Shown here: piece after piece, positions 1 to 64,000 of the stretch
Layout: the number at the start of each line of letters is the position of its first letter
How positions within the stretch are numbered: the first letter of the stretch is position 1
NCBI GenBank assembly: GCA_903829945.1
Contig: CAIKRV010000090.1
Location: forward strand, 1-64,000
DNA length: 64,000 nt
Origin: an uncultured bacterium
GTDB taxonomy: Bacteria > Bacteroidota > Bacteroidia > CAILMK01
Reading direction: 5' to 3'
Notes under the pieces: generated by a model
Databases searched by the model: none
The model's input: the letters and a program-made list of their open reading frames with translations, nothing else
What the model was told of the DNA's origin: nothing
Translations under genes and position numbers: made by a program

Positions 1-1197
1 AGGGGTCCAACAGAAGGTTGATTTTGGATGTGGCTTTTTCTTTTCAACAGTAAAAGTAGCACCCATATTTGCTAAAGCATTATTCCAGTCTACTGAAACG
101 GTATCGTTTTTATCAGGATCATCGGAATTGATCGTGAAGCAAGTATATTGGCCTGCGCAAAAATCAGCATCATTTGAACTGGTACCGTTAATGCCCGATA
201 ATGTAGGAACGTGATTAGTAGGACATTTAATAACAATTAATTGCATGTCACGATGGACATAACCTTTTAAATAAGGTTTACCCGCTGTATCTTTTGCATA
301 TTCTTCTACCTTAATGGATATTACAGTTACTGCCGTCTTTTTGGCCTTGAATTGAATATCCCCTGTATTTGGATCCACGTGAAAACCTACACATGAAGGT
401 GGATTCCAAATGGCATCCTTTTTAGGGAAAGAGTCAAAATAAAGTGGTTTATCATAGGCATAAGGTGAAGACCAAGTAGTATAGGTTGGTTTACCTCCTA
501 CAGTAGTAGCACCATATTGCATAGATTTATCCAAGGAAAATGCAAGTGAGTCAGCATTTCCGTTAGCATCTACATCATCATCGGTAGCACCGGGATTGAA
601 AGTAATACATTGATCCTGACAAACAATTGCAATTGGAGTATTTGTAAAATAAGGTGAATTATCACAGGTAATAATGCCTTGATTACAACGAGTCATGGAA
701 GCTTCTACGTGGAAACTTTCACCGGAGGCTCCGGTAGTAATGGCACCATTTCTACAGCAGTTTTCCCAACTGATATAAAAGGTACAACATTTATTTTTAT
801 TGTTATTTTTGGTAAAAATAACTTTTTGCTGATAAACAAATTGTTCTATTCCGTACTGGAATTTACAACTGGTATTACCCGGGCTTTGGTTTGGCGTCTT
901 TGCACATTGTGTACAAGATTTCTTACAAACAGGCGTAATATCCTTTGCAGAAATCTTTTTAGCTGAAGTGGAAAGCGTAATGGTGTTTAATTTGCAATCT
1001 TTCAAGGTAATATCCTGATCCGATAATGGAATACCTTGGCAGTCTCGATAAATAACAACAGTTATCAGGTAAGTATCTTTACCCAAACACTGCCATCTGA
1101 TATCGGAACCCATAAGATGCGATGCCTTTGCAGAATTTCCGCAAAACATCAACAACGCAAATAGAAGGGAAACGAAAGGAGTTAAAAGTCTTTTCAT
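1..1197 (-). CDS. Secreted protein of the large Bacteroidetes surface/gliding-motility-associated type, partial (C-terminus lies beyond the left window edge)
   Basis: Own reverse-strand reading from ATG (1195-1197) is open for 399 codons to base 1: MKRLLTPFVSLLFALLMFCGNSAKASHLMGSDIRWQCLGKDTYLITVVIYRDCQGIPL... Signal peptide followed by the SHLMGxDIxW...YRDC pattern familiar from large T9SS-exported proteins. Missing from the ORF track because it has no stop inside the window. Confidence 0.8.
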   Translation of the reverse strand, partial: MKRLLTPFVSLLFALLMFCGNSAKASHLMGSDIRWQCLGKDTYLITVVIYRDCQGIPLSDQDITLKDCKLNTITLSTSAKKISAKDITPVCKKSCTQCAKTPNQSPGNTSCKFQYGIEQFVYQQKVIFTKNNNKNKCCTFYISWENCCRNGAITTGASGESFHVEASMTRCNQGIITCDNSPYFTNTPIAIVCQDQCITFNPGATDDDVDANGNADSLAFSLDKSMQYGATTVGGKPTYTTWSSPYAYDKPLYFDSFPKKDAIWNPPSCVGFHVDPNTGDIQFKAKKTAVTVISIKVEEYAKDTAGKPYLKGYVHRDMQLIVIKCPTNHVPTLSGINGTSSNDADFCAGQYTCFTINSDDPDKNDTVSVDWNNALANMGATFTVEKKKPHPKSTFCWTP

Positions 1198-1459
1198 AAT
1201 TGTAGTTTATTTGGCAATCCCAAATTTACAAAATTTAATTTTAAACTATTCAAAAAACTCAAAAGAATTTTTAGTGTTAAATTACAATACATTGTAATTC
1301 AGACATATGTAAATTTCGTAACAGCAATTGCCTTTATTCCAATCTTTAAAAATTAGCCTATTTAGTTAAGTTTTGTGTACTAAACATCAAAAATAAGAAA
1401 TTTTTCAAAATAAAAAGTACATTTCTACCCTAATAATCATTGAAAATTTACCCGATTTT

Positions 1460-1795
1460 TCATTCGGCCTGACCCGGATTGGACTTGTTCTTTTGCTTAC
1501 TTGCAATTTTTTGAAGTTGCCGATTTATAATTAAATCCGTGATTTTAAATGCAGCTTCAATTAATGATGATTCATTAAGTGCCTTTCTTACAGCTATTTC
1601 ATTCACATCAATGCGGTACAATATGCTAAATAACTTTGAATGATTTGATTTTAATAATTCTAAAACTTTTGCAGATAATAAACGCCTTAATTCAATAAGA
1701 AAATTTTCTTCGTTATTAATCGTCATTAAGCTCTCATTTGAGTTTATATCAAATTGTTGTACAATTAGTTGCAAGTCGTTCTGTTTATTTTCCAT
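1460..1795 (-). CDS. Hypothetical protein, 111 aa
   Basis: Complete ORF divergent from the NlpC/P60 gene, not overlapped by a better ORF; no family recognised. Confidence 0.6.
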   Translation of the reverse strand: MENKQNDLQLIVQQFDINSNESLMTINNEENFLIELRRLLSAKVLELLKSNHSKLFSILYRIDVNEIAVRKALNESSLIEAAFKITDLIINRQLQKIASKQKNKSNPGQAE

Positions 1796-1827
1796 AGCTC
1801 AAATTAGGACTGGGCTTAATTTTTTTG

Positions 1828-1835
1828 TACCTTTG
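1828..1835 (+). promoter_or_regulatory. Putative Bacteroidetes -7 element TACCTTTG, 4 nt before the ATG at 1840
   Basis: Matches TAnnTTTG; TACCTTTG-CACC-ATG. Confidence 0.6.
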
Positions 1836-1839
1836 CACC

Positions 1840-2412
1840 ATGATTAAAAGAATCATAAAATATTGTTTTACGCCTCTTATGTTATTGATGCTTGCCGTAC
1901 CCGGAAAGGCATTTAATAAACATTTGCGCAGAAACATCGTGCACAAAGATAAGTTGACCGAAGTTAATGACAGTAATTTTATAAATTTCTATTCTTCTCT
2001 TCTTGGTGTTAAACTTGATTCTTGTTGTAACCGAAAGCTAATTGCTGTTGTAAGTTCTTGGTTAAATGTTCCTTATAGAGCTGGAGGCAATACCAAATTC
2101 GGGACGGATTGTTCCGGATTCGTTTCAGTTATTTACAAAGAAGTTTTCGGAGTTAATTTGAGCCATGGTGGATTAAGTATGTTCCGCCAAATGAAGCAAT
2201 TCGTAAAAAGAACTGAAAAATTGCAAGAAGGGGATATTCTCTTCTTTCGTGAAAGAGGTACCCGTATTACGCATGTTGGGCTTTATTTGAAAGACGGAAA
2301 ATTTATCCATGCTGCAACTTATGGCATTGGCGTGGTAGTTAATGATTTACATTCAGCCTATTATAGAAGAACCTATTATATGGCCGGGAGAATTGCTCCG
2401 CTATCCATGTAA
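1840..2412 (+). CDS. NlpC/P60 family cell-wall peptidase (start corrected from the TTG at 1825 to the ATG at 1840)
   Basis: Motifs NVPYRAGGNTKFGTDCSGFV and GDILFFRERGTRITHVGLYL...FIHAATYGIGV; the track start lies inside the -7 element. Confidence 0.9.
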   Translation: MIKRIIKYCFTPLMLLMLAVPGKAFNKHLRRNIVHKDKLTEVNDSNFINFYSSLLGVKLDSCCNRKLIAVVSSWLNVPYRAGGNTKFGTDCSGFVSVIYKEVFGVNLSHGGLSMFRQMKQFVKRTEKLQEGDILFFRERGTRITHVGLYLKDGKFIHAATYGIGVVVNDLHSAYYRRTYYMAGRIAPLSM

Positions 2413-2414
2413 AA

Positions 2415-3149
2415 TTATTTCTTAAAATAATTTCCGCTACTTTTTCTTATTATACTTATCTGCTTTGGAATAGTATAATAATAAACATTGCCGCTATAGC
2501 TTATTGTCCCACCTAATACTTTTACCGGATTAACAAAACAATCGCGTGGGCTATCTTGAAAAACATAGGTATAGTCACCCGTAAAAGCAGAGGCATCCAT
2601 ACTGCTTACATCATTCGTTACTGTTACAAATACCGGAGCATGTCCTCGAAGTATTATGTTATTTGCGCTCTTTTGAAAAGTAGTTAATGTGCCTTTTAAA
2701 ACCATGTCCAACTGCAAGTCATTTACACCATGGTTAGTTATTACTAAGCTATCTAAATAAAGTCTTTGTCCGCTGGAGGCAGTAGCATCATCATGTACAT
2801 CTAACTGCAATAATTGTTTAAAATGAACTTTAACAGTAGTTCGATTATTTAAATCTCGAACAAAATTACAGGTATTGTTATCTGAAATATTTAATACGCC
2901 ATTTGATACAGTCAAACTAATTTCAGGCAGCAAATTTCGCCATCCTTCTACCATGGCAAATTCATCATTTAAACTATCTTTAATTAATATTAAATCAATT
3001 TTATCATTGACTACAATTTGTGTAAAACCGGATAAGGCTCTTTTATCCTGAGTAAAACTACCGCGGTTCTTAAAACAATCGGCAATCTCTTTAGAACAAG
3101 AAGAAAAAAGAATAACTAAAAGTAGGAAACCGAATCCGCGTTGTATCAT
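2415..3149 (-). CDS. Lipoprotein with DUF2807-like (head GIN domain) beta-helix region
   Basis: Lipobox LLFSSC; repeated strand pattern FTQIVVNDKIDLILIKD...LQLDVHDDATASSG. Confidence 0.6.
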   Translation of the reverse strand: MIQRGFGFLLLVILFSSCSKEIADCFKNRGSFTQDKRALSGFTQIVVNDKIDLILIKDSLNDEFAMVEGWRNLLPEISLTVSNGVLNISDNNTCNFVRDLNNRTTVKVHFKQLLQLDVHDDATASSGQRLYLDSLVITNHGVNDLQLDMVLKGTLTTFQKSANNIILRGHAPVFVTVTNDVSSMDASAFTGDYTYVFQDSPRDCFVNPVKVLGGTISYSGNVYYYTIPKQISIIRKSSGNYFKK

Positions 3150-3190
3150 TCCTACAAATTTAATGGCTTAGTCCCAATAATTCATCAATG

Positions 3191-4096
3191 CTACTTTCTA
3201 AAAAAACGATATTTAAATTTATATCTGAATTGCGGAACATTAGCCGGCGCATAAAAAACTTGATCTATTACATTGCCTTTCCTATCGTACTTATAAACAT
3301 TCCTTTCTTTCAATTCATTATATTGGTTATACATGGATTCTTCAATCATATTTCCTTTATTATCATAGGAATATAAATATTTGCAGCTGGCGATGGTATC
3401 CCTACTGTCATATCTTTCTACTTTACTGGTTCGGCCTTTTTCATCATAATAATATTTTGCCCGACAAGCCACTTTTCCATCAATATAATATAATTGGGCC
3501 TCAGATAATCTTCCGGTGGAATTATAATAATATTCATCCTTGCTATTAAATTTATCACTCAACCCATAGGTTCCAGCCTCTGTCGTATTTCCGTTGGAAT
3601 CATATTTTATTTTATTGCGATATTCCAACCGCCCGTACATATCCAAATGTATGCGCTCAGTATTCTGACCTATGGAATTATAATTATATTGAGTAGCATA
3701 AAAACCACCATCGTATGGATCATACGTTAATGCACTTGTTAAGCTTCCACTCAAATCATATTTAAATTCCGTGCGGTATGCTTCCCTACCGGGGGCAAAT
3801 TCAAATTTCTGTATCGTTTTACCTTGTTTATCGTATTTCTTTAAGAATTGTCTCCGCATGGCCGGATGTTTATCCATATAACAGTACTCATAAAGACTAA
3901 AAGAACGTATTTTATGTGATTTTATTTGCACAGAATCAGGTTCTCTTACAAGGCTTTGACTCCTACCTTTTATAATAAACAAAAAATTGAACAGTAAAAA
4001 CAACAAGAAAATAGGATAATTGAGCTTAAGCAATAATTCCAATAAAATGCCTCCGCTCTTGCGAATATCCTTTGATAATTGCATTATTTTAGACAT
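3191..4096 (-). CDS. Membrane-anchored protein with degenerate YD/RHS-like repeats
   Basis: N-terminal hydrophobic helix, then repeated Y-x-D/N-x-x-G-(R/N)-x-x-(E) units such as KYDSNGNTTEAGTY, YYYNSTGRLSEAQLY, YYYDEKGRTSKVERY, SYDNKGNMIEESMY, KYDRKGNVIDQVFY. Confidence 0.6.
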   Translation of the reverse strand: MSKIMQLSKDIRKSGGILLELLLKLNYPIFLLFLLFNFLFIIKGRSQSLVREPDSVQIKSHKIRSFSLYEYCYMDKHPAMRRQFLKKYDKQGKTIQKFEFAPGREAYRTEFKYDLSGSLTSALTYDPYDGGFYATQYNYNSIGQNTERIHLDMYGRLEYRNKIKYDSNGNTTEAGTYGLSDKFNSKDEYYYNSTGRLSEAQLYYIDGKVACRAKYYYDEKGRTSKVERYDSRDTIASCKYLYSYDNKGNMIEESMYNQYNELKERNVYKYDRKGNVIDQVFYAPANVPQFRYKFKYRFFRK

Positions 4097-4244
4097 AATT
4101 ATAAAACGTTAGTGCTTATGAAATTATATGTAAATTAATACCAAATGACCTAAAATTTTATTGCATTTTTGAAAAAATCTTACGCATATAAGACTTAATC
4201 CATAAATATTTTATAATATTCGCATAGCAATTTTAAAAGTTACC

Positions 4245-4739
4245 GTGAGAGATTCAAATTATTGGATTGGAAAGCTACAATTAGAAGCCCATCCTGAAGG
4301 AGGTTATTTTAGAGAAACATATAGATCAAAATCCTTGATCAATGAAGATTTTGATGCAAATATTTTCCCCAACCAAAGGTCATACGCCACAGCAATTTAT
4401 TATTTATTGGAACAAGGACAATTTTCAGCATTTCATAAAATTAAATCTGACGAACTTTGGCACTTTTATGATGGAGCTTCATTAAATATTCACGTTATTT
4501 ACCCTGATAAAACCTACCAAATATTAAATCTGGGAAATGAAATTTCAACCAACCAAGAATTGCAGGTTGTTGTACCCGCAGGTGCCTGGTTTGCATCAGA
4601 AAGCACTGGAAGTTATTCTTTAGTAGGATGTACGGTTTCTCCCGGATTTGATTTTATAGACTTCGAATTAGCTGATGGCGAAAAGCTGACTCAAGATTTT
4701 CCCGAATATAACTCCATAATTCAAAGACTTACCCGCTAA
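4245..4739 (+). CDS. Cupin domain protein (DUF985/Cupin_5 type), GTG start
   Basis: LEAHPEGGYFRETYRS, SAFHKIKSDELWHFYDGASLNIHVI, VVPAGAWFAS...LVGCTVSPGFDFIDFELA. Confidence 0.85.
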   Translation: MRDSNYWIGKLQLEAHPEGGYFRETYRSKSLINEDFDANIFPNQRSYATAIYYLLEQGQFSAFHKIKSDELWHFYDGASLNIHVIYPDKTYQILNLGNEISTNQELQVVVPAGAWFASESTGSYSLVGCTVSPGFDFIDFELADGEKLTQDFPEYNSIIQRLTR

Positions 4740-4774
4740 TTTTGATTAATGTATAAAAATTACCATATAAAAAA

Positions 4775-5263
4775 ATGAAAACCATCTACCTCGTACGCCA
4801 CGCACACGCCGAAGCAAAGAATGCAAGAACTGATTTTTTTAGAATTCTAGATGAAGAAGGAAGGAAAGAAGCTGTAAAAACCGGACAAATGTTACTGGAA
4901 AAAAACATAATGCCGGAACAAATTTTTGCAAGCAGTTCGAAAAGAACCATGGAAACTGCTACCATTATAGCCAATGAAATAAAATATCCTTCTAAAAATA
5001 TTAAAGCGGAAGAAGCACTTTATCTAGCTAATGAACATCAATATTTAGAGTTAATTCAAAAAATTAATAATAATATTAACAAAATTATGATTTCAGGACA
5101 TAATCCCGCCATATCAGGTTTTGCATATGCCCTAAGTGGTACATTTTCAAATAATATGCCTACGTCTTCTTGTGTAGTTTTAACTATCAATACTACTACT
5201 TGGGAATCCATTAATTGGCGCACAGCTAAGGTGATAGATTATATAGAAGTGCCGATTTCCTAA
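4775..5263 (+). CDS. sixA: SixA-like phosphohistidine phosphatase (histidine phosphatase superfamily)
   Basis: YLVRHAHAEAK N-terminal RH motif, ASSSKRTMETATIIANEI, ISGHNPAISGFAYAL. Confidence 0.85.
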   Translation: MKTIYLVRHAHAEAKNARTDFFRILDEEGRKEAVKTGQMLLEKNIMPEQIFASSSKRTMETATIIANEIKYPSKNIKAEEALYLANEHQYLELIQKINNNINKIMISGHNPAISGFAYALSGTFSNNMPTSSCVVLTINTTTWESINWRTAKVIDYIEVPIS

Positions 5264-5320
5264 AAATTTAACATACTTTTTAGTGCTTCCTCGCAAAAAA
5301 TAGTATATAATTGCGGCAAA

Positions 5321-7414
5321 ATGGGCGCAGATAAACAAAAATTCATCAATAGAGAAGTCAGTTGGCTTTCATTTAATGACAGAGTACTTCAGGAGGCGAA
5401 TGACCCTGATGTACCCATTATAGAACGTATCAAATTTTTAGGTATCTTTTCCTCAAATTTGGATGAGTTTTTCCGTGTACGGGTAGCATCGCTACATAGA
5501 ATGGGCAAGCTCAATAATAAACAAAGGAAAATCTTTGGTGGTAGCCCCATAAAAGTATTGCAGAGAATTCAAGAAATTGTCATTGAGCAAAGGCATACCT
5601 CAGACAGGATATATGAAAATATTTTGAGTGAACTGGCTGCTTCAAATATTCATATTATTAATGAAAAGCAACTCAGCAAACAACAAGGAATTTTTGTTCG
5701 CGATTATTTCCAAAGGCATGTTCGGCCGAAGTTAGTTCCTATAATGTTGAACTATGCGTCTGAATTTCCTATGTTGAGGGATAAAACCATTTATTTGGCT
5801 ATTATATTATCCAAAAATGGGGTGGCCAATTCTGAAAAATATGCGCTTATTGAATTACCTTTTAATACTTCCAGGTTTTTAGTACTTCCGGAAGATGATG
5901 GTAAATTTATTATATTACTCGATGATGTAATACGATATTGTTTAGATGAAGTTTTTTACTTTTTTGGAGCAGATAATTTTAAAGCCTATACAGTAAAACT
6001 TACCCGAGACGCCGAATTGGATATGGATGATGACATCTCTGAAAGTATTCTTCAAAAATTATCTAAAAGCTTAAAGCAACGCAAAAAAGGAAGACCTGTT
6101 CGTTTTATATATGATGAAGAAATGCCACAAGAATTATTAAAATATTTTGTGCGTAAGCTTCATTTCCATAAAAATGATAATTTAAATCCCGGAGGCAGAT
6201 ATCATAATTTTAAAGATTTTATCGGATTTCCTAAATTATCCGGCAATGGCCTTTTTTATGATCCTAAACCGCCTTTAGCGCATAGAAGTATCAGTACGCA
6301 TCAGGGAGATTTTTTCAGCCTCATTAAGCAAAAAGATATTTTGTTGCATTATCCGTATCATTCTTTCAATTATGTGATTGATTTATTGAGAGAGGCAGCT
6401 ATTGATCCGGATGTTTTATCTATTAAAATCACCCTGTATAGGGTAGCCGAAAATTCTAATATTATTAATGCCCTAATTAACGCCATTAAAAATGGCAAAC
6501 AAGTACTTGCTGTAGTAGAATTGCAAGCTCGTTTTGATGAAGAGGCCAATATATTTTGGGCAAATCAATTGCGTGAAGAAGGCGCTAAAGTAATATTTGG
6601 AGTACCCGGATTAAAGGTGCATGCCAAATTGTGTTTAATTACCAGAAGAGAAACAAGGAAAATTAAAAAATATGCCTATATCTCTACCGGTAACTTTAAT
6701 GAAAATACTTCGAGACTTTATTCAGACCATGCACTGATGACGGCTAATCAAGAATTAGCCAATGAAGTAAATAATATTTTTAATTTTTTAGATAATAATC
6801 TAAAGCATTCGGGGTATAAGCATTTATTAGTATCTCCTTTTTTAATGCGTTTTGAATTTCTGCGCTTAATAGATCAAGAAATTAAAAATGCTAAAAATGG
6901 ATTGCCTGCGTACTTGTTTTTCAAGATGAATAGTTTGGTGGATCAAACCATGATTGAAAAACTTTATGAAGCCAGTGCTGCCGGTGTACAAATAAGATTA
7001 ATTGTTCGTGGTATCTGTTCCTTAAAACCCGGGGTTGAAAGTATTAGTGAAAACATTGAAGCTATCAGTATCGTTGATAATTTTTTAGAGCATTCCAGAA
7101 TATTTATTTTTGCCAATGGTGGTGCCGAATTGATGTATATTAGCTCGGCAGATTGGATGACCAGAAATTTGGACTACCGTGTAGAGTTGGCTTGTCCTAT
7201 TTATGACCCGGATATACAAGCTGAATTAAGAGAATTTTTGCACCTGCAATGGAGAGACAATACCAAAGCCAGAATTCTGGATGCCACCCAAAATAACAGT
7301 TATAAAACAAGAAACGGTGAAACCCAGTATAGGGCACAAGTAGATATTTATGCTTGGCTTAAATCTCAATTAAGTGATTCTGAAAAGCCGATCAAGGCCA
7401 TTAAAAATGTATAA
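5321..7414 (+). CDS. ppk1: Polyphosphate kinase 1
   Basis: FINREVSWLSFNDRVLQEANDPDVPIIERIKFLGIFSSNLDEFFRVRVASL, HHPYHSF-like segment (LLHYPYHSFNYVIDLLREAA), VHAKLCLITRRE...YISTGNFNENTSRLYSDHALMTA. Confidence 0.97.
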   Translation: MGADKQKFINREVSWLSFNDRVLQEANDPDVPIIERIKFLGIFSSNLDEFFRVRVASLHRMGKLNNKQRKIFGGSPIKVLQRIQEIVIEQRHTSDRIYENILSELAASNIHIINEKQLSKQQGIFVRDYFQRHVRPKLVPIMLNYASEFPMLRDKTIYLAIILSKNGVANSEKYALIELPFNTSRFLVLPEDDGKFIILLDDVIRYCLDEVFYFFGADNFKAYTVKLTRDAELDMDDDISESILQKLSKSLKQRKKGRPVRFIYDEEMPQELLKYFVRKLHFHKNDNLNPGGRYHNFKDFIGFPKLSGNGLFYDPKPPLAHRSISTHQGDFFSLIKQKDILLHYPYHSFNYVIDLLREAAIDPDVLSIKITLYRVAENSNIINALINAIKNGKQVLAVVELQARFDEEANIFWANQLREEGAKVIFGVPGLKVHAKLCLITRRETRKIKKYAYISTGNFNENTSRLYSDHALMTANQELANEVNNIFNFLDNNLKHSGYKHLLVSPFLMRFEFLRLIDQEIKNAKNGLPAYLFFKMNSLVDQTMIEKLYEASAAGVQIRLIVRGICSLKPGVESISENIEAISIVDNFLEHSRIFIFANGGAELMYISSADWMTRNLDYRVELACPIYDPDIQAELREFLHLQWRDNTKARILDATQNNSYKTRNGETQYRAQVDIYAWLKSQLSDSEKPIKAIKNV

Positions 7415-7416
7415 GC

Positions 7417-8844
7417 TTATTGAATTTTTGCCAGTAAAGTCTGGTATGCAGGTTCAGTTTTACAATTTTTCCAGGCTGGATCATTAATTAATTTATTTTT
7501 ATCATTAAATCCCATCGCTACAGCCTGATTTAACATTGCAAATGCTGCCGTTTTATTTCCTTGTAATGCCATAACGCATGCATTCAAATATGGCAAATCA
7601 CTATTTTGAGGATCCACCATTTTAAAGATTTCTAAAAAATGAGATCCATCTTTTATCATATTATTTTTGATTGCCGCATCGGCCTGAATAAATGACACCA
7701 TACTAATTAAAGATAACATTCTTCGATTATAGGCGGAAACCGGTCCCTTCGTTCCCGCTGCTGCAGTTTTTAAATGTTGAATTTCCGTACTCCACCAACC
7801 AGAGGGCTTATTTTTAAATGCATCAATATATTTACCCCTTTCCTTCATTTCATCGGCATTCAGTTGATCCAAGAGTTTTACCTCAGAAAGGTACTCAGGC
7901 TTTTTGGTAATTTCATTTAATTTTGATTGCCACGTACTAATATCATGCAATCCGTTTAAAGATTGTATCAACTCAAATAAGGATGCAGCCGCTTCATAGT
8001 TCCTTCCTGCCATTGCCATAACTGAGGCTTCGTGTTCATGGATTTTAATAAAGGCATTAATTTCATCATTATTTACCGGTAATTGTTTTTCTTTCATAGC
8101 CATCAAATCCATCCAAAATAAAGCATCCTCCATTTTATCAATTGGGGGCCATTCATGTTTGCCTTCAAAAATAACCAGCTGGTGTTTAATTGGAGATTTT
8201 TCGAATGATTTATCTAAGGCTAACATTTCATCATAATTAAAATCACCATCACCAACAATACCAAAATAATTGAATGGTGCAGGAATTTGCGTCTTTACTT
8301 GCGGTAAACCTTTCCCGGCGCCTATTACACCCTTTACACCACCTTTATTGACGGCTACCATACCAGCCACTACCGAGCCTCCGGAAAAACCTCCTACGTA
8401 TATCCTTTGAAGGTCTATGGCTAATTTGGCTTTTGCATCTTGCATATAATTTTCAATAACGGTATTTAACACTTCTTCACTCATTCCATTTTGAGAAGTA
8501 TTTGAACACATCATAATAAAATGAAATCTATCAGCCAATGCTTTATACTTGCTTAGAGGAACAGTTCCTTTGGCATGTGGTTCAAAAAGAAATAATGCAG
8601 GCATATCACTTTCCTTTTTATAATCCGCAGGTAAATATAAGGCATAGCTTTGGCTGGAATCCGCTTTAATTTTTACAACAGGAATAATCTTCCCAGTTGG
8701 AAAATCAGCTCTGGGAGGTCTGCTGGGAAGTACGGCTGTTTCCTCGGTATGTTTTTCTTCTGTATTTGCTGAAACTTTTTTTTCAGAAGAACCGCATGAA
8801 TAAAAAAGACCAATGCCGCAAAGGAATAAAATTAGCTTATACAT
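7417..8844 (-). CDS. Lipoprotein alpha/beta-hydrolase (putative esterase) with C-terminal helical/TPR-like region
   Basis: Lipobox FYSCG; nucleophile elbow YVGGFSGGSVVAGM; late His in FEGKHEWPP; C-terminal repeat-like helices. Confidence 0.65.
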   Translation of the reverse strand: MYKLILFLCGIGLFYSCGSSEKKVSANTEEKHTEETAVLPSRPPRADFPTGKIIPVVKIKADSSQSYALYLPADYKKESDMPALFLFEPHAKGTVPLSKYKALADRFHFIMMCSNTSQNGMSEEVLNTVIENYMQDAKAKLAIDLQRIYVGGFSGGSVVAGMVAVNKGGVKGVIGAGKGLPQVKTQIPAPFNYFGIVGDGDFNYDEMLALDKSFEKSPIKHQLVIFEGKHEWPPIDKMEDALFWMDLMAMKEKQLPVNNDEINAFIKIHEHEASVMAMAGRNYEAAASLFELIQSLNGLHDISTWQSKLNEITKKPEYLSEVKLLDQLNADEMKERGKYIDAFKNKPSGWWSTEIQHLKTAAAGTKGPVSAYNRRMLSLISMVSFIQADAAIKNNMIKDGSHFLEIFKMVDPQNSDLPYLNACVMALQGNKTAAFAMLNQAVAMGFNDKNKLINDPAWKNCKTEPAYQTLLAKIQ

Positions 8845-8854
8845 AAAGAAATTT

Positions 8855-11410
8855 TTAGAACTTGATTTGAATATTAAGGTTAACTCTTCTTGAAGTCAAA
8901 TAATTTGGAATACCCCAATTATTTCCGGCAATATCTTTTACCCACATGTAGGAAATGGTATTGTTAATATTGAACATATTAAATACTTCCAAGCTGGCCC
9001 AAATATTATTAACGTATTTCAGGAAACCATTGCGAGGACCCATAGTATGTCTATTGTAAATTAATCTGGAAAAGCCTATATCGGTACGATAGTAACTTGG
9101 ATAACGCAAGGTATCCTTGTATCTGTTATAATCAGGCGGACCAAAAGGTAAGCCGGTAGCGTAAACAAAGTTCAGGTGAACTCTGTATTTTGGACGACCC
9201 GGTAAATAATCTTGGAAAAACAAGGAAAATCGAACTAATTGGTCAGTTGGTCTGGGAATATATCCGGGATATACTGTTTTAGTTTGTCCGGTGGTAGGAT
9301 CAACTTTAGTATAATAATCATTCTTGATATCTTCCATTGTTTTTAAGAATGATAAGCTAATCCATGATGGGTTTTCCTTTACAAATTCTCCATTTAATTG
9401 AAAATCCAATCCGGTAGCATAACCCACAGCTTCATTTTTTGCAAAATATCGTATTAATACATTATCAATTTCATAGGGGATAATATCCCATAAATACTTA
9501 TAATAAGCTTCGGTAGTAAATTTAAAAGGGCGTTCCCACAAATTAAATGTATAATCACTGCCTAATATTATTTGGGCAGATTTTTGTGCTTTAATATTAG
9601 GATTCAAATTGCCATAAAGGTCGCGCATTTCTCGATAAAAAGGCGGCTGATCATAAATCCCGCCGGCTGCTTTCAATCTCCACGGGGTTCTTAATTTTTT
9701 AACAAGTACTGAATCGGCTAAATTTTGCTCTAATAGATTTTTATTATATTTCAAATTCGGTTCAAAGAAGAATAAAAATCTCGGACTAATAATCATTTCC
9801 TTATTATAATCCCAATAATTGGCACGTGACCCCAAAGTTAAAGTAGCATTATTATCTTTATTTAATAACCAACTATTTTGAACATACCCTGAATAGCGAT
9901 TCCAATTTTGATTATTGCGAGAATAAACATAATTGGAAAGGTTCAAATCCTGACCAGGAATATGATTTCCAATTTGTGGATTATGAGGCACGGAGTAGCC
10001 GGAAGAATCCACATATTTATATTCATTCATTTGATCCTGAATATTTTCATGTTGAAACTTTGCTCCCCACTGCAAATTTAAATTCCGATCATTAGTATGC
10101 CCTCCTTTTACCTCCGTATTTACGATAGTATAATACAAAATATCTCTGGTATGTGTAAAGTATTCTCCTGACCCTAATAATGCTTTTACCTTCCCAAAAT
10201 TGGTGGAAGAAGGATCATTATCCAATTGTCCCAATAAATAATCTCCGCCTACATCTTGTAATTCTCTTTCATCATTTACATAGGCAGCACTGATCCATTC
10301 AATACTATCATGTTTTGATAATCGGTATTTTAGATTTAATCCGTTTAATAAAGTAGAATATTCTAAAATATCCTGACCAAAGTAGGCCACATTCAATTGG
10401 AAACTTTGGGTAGCGGTACCGAATGAAGTAGTCTGTGATTGTGGTTGAGATAAATAATAATTACTACCGTAATAACACAAATAGCTAATATTTAATCGGT
10501 CAGTAATATCATAACTCAACATGCCTTGCACATCTGTAAATTTAGGTTGATAATTGCCTTGTACATTTAAAGAGTTAAGCAAATATTGATTGGTTCTATA
10601 CCTTGCCCCTGCAATATACCTGAATCTGTGATTGGCAGAAGAACCTTCCAAGGTTAATCCGCCACCTAATAAACTGGCATTTATTTTTGCTGCAAAAGTA
10701 TCGGGCTCTTTATAATGAATATCCAAAACGGAGGAAAGCTTATCTCCATATTTCGCATCAAATCCGCCGGATGAAAAATTTAAGTATTCCACCATATCGG
10801 AATTAATTACACTAAGTCCTTCTTGTTGACCGGAGCGCGCAAGTTGCGGCCGGAATATTTCAATGCCATTAATATATACTAAATTTTCATCATAATTACC
10901 GCCACGGACATTGTATTGACTACTTAATTCATTATTCGAGGATACCCCTAAGCCGATCATTTTAATGACGCCCTCTATGCCTCCGGAAGTATTTGGTTGG
11001 GCTTCAAAATCCCGAGGTTTGATGATGCGCATCATCGGTTTTATATTTTTCTTTCCCGTAACGCTTACCTCCTTGGTTTCATATTCGAAAAGCAATTGAG
11101 GGGAAAGCACAAAATTTTCTCCTTCCTTTAAAGGATGAACAGCCACCACCTTTTTTACTTGACTAAAACTAAATTCAATATGTAATTCTTTATTAGGCGG
11201 CACCTCTAGTTGGTAGCTTCCGTCTTGCTGAGAAATAGTACGTTTTTTACCTTTATCGGAACTAATACTGACACCGATATAGGGTCTTTTTAAGGAATCT
11301 AATAAAATACCGCTTACATAAGTTTTGTTTTGTGCTTGTGCCTGAATATTCCAAAAAATATTCAAAACAAAAATCAAGGGTATGCAATATTTACTAAATC
11401 TTAATCTCAT
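8855..11410 (-). CDS. TonB-dependent receptor with N-terminal carboxypeptidase-regulatory-like domain
   Basis: Signal peptide, VSGILLDSLKRPYIGVSI...KKRTISQQDGSYQLEV, plug segment SSQYNVRGGNYDENLVYINGIEI, long beta-barrel. Confidence 0.9.
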   Translation of the reverse strand: MRLRFSKYCIPLIFVLNIFWNIQAQAQNKTYVSGILLDSLKRPYIGVSISSDKGKKRTISQQDGSYQLEVPPNKELHIEFSFSQVKKVVAVHPLKEGENFVLSPQLLFEYETKEVSVTGKKNIKPMMRIIKPRDFEAQPNTSGGIEGVIKMIGLGVSSNNELSSQYNVRGGNYDENLVYINGIEIFRPQLARSGQQEGLSVINSDMVEYLNFSSGGFDAKYGDKLSSVLDIHYKEPDTFAAKINASLLGGGLTLEGSSANHRFRYIAGARYRTNQYLLNSLNVQGNYQPKFTDVQGMLSYDITDRLNISYLCYYGSNYYLSQPQSQTTSFGTATQSFQLNVAYFGQDILEYSTLLNGLNLKYRLSKHDSIEWISAAYVNDERELQDVGGDYLLGQLDNDPSSTNFGKVKALLGSGEYFTHTRDILYYTIVNTEVKGGHTNDRNLNLQWGAKFQHENIQDQMNEYKYVDSSGYSVPHNPQIGNHIPGQDLNLSNYVYSRNNQNWNRYSGYVQNSWLLNKDNNATLTLGSRANYWDYNKEMIISPRFLFFFEPNLKYNKNLLEQNLADSVLVKKLRTPWRLKAAGGIYDQPPFYREMRDLYGNLNPNIKAQKSAQIILGSDYTFNLWERPFKFTTEAYYKYLWDIIPYEIDNVLIRYFAKNEAVGYATGLDFQLNGEFVKENPSWISLSFLKTMEDIKNDYYTKVDPTTGQTKTVYPGYIPRPTDQLVRFSLFFQDYLPGRPKYRVHLNFVYATGLPFGPPDYNRYKDTLRYPSYYRTDIGFSRLIYNRHTMGPRNGFLKYVNNIWASLEVFNMFNINNTISYMWVKDIAGNNWGIPNYLTSRRVNLNIQIKF

Positions 11411-11469
11411 TGTCGAAACATCATATGTTAACGTAAAATGTAGTTACCAAGTCTATGCGTAATTAAATA

Positions 11470-12294
11470 TTAATGAATGAGCCAAATAAATGCTGCTGCA
11501 AAAGGAACAGAAAATAACTGTGCATCAAATCGATCTAAAATTCCCCCATGCCCGGGTAATAAATTACCTGAATCTTTAATATTAAAGCTTCTTTTAAGCC
11601 TGGATTCCACCAAGTCTCCCCATGAACTGAATAAAACAAAAATAAAAGCCAAGCCCATCCATTCCATTTTTGAAAAGGAAAGAATAAAATAATTCAAAAT
11701 AAAACCAACGATGATGGTACAAATGCCACCACCCAAACTTCCTTCCCAAGTTTTCTTTGGCGAAATACTTGGAAAGAGCGGTGTTTTACCAATCATTCTA
11801 CCTACCAAATAAGCAAAGGTATCATTGCTCCAAATCAGCAATAAGCAACCTATTATTTTATAAGGATCATATATTCCATCTACGAAAGCAATGGTAGGAA
11901 AAATTCCCAAAGCCATAGAAATATAGGCGCAGCCAGCCATACTAATGCCTGCTCTAGCAAAAGGAGATTTTCTGGTAGTATAAAGCTCTACAATATAAAA
12001 ACTCAATAATAAAGGTAATAGCAAAATAATAAATCTCCCCGGCAAAATTGAATAACTTACTAATGAAATGTCAAAAAAACATAAAGTGCCGATAAGGGCA
12101 GTAAAACCCATAAACGGCGCATATTTTTTTGCGGCAAAAATCCGTGTATATTCATTTAATGCCAAAATATTTACAATCGTCAGTAAGGATAAAAACACCC
12201 ATTTTCCCAATATGGGTGCGCCTAACATTACGATAATAAATCCTAATCCGGTTATGCCTCTTTTTAATGTTTCACTCATCTCACAATCTTTCAA
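11470..12294 (-). CDS. cdsA: Phosphatidate cytidylyltransferase
   Basis: Polytopic; C-terminal signature SPKKTWEGSLGG...SSWGDLVESRLKRSFNIKDSGNLLPGHGGILDRFD. Confidence 0.95.
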   Translation of the reverse strand: MKDCEMSETLKRGITGLGFIIVMLGAPILGKWVFLSLLTIVNILALNEYTRIFAAKKYAPFMGFTALIGTLCFFDISLVSYSILPGRFIILLLPLLLSFYIVELYTTRKSPFARAGISMAGCAYISMALGIFPTIAFVDGIYDPYKIIGCLLLIWSNDTFAYLVGRMIGKTPLFPSISPKKTWEGSLGGGICTIIVGFILNYFILSFSKMEWMGLAFIFVLFSSWGDLVESRLKRSFNIKDSGNLLPGHGGILDRFDAQLFSVPFAAAFIWLIH

Positions 12295-12313
12295 AAATAT
12301 TTTTTATGGTCCA

Positions 12314-13498
12314 CTAATTTTCGTTGAAATTATCCATTGCTATAATTGCTTTGGCGCGCTCTGCATCCTCCTCAGGAACATAAATCTCAACCGTTCCAAA
12401 TACCGTATATGCTGAATCCTTTTTATTTTTCAATACTGCATTGAGCTCCATGGATTGTAATTTTCCCAAGGTAATTTCAGCTTCCATGGCCTTTGGAGAA
12501 CTAAATACTTTAACCCATTTACCTTCTCCGCTCATATCCGAAGGAAAAATATTTAACGGCACCTCTTCAATAACTTGAGTAGGTTTACAAATTTTATAAA
12601 TAATATACAAGGTTGCTAAGCCTAGAATAATACTGATAAAGGTAAGAAAAGGATGAATGGTTACTTTATCAGGATCTAAATCTACGCCATGATTTTGCGA
12701 AATATAATAGACCAAAACCGAAATGAAATTATTAATAAAGTGGACAAATATATTGATCTTAATATCACCTGTCCAATAGTATAAATACCCTAAAAATACG
12801 CCTAATAACATCCTGGGTAAAAATCCGTAAAATTGAAAATGAATAAAGCTAAAAATAAAACCCGTTAAAAAAATACTGAAATGTACTTTGCGGGTCCAGT
12901 GCAAAATTGAACTTTGTAAAAACCCACGAAAATAAAATTCCTCTGCAATAGCAGGCACTATGGCAATACAAAACACCGTAAACAGAAAAGATGAAAAATC
13001 CGGCATTTTCATAAAAATTTCAGTTACTTGTTTCAGATTATCTTCCGTACCTTTTATTTTATCTTCAATACCCTTTAAAAAAGAAGGAAATACCATTTCT
13101 TGATTAATATGGATGGTCCATTCTAAAAATGGCATCCAAGCAAAAAATGAAATGGTAGCCAATAAAAACATAAATAAAGGCGCATTCTTTTTTAGCCCCA
13201 TCAGACGTCCCGGAGTAGATTTGAAAACAAAAAATGGAAGAAATAAGGCAGGTAAAAGAAAAATTCCAATGGAAGAAATAATTTGAATAATCTTATTTGC
13301 AACAATAATACGCTCGGTACTATTGGTATTTAAAAGATTTAAGTTTTGAGGTTTGATGCCCATCACTAAGGAAACTAAGAAAGTACCGGTTAAAGTAATT
13401 AATAATCCACTGGCAATTGTTAAAAGTACAATACGTCCAATTTGTTTGATTACTTCTGCAGTACTTGGTTTTCTGTCCAAACTGACAATATTTTCCAT
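12314..13498 (-). CDS. CPBP family intramembrane metalloprotease with C-terminal DUF2007-like domain
   Basis: EEFYFRGFLQSSI and FSFIHFQFYGFLPRMLLGVFLGYLYYWTG...HFINN motifs; tail WVKVFSSPKAMEAEITLGKLQSMELNAVLKNKKDS...VEIYVPEEDAERAKAII resembles DUF2007. Confidence 0.85.
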   Translation of the reverse strand: MENIVSLDRKPSTAEVIKQIGRIVLLTIASGLLITLTGTFLVSLVMGIKPQNLNLLNTNSTERIIVANKIIQIISSIGIFLLPALFLPFFVFKSTPGRLMGLKKNAPLFMFLLATISFFAWMPFLEWTIHINQEMVFPSFLKGIEDKIKGTEDNLKQVTEIFMKMPDFSSFLFTVFCIAIVPAIAEEFYFRGFLQSSILHWTRKVHFSIFLTGFIFSFIHFQFYGFLPRMLLGVFLGYLYYWTGDIKINIFVHFINNFISVLVYYISQNHGVDLDPDKVTIHPFLTFISIILGLATLYIIYKICKPTQVIEEVPLNIFPSDMSGEGKWVKVFSSPKAMEAEITLGKLQSMELNAVLKNKKDSAYTVFGTVEIYVPEEDAERAKAIIAMDNFNEN

Positions 13499-13533
13499 AC
13501 TTTCGGCGTAAATTTGTTGGAAATCTTAGCTTG

Positions 13534-13541
13534 CAAAGCTA
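13534..13541 (-). promoter_or_regulatory. Putative -7 element TAGCTTTG upstream of the CPBP gene
   Basis: Reverse complement of caaagcta; matches TAnnTTTG; overlapped by an AGCTAC-N4-GTAGCT inverted repeat. Confidence 0.5.
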
Positions 13542-13619
13542 CTACGGTAGCTAATATGATTGAAGTTTTTCCATCATTTTAACGCAAATTATGATAAATC
13601 AGCTTATAAATAGACTGTT

Positions 13620-14612
13620 TTGGTAAAAATTCGTGACATTTCATTGGGTTCATTCCCTTTGCTCCTTGCACCTATGGAAGATGTGAGTGACCCTCCTTTC
13701 CGTGCAGTTTGCAAACAGAACGGTGCGGATATGATGTACACTGAATTTATTTCATCGGAAGGATTAATTCGTGATGCAGTAAAAAGCCGTAAAAAACTTG
13801 ATATTTTTGAATATGAACGCCCCATTGGAATTCAAATATTTGGCTCAGAAATTTCCAGTATGCGCGAAGCTGCCGAAATTGCTACCGAGGTAAAACCTGA
13901 TTTAATTGATATTAATTATGGTTGCCCGGTTAAAGCGGTAGCTTGCAAAGGTGCAGGTGCCGGTATTCTAAAAGATATTCCAAAAATGGTTGCAATGACC
14001 TCTGCAATTGTGAAAGCCACCCACCTGCCGGTAACAGTAAAAACTAGATTAGGTTGGGATGAAAGCACCAAAAACATTTGCGAAGTTGCTGAAAGACTAC
14101 AAGATATAGGAATCGAGGCGCTTACCATTCATGGAAGGACTCGGGTACAAATGTATAAGGGCGATGCTAATTGGGAATTAATTGGTGAAATTAAAAAAAA
14201 TCCACGCATTCATATTCCCATTTTTGGGAATGGTGATGTAGATACCCCGGAAAAAGCTAAGTTAAACAAAGAACGCTATGGCGTTGATGGTATAATGATT
14301 GGTAGAGCAGCCATTGGTTATCCATGGATTTTCAGAGAAATAAAGCACTTTTTAAATACCGGTGAGTATTTAAACGCTCCTACCCTCCAAGAACGTGTTA
14401 GCACTTGCCGTCAGCATCTTTTAGAAAGTATTCGTTGGAAAGGACCCGTACTTGGCATACTAGAAATGCGCAGACATTATCATTCATACTTTAAAGGCTT
14501 TCCGCATTTCAAACCTTACCGAGAAAAATTAGTACGAATCAATAGCGAGGTGGAATTATTAGCTTTATTGGAAGAAATCAATAATCACTTTGACGAAGTG
14601 TTAATTGCATAA
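13620..14612 (+). CDS. dusB: tRNA-dihydrouridine synthase (DusB family), TTG start
   Basis: LLLAPMEDVSDPPFRAVCKQNGADMMYTEFISSEGL, DINYGCPVKAVACKGAGAGIL, TVKTRLGWDE, ALTIHGRTRVQMYKGDANW, GNGDVDTPEKA, DGIMIGRAAIGYPWIF. Confidence 0.95.
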   Translation: MVKIRDISLGSFPLLLAPMEDVSDPPFRAVCKQNGADMMYTEFISSEGLIRDAVKSRKKLDIFEYERPIGIQIFGSEISSMREAAEIATEVKPDLIDINYGCPVKAVACKGAGAGILKDIPKMVAMTSAIVKATHLPVTVKTRLGWDESTKNICEVAERLQDIGIEALTIHGRTRVQMYKGDANWELIGEIKKNPRIHIPIFGNGDVDTPEKAKLNKERYGVDGIMIGRAAIGYPWIFREIKHFLNTGEYLNAPTLQERVSTCRQHLLESIRWKGPVLGILEMRRHYHSYFKGFPHFKPYREKLVRINSEVELLALLEEINNHFDEVLIA

Positions 14613-14652
14613 TAGCTACTATTATTAATATTGGGGACCATCATCCCTTACC

Positions 14653-16053
14653 ATGAAAAAGTTCCTGCCATATATTCTTCTACCCATTTGTGTAGTTATC
14701 CTTTCAAGGAATAACCCATTTTTTTGGGATACCACATACCATTCCATTTTAGGACAATGGTTTTATGAAAACGGAACCCATGGTTTTATCCTTCCTCTGG
14801 AATTAGATGCCGGGCATCCTCCATTTTTTGGATACTATTTATCCTGTATTTGGAAATTATTTGGAAAAACTTTAACGGTTTCTCATTTGGCTATTCTTCC
14901 GTTTGCCTTGGGAATTTATTGGCAAATGTTTCGTTTAATTCATCGCTACATTCCCAAGGAATATGCAGAGCTTACTGCACTCTTTATCGCATTTGAGCCC
15001 ACTTTATTAGCACAATGTAGTTTGGTTTCCTACGAATTAGTATATGTATTTTTTTATTTACTTGGATTAAATGCCATCATAAGGAAACAAAAAATAATTA
15101 TTAGCCTTTCTCTAATCGGTTTAATCCTGATAAACAGTAGAGGACTATTTGCTATAGGAGCACTTTTCATTACACAACTTATTATTGATTATAAAGAAAA
15201 TAAAACTTCCGGCAATCCAAAAATAGTAAAGTTTGCTAATTTCATTCCATTTATTTTCCCCATAGCCTTAGGTATAGGCTGGTATTCTTACCACTATATG
15301 CAAAGTTCATGGTGGTTTTTAAGCCCGTCTGAAGCCTACCACGGACAAAGAAAAATATTAGGCCTTGGGGGAATCCTGAGAAATGTAGTAATTATTATAT
15401 GGCGCTGCTTAGATTTTGGACGCATCGGTTTATGGATATTACTCCTTATAAGCATTTATCGAACTTATATTAAGAAAATTTATCTGGATAATAATTTCCA
15501 ACGATTACTCATCTATTGTTCCGTACCCTTAATTGTATTTTCTTTAGCATTTATACCATTTTCAAATCCTATTGGGCATCGGTATTACCTAGTGTTTTAC
15601 TTGCTCTTTGTTCCATTTGTAATTTATTCCTTTACCTCCGCTTACCAAGGTAAATTAAAATACATCCTTATAAGTGCTGTAGGTGTTTTATTGCTATCCG
15701 GTCATTTCTGGTTGTATCCTCCAGGAATAGCTATGGGCTGGGATAGTACTTTGGCTCATATACCGTATTTCGAGCTTAGAAAAGCAATGATTAATCATAT
15801 TAAGAAAGAAAATATTCCGTTTAATACCATTGGCACCGTTTTCCCCAATAAAAATACTTTAAAAGAAACTGATTTAGTTGCCGATACTAATCGATTTTCT
15901 AATTTGAATTTAAAGAAAAATCAATATGTTTTGCAATCCAGTATTATGAATGATTTTTCTGATGCCGAATTAAATGAATTAAACGAAAAATGGATCCTTG
16001 TACAAGAGTATAAAAAATCCGGGATTTACATGCGATTATACCATAAGAGATAA
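14653..16053 (+). CDS. Polytopic membrane glycosyltransferase-like protein (GT39/ArnT/PMT-like)
   Basis: Multiple TM helices; early acidic loop LDAGHPPFFGYYLSCIWKLFG typical of GT-C fold enzymes. Confidence 0.6.
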   Translation: MKKFLPYILLPICVVILSRNNPFFWDTTYHSILGQWFYENGTHGFILPLELDAGHPPFFGYYLSCIWKLFGKTLTVSHLAILPFALGIYWQMFRLIHRYIPKEYAELTALFIAFEPTLLAQCSLVSYELVYVFFYLLGLNAIIRKQKIIISLSLIGLILINSRGLFAIGALFITQLIIDYKENKTSGNPKIVKFANFIPFIFPIALGIGWYSYHYMQSSWWFLSPSEAYHGQRKILGLGGILRNVVIIIWRCLDFGRIGLWILLLISIYRTYIKKIYLDNNFQRLLIYCSVPLIVFSLAFIPFSNPIGHRYYLVFYLLFVPFVIYSFTSAYQGKLKYILISAVGVLLLSGHFWLYPPGIAMGWDSTLAHIPYFELRKAMINHIKKENIPFNTIGTVFPNKNTLKETDLVADTNRFSNLNLKKNQYVLQSSIMNDFSDAELNELNEKWILVQEYKKSGIYMRLYHKR

Positions 16054-17223
16054 TTATTCCGATGCAATTTTGAGCTGTTTGCCAAAATCTTTTGTCATCA
16101 ATTCCCATAATATTTTACCCCAAATAATAATGCAAGGTACGGCCTTCAATACATAAGGAATAACCAAATGCATCCTGATATATTTTGGAAATAAATCCGT
16201 AGGTGATAATGAAGTAAAAACAAAGGTGAGAATCAATAAAATCAAATCCATTCGGTTTCTTTTTTCACTAAAATACCAAATAGCCACGCCACTCATCGCT
16301 ACAATAAAGGTAGGTGATTCCGCTTTGTGGTTAAATATAATCACCCATATAAGCACGGAAGCTAAAATGAGCATTCTATAAGACATAAATACATATTGCT
16401 TAATGCGAATAAGTGGTAAAAGCAATAATATCATGCCTATGATGGCCAGTAATGATTTATTAATATCGAGCGCAAACCACGTTTGAAAAAATCCCATGAC
16501 TGATAATCCGATTGATGCTGAATGATCATTACTCAATAATTTTATCCAACTTCCGTAAAGAAATATTAATTGAGAATAGGATACAGCTAATAAAGGTAAG
16601 AAAAATAAAAAGCCCATGCAAAGAGCCGCATACAAAATGGATTTAATTTTATTTGGATAGAGCAGCAAAAGTATAAATCCGGCAAGACTAAAAATTTTGA
16701 TAAAAAATGCCAGGCTTAATAATAAATTTGCCATCAAACTTTTTCCTGATTCCATTTTATTAAAGGCAAAAATCATCAAAGCAGTCATTAAACCATTGCT
16801 CTGACTATTCTGAATGGAAGTAAGTAATTCAAGCAAGATGAAAAGCAAAATAAATACTTTAGCTTTTTGGCTCAAATGCTTAATTTGAAAAATGGCAAAA
16901 TATAAGGTTAATGCATTAATCAAATTCCAAATACACAAACCCGTCATAATATTTAATGCGGAAAAAGGTGCCATCAACAAGGCAAACAAAGGACTATATT
17001 TATAATAATCTTGATGGTCGGAAGGCCACAATTGATACAAATCTCCGCCGGAAACTAAGTGCTGAAAGGAAGTCTTAAATATTAAATAATTATTATAAGA
17101 GGTCCAGCTACTGTCGGGATGATTTTTTAATACCTGTAATATGGAAGCCAAAAGAGTGATAAAAATATACAATCCTAAAATAAACTTAGGATGCATAACT
17201 ATATTTATCAATTTAGCTTTCAT
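16054..17223 (-). CDS. Polytopic GT-C-like membrane protein (DUF2029/GT87-like)
   Basis: Multiple TM helices; FLVSGGDLYQLWPSDHQDYYKYSPLFALLMAPFS-like loop (QHLVSGGDLYQLWPSDHQDYYKYSPLFALLMAPFSAL). Confidence 0.65.
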   Translation of the reverse strand: MKAKLINIVMHPKFILGLYIFITLLASILQVLKNHPDSSWTSYNNYLIFKTSFQHLVSGGDLYQLWPSDHQDYYKYSPLFALLMAPFSALNIMTGLCIWNLINALTLYFAIFQIKHLSQKAKVFILLFILLELLTSIQNSQSNGLMTALMIFAFNKMESGKSLMANLLLSLAFFIKIFSLAGFILLLLYPNKIKSILYAALCMGFLFFLPLLAVSYSQLIFLYGSWIKLLSNDHSASIGLSVMGFFQTWFALDINKSLLAIIGMILLLLPLIRIKQYVFMSYRMLILASVLIWVIIFNHKAESPTFIVAMSGVAIWYFSEKRNRMDLILLILTFVFTSLSPTDLFPKYIRMHLVIPYVLKAVPCIIIWGKILWELMTKDFGKQLKIASE

Positions 17224-17236
17224 ATAATATTTTAAA

Positions 17237-17268
17237 AAGTTAGAGGAGCCTTAGGGCTCCTCTAACTT
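17237..17268 (-). terminator. Rho-independent terminator after the PNGase F-like gene
   Basis: Perfect 14-bp inverted repeat AAGTTAGAGGAGCC-TTAG-GGCTCCTCTAACTT; T-rich on the minus strand after the stem (CTTTTTAAAATATT). Confidence 0.85.
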
Positions 17269-17277
17269 AATTTATTC

Positions 17278-19470
17278 TTACTTAACAATTATCTTTTTAT
17301 AATACACTCCCTCATTGGTATTAAGTTTTACAACATACCAACCTTTAGACACATTACCCAATTGTAATGGAATATCTCCATCCTCAATTTCTTCGCTTTG
17401 GGTTAATACTTCTCGTCCCATGGCATCCATAACCACAATATTAATTTTTTCGCGCTGTGGTAAGCTTAAGGCCATTTTAAAATTACCATCATTTGGATTA
17501 GGATATACAATCATATTAATGCTGGGTGCAATATTTGTTTCAATGCCATTGGCAAAGGAACCTACCGTAAATTGATAATAAATTTGTGCTCCAAAATCAG
17601 AATTAAATTGATTTATATAACCTCCCTTCATTTTTTTCAATTCAAAAAAACCACTGCCTTGTGCAGCATTGGCCCACCATTCCAAACCATCACCGCCCAA
17701 ATCAGAAAGGGTTAAAGTATAACATCCGGGTTTTAAATTGACGGTATCTCTGGTACTGCTATTGGCACTAAATCCGGATCTTTTTAAAATTATATTTCCG
17801 TAGGCATCCTTCAGGTCATATGAATTTTCATCAGGATTATTATTAGAATGAAAATTAATAATAAATTGACTTGGTAATGATGGAGGCATGGTAAAGTAAG
17901 TACTTAAAGTATTATCAGCAGGATATTCATCAGATCCTCCGTTAGGATTACTAATGCTCACCTGAAAATTGTTGGAGGCACCTGACCAGTTCATTTCAGG
18001 CAATACAATTCTTTGGGTATCCAAAAAGCTTAATTTCCCAGTCCAATGATAAAAATATGGAGTCGTACCTTGTACCCCATAGGATACATCAAGCGAGGTT
18101 AAATCATCCGAACCATTATTTTTAATTAAAATAGTAGGACGGCTACACACCGGATTCATGCGTTTATGCATATCAGCATTAGAGGGCGATAAAATATCCT
18201 CCATGGAAGCATTTGTTTTAAAATTAGGCGGCCCATAACTAACCAATTGAGTTTCGATGGCATAATACGGTACCGTACCTTGCCCATTCCAAGTATAAGG
18301 TTGGATATTGTAGTCTAAAGTAACGCTATCTCCTGCCTTTACATAAGGGGTTAATTCATAATCAAAGGTTCTAACCTCAGCTCCGGGACACCAATTAGAA
18401 CGGCTATACACCCATGTTCCGCCTTGCGGATACATTGGATTCATATCGCAATTGTATCGAAACATGGTATCTGCAAATCGCATAATACTATCTACATTTA
18501 TGCTATGTAATCGAGGACAAAATTCTGAACAATTGTCGGTACCTCCAAAACCATGTCCGGTGGTACGCATTTTTATTCTCCAATTACTGGCACTTGAATC
18601 AAGTTTTACGCGCAGCGGATGTAAAAATGTTTCAATTGAAGTAGCGGTACCATAGGCAGGATTGCCATTCCAAAGGTTTTGTATTTTTTTAATATCACGT
18701 GCAGGCTTACCCTTCACAAATACAAATTTCATATCCAATAGTTCTTGCCAATTACCGGCACTTAAGTGAACACTATCATGCAATAAATGTCTATAATCAC
18801 TGACGTCATACACGTAGGTAAACCCGCTTCCTAAACTCAAGCCTATCCCATAAGGGGTAATGTACCTTGCAAGTTCATACCTTAAATTATCAGGGTAACG
18901 TACATAATAAATTGTATATTTTTGATGCAACATCGAATCCGCTTTAACAGGAATGGTATCAATCGGTTTTCCGTTTGAGTTAAACAATACCCTTGCATAC
19001 GTTGGCCATACGGTTTGAGTATCGGTAGGCAACCACGGTTTGGAAAGATTTCTATAATAGACAATTTTTATCGGTTTTTGTGCCGTGGAATCAGTAAAGC
19101 CTGAAAGCTTTCCATTATATGCATAGGTATAGGAAGTATCTTTCATAAATGAGAATGAATCATACTGATTACCATTTACCAAAAAGTATGGGGCATTGAC
19201 CTGATAAGAATCAATTTTACCGGTAGGAATATAAAGATAAGTATAAGTAAGATAATCCCATTGTCCACATCCCCCACTAGGACATTTTAGTTTATAATAC
19301 ATCAATACTTTCGAACATGAAAAAGTATCGGGTGGAAATAAAAAGGTGGAATCTTGTTTGGAACCAAAAGTAAAGGTCTGCACCTTTACAGAATCACCAT
19401 TTGCTGCTAAAGCTGAGTAGCTGCTCAAAGCAAAATAGCTAATAATTAATAATATATATATCCGCTTCAT
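17278..19470 (-). CDS. PNGase F-like secreted protein with T9SS type A sorting domain
   Basis: LKCPSGGCGQWDYLTYTYLY, TGHGFGGTDNCSEFCPRLHSINVDS, QGGTWVYSRSNWCPGAEVRTFDYELTPYV...YAIETQLV, matching recalled PNGase F segments; C-terminal MIVYPNPNDGNF...KGWYVVKLNTNEGVYYKKIIVK. Confidence 0.85.
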   Translation of the reverse strand: MKRIYILLIISYFALSSYSALAANGDSVKVQTFTFGSKQDSTFLFPPDTFSCSKVLMYYKLKCPSGGCGQWDYLTYTYLYIPTGKIDSYQVNAPYFLVNGNQYDSFSFMKDTSYTYAYNGKLSGFTDSTAQKPIKIVYYRNLSKPWLPTDTQTVWPTYARVLFNSNGKPIDTIPVKADSMLHQKYTIYYVRYPDNLRYELARYITPYGIGLSLGSGFTYVYDVSDYRHLLHDSVHLSAGNWQELLDMKFVFVKGKPARDIKKIQNLWNGNPAYGTATSIETFLHPLRVKLDSSASNWRIKMRTTGHGFGGTDNCSEFCPRLHSINVDSIMRFADTMFRYNCDMNPMYPQGGTWVYSRSNWCPGAEVRTFDYELTPYVKAGDSVTLDYNIQPYTWNGQGTVPYYAIETQLVSYGPPNFKTNASMEDILSPSNADMHKRMNPVCSRPTILIKNNGSDDLTSLDVSYGVQGTTPYFYHWTGKLSFLDTQRIVLPEMNWSGASNNFQVSISNPNGGSDEYPADNTLSTYFTMPPSLPSQFIINFHSNNNPDENSYDLKDAYGNIILKRSGFSANSSTRDTVNLKPGCYTLTLSDLGGDGLEWWANAAQGSGFFELKKMKGGYINQFNSDFGAQIYYQFTVGSFANGIETNIAPSINMIVYPNPNDGNFKMALSLPQREKINIVVMDAMGREVLTQSEEIEDGDIPLQLGNVSKGWYVVKLNTNEGVYYKKIIVK

Positions 19471-19475
19471 ACATA

Positions 19476-19483
19476 CAAAGATA
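19476..19483 (-). promoter_or_regulatory. Putative -7 element TATCTTTG, 5 nt before ATG
   Basis: TATCTTTG-TATGT-ATG on the minus strand. Confidence 0.6.
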
Positions 19484-19571
19484 ATATTTACTCGGAAACT
19501 AAGAAAAATATAGATTTAATAAAATGATTCACAAATATTTACGCAAAACATTTTTCGATATTTGCTGCAAA

Positions 19572-20441
19572 TTACCGAATTTTATAGTTTTTATATTCGC
19601 CAAATCTCCAGCCGCTAAGTTTCTCAATAAAGGCAGATATTCGCTCTTTTAAACTAATTTTAACCTTAGTTACTTCAAAGGTAAAAGGCCAGGTTACATC
19701 GTTTAATCTTGCTTGCATAACTGCGGGATGGGTACCCCTAAATGGTGCCAAAATACCTGCATTGGAATAATCAAATTCTTCTACGGCAGCTACGTTAGTT
19801 TTAACCCAATGATCATCATGCCATAGTTTATTGAATGTTTCTTGTTTCAATTGTTGTGCCCGGGGATGTTTTACCCAACCGTAATGATAAATATTTGCAT
19901 CAATAGGACGGACCATTAATTTTGACCCATGCTTCCTAAATCCTTGGGCATCTCTATAGGAACTAATTCCTATTCCGGGCCTAATAATCCTAATTTCATT
20001 TCTATACCACTTACGGGAACTTCCAATCCATTGATAGGTGCCATAAAAATGAATATACTTAAAAAGTAAACCTTCTATGGACTTATCATTTTTAAATTTT
20101 TCACAGGCTTGAAGAATGGCCGGATGATCCTTTTCATGCACCACTTCATCCGCTTGTAAATAAAATGCCCAATCAAAATCTTCGGTAATTTCTGCCAATG
20201 CCTTATCGGTTTCTACGGCTAAAACACGTCCACCCTCACGTAAAGTATCATCCCAAACGGTTTCAATAATTTTTATTTTAGGAGAATTTATAGATTGTAT
20301 AAGTGCCAAAGTATTGTCCTCGGACTTTCCAACTGCAATTATATATTGATCTACAATAGGTAAAATAGAAGAAATAGATTCCAAAATTGGATATTCATAT
20401 TTTATTGCATTACGAACAAAAGTAAAAGCAGCTATTTTCAT
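19572..20441 (-). CDS. Glycosyltransferase family 2-like protein
   Basis: FTFVRNAIKYEYPILESI, VGKSEDNTLALIQSI, DFDWAFYLQADEVVHE. Confidence 0.8.
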   Translation of the reverse strand: MKIAAFTFVRNAIKYEYPILESISSILPIVDQYIIAVGKSEDNTLALIQSINSPKIKIIETVWDDTLREGGRVLAVETDKALAEITEDFDWAFYLQADEVVHEKDHPAILQACEKFKNDKSIEGLLFKYIHFYGTYQWIGSSRKWYRNEIRIIRPGIGISSYRDAQGFRKHGSKLMVRPIDANIYHYGWVKHPRAQQLKQETFNKLWHDDHWVKTNVAAVEEFDYSNAGILAPFRGTHPAVMQARLNDVTWPFTFEVTKVKISLKERISAFIEKLSGWRFGEYKNYKIR

Positions 20442-20445
20442 ATTT

Positions 20446-22839
20446 TTAAAACTGAATACGATACAAGAACATTGGAAAGATACCTAATTGATATTCTAAA
20501 TCTACTTTATTATTTATCGGATCCCAAATTTGATTTAATACATTTTTATGATTGGTCAAATTCTGCACATCAATGGCCCATTCCTGTGTCATATGCTTAC
20601 CATCCATTTTATAACCTAAGCGCGCATCAATTTTAAAATATGGCGGAAATTCCAAACTCCAAGCCTTATCTTGTTGTATTCTGATATCGCGCCATATTCT
20701 TGAAGCAGCAGTATCCGCAGGGGAATAACGTCTTCCGCCTGCAAAGGTAAGCTTTCCAGTAAAGGTTATCATACTACGTTCCCCTAATTTAAAATCTTTT
20801 CCTGCCAAGGCATTGAATGTATATTTACTATTAAATGCCGTATTTCTTAAAACATCATCTGAGCCCTTATATTTTGAATCAAATAAAGAGGTTGTGATTA
20901 AAAAATAATAATTGTGACTAAAGAATTTTTCAAGTGTAAATTCCAATCCATAATTATTTCCGATGCCTTTATTCACTAAATGATCATCTAATTGTAATCC
21001 AAAATCTGCTCCGTTATTCACTACTGAATAAGAGTTGGATCGATAACCATCAATAGGTACATTAAATAAATGTTGGTAATAGGTTTCAATTTTAAATCTG
21101 AAATCTTTGCTGATGGATAAATCATAAGCCATTACAAAATGATTTGCCTTTAAAAAACCTAAATCCTTATTGGTTTCAGTATAGACATTAGAACCCGGAA
21201 CCAATTCGGTTTTATAAAAATATAAACTTAAGGGCTGCATTTGTCCATGCAAACCATAACCAAAACTTAAGGCTTGCTTGGATGCAAAGCTCCATTTAAG
21301 CCCGGCCCGAGGCTCCAATGAATTTGTATTATTGAAAGCCAATTGTTCATACTGCAATCCGCCCAGCAAACTCAATTGATCCGTAAAATCATGTTTCCAC
21401 TGCATGTAGGCTTGTCCAAGATAGCTAAATCCTTTATCATTGCTAAAATCTCGCCAATAAGGTTGCATCATAGGATCCATATAAACTTTTGATTGATTTA
21501 TTTTAAAATCAATTCTTGTAAAAATGACACCTATTCTGAAGGTATTCTGAGCATCCATTTTTTCATTAAAAAAAGAATGAATCGAAGTTTTAAAAGTATA
21601 GCTTTGATCTTTATAAAAATTATAAGGTACATTGGTACTTGAAAGGGAATCTACTTTTGTTCTATGATTTTCCAAAGTACCCGAAACAATGGTTTTTAAA
21701 AATGAACTTTTACCGGTAATATGGGTTATTCCAATACCGGCTACTGCCATATCAGAGCCAAAATACACATCACGTTTAACTTGTCCATAGCTCAAATTAT
21801 CTGATTTTTTCTTGCTATCCAACAAAGAAATATCACTACTGCCTCCAATGCCAAAAATATCAATGGTTGTTTTACGTGAAACGGATGGTAAATTAATTTT
21901 AAAAGTTAAATCTTGATACGTCGGAACTCCGTCCGGACCTAAATTAATACCCAAGTTTTGAAAAAATCCGAGGGCGGAATATCTATAGGCAATTAAAAAA
22001 GAAGAACCGCGCTCCTTATTTATAGGGCCTTCAGCATTCCCTTCAAAACCATTAAAACCTACTTGGCCCAAAAATTCATATTTTTCGTTATTCCCATTTC
22101 TCATTTTCAAATCAAATACACCGGAAGTAGCATTTCCATACTGCGCCGGCCAGGCACCTGTAAAAAAATCAGAATTTCTCAGCACATTATTGTTTAGGAT
22201 ACTGACAGGTCCACCGGTGGTACCTTGGGCAGAAAAATGATTCGGCGATGGAATATCTATATCTTCAAATCGCCATAATAATCCTACCGGCGAATTGCCT
22301 CGAATAATAATATCATTCCGTGCATCACTCGGTGCGGAAACACCTGCATAATTAGCAGCCATACGTGCCGGATCTCCCAAAGCTCCTGCATAGCGATTGG
22401 TTTCCTCCATGCTAAATACCCTCGCACTGACTACTGCCATTTCATTATTGGCACGCGCTTTATTTTTATCTGAAGTAATAATTATTTCTTTGCTACTAAT
22501 TATTGATTCCGTCAATTCAATGTATAATACATTTTCTTTACCGGTACTTACAATAATATTGGGCACGATCATTTCGTTGTAGCCTAAATAATTTATTTTA
22601 ATATCCCTACGTCCTATAGGCACATTTAATAATTTAAATCTTCCTTCTTCATCAGTGATGGCTCCTATTTGCGGATTACTTCCAATAACAATTACGGTAG
22701 CTCCAACCAAGGGTACTTTACTGTCTTTATCGATAACAGTACCTCTTACAGTTTGAGTATAATCTTGAGCTTTACCAATAGTACTTGTTGAAAAAATAAT
22801 TAAGAGAATCGCAATGATTGGACGTATTAAGATATTCAC
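20446..22839 (-). CDS. TonB-dependent receptor with N-terminal carboxypeptidase-regulatory-like domain
   Basis: VRGTVIDKDSKVPLVGATVIVIGSNPQIGAITDEEGRFKLLNVPIG; plug NDIIIRGNSPVGLLWRFEDIDIPSPNHF; C-terminal aromatic MFLYRIQF. Confidence 0.9.
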   Translation of the reverse strand: MNILIRPIIAILLIIFSTSTIGKAQDYTQTVRGTVIDKDSKVPLVGATVIVIGSNPQIGAITDEEGRFKLLNVPIGRRDIKINYLGYNEMIVPNIIVSTGKENVLYIELTESIISSKEIIITSDKNKARANNEMAVVSARVFSMEETNRYAGALGDPARMAANYAGVSAPSDARNDIIIRGNSPVGLLWRFEDIDIPSPNHFSAQGTTGGPVSILNNNVLRNSDFFTGAWPAQYGNATSGVFDLKMRNGNNEKYEFLGQVGFNGFEGNAEGPINKERGSSFLIAYRYSALGFFQNLGINLGPDGVPTYQDLTFKINLPSVSRKTTIDIFGIGGSSDISLLDSKKKSDNLSYGQVKRDVYFGSDMAVAGIGITHITGKSSFLKTIVSGTLENHRTKVDSLSSTNVPYNFYKDQSYTFKTSIHSFFNEKMDAQNTFRIGVIFTRIDFKINQSKVYMDPMMQPYWRDFSNDKGFSYLGQAYMQWKHDFTDQLSLLGGLQYEQLAFNNTNSLEPRAGLKWSFASKQALSFGYGLHGQMQPLSLYFYKTELVPGSNVYTETNKDLGFLKANHFVMAYDLSISKDFRFKIETYYQHLFNVPIDGYRSNSYSVVNNGADFGLQLDDHLVNKGIGNNYGLEFTLEKFFSHNYYFLITTSLFDSKYKGSDDVLRNTAFNSKYTFNALAGKDFKLGERSMITFTGKLTFAGGRRYSPADTAASRIWRDIRIQQDKAWSLEFPPYFKIDARLGYKMDGKHMTQEWAIDVQNLTNHKNVLNQIWDPINNKVDLEYQLGIFPMFLYRIQF

Positions 22840-22905
22840 GGCACTTAGAAATTTACCGCAAAACTACTGAATGATTTAATTTTTAATAAATGATTGGCTA
22901 TTTTC

Positions 22906-23586
22906 TTAAGGCTCTAATTCCAATACTTTAATATCATGAATCAAACGCTCTGTTTCTAAGGCCAAAGTTCCATTGTATAATCCTCTTATTCTGCCATCTG
23001 AATCAACCAATATAAGATGTTCCGTATGTAAAAACTCAATGGAATCTTTATTATAACCGGTAGTCTCCTCGGCAAAATAAGATTGTCTGGCTAATTTGTA
23101 GATTTCAGATTTATTACCGGTTAACAGGTGCCATTGCGATGCATTTATTTTCCTTCGCTCCGCAAAGCGCCTTAGCCTGCTTACTGAATCCAACCATGGC
23201 GTTACACTATAGGATAATATTAAAACCATTGGGTCATTTTTGAAAGTAGATTGTACTTGCAATAATTGAGTCGTCATTTTTGGACAAATGCTCCCGCATG
23301 CCGTAAAAAAGAAATCTGCAACATGAATTTTACCTTTCAAATTACTTCTGGAAAATATCTGTCCTGTTTGATCTTTAAAATTAAAATCTGCAATGGTATG
23401 AGTAATTTCTTTGGCAGCTTCCTTTTTCGTTGAAAACCATAATGGGGTAAAATCGGGACTATTATAATACGGCAAAGTGTCTTTTGCACTTTCATTTTTT
23501 ACCTGACACGCTCCAATCCCGAATATTAATAAGATACTTAATATTATTTGCAAGAAAATGGTAGATATTTTATTTGATACTATCAC
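22906..23586 (-). CDS. SCO1/SenC family protein (thioredoxin-fold copper chaperone-like)
   Basis: FTACGSICPKMTTQL (CxxxC) and downstream HTEHLILVDSDGRIRGLYNG. Confidence 0.9.
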   Translation of the reverse strand: MIVSNKISTIFLQIILSILLIFGIGACQVKNESAKDTLPYYNSPDFTPLWFSTKKEAAKEITHTIADFNFKDQTGQIFSRSNLKGKIHVADFFFTACGSICPKMTTQLLQVQSTFKNDPMVLILSYSVTPWLDSVSRLRRFAERRKINASQWHLLTGNKSEIYKLARQSYFAEETTGYNKDSIEFLHTEHLILVDSDGRIRGLYNGTLALETERLIHDIKVLELEP

Positions 23587-24169
23587 GAACTGATTTACAA
23601 TTTTTAACTCCGGTTAAGCCATAATTTCTTCCGTTTTTTGCCATATAATTAGCCATCAAAGAACCATCGGGTTGCCATGCTGTTTGCATGCCGGATTCAT
23701 GTCCATTTTTATAATGCATTTTTTTCATAGGTTTACCGTCTTCGTACCAATCTTCCGCTACACCTTCCATTAAATCGGCATGATAAAGATAAACAAAACG
23801 TTTTTTACCCGAGGGGTACCAGCCTTGGTGTATCCCCTCTCTAAAGCCATCAATATAAATTCTTGCCTCTGATAATTGCCTATTGGGATACCATTTCTTT
23901 GCAATTCCATTTAACTTTCCGTTGACATAAGGTTCCAGCATTATACTATCCTTGTTTGGATAAAGACTATATAACTGACCGGTAAATAGCGTATTATTAC
24001 AAAAAAGCTTATCCCCCAAGTGCTTTATATTTGCATGGTCAATGCATACATTTCTGCCAGGGGGGATGCCGGGTCCTGTGCAGGAAAAACACAAGCAACC
24101 CAACCAAACAAAAACTAGTAATTTTTTATTGACTAACCGTACCGGGAACCCCATAAAAACCACTTCCAT
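23570..24169 (-). CDS. YwqK/MORN-like repeat lipoprotein
   Basis: LCFSC lipobox; repeats VNGKLNGIAKKWYPNRQLSEARIYIDGFREGIHQGWYPSGKKRFVYLYHADLMEGVAEDWYEDGKPMKKMHYKNGHESGMQTAWQPDG. Confidence 0.8.
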   Translation of the reverse strand: MEVVFMGFPVRLVNKKLLVFVWLGCLCFSCTGPGIPPGRNVCIDHANIKHLGDKLFCNNTLFTGQLYSLYPNKDSIMLEPYVNGKLNGIAKKWYPNRQLSEARIYIDGFREGIHQGWYPSGKKRFVYLYHADLMEGVAEDWYEDGKPMKKMHYKNGHESGMQTAWQPDGSLMANYMAKNGRNYGLTGVKNCKSVRDSIK

Positions 24170-24896
24170 TTATATAAGGATCAGTTGAAGTAATATGATA
24201 ATGATAAATACCTGCAGGATAATCTGCGGTGGCACTGGTATGACCATGGTATTGGTCCAAATCAGAATTACTGATGGTTTTTCCATTTTCCATGGGCCCA
24301 TAAACAGGGAAACCATCCAATAAGAAGCCTAAAAGTGCATCTTCACCTTTATTTTGAGTGAGCCATTTAGGTTCCACATGATAATGATATTGTCCTTGTT
24401 GCTGAGGATGGCCTCCATATTGATCAAATGAAAGTTTTTCATAGGTCAAAGTTGCCCGGCCGGCAGCATACTGATTAAAGAATGGAACTCCATTTAATGA
24501 AATACCGATCGGACCTAAAGGGGTAGCTGTTTTATTTGTTTTAACGACCGGATGGAGTGGAATTTTAAACACTAAACTTTGTTGCACTATGACACTTGGA
24601 TTTATTTTAAAGGAGGATGCAGTATCCGCAATATATTTCCTGCTTTCCCACTGCGTAGTTTTGTAATAAGGCGATTTATGATCCGGTGTATCTACGGTAG
24701 TAAAAACAACAAAAGTAGTGTCATTAATTACTTGTGTATAGATAGAAGTAGCACCATACACTTTTTTATAAATTGCTAATTCATCTGTGCCGGTACTATT
24801 ACTATTATTGGAAACCGGAGTATCTGTTTTGGTACAGGCCATAGCCATTATTAGTAAGGAACTAATAAGTACAATCGGATTAAATAATTTCTTCAT
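24126..24896 (-). CDS. YHYH-domain lipoprotein (start moved from 24944 to the ATG at 24896)
   Basis: MKKLFNPIVLISSLLIMAMAC lipoprotein signal; QGQYHYHVEP and YPAGIYHYHITSTDPYINGSGFYGVPG. Confidence 0.8.
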   Translation of the reverse strand: MKKLFNPIVLISSLLIMAMACTKTDTPVSNNSNSTGTDELAIYKKVYGATSIYTQVINDTTFVVFTTVDTPDHKSPYYKTTQWESRKYIADTASSFKINPSVIVQQSLVFKIPLHPVVKTNKTATPLGPIGISLNGVPFFNQYAAGRATLTYEKLSFDQYGGHPQQQGQYHYHVEPKWLTQNKGEDALLGFLLDGFPVYGPMENGKTISNSDLDQYHGHTSATADYPAGIYHYHITSTDPYINGSGFYGVPGTVSQ

Positions 24897-24940
24897 TTTA
24901 TTTTTATTGAATGGTAATATAGGTTTAGACGCTTTTAAAA

Positions 24941-25429
24941 TCAATTTCCTTCGCGCCGAGGAGGAGGTAATTCACTTTTGGGAGGATGCGGTAATATAAT
25001 TTTACTCAATTCAGGAATCAACTCCTGAAAACGTTCTATTTGGTCCGGTCTACACAATGATTTTAATTCCTGAAAATGTCGGAAAGTGATTTGTGCCTTT
25101 TGTAATTGGATTTTTTCCACCATATTTTCCAAAGAATCCTTGCTTGAATTTTCTAATTGTTTAACATTTAATAATTCGAAATACTGCTGCAGTACCTCTA
25201 CGTATTGTTTATCCAATTGCATCATCTGATGATGATGTTCCCGCTTCATGGTATTAAAACGGGCAATTTGTTTTTCGTCCAAATTCAAAGTTTCGGTAAT
25301 TAATTTATCCACTTTTGGTGGTCCCATTGGCGGACGTTCATGTCCTATAAAAACAAAAAATATAATTATACTTATATTCAGCAATAAAAGTAAAATCACC
25401 AGTAGCGTAAGCAATTTTTCTTTCTTCAT
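24941..25429 (-). CDS. Spy/CpxP-like periplasmic protein (metal-sensor/chaperone type)
   Basis: N-terminal TM/signal, ERPPMGPPKVDKLITETLNLDEKQIARFNTMKREHHHQMMQLDKQYVEVLQQYFELL. Confidence 0.7.
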   Translation of the reverse strand: MKKEKLLTLLVILLLLLNISIIIFFVFIGHERPPMGPPKVDKLITETLNLDEKQIARFNTMKREHHHQMMQLDKQYVEVLQQYFELLNVKQLENSSKDSLENMVEKIQLQKAQITFRHFQELKSLCRPDQIERFQELIPELSKIILPHPPKSELPPPRREGN

Positions 25430-25430
25430 C

Positions 25431-25712
25431 TTAGTAAAGATTAAAATTTGAATTATCTATTAAATAACCATTTGAATGGCTGTGCATTCCTTCTTCTTTA
25501 TGATGGTTTATCGTCTTAACAATACTAAAATTGAGCAAACATAAAATTACAAAACATGCCATCGCTAAATATACTTTTTTAGAGGATATTTGCCCCTCCC
25601 GGATATTTTCCAATTTTGCCATAATCCGGGTAAACATAAACTCCGGTGCATGGGCAGACTGCATTCCATCCAAGCTATTTAAAATATTATTTTCCCAATC
25701 AGTGTGTTCCAT
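25431..25712 (-). CDS. Small single-TM protein, putative anti-sigma factor
   Basis: 93 aa directly downstream of the ECF sigma gene; cytoplasmic N-terminus, one TM (VYLAMACFVILCLLNFSIV), tail INHHKEEGMHSHSNGY. Confidence 0.5.
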   Translation of the reverse strand: MEHTDWENNILNSLDGMQSAHAPEFMFTRIMAKLENIREGQISSKKVYLAMACFVILCLLNFSIVKTINHHKEEGMHSHSNGYLIDNSNFNLY

Positions 25713-25732
25713 ATGTATACTTTTTTAGACGT

Positions 25733-26320
25733 TTATTCTTTCATTTTCCTTCGTTCAGGATAGTATTTTCCTAATTCTTTTCTTAATTGAACTTTAGCTC
25801 TTTGCAATAGTGATTCAATAGCTTTGGGACTTGTTTTCATAATAGAAGCAACTTCTTTGCCCGGTAAGTCCTCTATATAAGATAAAATATAAGCAGTTTT
25901 CTGAGATTCAGGTAGTTTGTCTATGGCCTTGAAGAGTATTTGGGCTTTGTCTTTATTTTCTAATATAATTCCAGGATGTTCAAAATGAGGAACATCTATT
26001 TGCAAAGCGCCTGATTCTGAATTAAATATACTAAGTAAAAATGCAAAACGTTTTTTCCTGCCTCTATGTCTGAGATGGTCTAAACATTTATTCACCGCAA
26101 TCTTATAGATCCAGGTACGTTCGGATGACTCACCTTTAAAATTATTACTGGAACGATAAATTTCAACAAATATGTCTTGGGTTATTTCTTCGCTTTCTTC
26201 TTGTTGTTGGATATAACTTAATACCGTATTAAAAACTTTATCCTTATACATATGATATAAGGTTTCAAAAGCTTTTGCATCACCGTTGGCAATACGATTA
26301 ACTAAGGTTTCATTGCTCAT
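25733..26320 (-). CDS. ECF-type RNA polymerase sigma-70 factor
   Basis: GDAKAFETLYHMYKDKVFNTVLSYI, EEITQDIFVEIYRS, TWIYKIAVNKCLDHLRHRGRKKR, LPESQKTAYILSYIEDLPGKEVASIMKTSPKAIESLLQRAKVQLRKEL. Confidence 0.95.
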   Translation of the reverse strand: MSNETLVNRIANGDAKAFETLYHMYKDKVFNTVLSYIQQQEESEEITQDIFVEIYRSSNNFKGESSERTWIYKIAVNKCLDHLRHRGRKKRFAFLLSIFNSESGALQIDVPHFEHPGIILENKDKAQILFKAIDKLPESQKTAYILSYIEDLPGKEVASIMKTSPKAIESLLQRAKVQLRKELGKYYPERRKMKE

Positions 26321-26331
26321 GAAATATATTG

Positions 26332-26994
26332 CTATTCAGTTTCGAGCGCACTTGCTAGAAATAAATTCATGGGCTGCATAGCTTTAAATATTTTATTAAT
26401 TTTTTCGGCAATATCCTTTTCAGTTAATTCAGAATCGTCCATGTGATGAATCATCGTAAAACTTTTAAGTTTTAAATATTCAATAGCAGGATTGTCCTTA
26501 TCATAGTCTTTAGGCGTGGTTTTTAGCTTTTCCCCTCCCAAGTCTCCGAAATAATTTTTAAAGTCCTTCTGTTTAAGTAATTTCTGGAAGTCTTTAAAAT
26601 TATAATCTATTTCTTGTCGAATGGCTTTTAGAACGGGAGCTTCCGGCATATAAATCCCACCGGCAATAAAACATCCTCCGGGTTCCAAATGCAAATAATA
26701 GCCCGGCCCGTTAGAATTTTTTCCGGTAGGCGATAACCAGGCTCCCATATTAGTTTTATAGGGGTCTTTATTTGCTGAAAATCGTATGTCTCTATTAATT
26801 CTAAAAATTGACTTTTTAGGATCCAAGGTTTTTAAACGTTCGTCCCATTTTCCTGCCTTTTCAATTAATACCGTCAAAAATTGGATCAACTCATTTCTTG
26901 CAGCTTCATAGGTTTTTCTATTTTTATCAAACCATTCCTTATTGTTATTCTTTTTTAGCTTTTTTAAAAAATCAAAGGTTGATTGTTGTATCAT
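26332..26994 (-). CDS. DUF2461 (TIGR02453-like) protein; start likely the ATG at 26994 rather than 27039
   Basis: STFDFLKKLKKNNNKEWFDKNRKTYEAARNELIQFL...IFRINRDIRFSANKDPYKTNMGAWL. Confidence 0.85.
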   Translation of the reverse strand: MIQQSTFDFLKKLKKNNNKEWFDKNRKTYEAARNELIQFLTVLIEKAGKWDERLKTLDPKKSIFRINRDIRFSANKDPYKTNMGAWLSPTGKNSNGPGYYLHLEPGGCFIAGGIYMPEAPVLKAIRQEIDYNFKDFQKLLKQKDFKNYFGDLGGEKLKTTPKDYDKDNPAIEYLKLKSFTMIHHMDDSELTEKDIAEKINKIFKAMQPMNLFLASALETE

Positions 26995-27119
26995 ATTGAA
27001 TAATATTAGTATTGCGAAGATATAAAAAACATGATACAATCAAGAAATTGTACGCAGGCTTAAAACTTATATAACATGATATATTAGTTAAAAAATTAAA
27101 CTTACACTTTGTTTATAAA

Positions 27120-27156
27120 AACAAAAGTCTCGACAATTTGCATTTGCCGAGACTTT
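27120..27156 (-). terminator. Rho-independent terminator
   Basis: AAAGTCTCG (27124-27132) / CGAGACTTT (27148-27156); minus strand continues TGTTTTTAT. Confidence 0.7.
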
Positions 27157-27174
27157 GTCTATGCTTATTAGTTT

Positions 27175-27990
27175 TTATATTCTTTTACCGACGGGAATAC
27201 TGGCGCCCAGAGTTAATATCATTTCATAAGTTCCGAATGATTGACTGATGGTGCCTCCGTGCAGAATTTTAAGACCTGAATAAGATGCAAAATCTAACTT
27301 ATTGGCATATTCCAGGTAAATATATTTATAAAAATTAGCTCTTAAAGCGCCCTCAATTCCCATATTCCATCCGCCTAATTGAAAATGCGGATGATTTCTT
27401 TCTCCAAACAAGCTGTTTTCTACATGGGGAATTACAGGGCCGATACCTGCTTTTACAATTCCGCTGAATTTGAAATTTTCGTCAGCATTTGAGCACAATT
27501 GCCATCTTCGAACGGCATTAAACAATAAAAAATTGGCACCATTATTCAAATAATAATAAAAGCCGTTGGCACGCAAAAAAGCCAGATTAGAGTCTACACT
27601 TTTACCTCCAAATTGCCCTTTCATTTGATAATTTCCATCAGTAATAATAAACTTGGTATGATCAAAATTGATTTCAATTCCCCAACTATTACCTTTATTA
27701 AAAAAATATCCCAGTCTGTAATTGTATTGTGGAATGGTGATCGGCTCGGATAATAAACCCATATCCCAACCTTTATGATCATGTCCTTTTACATTAATTA
27801 AATCGTACACATTTCCTACATTTCCTTGTGATACATGAACTGTAGATTGGGTATACCATTCCGTATTATAGCCCCAGGCAAAATAGAGTTCACCCTTACG
27901 TTCTTTTGGTTTATCTTGGGCAAGAAGAACCATTGGAAGGGAAATTAAGAGTGCAAACAGGCAGTAGCTTGTTTTGAAAGCGTTTTTGAT
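27175..27990 (-). CDS. Outer-membrane beta-barrel-like secreted protein; tracked ORF (27175..27933) probably extends to 27990 with an ATC at the expected start
   Basis: Same-frame upstream translation (I)KNAFKTSYCLFALLISLPMVLLAQ|DKPKERKGELYFAWGYN reads as a signal peptide; alternating strand pattern in the body. Confidence 0.6.
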   Translation of the reverse strand: MKNAFKTSYCLFALLISLPMVLLAQDKPKERKGELYFAWGYNTEWYTQSTVHVSQGNVGNVYDLINVKGHDHKGWDMGLLSEPITIPQYNYRLGYFFNKGNSWGIEINFDHTKFIITDGNYQMKGQFGGKSVDSNLAFLRANGFYYYLNNGANFLLFNAVRRWQLCSNADENFKFSGIVKAGIGPVIPHVENSLFGERNHPHFQLGGWNMGIEGALRANFYKYIYLEYANKLDFASYSGLKILHGGTISQSFGTYEMILTLGASIPVGKRI

Positions 27991-28154
27991 AGGATTAAAA
28001 TTTAATTAAGGTGCAAATTTACACCCTAAGTTTAACATGAACTTAACAAAAGTCAGTTTTTAAAATTTGTTCCGAAAATTACAAAATGGTTGAAAATACA
28101 ATCTTTTTGGAAAAACGGACATATTTGGCCATTTGGACTTTTTTTGAAAAATAA

Positions 28155-28184
28155 AAAGGGATGAATGCAAAGCATCATCCCTTT
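28155..28184 (-). terminator. Rho-independent terminator of infB
   Basis: AAAGGGATG A ATGC AAA GCAT CATCCCTTT hairpin; minus strand continues TTATTTTTC. Confidence 0.75.
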
Positions 28185-28203
28185 CCAAAAAGTTGAATAT
28201 AAA

Positions 28204-31191
28204 TTATAATTTACGTGCTACTTCTACTTGTTCAAAGGCTTCAATAATATCACCTATTTCAATATTATTATAATTGCTAAGAGTTAAACCACATTCGTAT
28301 CCTGCAGCCACTTCCTTCACATCGTCTTTAAAACGTTTAAGGGTATCCAATTCGCCGGTATACATTACTACACCATTTCTAATTAGACGAACCTTACTAT
28401 TTCTAGTTATTTTACCATCTAAAACATAACAACCTGCCACATTGCCAGCCTTGGTAATTTTAAATACATCACGTATTTCCACATTAGAAACAATTTTCTC
28501 CTCCTGGGTAGGGGTAAGCATACCCTCCATGGCCGTTTTAATTTCTTCAATGGCATCATAAATGATAGAATATAGACGAATATCTATTTGTTCCTGCTCT
28601 GCCAATTTGCGTGCAGATACAGAAGGACGAACTTGGAAACCAATAATAATGGCATCAGAAGCCGAAGCTAATAATACATCTGATTCCGAAATTTGACCTA
28701 CTCCTTTAAATATAGTATTAACTTGAATTTCCTCAGTAGATAAACGCAATAAGGAATCGGAAAGTGCTTCCACAGATCCATCTACGTCGCCTTTAATAAT
28801 CAAGTTAAGTTCTTTAAAGTTACCAATGGCCAAACGTCTTCCAATTTCATCGAGTGTAATGTGCTTACGAGTCCGTATGCCTTGCTCACGAATTAATTGT
28901 TTGCGTTTATTGGCGATTTCTTTAGCCTGCTGATCGGTTTCAGTTACATAAACTCTATCCCCGGCGGCCGGCGCTCCATCGAAGCCCAGCAATTGCACAG
29001 GTGTAGCAGGTGGCGCCTCTAATACTTTACCGCCACGTTCATTAAACATCGCCTTAACTTTTCCAAAATTAGCACCTGCTAAAATAGTATCTCCTACTCT
29101 GAGCGTACCTTTTTCAATTAATACCGACGCAATAATTCCTTTACCCTTATCTAAGGAAGCTTCAATAACTGTACCGACCGCACGCTTAGCAGGGTCAGCT
29201 TTTAAGTCAAGTAATTCAGCTTCCAATAAAACTTTTTCTAATAATAATTCAACATTCAAGCCCTTTTTAGCAGAAATTTCTTGGCTTTGGAATTTTCCTC
29301 CCCAATCTTCCACTAATAAATTCATTTCTGCCAATTGCTCCTTAATGCGGTTAACATTGGCATTTTCTTTATCAATTTTATTAAAGGCAAACACAATAGG
29401 TACCCCCGCAGCTTGTGCATGGCTGATGGCTTCACGAGTTTGCGGCATCACACTATCATCCGCTGCAATGACAATAATTACAATATCTGTTACCTTAGCA
29501 CCACGTGCACGCATGGCAGTAAAAGCTTCGTGACCAGGTGTATCTAAAAATGTAATGGCTTTACCATTGGCTAAAGTTACTTCATAAGCACCAATATGCT
29601 GCGTAATACCACCTGCTTCACCGGCCACTACATTGGCACTTCTAATATAATCAAGCAATGATGTCTTACCATGGTCAACGTGACCCATTATAGTAACAAT
29701 AGGTGGGCGAGGTACTAAAGTTTCCGCATGATCCGGTTCTTCCAGATTTGGCTCGTCCATTTCTACTTCCTTAAATTCTACATCAAAACCAAATTCATCT
29801 GCAACGATGGTAATGGTTTCTGCATCTAAACGTTGGTTAATGGAAACCATTAAACCTAAGTTCATACAAGTAGTAATTACAGCAGTTACCGGCACATTCA
29901 TCAAGCTTGCTAAATCATTTGCCGTAACAAATTCCGTTACTTGTAATAAGGAAGAATCTGTTCCGGATTCCTCTTCTGCCAGTCTCTGTCTATTTTGTTC
30001 TTTTCTACGTTTTTTAATTTTACTCCTATCCTGGATGGGAGATTTTTTAGTTAATCGGGATAAGGTATTTTTAACCTGTTCCTGAATTTTATTTTGATCA
30101 ATAGGTGCCTTTTCAGGTGGGCGTTGATTGCCTTGACGTGGGCCTCTATTATTATTATTAAAGTTATTATTGTTAGGACCGGAAGGCCTATTTTGTTGTT
30201 GTTGTCCCCCGCCGGGTTGAGGCGTAGCAGTTCCTGTAGCAGGATCGCGTTTTGCACGTTCTTCCTGCTGAAGTTTATTAATATCTAAACCTACACGCTT
30301 ACGTTTACGTTTACGTTTGCTGGATCCGGCACCTGCCGCTGCATTTTCTTCAGGAGCCTTTTTCTTAGGTTTAAATTGATCTAAGTCTATTTTTCCTAAA
30401 ATTGTTAAACCCTTTAAATCATCATCATCTGATTTTGCACTGATATGATTTGGTACTACAGGTCCTGCAGCTTTTTCAACTTTTATTTCTTCTACCGGCT
30501 CATGAACCGGAGTTTCTGAGGTTTTCGGCAATTCATGTACTTCAGGGGCAGGAGTTTCAGCACTGATTTCATGATCACCTTCTTCAGATTTTTTTGCCTT
30601 TTTCTTCGGCTTTTCCTCAATTACAGGTTCAGGAACAACAGGCTCCTGCACTTTCTTACCTTTCCGCTTAGATTTATCCAACGCAGAAAGATCAATTTTG
30701 TCAACAATCTTAAAAGTATGTTTTTCCTCTGCAACCGGTGCAGGAATAACTTCGGCAATCGGCTCAGCTACCGGTTCTTCTTTTTTCTTAGTTTTAGTAG
30801 CTTTTGGTTTTGGTGCCTCTTCAGCAACTTGCTGTTCAGCAGCTTTGCTCGTACTTTTAGTACTCTTCTTTTCAGGAATTACAGGCGCTGCCACTTCTAC
30901 TATCGGTTCTGCTACCGGAGTAGGAGCCGCTGCAGGTTCAACAGGTTTAACCACCTTATCATCTTTATGAATATTAGGTGTTAAATTTAAAGAACTGGAC
31001 TTCTGTTTATCCAATTTATCCGGCGCAAATTTGCGCAAAAGCTCCTCATAAGCCTCTTCCGAAACTTTTGAAGTAGGCTTATTTTCAATTTCAAAGCCTT
31101 TGCTATGCAAAAATTCAACGATTGTCTGTACACTGTTGTTAAATTCAACAGCTACTTTATTCAACCGCTTTGGGCCACTTGATTCTGTCAT
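28204..31191 (-). CDS. infB: Translation initiation factor IF-2
   Basis: [80 protein letters not shown]; long low-complexity N-terminal extension. Confidence 0.98.
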
Positions 31192-31235
31192 TTAGTTTAT
31201 GTTAGTCCCTACTTAATATCTTTTAAAGTAAGGAA

Positions 31236-32474
31236 TCAATTTTCAAATTCTGCTTTTAAGATGGAAACAATTTCTTTTACTGTTTCTTCTTCTAATTCTG
31301 TACGACGAACTAATTCTTCCGGACTCAATTCCAATACACTTTTAGCGGTATCACAACCAATTCCTTTCAATTCGTCAATAATCCAGCTATCAATTTCATC
31401 AGCAAATTCTTCCAAATCAATATCGTATTCTTCTTCATCGCTTTCACGGAATACATCAATTTCGTAGCCGGTCAGGCGTGCTGCTAATTTAATATTTAAG
31501 CCGCCTTTACCAATAGCCAAGGATACTTGGTCAGGCTTCAAAAATACACTTGCACGTTTATCATTTTCATCAAGAGAAATAGAAGTAATTTTAGCCGGGC
31601 TCAATGCACGGGTAATGTATAATACTTTATTGGTGGTAAAATTAATAACGTCGATATTTTCATTGCGCAATTCACGCACTATTCCATGAATACGAGATCC
31701 TTTCATCCCTACACAGGCGCCAACCGGGTCAATACGATCATCATAGGATTCTACGGCTACTTTTGCACGTTCTCCCGGTTCGCGTACAATATTTTTAATG
31801 CTTATAATTCCATCAGCAATTTCAGGAACTTCCAATTCAAACAAACGCTCCAAGAAAGCCGGTGCTGTTCTGGAAATCATAATAACCGGATTGTTGTTTT
31901 TATATTCAACCTTGGTAATTACAGAGCGAATAGAATCTCCTTTTTTATAAAAATCAGAAGGTATTTGTTCATTCTTTGGAAGAATTAATTCATTGCCTTC
32001 ATCATCCAAAACTAAAATCTCTTTCTTCCAAACTTGGTACACCTCTCCGGTGATAATTTCACCTTCACGGTCTTTATATTTTTGGAGTACATCTTCTTTT
32101 TCTAATTCAAGAATTCTGGTAAATAGATTTTGTTTCGCTGCTTGAATAGCTCTTCTTCCGAATGATTTGATGGTCACTTCCTCGGATAATTCTTCTCCTA
32201 TTTCAAAATCGGGCTCTACCTTGATGGCTTCGGTATAAGCAATCTGACTATTTTCATCTTCTACTGCGCCATCGGCTACAATTTCACGATTACGCCAAAT
32301 TTCAAGGTCTCCTTTTTCCGGATTAATAATAATATCAAAATTATCATCAGTACCATATTTTTTACGCAACATCGTACGGAACACTTCTTCAAGCACTCTC
32401 ATCATGGTAACCCTGTCTATGTTCTTGAATTCCTTAAAATCTGCAAAGGAATCAATAATATCTAAGCTGTTCAT
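31236..32474 (-). CDS. nusA: Transcription termination/antitermination factor NusA
   Basis: S1 and KH domain signatures: IRSVITKVEYKNNNPVIMISRTAPAFLERLFELEVPEI, REPGERAKVAVESYDDRIDPVGACVGMKGSRIHGIVRELRNENIDVI, VSLAIGKGGLNIKLAARLTGYEIDV. Confidence 0.97.
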   Translation of the reverse strand: MNSLDIIDSFADFKEFKNIDRVTMMRVLEEVFRTMLRKKYGTDDNFDIIINPEKGDLEIWRNREIVADGAVEDENSQIAYTEAIKVEPDFEIGEELSEEVTIKSFGRRAIQAAKQNLFTRILELEKEDVLQKYKDREGEIITGEVYQVWKKEILVLDDEGNELILPKNEQIPSDFYKKGDSIRSVITKVEYKNNNPVIMISRTAPAFLERLFELEVPEIADGIISIKNIVREPGERAKVAVESYDDRIDPVGACVGMKGSRIHGIVRELRNENIDVINFTTNKVLYITRALSPAKITSISLDENDKRASVFLKPDQVSLAIGKGGLNIKLAARLTGYEIDVFRESDEEEYDIDLEEFADEIDSWIIDELKGIGCDTAKSVLELSPEELVRRTELEEETVKEIVSILKAEFEN

Positions 32475-32484
32475 TGCTAAATAA

Positions 32485-32913
32485 TTAAATAGTTACTATC
32501 GCTTCTATAATATCGTTAAAGTTTAATATCTCATTTTTTACTTTATGGCCGGCACCAATTTTAAGCATTAATTGGTGGTCATTCACAAAGACCAAAACAC
32601 CTTTGAGCAATTTGCCGTCTTGTATTTTGATTTCTAACTTGCGGCCCACGTTCTTCTTATAATCTCTTAAAGATTGTAATGGTCGCTCTATTCCGGGTGA
32701 AGAAACATCAATGATGAACTTTCCAGTATCAAATCCCTTTTCTTCAAGTCTTTCGTGAAGTTTGCGATTGGTTTTAGCACAATCTTCAAGGTTTACTCCC
32801 CCATCGGCGTCTAAATAAACATCAATATGTTGATTACTTACTTCGACTTCTACAAGGTAAAGAGGGGTTCCGGCGGTTTCCTCAGCAAGGATCTCTTCAA
32901 TCTCGGTTTTCAT
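32485..32913 (-). CDS. rimP: Ribosome maturation factor RimP
   Basis: HIDVYLDADGGVNLEDCAKTNRKLHERLEE..FIIDVSSPGIERPLQSLRDYKKNVGRKLEI; upstream of nusA-infB. Confidence 0.95.
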   Translation of the reverse strand: MKTEIEEILAEETAGTPLYLVEVEVSNQHIDVYLDADGGVNLEDCAKTNRKLHERLEEKGFDTGKFIIDVSSPGIERPLQSLRDYKKNVGRKLEIKIQDGKLLKGVLVFVNDHQLMLKIGAGHKVKNEILNFNDIIEAIVTI

Positions 32914-32925
32914 TCTTCAATTAAA

Positions 32926-32946
32926 AAAGGGGACACCGTCCCCTTT
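32926..32946 (-). terminator. Hairpin plus T-run between the rimP -7 element and the rimP start (leader terminator/attenuator candidate or 5' structure)
   Basis: AAAGGGGAC-ACC-GTCCCCTTT, perfect 9-bp arms; minus strand reads AAAGGGGACGGTGTCCCCTTTTTTAATTGAAGAATG. Confidence 0.6.
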
Positions 32947-32952
32947 CCTTCG

Positions 32953-32960
32953 CAAAGTTA
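32953..32960 (-). promoter_or_regulatory. Putative -7 element TAACTTTG of the rimP-nusA-infB operon
   Basis: TTTTTGG, about 18 nt spacer, TAACTTTG on the minus strand; matches both the -33 TTG and -7 TAnnTTTG of Bacteroidetes promoters. Confidence 0.7.
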
Positions 32961-33009
32961 CGAAGAATTTATAATTTCCAAAAATATAGTAAGAAAGTTT
33001 TATTTACAT

Positions 33010-33786
33010 TTACTCAAAGACGATAGTTATGACCGCTCCAAGCTTGATTCCCAATAAGTTACTTACACTCCCGCGATGCATGGCCACTTCTAATAAGTCA
33101 TTATTATTAAAGAGGCACATCAAACTGCCTGAGTCTTCCTTTCGCATCGTATAATTGGTGCTAATCTTTGAAATATATTCCCGAGCAGTTACATAAACGC
33201 GTACATTCCTTCCTTTAACTACTCTGTCATATAGGCTTTTATGAATGTTAGTGACCACATTACCAAATACATCCACATGTATTACTGTACCTTTTAGCAT
33301 AAATTCATCCTGTGGCGGATAAACATTGGCCAATTGGTAATAATCATTCTTAATTTCACCTAATTGTTCAAAAGGTGTCCCTAAGGCTAATTTTACGGCT
33401 GCCGCTGCTAAAACCGATTTGAAAGGAAAAATACCATGTTCCTCTGAAAATGGTAAATAAACCACAGCCAAAGGTAATTCTGATTCCAAAATAAGCGAAA
33501 CAACTCCGTTATCATGGGCAAAAAATATTCCATCTCGCGTTTTTACGCCTATCAAATTCATTGGTTCATAACTGGCATCAATGCCAATAATATGGATCGT
33601 GTCACTCGGAAATTCTTTATAGGCGTTTTTTACGATGTAAGATGCTTCGGCAATATTAAAAGTGGCAATACTATGACTAATATCCACTACTATCGCATTA
33701 GGGATATGCCTATAAATGTACCCCTTTACAGAAGCAATATAGGGATCCTTATTTCCTAAATCCGAAGTTAATGTTATTATTGGCAT
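33010..33786 (-). CDS. SAM hydroxide adenosyltransferase family protein (DUF62)
   Basis: ITLTSDLGNKDPYIASVKGYIYRHIPNAIVVDISHSI...AHDNGVVSLI..; GTVIHVDVFGNVVTNI. Confidence 0.9.
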   Translation of the reverse strand: MPIITLTSDLGNKDPYIASVKGYIYRHIPNAIVVDISHSIATFNIAEASYIVKNAYKEFPSDTIHIIGIDASYEPMNLIGVKTRDGIFFAHDNGVVSLILESELPLAVVYLPFSEEHGIFPFKSVLAAAAVKLALGTPFEQLGEIKNDYYQLANVYPPQDEFMLKGTVIHVDVFGNVVTNIHKSLYDRVVKGRNVRVYVTAREYISKISTNYTMRKEDSGSLMCLFNNNDLLEVAMHRGSVSNLLGIKLGAVITIVFE

Positions 33787-33796
33787 AGCTCAACTG

Positions 33797-33804
33797 CAAA
33801 ATTA
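33797..33804 (-). promoter_or_regulatory. Putative -7 element TAATTTTG upstream of the DUF62 gene
   Basis: TAATTTTG-CAGTTGAGCT-ATG on the minus strand. Confidence 0.45.
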
Positions 33805-33966
33805 GGAATAAAGCCCGGCGAGATTAAGTTTTAAAGGATATTTTAATACGCATTCCACGCAATGATTTATTAACAAAATAATAATGAAAGGCCTTAATTG
33901 ATCTTTTAGGAATAGATAAAGTTTTCAGAATAACAATTCAGTTTATCAGGACTTCAGAAATCCTAT

Positions 33967-33974
33967 TATCTTTG
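33967..33974 (+). promoter_or_regulatory. Putative -7 element TATCTTTG upstream of the PhoH gene
   Basis: Matches TAnnTTTG, 20 nt before ATG 33995. Confidence 0.6.
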
Positions 33975-33994
33975 CAAAAGACCAATTGATACGA

Positions 33995-34945
33995 ATGAAC
34001 GAATTTAAGATAAAACTGGACGATGTCCATCCAATCGAGATCTTAGGCATCAATAATCAGAATCTCAAAATAATTCAACATGCCTTTCCTAAATTGAAAA
34101 TCATTGCACGAGGCAATGAGATTATTATTAAAGGGGAAGAAATAGAAGCCGAAGCCTTGGCAGATAAAATAAAATTAATGGTAACGCATATCCTAAGGTA
34201 CTCGAATTTGCCTGAGGATCGATTAATAGATATTTTAGGCAGTAGTAAGCCCGTTTTAGAGGAAGAGGTGAAGGATGACGGCTTTTTGGTCATGGGCAAT
34301 GATGGCGTTATAATTAGAGCTAAAACTCCCGGACAAAAAAAATTAGTTGAAAGTGCTGATCAAAATGATATGGTTTTTGCCATTGGCCCTGCCGGTACCG
34401 GTAAAACCTACACAGCGGTAGCCATTGCCGTACGCGCATTGAAACGAAAGGAAGTAAAACGTATTATTATTACCCGACCGGCAGTTGAAGCCGGAGAAAA
34501 TTTAGGCTTTTTGCCGGGCGATTTAAAAGATAAAATTGATCCGTATTTACGTCCGCTGTATGATGCATTGGATGATATGATTCCTCCGGAAAAATTGCGC
34601 ATGTATATGGAAAATAGAACCATTGAGGTAGCGCCTCTGGCCTTTATGCGCGGGCGAACTTTAAATCATGCCTTTGTAATTTTAGATGAAGCGCAAAATG
34701 CTACCCATACTCAATTGAAAATGTTTCTGACCAGAATGGGACCGCATGCCAAATTTATTATTACCGGTGATTTAACGCAAATTGACCTACCCAAAAAAAC
34801 ACATTCAGGTTTACTCAATGCCATCCATATTTTAAAAGAAATAACGGGAATTGGTGTTATTGAATTAAGTATAAAAGATGTTATACGTCATCGATTGGTA
34901 AAAGATATTGTAAATGCCTATGAAAAATTTAAGCAAGTAGAATAA
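33995..34945 (+). CDS. phoH: PhoH family ATPase (start corrected from the TTG at 33986)
   Basis: VFAIGPAGTGKTYTAVAIAVRALK, IITRPAVEAGENLGFLPGDLKDKIDPYLRPLYDAL, ILDEAQNATHTQLKMFLTRMGPHAKFIITGDLTQIDLP. Confidence 0.95.
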   Translation: MNEFKIKLDDVHPIEILGINNQNLKIIQHAFPKLKIIARGNEIIIKGEEIEAEALADKIKLMVTHILRYSNLPEDRLIDILGSSKPVLEEEVKDDGFLVMGNDGVIIRAKTPGQKKLVESADQNDMVFAIGPAGTGKTYTAVAIAVRALKRKEVKRIIITRPAVEAGENLGFLPGDLKDKIDPYLRPLYDALDDMIPPEKLRMYMENRTIEVAPLAFMRGRTLNHAFVILDEAQNATHTQLKMFLTRMGPHAKFIITGDLTQIDLPKKTHSGLLNAIHILKEITGIGVIELSIKDVIRHRLVKDIVNAYEKFKQVE

Positions 34946-34995
34946 TTTTGAAGATTAGAATTGACCTAAAAAATAATTGAACCATAATTAATAAA

Positions 34996-35934
34996 ATGAT
35001 TACTGAAACACATTACCACTTTCCGGGACAAGTTGACTTTTACAGAGGAAAGGTAAGAGAAGTTTATAATATTAATAATAAATACTTAGTAATGATTGCA
35101 TCAGACAGAATATCTGCTTTTGATTATATTCTGCCTAAACCCATTCCTTACAAAGGTGCCATACTCAATACCATTGCAGCTCAGTTTTTAAACATGACCA
35201 AGGACATTGTTCCCAATTGGTTGCTTGAGGTTCCTGATGGAAGAGTTACGATTGGCTTAAAATGCGATGCCTACCCAGTTGAAATGGTCATCAGAGGATA
35301 TTTATGTGGTCATGCCTTGAGAGAATATAATGCTGGAAAAAGGATTTTATGCGGTGTACCCATGCCGGATGGAATGAAGCCTTATGAGGCTTTTCCGGAA
35401 CCTATTATTACGCCAAGTACCAAAGCAATGGAAGGGCATGACGAAGATATTTCCAAAGAGGAAATATTAAGCAGAGGCATCATATCAAAAAGCGAATATG
35501 AAGCATTAGAAAATTATACCCGAAAATTATTTGCAAAAGGTGCCGCTTATGCCGCAGAACGAGGTTTGATATTAGCCGATACCAAATACGAATTCGGTAA
35601 TTATAACGGGGAAATAACTTTAATAGATGAAATTCATACCCCCGATTCCTCTCGTTACTTTTATCAGGAAGGTTTTGAAGAAAGCAAATTAAAAGGGGAA
35701 ACTCCCAAGCAATTATCTAAAGAATTTGTACGTGAATGGCTGATGGCCAATGGTTTTCAAGGTAGAGAAGGAGAAAAAATTCCTGAAATGACAGAAGAGG
35801 TGGTAAATATGATAAGTAATAGGTATATAGAACTTTACGAGGCTGTTACGGGAAATAAATTTAATGCCATATCCATTGCCTCTGAAACTGAATTAGTGCC
35901 TATAATTGAAAATTCACTTAAAAAATTAGCCTGA
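34996..35934 (+). CDS. purC: Phosphoribosylaminoimidazole-succinocarboxamide synthase
   Basis: GKVREVYNINNKYLVMIASDRISAFDYILPKPIPYKG, EMVIRGYLCGHALREY, LADTKYEFG, LIDEIHTPDSSRYF. Confidence 0.97.
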   Translation: MITETHYHFPGQVDFYRGKVREVYNINNKYLVMIASDRISAFDYILPKPIPYKGAILNTIAAQFLNMTKDIVPNWLLEVPDGRVTIGLKCDAYPVEMVIRGYLCGHALREYNAGKRILCGVPMPDGMKPYEAFPEPIITPSTKAMEGHDEDISKEEILSRGIISKSEYEALENYTRKLFAKGAAYAAERGLILADTKYEFGNYNGEITLIDEIHTPDSSRYFYQEGFEESKLKGETPKQLSKEFVREWLMANGFQGREGEKIPEMTEEVVNMISNRYIELYEAVTGNKFNAISIASETELVPIIENSLKKLA

Positions 35935-35984
35935 ATAGGCAATATTCGTTTACTTTGCATTAAATAAACAATTAACTGCTAAAT

Positions 35985-37427
35985 ATGAAAAGAGCATTAT
36001 TAACGCTTAGTATGTTCCTAATAGGGATATTAGGTACTCAGGCACAATCAGTAAGCACTTGGGCAGGAAACCCATCCGGTAGTGCACCAAATGGTTCTGA
36101 TAAATTATCTACTAAATTTTCCAACCCTTGGGGTATTGCAAAAGATAGCAAAGGAAACTATTGGGTAACTTGTGATGATTCCACCGGTCGTATATTAATG
36201 ATTACATCAGGCGGCAAAGTATATAGCAGAGCCGGAAATCCTACCTCCCCTATTACAGGATTTCAAGATGGAGCTGCAACCAGTGCTGAAATGAATTACA
36301 GCAATGGGATTGCTATTGAAAAAGATACAATATTTTTCTGCGATTATGGAAATAATGCCGTAAGAAAATTAAGTCCATATGTATCCATTGGTTCTTCACA
36401 AAAAGTAACTACGATTGCCGGTGGTGGCGGTAACTTGGGCAGTACACGTGGTATTTCTGATACTACTGATGGTCAAGGTTATGGTTCTAAAGGTGCTTAT
36501 TTTAACGGTCCTACCGGATTGGTGATAAACCCTTATACACATGATATTATTATCGTGGATCAGTCCAATAGTTGTATCCGTGGTATAAAACGTACCGGGA
36601 AAGCTTATGGAACCTCATATTTATTGGCAGGCAGAAAATTAGGTTCCTTACACAAAGATGGACCTCCTACTAATGGTGCTCAATTTTCCTTACCAACCGG
36701 AATTTATATTGATTCTGCTACCGGTGATTTGTATGTAACTGAACAATCCCAACAAATTAGAAAAATACCTTTTAATAGTACGACCAAAAAATACGATAAG
36801 AATGTAACAACTGTTGATGTGGGAGCTAAAACTTCTCCTTCTACCTTCTTTTTTGGAAGTGTTGATGGAGTGGTAAAAGCAGGTTCCGGAACTTATGCAA
36901 GTTATTATTTTGCTAATGAGTCCAATATTTTTAAAAATGATTTATCCGGTTCAGGTACTACTGTACTAACCGCCGGCTCAGATGTAATTGACGCGAGTAC
37001 CGGTTCTCTTAAAGCAGGTTTCAAGGATGGCCCGGGAAGTATTGCATTATTTGATAATATATTCTGCTTATTTTATAATGGCAGCAACATCATTTTGGCT
37101 GCTGACCATAATAATAATAGAATTCGTTCAATTGACTTAACCGGAACTTTTACAGGCGTAGAAGAACCTAAAGCACCTGCTAATGGTGAAGGATTTAAAG
37201 TTTATCCTAATCCGGCTCAGGATTTTGTTACCATTGAAAATTTTGATATCAGCGGTACAACTACCAATATCGGTTTGTATGATATGACCGGTAAATTGGT
37301 TTATTTTGCTATCAATGATTTTAATGGCAGATTTAATATTCCTTTGACTAAATTGCCAAGAGGAATTTATATTTTGAAAGTTCAATCCGATAAAGCTAAC
37401 TTAACTTCAAAAGTTATTGTGAAGTAA
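35985..37427 (+). CDS. NHL-repeat-like secreted protein with T9SS type A sorting domain
   Basis: Repeats such as SNPWGIAKDSKGNYWVTCDDSTGRI and FNGPTGLVINPYTHDIIIVDQSNSCIRGI; C-terminal FKVYPNPAQDFVTIENF...PRGIYILKVQSDKANLTSKVIVK. Confidence 0.85.
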   Translation: MKRALLTLSMFLIGILGTQAQSVSTWAGNPSGSAPNGSDKLSTKFSNPWGIAKDSKGNYWVTCDDSTGRILMITSGGKVYSRAGNPTSPITGFQDGAATSAEMNYSNGIAIEKDTIFFCDYGNNAVRKLSPYVSIGSSQKVTTIAGGGGNLGSTRGISDTTDGQGYGSKGAYFNGPTGLVINPYTHDIIIVDQSNSCIRGIKRTGKAYGTSYLLAGRKLGSLHKDGPPTNGAQFSLPTGIYIDSATGDLYVTEQSQQIRKIPFNSTTKKYDKNVTTVDVGAKTSPSTFFFGSVDGVVKAGSGTYASYYFANESNIFKNDLSGSGTTVLTAGSDVIDASTGSLKAGFKDGPGSIALFDNIFCLFYNGSNIILAADHNNNRIRSIDLTGTFTGVEEPKAPANGEGFKVYPNPAQDFVTIENFDISGTTTNIGLYDMTGKLVYFAINDFNGRFNIPLTKLPRGIYILKVQSDKANLTSKVIVK

Positions 37428-37459
37428 ATCATCAAGATAATTTTTAAAAGCGATAGAAT

Positions 37460-37490
37460 AGCCTTGCCTTAATACGCAAGGCTGTTTTGT
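37460..37490 (+). terminator. Rho-independent terminator after the NHL/T9SS gene
   Basis: AGCCTTGC-CTTAATAC-GCAAGGCT followed by GTTTTGTTTTT. Confidence 0.75.
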
Positions 37491-37508
37491 TTTTGTATCT
37501 TGCAAGCC

Positions 37509-39707
37509 ATGGATGCCATTCAAAAAGCACCTTTAATAAAATATCTGCTACCTTTATTGGCAGGAATCATTTTTGCCTATCACTTTAATATATTTTCTGC
37601 TCTTGAAGCCTTAGGAATCTCCCTAGGATTTTTAACGATATTTATTTTGATTCAAATGAGTATTTTGAGTCAATCCTATACCCATCGCTGGATGCCTGGA
37701 TTAAGTATATCTTTATGCTTATTCTTTACAGGTATAATTTTAATTCAAAGCTATGAATTGACATCCAAAAGTAATTTCTTTGGTAAGGCCAAAGAGAATA
37801 TTTATTATTATGAATACAAAATATTAGAGCCTCTTCAAGAAAAAGAAAATACCTATAAGTGCAGGGCAGAAGTTCAACATATTATTTACAAAAAAGAGGC
37901 GGGTTCTAATAATTGGTATCGCAAAAAAACCATAGGGTATGTCCAATTGTATTTTGAAAAAACGCCCAATAGTGCTATGCTTAAATATGGAGACATTATT
38001 TATGCTAGCCAATCACCTTCGGCCATAAGCCCTCCGGTCAATCCCGGAGAATTTGATATGCAATCCTACTTAAAACTAAAACAAATTTACCATAGCAGTT
38101 ATTTAAAGGATAAGGACTACCTCCTGTTGCCGAATAATCATGGAAATATATTTTGGAAAATTGTATACAACACAAAATCGAAACTAAGTGAGTACTTCAA
38201 TCAACACATTAAAAACAAGGATGAATTATCGATTATTAAAGCATTAGTCCTAGGGGATGAAGCAGAAGTCTCCCCTGAATTAATTGATGATTATTCAGCC
38301 AGTGGCACCTTGCATATCCTCTCTGTTTCCGGTTTGCATATTGGTATATTATTTTATTTACTTAGCAATATTTTTATATTTCTAAAGCCATTTAGAGGAG
38401 GAAAATTCTTACGCTTGTTTCTTATCATATCCTTTCTCTGGGCCTATGCATTTATTACAGGAAGTTCGGCAGCAGTTTGTAGATCAGTTGCCATGTTCAG
38501 TTTTGTTTTAATTGGTCAGAATTTAAGACGCGAAAGTAATATATTTAATGCTATCGCTCTTTCCATGTTCCTATTACTCCTTTTAGATCCGTATCAATTG
38601 TTTCAGGCTAGTTTTCAACTTTCTTATTTGGCATTAATCGGTATCATCCTCTTGCAACCCTATATTTTTAAATGGTGGCACCTTACGCCATTTACCTCTA
38701 GCAAACAAGAACATTTCTTATTGAAATTATCTAAAAAATATATATTTAAATTATGGAGGGGTATTTGGGCTTTGAGCTCGGTATCCATTGCCGCACAACT
38801 GGCAGTGTTACCAATCAGCCTGTATTACTTTAATCGCTTTCCTTTTTATTTCATTCTATCCAACCTCATTATTATCCCATTATCCAGCATAGTATTAATA
38901 TTAGGCTGTGTGTTTTTAATTATACAAATATTCCCCACCAATATATTGAGCACGCTTATTAGCAATTTAATAGTATATACCACCAAATGGATGAATAATA
39001 TAGTACATTTTGAGCATGCACTCCCCTATTCACAATCACAAGGCATATACTTGAATTTAGCAGAATGTTTAGTGCTTTATACATGTATAATATTCATTTG
39101 TTTAGCCTTTATAAGTAAACGTAAAAAGATATTAATTGTCAGTTTGGCTATCCTTTTAGTCTTCACCGGGGAGCAAAGTATGGCCAAAACCATCAATTAC
39201 TCTAAAAGTTTTCTCAGAATTCATGCCATCCGGAAACATTTTGCTATGAGTATTAAACACAAGGATCAACTTTACATTCTCACTGATCGTTCACTTTATA
39301 AGGATAAGCGCAAACTCAATTATTATTTCAATAAATACAGCTTTATTAATTACATCAGCAATGATCATCTAAAAATTTATCCCATTGATAGCTTAGCGGC
39401 TATAAATCAAGGACAATTACAAATTAAAACGCCAATAATATCCTATAAAGGAACAAGCTTTTTACTCCTCAGTTCGCCAAATAAAATTGATTACCTAAGT
39501 AAAAAATTGGATGTGGATTATATAGTATTGCATGATAATCCTGAACTTAAATTAGACAGCATTATCTCTAAAATACAATTCCGAAAATTAATTATTAATC
39601 CATCCAATAGCATACGAAATGCAGAAAAATGGGAAAATGAATGCATTAGAAACTTCATACCTTACCTAATGCTGCAAAAAGATAATAGCTTTGTACTAAA
39701 GTTTTAA
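37509..39707 (+). CDS. ComEC/Rec2 family competence protein (start corrected from the TTG at 37500)
   Basis: LVLGDEAEVSPELIDDYSASGTLHILSVSGLHIGILFYLL, FITGSSAAVCRSVAMFSFVLIGQNLRRESNIFNAIALSMFLLLLLDPYQLFQASFQLSYLALIGI. Confidence 0.92.
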   Translation: MDAIQKAPLIKYLLPLLAGIIFAYHFNIFSALEALGISLGFLTIFILIQMSILSQSYTHRWMPGLSISLCLFFTGIILIQSYELTSKSNFFGKAKENIYYYEYKILEPLQEKENTYKCRAEVQHIIYKKEAGSNNWYRKKTIGYVQLYFEKTPNSAMLKYGDIIYASQSPSAISPPVNPGEFDMQSYLKLKQIYHSSYLKDKDYLLLPNNHGNIFWKIVYNTKSKLSEYFNQHIKNKDELSIIKALVLGDEAEVSPELIDDYSASGTLHILSVSGLHIGILFYLLSNIFIFLKPFRGGKFLRLFLIISFLWAYAFITGSSAAVCRSVAMFSFVLIGQNLRRESNIFNAIALSMFLLLLLDPYQLFQASFQLSYLALIGIILLQPYIFKWWHLTPFTSSKQEHFLLKLSKKYIFKLWRGIWALSSVSIAAQLAVLPISLYYFNRFPFYFILSNLIIIPLSSIVLILGCVFLIIQIFPTNILSTLISNLIVYTTKWMNNIVHFEHALPYSQSQGIYLNLAECLVLYTCIIFICLAFISKRKKILIVSLAILLVFTGEQSMAKTINYSKSFLRIHAIRKHFAMSIKHKDQLYILTDRSLYKDKRKLNYYFNKYSFINYISNDHLKIYPIDSLAAINQGQLQIKTPIISYKGTSFLLLSSPNKIDYLSKKLDVDYIVLHDNPELKLDSIISKIQFRKLIINPSNSIRNAEKWENECIRNFIPYLMLQKDNSFVLKF

Positions 39708-39728
39708 AACTGAAAAGATCAAATTATT

Positions 39729-40505
39729 ATGAAATACCTTCAAATTAATAAAAACTCCAATATCCTTGAAATCATCCTTAATAGGCCGGATAAAAGAAAT
39801 GCTTTGAATAGTGATTTTGTAGCAGAATTGAGACAAGCCTTTGAAACAGCGGATTTGGATGAGCAAATAAGAGTTATTATTTTAAAGGGAATGGGGAAAG
39901 CCTTCAGTGCCGGTGCCGACTTAGCCTACTTGCAACAACTCCAAAACAATACCTATGATGAAAATTTGCAAGATTCAACACACCTGATGGAATTATTTAA
40001 AACCATGTATTTTCATAAAAAAATAATTATTGCTCAAGTAGAAGGTCATGCCTTGGCAGGAGGTTGTGGCTTAGCCACGGTATGTGATTTTATATTTTCT
40101 GTTCCGGAAGCATTATTTGGCTATACTGAAGTTAAAATTGGTTTTATTCCGGCTATAGTCATGTTTTTCCTTCTTAGAAAAACCAATGAAAATATAGCTC
40201 GTCAATTATTATTGACCGGGAAACTCATCAGTGCAGAAGAAGCATACAAAATAGGTTTAGTATATCATATTTCCTCCGCGGAACATATTGGGAAAGAAGT
40301 AATGGTATTTGCTGAAAAATTAGCCGAAGAAACTTCCGGAGAGGCCATTGCACTGACCAAAAAAATGATTGCAGAAATACAATCCATGGAAAGTATGGAA
40401 GCCTTAAAATATGCCGCTTCACAAAATGCGGTAGCAAGAGCTACCCATGATTGTAAAAAAGGAATTGGCGCTTTTTTAAACAAAGAAGTCCTAAAATGGA
40501 ATTAA
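39729..40505 (+). CDS. Enoyl-CoA hydratase/isomerase family protein
   Basis: ILNRPDKRNALNSDFVAEL, LKGMGKAFSAGADLAYLQ, AQVEGHALAGGCGLATVCDFIF. Confidence 0.92.
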   Translation: MKYLQINKNSNILEIILNRPDKRNALNSDFVAELRQAFETADLDEQIRVIILKGMGKAFSAGADLAYLQQLQNNTYDENLQDSTHLMELFKTMYFHKKIIIAQVEGHALAGGCGLATVCDFIFSVPEALFGYTEVKIGFIPAIVMFFLLRKTNENIARQLLLTGKLISAEEAYKIGLVYHISSAEHIGKEVMVFAEKLAEETSGEAIALTKKMIAEIQSMESMEALKYAASQNAVARATHDCKKGIGAFLNKEVLKWN

Positions 40506-40557
40506 TAACATTTAACGTTCAAGGCTATTTAAAACCCGGGTATTAGACGGAAATTGC

Positions 40558-40565
40558 TAACTTTG
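40558..40565 (+). promoter_or_regulatory. Putative -7 element TAACTTTG upstream of metG
   Basis: Matches TAnnTTTG, 11 nt before ATG 40577. Confidence 0.6.
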
Positions 40566-40576
40566 CATCTCGAATT

Positions 40577-42628
40577 ATGGAAAATATTCAACGCTATACA
40601 GTAACTGCAGCACTGCCTTATGCCAACGGTCCTGTACATATCGGACATTTAGCAGGATGCTATTTGCCTGCCGATATTTACGTTCGATTTTTAAGGGCGA
40701 AAGGTAGGGAGGTATTGTTTTTATGTGGTTCCGATGAACATGGTGTTGGTATAGCCATTAAAGCACAACAAGAAGGAATTACCCCTCGCGAACTCATAGA
40801 CAAATATCATTTTATCATGAAAAATGCTTTTCATGATTTTGGTATTTCTTTTGATATTTATAGCCGAACTTCCTCACCGATTCACTATGAAACGGCGCAA
40901 GAATTTTTCTCCAATTTATATTATAAAAATGTTTTTGAAAAAAAAATCAGTAAACAATATTATGATACCAAGTTTAATCAATTTTTAGCAGACCGATACA
41001 TTGTTGGAACCTGCCCAAATTGTGCTTATGAAAAAGCCTACGGCGACCAGTGTGAACGTTGCGGTACTTCTTTAGATCCCATTGATTTAATAAATCCTCA
41101 TTCTGCATTAAGCGGAGAAAAACCTGAAATGCGGGAAACCGAACATTGGTATCTTCCCTTACAAAATTATCAGGATTGGTTGCAAAAATGGATTTTGGAA
41201 GAACATGCTGATTGGAAAAATAACGTGATAGGACAATGCCGTTCCTGGCTTAATCAAGGTTTAGCAGCACGTGCCGTTACCCGGGATTTAGATTGGGGCG
41301 TACCTGTTCCATTAGCAGACGCAAAAGGAAAAGTGCTTTATGTTTGGTTTGATGCTCCTATTGGTTATATTTCTGCAACCAAAGAATGGGCACAGCAAAA
41401 TGGTAAAAATTGGGAACCTTATTGGAAGGATGCCCAATCAAAATTGGTACACTTCATCGGGAAAGATAATATAGTTTTTCACTGCGTAGTTTTTCCATCC
41501 ATGCTGAAAGCACATGGTGATTTTATTTTACCTGATAATGTGCCTGCCAATGAATTTTTAAACATTGAAGGGGATAAAATATCCACCTCCAGAAATTGGG
41601 CAGTTTGGCTACATGAATACTTAGAGGAATTTCCGGATAAGCAAGATACACTTCGTTATGTATTATGTTCTAATGCCCCGGAGACCAAGGATAATGATTT
41701 TACCTGGAAAGATTTTCAAGCCAAAAATAATAATGAGCTGGTAGCTATTTACGGCAACTTAGTAAACAGAGTAATTATTTTAACGCATAAATACTTTGAT
41801 GGTAAGGTGCCGCCTTGTGATGTATTAAATCCATTAGAAGAAAATTTAGCCGCTGAAATTGCTGCTTTTCCAAAGATTATTCAAGATTTATTAGAATCAT
41901 TTAAGCTTCGTGAAGCATTACAAGAATTAATGAATTTGGCCAGGGCAGGTAATAAATACCTAACCGAAAATGAGCCGTGGAAAACCTATAAAGACCAGCC
42001 GGAACGCACTGCAACGGTTATTAACTACGGATTACAATTAATTGCAAATTTGGCTATTCTTTCAGAGCCGTTTTTACCTTTTACTGCTGTCAAATTAAAG
42101 AAATATCTTCAAATAGAAAATTTGAATTGGGATGATGCCGGCGCAATGAATTTACTAAAAGTTGGTACCGATATATCTAAGGCCGAAATCTTATTTGAAA
42201 AAATTGAGGATGAGGCTATAAATTTTCAAATTGAAAAACTAAACGCCAAGCGTCCTATCATTGAAAACATTTTGCAAACTAAAAATATTCCGGATTTGAA
42301 ACAGAATATTACCTATGATGATTTCAGTAAATTAGATTTAAGAATTGCTACCATTTTGGAGGCAGAACAAGTCCCAAAAACGCAAAAATTATTGAAATTA
42401 AAAATAAATATCGGCTTAGAAGAGCGTACGATCGTTTCAGGTATTGCAGAACATTATAAACCTGAAGATATTATTGGTAAACAAATAATTGTTGTAGCCA
42501 ACTTAGAACCACGAGCCATAAAGGGCATTGATTCCAAGGGTATGATTTTAATGATTCATGATGAAGAAAAAGGCTTAATTATGATTCAACCTGAAAAGGA
42601 AGCTGCAGACGGAAGTCAAATTATTTGA
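40577..42628 (+). CDS. metG: Methionyl-tRNA synthetase
   Basis: [26 protein letters not shown], zinc knuckle [31 protein letters not shown] (KMSKS-like), C-terminal tRNA-binding domain. Confidence 0.97.
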
Positions 42629-42715
42629 TTTACAATATTTTAATTGCAGATTTTGAGAATGGATTTCTAAATAAATTCATTCAAAATAAATATTTTCAGA
42701 TATTAAAGTATTTAG

Positions 42716-42723
42716 TATCTTTG
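42716..42723 (+). promoter_or_regulatory. Putative -7 element TATCTTTG
   Basis: Matches TAnnTTTG; about 74 nt before ATG 42798. Confidence 0.5.
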
Positions 42724-42797
42724 TCCTTAACCATCTAGTTTTTAAGTAATTTAGTATTATTAAACTTCTGTCAAAAGAAGTTATCAAACAACTTGAA

Positions 42798-43832
42798 ATG
42801 GTTAGGCATCCAAATTCCCCCGGCACAGAACAAGGAAAATCTATTCCTCAAATTTCTATTTTATGGTTATTATTACCCATAGGATTACTCTTATTAACTT
42901 TTTTTTGGAAACCCGGCAATAGTGAACAGGCCAATAAAAGTATTGATTCAACTCAAACTAATTCTGCTTCTATTGACTCTGATAATGATTATACTTATAT
43001 TTCTCATAAGAAGGAAGATTTTAGACCCTTGGTGTATGATATCCGTGAAAGCATTCGAAATACGGTAAAGGATGAACTTAAATCGGGAATGGCCACAGAA
43101 ATATCTGTGAATTTTGAATTATTAGACAAAGGCATAAATTTCACCTATGGCTATACTGATTGGTATTGGCCGGCTTCCTTACTTAAAATTGTTACTCTCA
43201 TTGCTTATTTAAAAGAATCTGAAACAGATACCGCATTACTGTCGAAAAAAATAATTTACCATCGATCCAATTTAGGGTATGCTCAAAATTTAGTGAAAGA
43301 TAGCTTGAAGGAAGGGGGTATCTATACTTACAATGATCTTTTGCGAAGATTAATAGTCAATTCGGATAATCAAGCATGTTATATACTTGAAAAGAATATT
43401 GGATCAGCTAAAATTGATAAGATATATAGTGATTTTACTATAGATGTAGCCAGAGGAAATAAGAACCTGGATTTTATTCCCATCAATCAGTATATGCAAT
43501 TTTTACGATCCTTATATAATGCTACCTACTTAAATAAAAAGAATTCAGAATATGCTTTAAGCTTATTAATTAATTCCGAGTTTGTTTATGGCATAAGGGC
43601 AGGCATTCCGCCGGGCATTAAAGTGGCCAGTAAATTTGGAGAAAAGGCTGATAAAAATGATTTGCAACTTCATGACTGTGGCATCGTCTATTATGATAAT
43701 CATCCGTACATGATTGGAGTAATGACCAAAGGCACCAATTTTGAAAAAATGGCACAATCCATTCAGCGATTAAGCAATAATATATTTCAAGTGGTGAAGA
43801 ACTTTGAAAAAGGCAATTCCCACTCAAGTTAA
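42798..43832 (+). CDS. Membrane-anchored serine hydrolase related to class A beta-lactamases
   Basis: N-terminal TM; SLLK (SxxK) in YWPASLLKIVTLIAYL; SDN in IVNSDNQACYIL; KFG in VASKFGEK in place of K-T/S-G. Confidence 0.75.
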   Translation: MVRHPNSPGTEQGKSIPQISILWLLLPIGLLLLTFFWKPGNSEQANKSIDSTQTNSASIDSDNDYTYISHKKEDFRPLVYDIRESIRNTVKDELKSGMATEISVNFELLDKGINFTYGYTDWYWPASLLKIVTLIAYLKESETDTALLSKKIIYHRSNLGYAQNLVKDSLKEGGIYTYNDLLRRLIVNSDNQACYILEKNIGSAKIDKIYSDFTIDVARGNKNLDFIPINQYMQFLRSLYNATYLNKKNSEYALSLLINSEFVYGIRAGIPPGIKVASKFGEKADKNDLQLHDCGIVYYDNHPYMIGVMTKGTNFEKMAQSIQRLSNNIFQVVKNFEKGNSHSS

Positions 43833-44157
43833 ATCAGCATTGATCATCAAAATTTTTGAAATTCAACAATTAAAAAATTGTGCTTGCATGTAACATTATG
43901 ATTTATAATATGTTGCGAAACAAAATATTGCCATCTGGAGGGAAACTATGTATAAATTAATAAACTATTAACAACGTTATTCTAATTAATTCTCTGATAT
44001 ACGATTAGATTTTTTAGCATTAGCGTTCAAGTATTTGATAAGCTTCATTAAAAATTAATAAAATTTATGTGCATAAACGGCGTTATCAACTGTGTAAAAC
44101 CTTAAATAATTATTAAATTAAACTTAAATTGCACCACTCTTATTAGGGAATACGAAT

Positions 44158-46449
44158 ATGGGAAACGAAACGCTGAGGGAAGACGCACTTGAATACCACT
44201 CCAAAGGTCGGCCTGGAAAAATTGAAGTAATTCCGACCAAACCTACTACCTCACAATTAGACTTGGCACTTGCCTACTCTCCCGGAGTAGCGGAGCCTTG
44301 TAAAGAAATTGCCAAGGATGTATCCAACGTACGAAAATATACTGCCAAAGGAAACTTAGTAGCTGTTATTTCCAATGGAACTGCAGTTTTAGGCTTAGGA
44401 AATATAGGTGCTGAAGCATCCAAACCCGTCATGGAAGGGAAAGGCATTTTATTTAAAGTTTTTGCCGATATTGATGTTTTTGATTTAGAATTGAATGTTA
44501 CTGATGTAGATGATTTTGTTAAGGTAGTTAAGGCATTAGAGCCCACCTTCGGAGGCATCAATTTAGAAGATATAAAGGCTCCTGAATGTTTTGAAATTGA
44601 ACGCCGTTTGAAGGCAGAAATGAACATTCCCGTTATGCATGATGACCAGCATGGTACTGCTATCATAGTGGGCGCAGCTATGCTGAATGCCTTAAAAATT
44701 GTTGCAAAAAAATTAGATGAGGTTACTATTGTAGTCAGCGGGGCCGGCGCCTCCGCGCTGTCTTGCATTAAAATACTGATTGCTCTAGGGGCAAAAACAT
44801 CCAATTTTATTGTTTGTGACAGCAAAGGTGTGATCAACAAAGGCCGTCCCAATTTGGATGAAAGCAAAAAAGCATTTGCTACTGATAGAGACATCCATAG
44901 TTTGGAAGATGCCATGAAAAATGCAGATGTATTTATTGGACTATCAACTTCCAATGTAGTATCTCAAGATATGGTACGCGCTATGGCTAAGGATGCTATT
45001 GTTTTTGCACTTGCCAATCCTGACCCTGAAATTGCTTATCCCGATGCTATTGCAGCTCGTGAAGATATAATTGTAGCTACCGGAAGATCTGACTATCCTA
45101 ACCAAGTAAATAATGTACTTGGTTTCCCATTTATTTTCCGTGGTGCCTTGGATGTTTGTGCTACCGAAATAAATGAAAAAATGAAACTGGCTGCAGTTTA
45201 TGCCTTGGCAGAATTGGCGCGCCAACCGGTGCCTGATGTAGTGGCCAGTACCTACAATGATCCGAATATGGCATTTGGCCGTAATTATATTATTCCAAAA
45301 CCTGTTGATCCGCGTTTAATTTATACCGTAGCGCCAGCCGTAGCAAAAGCAGCTATTGAATCCGGCTGTGCAGCAGCACCTATTACAGATTGGGCCGCAT
45401 ACGAGGAACAACTTCGCTCACGTTTAGGCTTGGATAATATCCTTACCAGAAACATTATGAACCGTGCAAAATCTGATCCTCAAACAGTCGTTTTTGCGGA
45501 GGCCGATCATCCGAAAATTTTGAAAGCTGCACAAACCGTTTTGGATGAAAAAATTGCCATTCCTATTTTATTGGGTAACAAGGAACGGATCGAAAATCTG
45601 ATTAAAGAAAATGGACTTCGACTTAAGGACGTAAAAATTTTGGATCCTTTAAAAGAAGATTCCTTAGGAGATAAATACGCCAAAATATTATACGAAAAGC
45701 GCAAAAGACGTGGGTTAACTTTTAATGAATCCAGAAAATTAATGCGTGTTAGAAATTATTTTGGCTCTGCAATGGTAGAATCCGGTGATGCTGATGCATT
45801 GATTTCCGGATTAACGCGCAGATATCCTGAAACCATCAGACCTGCATTACAAGTAATTGGTGTACAAGAAGGAACTACCAAAGTAGCCGGTATGTACATT
45901 ATGCTTACTAAAAGAGGGCCGGTATTTTTTGCAGATACGACCATCAATCAAAATCCGAGTGTAGAGGATTTAATATCTATTACCGAACTAACCGCAAGGG
46001 CAGTTCGTCAATTAAATATTGAACCGCGTATTGCCTTACTTTCCTATTCCAATTTTGGCTCCACGGATACTGATGAAACCAGAATCGTATCTAATGCCAC
46101 TGCAAAACTTAAGGAAAAGCATCCGGATTGGATTATTGACGGGGAAGTTCAAGCCAATTTTGCGGTGAATAATAACTTACTTCAAGATTTCTTTGAATTT
46201 AGTGATTTAGTTGGACATCAAGTAAATACATTAATATTTCCTTCTTTAGCAGCGGGAAATATTGCTTATAAATTACTCCAGGAACTTGGAAATGCAGAAG
46301 CCATTGGTCCGATACTCTTAGGAATGAAAAAATCCGTTCATATTTTACAATTAGGTTCCTCCGTAAGGGAAATTGTAAATATGACCGCTTTAGCTGTAAT
46401 GGATGCACAATCAAAAAATCATTCACAGCTATTGGAGCATATTTTATAG
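44158..46449 (+). CDS. maeB: NADP-dependent malic enzyme with C-terminal phosphotransacetylase-like domain
   Basis: LALAYSPGVAEPCKEIAKD, AVLGLGNIGAEASKPVMEGKGILFK, MHDDQHGTAIIVGAA, VVSGAGASALSCIKIL; C-terminal PTA-like segment. Confidence 0.95.
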   Translation: MGNETLREDALEYHSKGRPGKIEVIPTKPTTSQLDLALAYSPGVAEPCKEIAKDVSNVRKYTAKGNLVAVISNGTAVLGLGNIGAEASKPVMEGKGILFKVFADIDVFDLELNVTDVDDFVKVVKALEPTFGGINLEDIKAPECFEIERRLKAEMNIPVMHDDQHGTAIIVGAAMLNALKIVAKKLDEVTIVVSGAGASALSCIKILIALGAKTSNFIVCDSKGVINKGRPNLDESKKAFATDRDIHSLEDAMKNADVFIGLSTSNVVSQDMVRAMAKDAIVFALANPDPEIAYPDAIAAREDIIVATGRSDYPNQVNNVLGFPFIFRGALDVCATEINEKMKLAAVYALAELARQPVPDVVASTYNDPNMAFGRNYIIPKPVDPRLIYTVAPAVAKAAIESGCAAAPITDWAAYEEQLRSRLGLDNILTRNIMNRAKSDPQTVVFAEADHPKILKAAQTVLDEKIAIPILLGNKERIENLIKENGLRLKDVKILDPLKEDSLGDKYAKILYEKRKRRGLTFNESRKLMRVRNYFGSAMVESGDADALISGLTRRYPETIRPALQVIGVQEGTTKVAGMYIMLTKRGPVFFADTTINQNPSVEDLISITELTARAVRQLNIEPRIALLSYSNFGSTDTDETRIVSNATAKLKEKHPDWIIDGEVQANFAVNNNLLQDFFEFSDLVGHQVNTLIFPSLAAGNIAYKLLQELGNAEAIGPILLGMKKSVHILQLGSSVREIVNMTALAVMDAQSKNHSQLLEHIL

Positions 46450-46704
46450 ATTTGTACACGATAGTTTTAAACAAGTAAATAAACTTTAAACTGAAAAAAA
46501 TATTTAGAAAATTTTTACGTTATTGAATCCCACTAGGACACTGTAGCATCACAAGCCTAAAATTACTTTAGGAAATTTGTTTAATTAAAATGCACCCCTA
46601 TATAGATTATAGGATGCAACATTAAACAAAAGGCTAGGTTTTAGTATCCAATACCGTAAAACTTTAAAATACTACCAAATTTTTGAGTTGATAGACACGT
46701 AAAA

Positions 46705-47289
46705 ATGATTACCTACGTTGAAGGAAAATATGCAGAACTGACCCCTACTTATGTAGTTGTCGATATTAATGGCCTTGGTTATCAGGTCAATATATCTTTG
46801 CATACCTATGAAAAGGTACTTGGCAAAACTAATGGTAAACTGTTGACTCACTTTGTAGTAAAAGAGGATGGGCAATCGCTTTTCGGATTTTTTGATGAAG
46901 AAGAACGAAGCCTTTTTAAACACTTAATTTCTATTTCAGGGGTAGGGCCGAATACGGCCAGAACAATGTTATCTTCCCTCCCTCCTTCTGAAATAAAAAA
47001 AGGTATTATAAGGGGTGATGCAGGATTTTTGAAAACAGTAAAAGGCATTGGACCTAAATCTGCGCAGCGTATTATAGTTGAATTGCAAGATGTACTTAGT
47101 AAGGAAGCTCCTGAAGGTTATTTAGATCATTCACCTAAAAATAAAACAGCAGAAGAAGCAATTTCAGCGATGGTCATGTTAGGATTTAATAAATTACAAG
47201 CGGAAAAAGTAGTTTTAAAAGTAATTAAGGATCAAAACCAAGATACTAGTGTTGAAGAAATAATTAAACAAGCTTTGCGTATGATTTGA
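46705..47289 (+). CDS. ruvA: Holliday junction branch migration protein RuvA
   Basis: MITYVEGKYAELTPTYVVVDINGLGYQVNIS, LFKHLISISGVGPNTARTMLS, LKTVKGIGPKSAQRIIVEL. Confidence 0.96.
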   Translation: MITYVEGKYAELTPTYVVVDINGLGYQVNISLHTYEKVLGKTNGKLLTHFVVKEDGQSLFGFFDEEERSLFKHLISISGVGPNTARTMLSSLPPSEIKKGIIRGDAGFLKTVKGIGPKSAQRIIVELQDVLSKEAPEGYLDHSPKNKTAEEAISAMVMLGFNKLQAEKVVLKVIKDQNQDTSVEEIIKQALRMI

Positions 47290-47325
47290 ACATTTACATT
47301 TTGTAATTTTAGGTAGTTAACACTT

Positions 47326-50300
47326 TTGAATAAGATTTTAAGTTTTTCATGGCAAGGAGCCTTGGCCACTGCAGGAATTTGTGCTGCTTCTGTAGCACTA
47401 TATGCTAGTGTATTTGCTCCAAAAGTCAATTTCCATGACGCAAGTTCCGCCGTAGGAGGAACTGCTCCGGACTCTCCCGTAGTGGCTACCCTTCCTATGG
47501 ATTCTACGAAGAAAAAATCAAAAGACTCTTCTAATTCCGTTCAAACCGATACCAATAGTTTACACTATCCTATTAAGGTTAATCCTGATGATCCATATAA
47601 AAATACCAAAAACACCAGTATTGACCTCAAAAATCCTCCGGCGATAGAAAGAAAAAAGGATATTGATACCTCATTAAAGTATTATAAAATTAATACTTCA
47701 GTTGGTGATGAAGACTTAACAAATGAACAATATGTTCCTTTTAAGGAATCAAATAAACAAGATACCAAAACTTGGATTCAGGATTATTTCAAAAAAAGAA
47801 CCCAAGCGCAACCGGCCACCATTCAAAAATCATTACTTCCGCCAAAAATTGTCAACCAATCTATTCTGGGTGATTTATTCGGGGGCTTAGTAGATATTCA
47901 ACCCAGAGGTACCGCAGAATTAACCTTTGCCGGTGATATTAATAGAATTAAAAATCCTAACTGGTCTTTAAGTGAACAAAGTACCACACAATTTAAATTT
48001 GATCAAAAACTTAATTTAAATGTAGTAGGAAATATAGGTAACAGAATTAAATTAGGTATTAACTATAATACGGATGCAAGTTTCGATTTCCAAAACCAAA
48101 AGAAAATAAATTACCAAGGTCAGGATGATGAAATAATAAAAAGTATTGAACTTGGTGACGTATCTATGCCTGCCAGTAATTCCCTCATTGCAGGTAGTCA
48201 AAGTTTATTCGGGGTAAAGGCATCTTTCCAATTCGGAAAATTATTTTTAACCGGCGTTTATTCTCAATCTAAAAGTGAGCATAAAGAAATTACGGTTGAA
48301 AATGGTGCACAACGCCAAACTTTTAATATTACTGCTGATAATTATGATGTAAATCGTCACTTTTTCCTGGCACATTATTTCAGGAATCATTATGATGAGT
48401 TTAATAATAACTATCCTGCTATGTCGAATATTGTGGTAACAAGGGTAGAAGTTTGGGTAACCAATACCAATGGTAGTGTAAATAATACCAGAAGTGCTGT
48501 TGCTTTTATGGACCTTGGTGAAGATACCAATGCCTACAATAAAAAAATTGTTATTAATAGAGTTGCGGCGCCTCCTGATAATAGTACCAATAATTTATAT
48601 TCTTATTTAACGAGCAATCCTTCTTTCAGAGATAAGAATTCAACTGCTTTATCCTCAAATAGTACTTATTCTGCGGGCTTAGATTATGTAAAAACTGATA
48701 ATATGCGTCAGTTAAGTGCCAATGAATTTACCATCAACTCACGTTTAGGATATATTTCATTAACCCAACCGCTTCCGGATGGGGCCTCATTGGCTGTAGC
48801 TTTTGAATACACAGTTAATGGCGTAAGGTATCAAGTTGGTGAATTTGCACGTGATGTGCCTAATGACCCGAATAAACCAAATGTAATTTTTGTAAAAATG
48901 CTGAGAGGTATTAATACAAGAACTACTATTCCAATTTGGAGATTGATGATGAAAAACATTTACTCTTTTGGTGGTTATCAGGTACAACCTACTGAATTTA
49001 AAATGCAGGTTATTTATGAAGATAATAAAAGTGGATCTTTCTTAAATTATCTTCCGGTTCCTACGCAAAAAAATATTGACGGATTACCATTAATTCGTGT
49101 TCTTGGTTTAGACAGATTCAACTCCATACAAGAAGCAAAACCTGATGGTAATTTCGACTTCTTAGATGGATATACCATTAATGCCTCCCAAGGGCGAATT
49201 ATCTTCCCGGTACTTGAACCATTCGGTAAAAATTTATTGGATAGTTTCCATGATAAAACATTGGGAGAAACTTTTGTTTACGACTCTCTATATTCCACTA
49301 CCCAATCCGTAGCTAAGCAACAAACCAACAAAAATAAATTCTCCCTCCGAGGTTCCTACCAAGGAGCCTCCGGTTCCGATATCTCATTAAATGCTGTGAA
49401 TGTTCCTCAGGGCTCGGTAAAAGTATATGCCGGCGGACAAGAACTTAGAGAAAATATAGACTATACAGTGGATTACACTTTAGGTCGCGTAAAAATCATT
49501 AACCCCGGAATTGCAAATTCCGGCTCCGTAATTAGAGTATCTCTGGAAAGCAATACCTTATTCAGCATCCAGCAAAAAACATTAATGGGCATGCGGGCTG
49601 AATATAAGTTTAATAAAGACCTTTACTTAGGAAGTACTTTAATGTACCTGCGTGAAAGACCACTCACTCAAAAAGTAAACGTTGGTGAAGAGCCGATCAG
49701 AAACTTAATGTGGGGATTGGATGGTAGCTATTCCAAAGAATCAAGGTTCTTAACGCAACTAGTTAATAAGCTACCGTTTATTAATACCAAAGAAAAATCC
49801 ACCTTTTTTGCAAAAGCTGAATTTGCACAAATTATTCCAGGTCACCCGGTATTAATTAATGACCCGGGGGAAACCGGTGGGGTATCCTATATTGACGATT
49901 TTGAAGGCAGCGAAGTACCCTATGATTTGCGTTTAGGAAATTATTGGGTAATGTCCAGCACTCCTACCCATGTTGCAAAATTTCCGGAAGCCGATAGTAC
50001 CAATAAATGGTCCTATAATTTTAACAGGGCCAAATTATCATGGTACACCATCGATCCGTTGTTCTTTAGAAATAACAGCTTAACGCCGGACTATGTGAAA
50101 GCTGATAAAAACATGCAGAGTAATCATTACATGCGTGAGGTTTTAGAAACAGAAGTATTCCCTAACAAACAATTACCTAATGGGGTACCGGGTACTTTGC
50201 CTACGTTTGATATGGTTTATTATCCGAAAGAAAGAGGCCCGTATAACTTCGATACCCGTGTAGGTGAAATTGATAATAACGGTCGCTTTATACATCCGGA

Positions 50301-53300
50301 AAATAAATGGGCCGGTATTATGCGCAAAATTGAAACCACAGATTTTGAAGCGGCAAATATCGAGTACGTTGAAATGTGGGTACTTGATCCTTTTATTTAT
50401 AATAAAGGAGCTAACGGCGGAGAATTGTATGTACAATTAGGAAATATCTCTGAAGATATTTTGAAGGATGGTCAAAGAAGCTGGGAAAACGGGCTTCCTA
50501 AAACATCCACCCCTCAAAATGTGGATACTACCGTATGGGGAAGAATTCCTAATGGTATCCAAGTAACCAATGCATTTGATAATGACCCAACCTCTCGTCA
50601 ATACCAGGACGTAGGTTATGATGGCTTAGGTCCATCCACCGGCGACGCCAATAATGATGCAGACGAAAAAGCATTTTATGCTCCTTATATTAATCAATTA
50701 AAAGCAAGATTAGCCACCGGATTCAATCAGAATGTTTATAATAAATTAGTTTCTGACCCTTCCGGTGATAACTTCCATTTTTATACCGGCGCAGATTATA
50801 ATGCCAATAAAACAGATGTTATTACTTGTTATAAAAACTTTAATAATCCTCAGGGCAATACTCCTATCTCCACCAACGGCAATACAGTAGGATATGGTTC
50901 TTCCAATCCGGATGATGAAGACATTAATAGGGATTATACACTATCTCCGCCTAACGAAGATTATTACGAGTATAAACTTAAAATAACCCCGTCTTCCTTA
51001 GTTAAAGATAAAAACTTTGTGACGGATGTTTTGCAAATTCCGGTAACCTTGAAAAATGGTAAAACGGAAACAGTAACTTGGTACCAAATTAAAATCCCGA
51101 TTAATAGCTACACTAATAAAGTTGGAAGCTTAACCGATTTTAAATCGATTCGTTATATGCGGATGTATATGACAGGATTTACCGATTCTACCATTTTACG
51201 TTTTGCACAATTACAATTAATCAGAAGTGATTGGAGAAAATATATTTTTGCTTTGAACAGTGCAGGACCTTATGTGACTACAGATCCTAATCCTGCTGAC
51301 TTCACGGTATCCACAGTAAGTATTGAACAGAACTCGCACCGTAGGCCGCCATACGTTATCCCTCCGGGCGTTCAGCGTACTATTGACCAAAGCACCCCTG
51401 ACCAAATCCAACAAAATGAGTCATCCTTATCCTTGAAGGTATGTAACCTTGCCGACGGCGATGCAAAAGCAGTATTTAAAACGACTACTCTGGATGTCCG
51501 CTTATATAAAAAATTAAAAATGTATGTGCATGCCGAAGGTGCAAATCTTCACGATAATGACATGCATATTTTTATCAGAATGGGTACTGATTTAACCGGC
51601 AATTATTATGAATATGATATGCCGTTAAAAGTTACTGCATTAAATGCCACCAGCAAAGATGCTATTTGGCCTTCTGATAATAATATTATACTTCAATTAT
51701 CTGATTTATATGGCGCAAAACAACAAAGAGATTTAGATCATGTGAGTTTATTACTGCCATATTTAAGACCGGCCTCTGATGGAAAAGGCACAGTATCGGT
51801 CATTGGTAATCCTGATTTAGGAAATATCAAATCTATCCTCATCGGTGTCCGAAATCCAAAAGATAATGGTCAACCCGTTTGCGGTGAAGTATGGGTGGAT
51901 GAATTGCGTGTAACCGATTTCGATGAATCCGGAGGTTGGGCAGCCAATGCCACAGTTAAAGCTAAACTAGCCGATGTTGGTACCCTCGCATTTTCCGTCA
52001 ATAGAAGAACGATAGGTTTTGGGAATATAGACCAAAGTGTACAGCAAAGAAGCCAAAGTGATACCAGAGGTTTAGATTTTGCCTCCTCTTTGGAATTGGG
52101 TAAATTCTTGCCGACCAAATTAATTAAAATCCCGATGTATTATACCTATTCTCAAACGGTAAGTACACCACGATTTAATCCTTTGCGACAAGACCTCCCA
52201 TTCCAGGATGTAATTAATGCATACAGCCAATCGCCGGCTAAGCAGGATTCTGTACTGAAGGCTAATCAGGATTATTCTTCGCGAACGAGCTTGAACTTTA
52301 CTAATATTCAAAAAATTCGAGGGCCTAATCAGAAAAAAACACATTTCTGGGATATTGAAAATTTCTATGCTACCTATGCCTATTCGGAAGTTTATAAACG
52401 AAATATTGAAAAAGTTTATGACTATGATAGAAATTATAGAGCCATTGTAGGCTACGCTTATACTTTCCCTACCAAAACCATTACACCGTTTAAAAAGAAA
52501 GGAGATACCAAAAAAAATAATCCATTCTTTAAATTAATAACTGATTTTAATTTTAACTATTTACCGACCTCCTTTAGTACCAGTGCAGAAGTATTAAGAC
52601 ATTATAATGAAATTTTATATCGGAATACGGATGATTATAAGGCCATCATCGTTCCGCTTTATGATAAGAGTTTAAAAATGAATAGAAAATATGATTTCCG
52701 GTGGATGCTCACCAAATCATTGAAGTATTCATTCTCGGCAGGAGCTACTTCAAGATATGATGAAAGAGATGGAAATATTGGCGTGAGCGAATTGGTAGAT
52801 AGCATTCGCAAAGGTGGCATCATGCAGGATTATTCGGAGCTTAATAATGTAACTTATGATGTTCCGATCAGTAAACTACCCTACATGGATTTTGTCACCT
52901 TACAGACAACTTATCAAGGACAATATCATTGGAGCGGGGCATTCCCTGCACGACCTGAATTAGGTGCTACCATTTCTAATTCCCAAACAGAAAGTGGAAA
53001 CTTGCAACTTAATATGCTGAATCTTTATAACAGGGTAAAATTCTTTAAAACTATTTTATCCGGAAAAAGTTATGCCGATTTAAAACGTCAGGAAAAACAA
53101 AAAGAGCTCAATGATAAGCGAGCCAAACAAGGAATTGATACGACTGCAAAACCTAAAAAGGTACAATATAATGGCGGTGCAATAAAATTAGCGGAAGGCC
53201 TTACCAAAGTATTACTGAGCCTTCGCTCTGCTTCATTAACTTATTCTGCCAATGATGGTACTGCCTTACCGGGTTTCCGATATTCGCCTACCTTCCTAGG

Positions 53301-54543
53301 CATGGACCAAAAAACAGGTGATTATAATGCGCCCGGATTTAAGTTTACCACCGGCTTACAGGAAAGCGCCACACAATTATTATCACGTGCCCGGGCCAAT
53401 AACTGGATAACGCAGGATACCAACCTCTCGGCATACTTTTTACGAAACCATGGTACCAATATTACCGGTCAGGCCACCTTGGAGCCTATTAAAAACTTCC
53501 GTTTAACGGTGGATTTCTCGAGAAAAGAAAGTCTAAATCATTCTTCCATTTATAAATGGAACGGTACGGACTTCGTGGAACAAAACCCTATTGATGCCGG
53601 TAGCTTTACCATGTCCTATTTTGCCATGAGTACTGCTTTTGCAAATAATGATGCTACCTTTAATAGATTTGAATCTTACACAAAGATTATGTCGCATCGA
53701 CTGGCAAATGCCAATCCGCATGCCCGTAATAAAGGTGATGATAGCGCAGGATATGCCGTAGGATATGGACAGGCACAACAAGAAGTAATTCTTTATTCCT
53801 TCTTGGCTGCCTATACCGGCAAGGATATTAATACGGCCAAAATGATCGCATTCCCTTCTATTCCTTTGCCTAATTTTAGATTAAATTATACCGGGCTAAG
53901 CAACTTGCCGGGCATTAAAAAATACGTAAAAACACTAAGTATTACCAGTGGTTATCGATCTACCTATACAGTAGCAAATTATCAAAGTACTTTGGGTTGG
54001 GATCCTAATACGGATCCTATAAAAGGCAAAAACCTGGACCCGCAATTCCGGATTGATAATTTCTCCATGACGGAAGATTTTTCACCATTACTGGGAATAG
54101 ATATTGCTTGGATCAATAAATGGACTTCAAAATTTGAATATCGCAGAAGCCGTAATATTGCTTTCTCGATGTCGAACTTAACCATGACAGAAATTGCCAC
54201 CAGTGAATTTGTAATTGGTGCAGGATATCGGACCAATAAGTTGCTCTTACCTTTCCGGGTCAGCAGAAAGAAAACTTATTTAATGAATGACTTTAACTTT
54301 AGGCTGGATTTATCTATCAGGGATAATCAAACTAATCTCAGGGTACTGAATCAAACCACTTCACAGCCTTCCTCCGGTGCCCAAGTAATCAGTTTAAAAC
54401 CTGCTATAGACTATACCCTGAGCAAGTCATTATTACTGAAAATATTTTATACCCAAAATATTACCAATCCTCATGTATCTAATCAATACCCTACTACCCA
54501 AATCCAGTTTGGATTTAGCCTAAGGTACACTTTGGCACCATAG
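47326..54543 (+). CDS. sprA: SprA/Sov-type T9SS outer-membrane translocon protein, TTG start
   Basis: 2405 aa directly downstream of ruvA; QSILGDLFGGLVDIQPRGTAELTFAGDINRIKNPNWSL, VYAGGQELRENIDYTVDYTLGRVKIINPGI, YIDDFEGSEVPYDLR, GEVWVDELRVTDFDESGGWAANATVKAKLADVG. Confidence 0.96.
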   Translation: MNKILSFSWQGALATAGICAASVALYASVFAPKVNFHDASSAVGGTAPDSPVVATLPMDSTKKKSKDSSNSVQTDTNSLHYPIKVNPDDPYKNTKNTSIDLKNPPAIERKKDIDTSLKYYKINTSVGDEDLTNEQYVPFKESNKQDTKTWIQDYFKKRTQAQPATIQKSLLPPKIVNQSILGDLFGGLVDIQPRGTAELTFAGDINRIKNPNWSLSEQSTTQFKFDQKLNLNVVGNIGNRIKLGINYNTDASFDFQNQKKINYQGQDDEIIKSIELGDVSMPASNSLIAGSQSLFGVKASFQFGKLFLTGVYSQSKSEHKEITVENGAQRQTFNITADNYDVNRHFFLAHYFRNHYDEFNNNYPAMSNIVVTRVEVWVTNTNGSVNNTRSAVAFMDLGEDTNAYNKKIVINRVAAPPDNSTNNLYSYLTSNPSFRDKNSTALSSNSTYSAGLDYVKTDNMRQLSANEFTINSRLGYISLTQPLPDGASLAVAFEYTVNGVRYQVGEFARDVPNDPNKPNVIFVKMLRGINTRTTIPIWRLMMKNIYSFGGYQVQPTEFKMQVIYEDNKSGSFLNYLPVPTQKNIDGLPLIRVLGLDRFNSIQEAKPDGNFDFLDGYTINASQGRIIFPVLEPFGKNLLDSFHDKTLGETFVYDSLYSTTQSVAKQQTNKNKFSLRGSYQGASGSDISLNAVNVPQGSVKVYAGGQELRENIDYTVDYTLGRVKIINPGIANSGSVIRVSLESNTLFSIQQKTLMGMRAEYKFNKDLYLGSTLMYLRERPLTQKVNVGEEPIRNLMWGLDGSYSKESRFLTQLVNKLPFINTKEKSTFFAKAEFAQIIPGHPVLINDPGETGGVSYIDDFEGSEVPYDLRLGNYWVMSSTPTHVAKFPEADSTNKWSYNFNRAKLSWYTIDPLFFRNNSLTPDYVKADKNMQSNHYMREVLETEVFPNKQLPNGVPGTLPTFDMVYYPKERGPYNFDTRVGEIDNNGRFIHPENKWAGIMRKIETTDFEAANIEYVEMWVLDPFIYNKGANGGELYVQLGNISEDILKDGQRSWENGLPKTSTPQNVDTTVWGRIPNGIQVTNAFDNDPTSRQYQDVGYDGLGPSTGDANNDADEKAFYAPYINQLKARLATGFNQNVYNKLVSDPSGDNFHFYTGADYNANKTDVITCYKNFNNPQGNTPISTNGNTVGYGSSNPDDEDINRDYTLSPPNEDYYEYKLKITPSSLVKDKNFVTDVLQIPVTLKNGKTETVTWYQIKIPINSYTNKVGSLTDFKSIRYMRMYMTGFTDSTILRFAQLQLIRSDWRKYIFALNSAGPYVTTDPNPADFTVSTVSIEQNSHRRPPYVIPPGVQRTIDQSTPDQIQQNESSLSLKVCNLADGDAKAVFKTTTLDVRLYKKLKMYVHAEGANLHDNDMHIFIRMGTDLTGNYYEYDMPLKVTALNATSKDAIWPSDNNIILQLSDLYGAKQQRDLDHVSLLLPYLRPASDGKGTVSVIGNPDLGNIKSILIGVRNPKDNGQPVCGEVWVDELRVTDFDESGGWAANATVKAKLADVGTLAFSVNRRTIGFGNIDQSVQQRSQSDTRGLDFASSLELGKFLPTKLIKIPMYYTYSQTVSTPRFNPLRQDLPFQDVINAYSQSPAKQDSVLKANQDYSSRTSLNFTNIQKIRGPNQKKTHFWDIENFYATYAYSEVYKRNIEKVYDYDRNYRAIVGYAYTFPTKTITPFKKKGDTKKNNPFFKLITDFNFNYLPTSFSTSAEVLRHYNEILYRNTDDYKAIIVPLYDKSLKMNRKYDFRWMLTKSLKYSFSAGATSRYDERDGNIGVSELVDSIRKGGIMQDYSELNNVTYDVPISKLPYMDFVTLQTTYQGQYHWSGAFPARPELGATISNSQTESGNLQLNMLNLYNRVKFFKTILSGKSYADLKRQEKQKELNDKRAKQGIDTTAKPKKVQYNGGAIKLAEGLTKVLLSLRSASLTYSANDGTALPGFRYSPTFLGMDQKTGDYNAPGFKFTTGLQESATQLLSRARANNWITQDTNLSAYFLRNHGTNITGQATLEPIKNFRLTVDFSRKESLNHSSIYKWNGTDFVEQNPIDAGSFTMSYFAMSTAFANNDATFNRFESYTKIMSHRLANANPHARNKGDDSAGYAVGYGQAQQEVILYSFLAAYTGKDINTAKMIAFPSIPLPNFRLNYTGLSNLPGIKKYVKTLSITSGYRSTYTVANYQSTLGWDPNTDPIKGKNLDPQFRIDNFSMTEDFSPLLGIDIAWINKWTSKFEYRRSRNIAFSMSNLTMTEIATSEFVIGAGYRTNKLLLPFRVSRKKTYLMNDFNFRLDLSIRDNQTNLRVLNQTTSQPSSGAQVISLKPAIDYTLSKSLLLKIFYTQNITNPHVSNQYPTTQIQFGFSLRYTLAP

Positions 54544-54571
54544 CAGGGCAAAAATAAAAAGTAAAGCTTTT

Positions 54572-55661
54572 TTAATGATTGGCAGTACTCATCAGGAAGG
54601 CCTTCATAAATTCGTTGAGGTCTCCATCCAATACCCCCTGGGTATCGGAAGTTTCTACGCCTGTACGCAAATCTTTAACCAACTTATAAGGATGCAATAC
54701 ATAGTTCCGGATTTGAGAGCCCCATTCAATTTTTTTCTTAGACGCTTCAGTCTTATCACGGGCATCATTTTGCTTTTGTAATTCCAATTCGTACAACTTG
54801 GATTTTAAAAGTTTTAATGCCTTTTCTTTATTCATTAATTGCGAGCGCTCTTGCTGACATTCTATAATAATTCCGGTAGGCGCATGGTGCAAACGCACCG
54901 CCGTTTCTACTTTATTTACATTTTGTCCGCCTGCTCCGCCGGAACGAAAAGTATCCCAGCTGATATCGGAAGGATTTATTTCTATCTCAATAGAATCATC
55001 TATTAACGGATAAGTAAAAATAGAAGCAAAAGAGGTATGCCTGCGTGCATTAGAATCAAATGGAGATATGCGTACCAAACGGTGAACGCCTATTTCAGCT
55101 TTGAGGTAGCCGTAAGCAAATTCCCCGTCAAATTCTAAGGTAGCAGATTTAATTCCTGCACCATCTCCTTCTTGGTAATCTATCTCGGTGAGTTTATAAC
55201 CATTGCTTTCTCCCCACATTCTATACATTCTATACAACATGGCTGCCCAATCCTGACTTTCTGTTCCTCCTGCACCGGAATTAATTTCCAGCACGGCTGA
55301 CATTTGGTCTTCTTCTCCACTCAACATATTTTTGAATTCCAAATCTTCCAAGGCTTTAAAGGCAATGGCATATTGTGCATCCACTTCGTCCTCGCCGGCT
55401 TCCCCTTCTTTATAAAATTCATAAATCACATGGAGGTCATCCACCTTTTGTTGCAAAGCATAAAAGGCCAAGGCCCAACTTTTAAGGCTTTTTCCTTGAC
55501 GTAATAATTTTTCTGCTTCTTTAGGCTCGTCCCAAAAATTGGGTGCTAATGATTGCTCTTCAATTTCCTTTAACTTGTTTTCCTTACCGGCAATGTCAAA
55601 GATATTGTTTTAAAGCCCCGGTGCGGGACTGTAGTTCACGAAATTGGTCTGGTGTCATCAT
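54572..55661 (-). CDS. prfB: Peptide chain release factor 2, expressed via a +1 programmed ribosomal frameshift; complement(join(54572..55597,55599..55661))
   Basis: GGQ motif [20 protein letters not shown] and SPF motif [21 protein letters not shown]; zero-frame leader [21 protein letters not shown] ends at in-frame TGA (55596-55598) in CTTTGAC; +1 frame continues [51 protein letters not shown] into the tracked ORF. Confidence 0.93.
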
Positions 55662-55668
55662 AACACGG

Positions 55669-55676
55669 CAAAATTA
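55669..55676 (-). promoter_or_regulatory. Putative -7 element TAATTTTG upstream of prfB
   Basis: TAATTTTG-CCGTGTT-ATGATG on the minus strand. Confidence 0.55.
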
Positions 55677-55726
55677 CAAAATATTATTTTAGCACCTCCT
55701 GCCATGATTAAACAGGTATTTTGATT

Positions 55727-57700
55727 TTAGGCTTTTAACAATTCGGCTGCTTTTTCATGCCCTAAGCTCGCCGCTTTATGCCAATCCTCCTGTGCTAAAG
55801 CATTTTTTCCCAATAAGGATTGTACTACTCCCCTATTAAAATATGCCTGTGTCATTTTAGGATTTAAGCGTAAGGCATCTGTATAATCTGATACGGCTTC
55901 AGCATAGTTTTTTAATTGGTAATGCGCAGAGCCCCTGTAAAAATAATAATCTGCCGCCTCATTTAGCAATAGGGCCTGACTAAAATTCCTGATAGCAATA
56001 TCATATTCTTTTAGTGCATAATAACATAAACCCGTTTTGTATTGAGCACCTTCCATTGGGAACAGCGAAATATCCTTATTATTTTGCACCAAGGCAAATG
56101 CAGATTCAAAAAGTTCTACGGCCTCACGGTACAATTTTGTTTGGATAGATTCCAAACCTAAACTGTACAATTTATTTGCCTTTACTATTTCAGTGGATAC
56201 TTTAAGTTGGACGGTATTTTTTACCGGAGGGGCTTCCACATCAAGTTCAATTTTCTTTTTTTGTTCCTTAATCTCTGCACGTGCTTTGGCCGCCGCAGCT
56301 CTCACCTTCCGCAACTTATACAGCTCTTCCTTCAGTTGATTGTATTCTTCTCGCCCATCGATTAAACGTTGTTCCAATTGTCGGAAATTATTCACCTTGG
56401 TACTAAAATCACTTACCCGCTCATCAATAAAAATATCTTCAGGTCTTATTTTTGATTTTAAAATCATGCCTTCAAAAGTTTTGCATCTGCTCATGGCTAC
56501 ATAAGTCTGCCCACCTGCAAATGCTCCCTTTCCTAAATCTATAATTACTTTATCAAAGGTTAAACCTTGACTTTTATGAATCGTAACTGCCCAGGCCAAG
56601 CTTAAGGGATATTGTTTAAAGGTACCCTTTAGGTTTTGAGTTATTTTTCTGGCCTGACGATCGAAAGTATATTCTTGATTTTCCCAAGATTCCGGTATTA
56701 CTTCATGAATATCGCCATTCTCTAAAATAACTTCCACTTTATCCTCCGCCAAAGCATGAATTTTGGCTATAGTTCCATTGACCCACCGTTTTTCCTGATC
56801 ATTTTTTAAAAACATCACTTGGGCATCTTCCTTCAATACCAAAACTTCTTCCGCAGGGCATCTTCTTACATCAAATTCTCCTTCAATACTTCCGTTAAAT
56901 TTGTATTCCTTTCCGCTTAATCGTTCCAGTTTTGTTTTATTAACAGTTGCAGCCAAATCATTTCTGCTGGTAAGGGTAATCGTATAGTCACTGGAGCGCT
57001 CCGCTTCCATGGGAAGACATCTGCTGTTTAAACGATGCAAATCTTCTTCCTCCATGCTGCCATTTCTAATTTTATCCAGCAGGTTTACGAATTCTTGCTC
57101 TTTCTGACGATAAACTTGTTGCAATTCTATCCCTAATAAATCATCATTTCTAAATACTTGCGCATCAAAAAAGAATGAACTGGCATACATTTCTTCCATG
57201 ATGGCATGTTCCTCGGAACCCTTTTTCATCACCGGTTCCAATTGAAACATATCTCCGATAAAAATCACTTGTTTTCCACCGAAGGGCTGTGAAGGAAATA
57301 ATCCGTTTCTGCGCAAGGAAGTATCAATGGCATCAATTAAATCGGCACGTACCATACTTACCTCATCAATCAGTAAGGTATCCATTTCTTCAATCAGTTT
57401 GCGCTTGGGATGCCCTCTATGAAATTGTGGAATGTCCTCATCATCGCGCATTAAAGGACGCAAGGGCAATCCAAAAAAAGAATGAAGAGTTACACCGCCT
57501 ACATTCATGGCAGCAATACCCGTAGGGGCTACTACTACAAAATTTTTAGGAACGGTTTCCAGTACATAACGCAATAAGGTTGATTTACCTGTACCTGCTC
57601 TTCCTGTTATAAATAAATTATGATTAGTCTCCGCAATGAGCTGATAGGCTATTTTAAATTCATAATTATCATCATCAATTTGAGCGGGAATTGCGAGCAT
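55727..57700 (-). CDS. PIF1-like SF1 helicase with C-terminal TPR region
   Basis: NLFITGRAGTGKSTLLRYVL, VVVAPTGIAAMNVGGVTLHSFFGLP, MDTLLIDEVSMVRADLIDAID, QVIFIGDMFQLEPV, AWAVTIHKSQGLTFDKVIID; tail DYYFYRGSAHYQLKNYAEAVSDYTDALRLNPKMTQAYFNRGVV. Confidence 0.92.
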   Translation of the reverse strand: MLAIPAQIDDDNYEFKIAYQLIAETNHNLFITGRAGTGKSTLLRYVLETVPKNFVVVAPTGIAAMNVGGVTLHSFFGLPLRPLMRDDEDIPQFHRGHPKRKLIEEMDTLLIDEVSMVRADLIDAIDTSLRRNGLFPSQPFGGKQVIFIGDMFQLEPVMKKGSEEHAIMEEMYASSFFFDAQVFRNDDLLGIELQQVYRQKEQEFVNLLDKIRNGSMEEEDLHRLNSRCLPMEAERSSDYTITLTSRNDLAATVNKTKLERLSGKEYKFNGSIEGEFDVRRCPAEEVLVLKEDAQVMFLKNDQEKRWVNGTIAKIHALAEDKVEVILENGDIHEVIPESWENQEYTFDRQARKITQNLKGTFKQYPLSLAWAVTIHKSQGLTFDKVIIDLGKGAFAGGQTYVAMSRCKTFEGMILKSKIRPEDIFIDERVSDFSTKVNNFRQLEQRLIDGREEYNQLKEELYKLRKVRAAAAKARAEIKEQKKKIELDVEAPPVKNTVQLKVSTEIVKANKLYSLGLESIQTKLYREAVELFESAFALVQNNKDISLFPMEGAQYKTGLCYYALKEYDIAIRNFSQALLLNEAADYYFYRGSAHYQLKNYAEAVSDYTDALRLNPKMTQAYFNRGVVQSLLGKNALAQEDWHKAASLGHEKAAELLKA

Positions 57701-57704
57701 CTTA

Positions 57705-57712
57705 CAAAGATA
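57705..57712 (-). promoter_or_regulatory. Putative -7 element TATCTTTG, 4 nt before ATG
   Basis: TATCTTTG-TAAG-ATG on the minus strand. Confidence 0.6.
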
Positions 57713-57783
57713 TTAGGGAATATTGAATTTTGATGATTTGTTTATTGCATAAGAACATTTGGTTTTAGTCTTAACAATAAATT

Positions 57784-58443
57784 TTATTCCCAAATAATCG
57801 TTTTAAATTGATGAATAGTTTCAATGGGATTTGGTGTATTGAATACTGCATTTCCGGCTACCAATACATTGGCTCCTTTTCTAAGTAATAAACTTGCATT
57901 TTCCATACTTACGCCACCATCTATTTCAATTAAAGTTTTACTCTGATGTTCATCAATTAAGGTTCTTAATTCACGCAATTTAGTAATGCTATGATCAATA
58001 AATTTTTGTGCCGCAAAGCCCGGATTGACCGACATTAATAATACCATATCCAAATCACTGATAATATCTTTCAATAAACTTACCGAAGTATGCGGATTAA
58101 TGGCAACGGCAGCCTTCATTCCTTCTTCTTTTATTTGGTGTATGGTTCTGTGCAAATGTGTACAAGCTTCATATTGTACCGTTAGAATATCCGCACCCGC
58201 AGCTTTAAAATCTTTAATATAACGCTCCGGTTGTGTAATCATTAAATGGACATCCAGCGGCTTTTTCGCTACTGATTTTATTTGCTTAATGATAGAAAAT
58301 CCAAAGGTTAAATTTGGGACAAAAACTCCATCCATGACATCCACATGAATCCAATCGGCTTCGGATTGATTGAGCATGGTAATGGCATCCCCTAAATGGA
58401 GGAAATCTGCTGATAATATTGAAGGCGCTAGTTTGTAAGACAT
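57784..58443 (-). CDS. rpe: Ribulose-phosphate 3-epimerase
   Basis: LAPSILSADFLHLGDAI, WIHVDVMDGVFVPNLTFG, DVHLMI, VLLMSVNPGFAAQKFI, IEIDGGVSMENASLL. Confidence 0.96.
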   Translation of the reverse strand: MSYKLAPSILSADFLHLGDAITMLNQSEADWIHVDVMDGVFVPNLTFGFSIIKQIKSVAKKPLDVHLMITQPERYIKDFKAAGADILTVQYEACTHLHRTIHQIKEEGMKAAVAINPHTSVSLLKDIISDLDMVLLMSVNPGFAAQKFIDHSITKLRELRTLIDEHQSKTLIEIDGGVSMENASLLLRKGANVLVAGNAVFNTPNPIETIHQFKTIIWE

Positions 58444-58447
58444 AGTG

Positions 58448-58455
58448 CAAAGATA
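58448..58455 (-). promoter_or_regulatory. Putative -7 element TATCTTTG, 4 nt before the rpe ATG
   Basis: TATCTTTG-CACT-ATG on the minus strand. Confidence 0.6.
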
Positions 58456-58495
58456 AATTATTTTAAATTCTAACTTTTCAAAAAAGTAAGGGGCC

Positions 58496-58963
58496 TTAAC
58501 TCAATTCTGAAATGATCTTTATTTGCATAAGAATAGGATTCCAACCTTCACCATTATTGGAAGCTTCCTGATATCGACTGTCACCATCAGCTACTTTGTT
58601 ATAATCCCCTTGGGTAACGATAAGTTCTGTACCGTTTTCTTCTTCCTTTAAATCATAAGTCACCGTCAAATAATTTTCAGGAACATCAGGAATTAACGGA
58701 TTATTTGGGTCAATGGTAGTATAAGATAAGTGCTTACCGGGAACTATTTTTAAAATATTTCCTTTTACAGCAATCATTTCTTTGCCTTCCCAAAGCATTT
58801 TCCATTCCAAGGAACTACCTTCTTTCCAATCTGATACGGTTTCACAACCGAACATATATTTTTTTGTTTCTTCCGGATTGACCAACACATTCCAAACATT
58901 ATTTGGTGAAGCTTTGATACTTATTTTGTTAGTAATTAATAAAGGTTCTTTCATGGGGTTCAT
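58496..58963 (-). CDS. SRPBCC/AHSA1 domain protein
   Basis: ISIKASPNNVWNVLVNPEETKKYMFGCETVSDWKEGSSLEWKM; VTYDLKEEENGTELIVTQGDY. Confidence 0.85.
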   Translation of the reverse strand: MNPMKEPLLITNKISIKASPNNVWNVLVNPEETKKYMFGCETVSDWKEGSSLEWKMLWEGKEMIAVKGNILKIVPGKHLSYTTIDPNNPLIPDVPENYLTVTYDLKEEENGTELIVTQGDYNKVADGDSRYQEASNNGEGWNPILMQIKIISELS

Positions 58964-59022
58964 TTTCTATATCGGGATGAAAGAGCAATTTACACAAATA
59001 TTGTATGCCTAAGTAAGCGATC

Positions 59023-59053
59023 AAAAAAAAGCCCCTGCACAAGGCAAGGGCTA
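59023..59053 (-). terminator. Rho-independent terminator of pnp
   Basis: Minus strand AGCCCTTGC-CTTGT-GCAGGGGCT (one G-U pair) followed by TTTTTTT. Confidence 0.85.
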
Positions 59054-59075
59054 AATATTATTTAATTTACTAAAA

Positions 59076-61445
59076 TTAGTTTTGTTCTGTATTTCCGCCT
59101 TGGGAATCATGATCCGGACGTGGTGCATTGTTTTCGCCGCCTTCATTGGGACGATCATTACGAGGGCCACGATCATCTCTGCGCGGACCTCTATCGTCTC
59201 TACGCGGGCCACGGTCATCTCTGCGAGGACCACGATCATCCCTACCTCCGCCACGTCTATCATCTCTGCCACCACCTCTGCGGTCATCGCTTCTTGGCGC
59301 CCTTTCTCTTTCTACATATCCTTCAGGTTTTGGTAATAAAGCTTTGATGGAAAGTCTGAATTTTCCTGTTTTAGGATCAATTTCCAATAATTTCACATCT
59401 ACTTCATCTCCGGGATTAAATACCCCTTCCATATCCTTTAGATGATCATAACTTATTTCGGAAATATGCAATAAGCCTTCTTTACCCGGTAGGAACTCTA
59501 CAAAAGCACCAAAGCTTTGAATAGAAACTACCTTTCCATGGTAGGTTGCACCTACTTCAGGAACGGTACAAATAGCCTGAATCCATTGTACAGCTTTATC
59601 TAAAGCTTCTTTATCAGAGGAAGAAACTTCCACATGACCCATGCCGTCCACTTCATCAATGGAAATAACTGCACCGGTTACTTTTTGAATTTCTTGAATA
59701 ACGCTTCCACCTTTACCAATTACGGCACCGATAAAGTCTTTATCAATAGTAAATCGTTCCATACGAGGAACGAAAGCTTTATAATCTTCTCTGGCTTCTG
59801 ATAATACGGAATTCATGATGCCAAGTATATGAAGTCTTCCTTCCTTAGCTTGCATCAAAGCTTCTTCCAATACCTTATAGCTAAGACCATCTACTTTTAA
59901 GTCCATCTGGCAAGCGGTAATCCCGTCAGCCGTACCGGTTACTTTGAAGTCCATATCGCCCAGGTGATCTTCATCTCCTAAAATATCAGATAAAACGGCG
60001 TATTTACCATTTTCTCCGGAAATTAATCCCATCGCAATACCGGAAACAGATTTCTTTAATTTAATCCCTGCATCCAACATAGCTAAGCATCCGGCACAAA
60101 CCGTAGCCATAGAAGAGGAACCGTTGGATTCCAAAATATCCGCCGTAATACGAACGGTATAAGGATTGATTTCCTCGGAAGGTAACATCGGTTTTAAAGC
60201 ACGTAATGCAAGATTACCATGACCTACTTCTCTACGTCCGGGACCGCGACTTGGTCTTACCTCGCCCGTAGAAAATCCGGGAAAATTGTAGTGTAATAAA
60301 AATTTATTGTATCCTTTAAATAAGGCACCATCGATCATTTGTTCATCCAACTTGGTACCTAGGGTAACGCTGGCCAAACATTGTGTTTCGCCACGTTGGA
60401 ATAAGGCCGAACCATGCACGGTAGGAAGTAAATCGGTTTCCGCCCAGATACCGCGTACCTCATTAAGTTTACGACCGTCCAAACGCACACGATGATCCAA
60501 AACCATATTACGCATTACTTCCTTTTTCAATTTGGAATAATACTTTTTAATACTGGAAATATGGGCCTTTTCCTCATCAGTTTCTTTAGGAAGTAAAGTT
60601 AAATGCTCTTCTAATAAGGCAGCAAATGCATCGGTACGCACTTGCTTGCTGGAAGGATTGATGCAGATGGCATGTAATTTTTCAGCAAATATTTCGCGAA
60701 CTTTAGCTAATAATTCTTTATCGTCTTCTTCAAGTTTAACAATCATTTTTTCCTTGCCGCATTGGGCACGGAAAGCTATTTGTGCTTCGCATTGTTTCTT
60801 GATGGCCTCATGTGCAATTTTAATTGCTTCCAACATGGTGGCTTCACTGACTTCTTTCATTTCCCCTTCCACCATATTGATGTCATTGGCAGATCCGGAA
60901 ACGATAATATCTAAGGTAGCATTTTCTAAATCTTGCAGGTAAGGATTAACGACAAACTTGCCATCAATTTGCGCCACACGAACTTCAGAAATTGGGCCTT
61001 CAAAAGGGATATCAGAAACGGTAAGCGCAGCAGAAGCGGCCAAGCCGGCCAAGGCATCCGGTGCCACATTGCCATCCGCAGAAAGCAAAGTAATGGCCAC
61101 TTGAACATCATTGCGGAATCCATCTGCGAATAAAGGACGCAAAGCCCTATCCACCAAACGACTGATTAACACTTCATAGTCAGACAATCTGGCTTCACGT
61201 TTAAAAAAACCACCCGGGAAACGCCCGGTGGAAGCATATTTTTCTTGATAATCAACCATAAGAGGGAAGAAATCAATTCCTTCTCTAGGTTCAGGACTAG
61301 CTACTACGGTAGCCATTAAAATCGTATCATCCATACGAACGGTAACACAACCATTCGCAAGCTTTGCTAATTTTCCGGTTTCGAGGGTAATAGTTCTACC
61401 GTCTTCCAGGGTAATAACCTGGGTAAACACCTGAGGTTTATTCAT
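59076..61445 (-). CDS. pnp: Polyribonucleotide nucleotidyltransferase with RGG/RDD-repeat tail
   Basis: RNase PH cores ([34 protein letters not shown]), KH segment [26 protein letters not shown]1 segment [30 protein letters not shown]; Arg/Gly/Asp-rich C-terminal repeats. Confidence 0.98.
59150..59290. repeat. Degenerate in-frame tandem repeat (about 21-24 bp units) encoding the PNPase RGPRRDD / RRGGGRDD tail
   Basis: [45 protein letters not shown] in translation, with matching nucleotide periodicity. Confidence 0.8.
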
Positions 61446-61484
61446 TTTATCAGTATATATAATTGTAATCTAAATGGCTATAAA

Positions 61485-61511
61485 TAAAAAAGGCGGATAT
61501 TTAAACCGCCT
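61485..61511 (-). terminator. Rho-independent terminator/attenuator between rpsO and pnp
   Basis: AGGCGG-N9-CCGCCT flanked by T-rich tracts; minus strand GAGGCGGTTTAAATATCCGCCTTTTTT. Confidence 0.75.
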
Positions 61512-61527
61512 CTTTTTTGCCAGTAAT

Positions 61528-61797
61528 TTATTTTCTAATTCCTAACTTGCTGATAATCTCCCTATAACGGAAGATGTCTTCGCGCATTAAGTAATTGAGT
61601 AGTTTTCTTCTTTTACCTACAAGCTTCAACAAACTTCTTTGCGTTCCGAAATCTTTACGATTCTTCTTCAAATGTTCTGTTAAATGATTGATACGGTGGC
61701 TAAATAGGGCGATTTGGCTCTCTGCCAATCCTGTATTTTCCTTAGTCTTTCCGTATTCCTGGAAAATTTCCTGTTTTTTCTCAGTTGATAAGTACAT
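61528..61797 (-). CDS. rpsO: 30S ribosomal protein S15
   Basis: NTGLAESQIALFSHRINHLTEHLKKNRKDFGTQRSLLKLVGKRRKLLNYLMREDIFRYREIISKLGIRK. Confidence 0.98.
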   Translation of the reverse strand: MYLSTEKKQEIFQEYGKTKENTGLAESQIALFSHRINHLTEHLKKNRKDFGTQRSLLKLVGKRRKLLNYLMREDIFRYREIISKLGIRK

Positions 61798-61825
61798 TGT
61801 TTCTTCTTAATCTTAATATAGCCCG

Positions 61826-61833
61826 CAAAATTA
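61826..61833 (-). promoter_or_regulatory. Putative -7 element TAATTTTG upstream of rpsO
   Basis: Matches TAnnTTTG on the minus strand; embedded in a CCGCAAAA-N9-TTTTGCGG inverted repeat. Confidence 0.55.
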
Positions 61834-61945
61834 ATGATTTTTTGCGGAAACATACAATATATTTCATTAATTTTATGCAATAAGCTGATAATCATTTTTT
61901 AATGACGTGGATTTCGTGTGGTTTTAGTTCATGTTAAAATTCAAT

Positions 61946-63181
61946 TTATTCACATGGAGTTGGAATTAACATAAATTCAGCACCTATTGGTGCTTCAAAA
62001 TTTTTATCAATTTCTATAGTATTACTTGCCCTCAAGGAAACCTTATCTCCCGAAGAAAGTACAGTATTTGAAGTTCCGGTAATTTGAATGGCGCTTTTTA
62101 CGCCATAGGTATATGTCGATGGATCAAGTTTACTTAGGACTAAAGTGGATCCACTACAATCATCCATATTAAGTTTCCATACTCTTACAAAATCTAGTTC
62201 CAAATTGTAAGGAAATGTCTGAGTAGATGGAAAGCTTGACGTACTTACTAATTGAAGACAATCATTTATTATACTGCTGAAACCGCCGGGAGTTAAAGTA
62301 ATATAAAGTCCCGTTTGCAAAAAAGTAGAAAAATCTGCATAAGTTGTCTTTACTGGTTTATCATCAATATAAAAAATTGCTTTAGATGGCCCCCACTCAA
62401 GACCGAAGGTATGCCAACCATAATTATTAGCACTATTTTGAGTAAAATCCACTGAGGGAAAATACAGTTGTGATGCCTTACTTTTATGAATTGGATTATT
62501 TGGGGTACATGCACTTCCAGAATTATAGGTATTAGAAACTCCTACCTGGCCGGGGTAATCATAAAAGTCATTATCGTAATTATACCAAGTATGTGTAGAC
62601 CATTTTTCCAGATGCGTACTGCATGTAAATGTATAATTGTATTCATTCATTTCTATAATATCAAATTCAGTTCTTCTATCTAAAACGGGATCATAAGAAT
62701 TTGACCAAAAAGTTGCCCCAATAGCACTGGTTGATAATTGCGGTACACGCATTCTGATTTCTAAATAACCATATTTAGTATATATTTGATATATATTACC
62801 AGTTATTGAATTTAATAAACTTGAAGTATAATTATAGGTATTACCGGAATAACTTGAATTCCCGGGAGTAAAAGGACTTGATTCATGGATAGCTGAAATA
62901 GTCATGATTCCATTGGTAGCATCAAATGTAAAATTATGTCCATAATCACTTTCGTCAGTAAGATACATATTACAACCACTCATACTTCCTAAATTAGCAC
63001 AATGGCTATACGTCTTGCATATCCAATGGGCATTTAGTTTAAAATCACTAAAATTACGATATGTAAATTCATCATACCTATAGGGAATAGTACCCCAATT
63101 TTTATCATTTAAAGGGGTTTGTGCATTTAGTTGATTAATATAACAACTTAAAGAAAAAACTAAAAAAATAATGTTTTTCAT
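61946..63181 (-). CDS. Glycoside hydrolase family 16-like secreted enzyme (start likely the ATG at 63181 rather than 63199)
   Basis: TEFDIIEMNEYN (ExDxxE), WHTFGLEWGPSKAIFYIDDKPVKT; C-terminal SGDKVSLRASNTIEIDKNFEAPIGAEFMLIP domain common in Bacteroidetes exported proteins. Confidence 0.85.
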   Translation of the reverse strand: MKNIIFLVFSLSCYINQLNAQTPLNDKNWGTIPYRYDEFTYRNFSDFKLNAHWICKTYSHCANLGSMSGCNMYLTDESDYGHNFTFDATNGIMTISAIHESSPFTPGNSSYSGNTYNYTSSLLNSITGNIYQIYTKYGYLEIRMRVPQLSTSAIGATFWSNSYDPVLDRRTEFDIIEMNEYNYTFTCSTHLEKWSTHTWYNYDNDFYDYPGQVGVSNTYNSGSACTPNNPIHKSKASQLYFPSVDFTQNSANNYGWHTFGLEWGPSKAIFYIDDKPVKTTYADFSTFLQTGLYITLTPGGFSSIINDCLQLVSTSSFPSTQTFPYNLELDFVRVWKLNMDDCSGSTLVLSKLDPSTYTYGVKSAIQITGTSNTVLSSGDKVSLRASNTIEIDKNFEAPIGAEFMLIPTPCE

Positions 63182-63185
63182 ATCC

Positions 63186-64000
63186 TTACTCAATTTCAAT
63201 TTTACCGCTTCCTAAAACTTTATTGTTTTCCTCCAACCTATAATAATAAATACCGGAGGACATCCTGCCTTTTTGAAGTTCTATATGAGCCGTCATAATA
63301 TTTTCCTTGGTATATATTTCCTGACCTTTTATGGAATATATATGAAGGGTGCCCTTGTTTAAGGGTCTTTCAAAATCCATACTGGCACTATGCTTAAATG
63401 GATTGGGGTATACTTTTACTCCAAAGGCATTTTGATTTGAAATAAAAGTATGCTCCTCCGGTTTTATTCCTGTTATTTCGCTTAAAGCTCTTCTATATAT
63501 AAGACCATCAAGACCCATAAAACCAACGAAAATGTAATTGCCTAATATGGTGACTCCTGTTACATCTTTTCCTAATGGTAAACCATCATTTACTTGTTTC
63601 CAATGCATTCCGCTATCCAAGGAGATCCATACCCCACCATACATGCTCGCTGCAGCAGCAACAATGTGACTATCTGTGGTAATTTGGATAACATTATCTA
63701 TGGAATTGAGTACTTTAAACCATGTATTAATGCTATCCTTACTTATATATATTTCATTATTTCCAGTTGCAGTAATTATCGTATTGGCTATGGAAAGGAT
63801 TCTGTAACCAACCGGACAACTGTCTCTTTTTTGAATCCAATGTAAACCATGATCATAGGTAACAAAGGAGTAAATACCATAAAATACATAGGTTTTATTG
63901 CCTAGGTTTACGAAACTGTAAAGTTCGGAAGTACAAAATAAACACGAAGGTTTTTTGATACCGGAATCCGAGGGGATCCAATGCTGTCCATTATCCTTTG
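63186..64000 (-). CDS. BNR/Asp-box repeat secreted protein with T9SS type A sorting domain, partial (N-terminus beyond the right edge)
   Basis: Frame stays open from the tracked ORF (63644) to base 64000: KDNGQHWIPSDSG...TYDHGLHWIQKRDS...VWISLDSGMHWKQVNDG (Asp-box-like); C-terminal VKVYPNPFKHSASMDFERP...SSGIYYYRLEENNKVLGSGKIEIE. Confidence 0.85.
   Translation of the reverse strand, partial: KDNGQHWIPSDSGIKKPSCLFCTSELYSFVNLGNKTYVFYGIYSFVTYDHGLHWIQKRDSCPVGYRILSIANTIITATGNNEIYISKDSINTWFKVLNSIDNVIQITTDSHIVAAAASMYGGVWISLDSGMHWKQVNDGLPLGKDVTGVTILGNYIFVGFMGLDGLIYRRALSEITGIKPEEHTFISNQNAFGVKVYPNPFKHSASMDFERPLNKGTLHIYSIKGQEIYTKENIMTAHIELQKGRMSSGIYYYRLEENNKVLGSGKIEIE

Follow-up and report, generated by a model that had tools for sequence, protein, structure and literature searches.

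The closest described systems are CnrYXH and NccYXH of Cupriavidus metallidurans, which sense Co/Ni and in which an ECF sigma factor, a small single-TM protein and a membrane-anchored sensor of the CnrX fold are encoded by adjacent genes. The metal ligands of CnrX are His42, His46, Glu63, His119 and Met123, and the target of CnrYXH is an RND efflux pump. Sensors of this type free the sigma factor upon metal binding, that is, at metal excess (PMC7689651). Spy, CpxP and ZraP belong to the same fold family. SCO1/SenC proteins, which carry a CxxxC motif and a distal His, are copper chaperones of cytochrome c oxidase. For the YHYH domains of phages, a Zn site and a hydrolase role have been predicted (PMC7824862). 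Finally, in the CorA-CorB / MbnP-MbnH systems, CorA is a Cu(I) protein that is co-transcribed with a MauG-like protein and repressed by copper (PMC3912023).

The six-gene operon and its proteins

The window analysed here is a stretch of 64,000 nucleotides from an uncultured bacterium of the Bacteroidota (contig CAIKRV010000090.1). Checking its ORFs bore out the six-gene, same-strand layout of a preliminary description: all six lie on the minus strand, with the coordinates given in Table 1. Three details of that map needed small corrections, namely the start of YHYH (most likely ATG 24896), the start of MORN (most likely ATG 24154, which overlaps YHYH) and the position of the INHHKEEGMHSHSNGY tail, which the TM gene encodes at about 25511-25464. 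The DUF2461 gene at 26332-27039 was rejected as a member of the unit, as it adjoins the ECF gene only in the window and in the nearest relative, L003.

Table 1. Genes and promoter sites of the operon and the adjoining gene
Feature	Position	Strand	Remarks
ECF sigma factor gene	25733..26320	(-)	195 aa; Sigma70_r2 and Sigma70_r4_2 above cut-off
Single-TM protein, 93 aa, probable anti-sigma factor, CnrY layout	25431..25712	(-)	flanked by the ECF and sensor genes in related loci
Sensor of predicted Spy/CnrX fold, membrane-anchored, 162 aa	24941..25429	(-)	AF2 model, PDB CnrX/NccX matches, conservation
YHYH (PF14240) lipoprotein, 256 aa	24126..24896	(-)	96.6 bits against a cut-off of 25
MORN_2 / YwqK-like lipoprotein	23570..24154	(-)	MORN_2 above cut-off; found in all testable loci
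SCO1-type lipoprotein, C97xxxC101 and H187	22906..23586	(-)	SCO1-SenC 77.6 bits
TonB-receptor-like outer-membrane protein, possible accessory gene	20446..22839	(-)	66 nt after SCO
ECF-type promoter copy 1, CGAAGGAAAATGAAAGAATAAACGTCTAA	25725..25753	(-)	12 nt before the TM gene
ECF-type promoter copy 2, CGAAGGAAATTGATTTTAAAAGCGTCTAA	24925..24953	(-)	28 nt before the YHYH gene

The sigma factor was recognised both by Pfam (region 2, E=3e-14; region 4_2, E=5e-14) and by comparison of its family with solved ECF sigmas (E<1e-20). Regarding the lipoproteins, Pfam identified YHYH with E=2.5e-27, MORN_2 with E=1e-9 and SCO1-SenC with E=1e-21. The SCO protein has a thioredoxin-like domain in which C97 and C101 are kept in 79 of 80 sequences and H187 in 78, so that CxxxC and the distal His of the SCO1/SenC chaperones are both present; unlike those chaperones, every SCO protein of the window type comes with a YHYH and a MORN lipoprotein. 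In the YHYH protein, eight His are near-invariant and three Asp invariant, and the motif Y170-H173 is invariant save for Y172 in one sequence. Its structure model is confident, and searches of the PDB by sequence and by fold returned no relatives. It shares the Pfam family and a similar predicted fold with the phage and cyanophage proteins, but it is a compact lipoprotein of an envelope operon and not a virion part.

The Spy-like protein matched Metal_resist below the threshold (Pfam, E=0.0017). However, its AF2 model (pLDDT 89.6) resembled CnrX and NccX with Foldseek probability 1.00 and TMt up to 0.79, although with modest E-values, and its profile matched NccX (E=4e-4). The comparison with CnrX that had been suggested earlier thus yields a predicted CnrX fold, with one N-terminal TM helix as anchor. 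Among linked sensors, H65 and H118 are invariant and C126 is nearly so. The only CnrX ligand position that is kept is His119, as H118, and H65 adjoins the position of Glu63. Whether a sensor lies near YHYH or not made no difference at these conserved His/Cys positions. Furthermore, the family is also found beside genes without a copper link, such as those of Lcl_C proteins, with the same conserved residues; therefore, these residues do not single out copper. Compared with Spy, CpxP and ZraP, this sensor is membrane-anchored, tied to an ECF sigma factor and a TM protein, and has its own His/His/Cys set.

The 93-aa TM protein had no Pfam family match, and its family had no match in the PDB, CnrY included. 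A TM-like segment was present in 28 of 29 homologues, and each of the 27 linked loci has a small single-TM protein in its module. Its size, topology and position fit the small class II anti-sigma factors of the CnrY type, and we infer that it acts as an anti-sigma factor. The preliminary description had regarded its His/Met tail as probably metal-liganding. The tail has 4 His and 1 Met in the window genome and 2 His in L003, whereas the remaining homologues have 0-1 His, with the sole exception of L040 (3 His). This feature is essentially private to the host genome, and we rejected the tail as the metal sensor because it is not conserved.

An invariant cassette and a widespread module

YHYH, MORN and SCO occurred together in all 74 testable loci of one search, and in an independent sample of the phylum all 15 compact YHYH genes were accompanied by MORN and SCO; they are an invariant cassette. 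The ECF, TM and Spy-like genes were found directly upstream of it in 27 of 70 loci, with cultured carriers in Emticicia, Spirosoma, Taibaiella and Flavobacterium. This trio forms a module of its own that is widespread among Bacteroidota, and its Spy-like sensor family is present in 161 of 398 genomes. The neighbourhood is conserved far beyond chance and is more than gene adjacency, and the lack of conservation that the preliminary description had named as an objection to its own proposal was not found.

TonB-receptor-like homologues, 39-47% identical to that of the window, were found on the L048, L049, L073 and L078 loci (in L073 between Spy and YHYH), although the gene is missing from most loci. 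The only domain match of this protein was carboxypeptidase-regulatory-like. The host genome also contains a second SCO and two MbnP genes, all of them on other contigs.

The CnrHYX-like architecture that had been proposed is supported, as the sensor is predicted to have the CnrX/NccX fold and the small single-TM protein accompanies it in the 27 linked loci. However, the gene order is ECF-TM-sensor instead of Y-X-H, most CnrX ligands are lost, the TM protein has no detectable similarity to CnrY, and the genes bearing the promoter described below are YHYH-MORN-SCO and haem peroxidases, not an RND metal efflux pump. Thus, the unit is CnrYXH-like in architecture but not a CnrYXH member by its ligands or targets. 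Sister ECF-TM-sensor modules bear MbnP and a MauG/MbnH-type protein, a pair that recalls CorA-CorB / MbnP-MbnH and that does not occur in the window operon.

Promoter sites

A bipartite ECF-type promoter, GAAGGAAA...CGTCTAA, has exactly two matches in the 2.9-Mb host genome, both in the operon (control 0; 0.13 expected). The motif came to light only through inspection of sets of close relatives; a search for exact dyads in 41 ECF upstream regions gave none that beat shuffles. In L004, L005, L012-L015 and L021 the element precedes the TM gene by 6-20 nt. It precedes YHYH by 15-32 nt in other genera and by 98-108 nt in Emticicia; of the 27 linked loci, only 10 have a recognisable site before YHYH. 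In Emticicia a related element, nearly unique in the genome, precedes both ECF and YHYH, and in two Emticicia genomes a related motif also precedes a MauG-type peroxidase. The 100-fold enrichment of the promoter is partly circular, because the pattern was refined on the same loci. The motif was also found upstream of ECF genes in held-out and unlinked modules.

The window lineage has its site behind the ECF gene, not in front of it. Scanning the 1 kb upstream of the window ECF with a PWM gave no site, and the Emticicia form of the pattern, with up to 3 mismatches, gave nothing above chance in the window. Among the genomes in which cassette and ECF are unlinked, G151 has the site at both places, but with 9 matches against 6 in the control, so that trans regulation of the cassette there would be no more than suggested; in G323 it is one-sided. 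We pair the window sigma factor with the CGTCTAA promoter by inference. This sigma factor very probably drives the cassette, since the same promoter precedes the TM and YHYH genes and has no other match in the genome, and since a related motif occurs in other genera, which agrees with the earlier view of YHYH, MORN and SCO as immediate targets.

It could be argued that module and cassette are mere neighbours, and that the motif is chance or coding sequence and the sigma factor has no control over the cassette. Actually, 43 of the 70 YHYH cassettes have no adjacent ECF module, and in the window each of the two sites overlaps the 3' end of a coding frame. However, the two sites are read in different frames (E-R-R-K-M-K-E-stop and R-R-E-G-N-stop) and, besides being genome-unique here, such sites are intergenic in other genomes and turn up again before ECF genes of unlinked modules, and we consider such a coincidence very improbable.

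Proposed mechanism and the copper question

The explanation that best joins the conserved operon, the predicted fold and the promoter sites, to which we give a probability of roughly 0.65, is an envelope-sensing unit of the CnrYXH type that has a short regulon of its own, whose lipoproteins most likely handle copper. Its regulatory part we hold with good confidence, and its copper part stands at about even odds. The Spy/CnrX-fold protein would detect a periplasmic signal and the single-TM protein would keep the ECF sigma factor at the membrane; the signal would weaken this hold, and the sigma factor would transcribe from the two copies of one promoter, copy 1 giving more anti-sigma factor and sensor and copy 2 giving the YHYH, MORN and SCO lipoproteins. 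Because neither copy precedes the sigma gene, the loop in the window genome looks like negative feedback, whereas the promoter before the sigma gene in Emticicia would give positive autoregulation. Binding and processing of copper in the envelope would be the most likely task of the lipoproteins: SCO would serve as a copper/thiol chaperone and YHYH as its presumed client, a multi-histidine metalloprotein.

Copper is our best guess from the ligands of SCO1 and from the sister modules: MbnP and MauG/MbnH directly follow three of them, with YHYH next in two, and 9 of 25 long-form YHYH genes have MbnH or MbnP no more than about 1.5 kb away. The main rival is a peroxide/redox role, in which the switch would sense periplasmic oxidants (peroxide or thiol oxidation) and not metal, with Cys126 as redox switch and SCO as thiol reductase alongside peroxidases. 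The MauG-type di-haem proteins, with the promoter in two Emticicia genomes and after sister modules, would fit this, as would an animal-type haem peroxidase that follows a promoter site by 27 nt and the AhpC/TSA peroxiredoxin that a dozen loci have upstream of YHYH. Nevertheless, MauG-type proteins can also be the MbnP-maturing partner, MbnP has a specific copper role by family, SCO retains its copper ligands, and the sensor has a metal-sensor fold in which two conserved His suggest a metal site; a switch for oxidants is thus unlikely.

The regulon might instead respond to copper shortage, the TonB-type receptor importing the metal and YHYH and SCO passing it on, with a sensor logic opposite to that of CnrX. 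The copper repression of CorA with its MauG-like partner (PMC3912023) and the receptor genes adjoining the cassette in the window, L048, L049 and L073 point in this direction, but CnrX-type sensors release sigma at metal excess (PMC7689651) and most loci have no receptor, so that we regard acquisition as possible, though on the unlikely side. YHYH could also be a zinc-dependent envelope hydrolase and the module an envelope-damage response without any role for copper, as the predicted Zn site and hydrolase role of phage YHYH (PMC7824862), the match of our YHYH model to those proteins and the sensing of envelope stress by Spy/CpxP relatives would suggest. We find this quite improbable, given that YHYH is invariantly paired with SCO1 and that the eight conserved His of the compact form exceed the need of a site made of a His triad plus Asp.

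Returning to the envelope-sensing unit, a broader proposal, which we make tentatively and at somewhat less than even odds, is that it represents an undescribed envelope system of the Bacteroidota. In it, a sensor that combines the CnrX fold with a new His/His/Cys site would control a dedicated sigma regulon, and the core YHYH protein would be a multi-histidine metalloprotein or enzyme of a new type and of unsolved fold, probably with copper as its metal, which its own SCO chaperone would supply, with the MORN lipoprotein as partner, the whole being modular with MbnP/MbnH.

In one survey, a recognised class I anti-sigma factor was encoded next to only about 6% of the ECF sigma factors of Bacteroidetes (PMC7406223). 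The ECF-TM-sensor module is a concrete and widespread second architecture for these sigma factors, promoter included, and the YHYH proteins are now linked to a regulator and to two invariant partners, with a chemistry that can be tested.

Architecture of the operon and its regulatory block

As the preliminary description had it, a minus-strand run of six genes encodes an ECF sigma factor, a 93-aa single-TM protein, a Spy-like protein and YHYH, MORN_2 and SCO1 lipoproteins. All boundaries between these genes overlap or are no more than about 45 nt wide. Judged from sequence comparison, the operon is real and conserved, with two halves, a regulatory block (ECF-TM-Spy) and a cassette (YHYH-MORN-SCO), apparently joined by a promoter. 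The host genome (2.9 Mb) is 99.99% complete, and the relatives recovered belong to the Bacteroidota.

Coordinates of the operon and of other genes discussed (L-numbers are loci in related genomes)
Feature	Position	Strand	Remark
Six-gene operon	window 22906-26320	-	runs from 26320 down to 22906
TonB-receptor-like gene	window 20446-22839	-	starts 66 nt past SCO
DUF2461 gene	window 26332-27039	-	ends 11 nt ahead of the ECF gene
MauG-type di-haem peroxidase gene	L193:1637-2833		Emticicia
MauG-type di-haem peroxidase gene	L197:197-1360		Emticicia
Lipoprotein gene	L184:773-1402		in L011/L184

Regarding the neighbours, the DUF2461 gene adjoins the ECF gene only in the window genome and its closest relative (L003), and homologues of the TonB-receptor-like gene, 39-47% identical, are present on loci L048, L049, L073 and L078, the one in L073 lying between sensor gene and YHYH. 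Apart from the operon, the host also carries a second SCO1 gene (contig C40) and two MbnP genes (contigs C19 and C64).

Members of the TM-protein family are 90-127 aa long, and 28 of 29 have a single TM segment, with mostly about 45-57 residues ahead of that segment and a tail of 22-44 residues. Although CnrY has the same layout, sequence similarity to CnrY was not detected. The His/Met tail had been proposed as a metal-sensing feature; it is not conserved in the family and we no longer regard it as such. According to a survey, few Bacteroidetes ECFs are found with class I anti-sigma factors (PMC7406223).

The AF2 model of the Spy-like sensor (pLDDT 89.6) consists of an N-terminal TM helix and a four-helix domain. 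Its best PDB matches include the Co/Ni sensors CnrX and NccX (Foldseek probability 1.00, TMt up to 0.79, with modest E values of about 0.06-0.3), together with Spy, CpxP and ZraP, as expected within one fold family; a profile search likewise matches Spy (E=2.5e-4) and NccX (E=4e-4). Of 58 sensors from across the phylum, 56 have His65, 56 have His118 and 55 have Cys126, and the positions of these residues along the antiparallel helices suggest that His65 lies opposite His118, with Cys126 two turns off. In the EHHHQMM run noted earlier, which is mostly local, only the first His is invariant. We take the metal ligands of CnrX to be His42, His46, Glu63, His119 and Met123, with Met123 taken from PMC7689651. 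In the NccX alignment His118 falls on the His119 position and His65 beside that of Glu63, and His42, His46 and Met123 have no counterpart.

Conservation of the two halves

Among 80 genomes picked by YHYH similarity, YHYH-MORN-SCO was found in every one of the 74 loci whose downstream sequence was long enough, and ECF, TM and Spy genes precede the cassette in 27 of 70 loci, the TM gene being present in all 27. Since these loci were selected by similarity, 398 Bacteroidota genomes were sampled independently. Of these, 41 contain PF14240, and MORN and SCO accompany all 15 compact YHYH genes examined. The cassette appears to move as one unit, because the genes flanking it are often unrelated between loci. 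The regulatory block is more widespread: members of the Spy-like family turn up in 161 of the 398 genomes, nearly always as part of ECF-TM-Spy in the loci examined. Where a genome holds both, the Spy-like gene lies within 5 kb of the YHYH gene in 7 of 15 cases, against about 0.1 expected by chance (a rough estimate that allows each sensor gene a 10-kb span out of about 4 Mb).

One Cytophagales genome (G403) has two full ECF-TM-Spy-YHYH copies (L189 and L195/L198), with both promoters at each. In around 12 loci (L061-L082, cluster c6) the gene immediately upstream of the cassette encodes an AhpC/TSA peroxiredoxin, with no ECF adjoining.

The ECF-type promoter

The strongest new evidence is a promoter element which, from its distribution, links the regulatory block and the cassette. 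In Emticicia, CCGCAAGTTTT-N12-CATCTAA stands ahead of both the ECF and the YHYH gene. The strict pattern gave 18 matches in ten genomes (6 in the reversed control), 15 of them at a module ECF or YHYH gene. Another 2, in two Emticicia genomes, precede a gene for a MauG-type di-haem peroxidase, likely a third regulon gene. A weight matrix built from the lineages of these matches finds the element before the ECF genes of held-out modules not adjoining YHYH, as well as upstream of YHYH in several cassettes that have no ECF next to them.

The window lineage has the form CGAAGGAAA-TGA...CGTCTAA, with one copy 12 nt ahead of the TM gene and the other 28 nt ahead of YHYH. GAAGGAW-N14-16-CGTCTAA has exactly two matches in the whole host genome, both at these sites (control 0, expected 0.13); as the pattern was derived from its two sites, this result tests uniqueness and not discovery. 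Independent support comes from Taibaiella, Algoriphagus, Spirosoma and others, where the element recurs at the same place. Furthermore, each window copy overlaps the end of a different gene and in a different reading frame, so protein coding fails to explain the pair. In 14 further genomes 13 of 20 matches were within modules (control 15), and those outside were mostly inside genes. The overall enrichment at promoter positions is 100-fold, a figure with some circularity in it, since these same loci served to refine the pattern.

At L235 a matching promoter is followed, 27 nt downstream, by a 491-aa ORF for an animal-type haem peroxidase, which may also belong to the regulon. Between promoter and YHYH there is, in L011/L184, a lipoprotein gene whose PepSY-like match is weak and below cut-off.

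Cassette proteins and the candidate signal

In YHYH eight His are near-invariant, with three HxH motifs among them, and three Asp are invariant; the protein's model is confident, and the fold search found no PDB structure resembling it. Phage YHYH domains were predicted as metal-dependent hydrolases in a 2021 analysis (PMC7824862). Our full-text searches, which covered few subscription papers, returned no paper joining YHYH with SCO1, nor one joining Bacteroidetes, ECF sigma factor, copper and SCO1.

Both Cys residues and the His are retained in the SCO protein. MbnP and a MauG/MbnH-type protein directly follow three sister modules (other ECF-TM-sensor units), with YHYH next in two of the three, and MbnH or MbnP lies within about 1.5 kb of 9 of 25 long-form YHYH genes. 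We take the CorA/MauG-like pair of Methylomicrobium to be equivalent to MbnP/MbnH. CorA has a Cu(I) site that includes kynurenine, is co-transcribed with the MauG-like protein and is copper-repressed (PMC3912023). The SCO ligands, the MbnP/MbnH neighbours and the CorA parallel make copper the best candidate. A response to peroxide is also conceivable, as other linked genes encode peroxidases. The module is found as well beside genes without a copper link (L163, L166, L167 and L176), for instance that of an Lcl_C protein in L163, so the module's signal may extend beyond copper.

By its gene content and promoters, the regulatory block would be a CnrYXH-like switch, in an apparently new variant, that controls a conserved cassette; our best guess is that the system handles or senses copper, as excess or as shortage.
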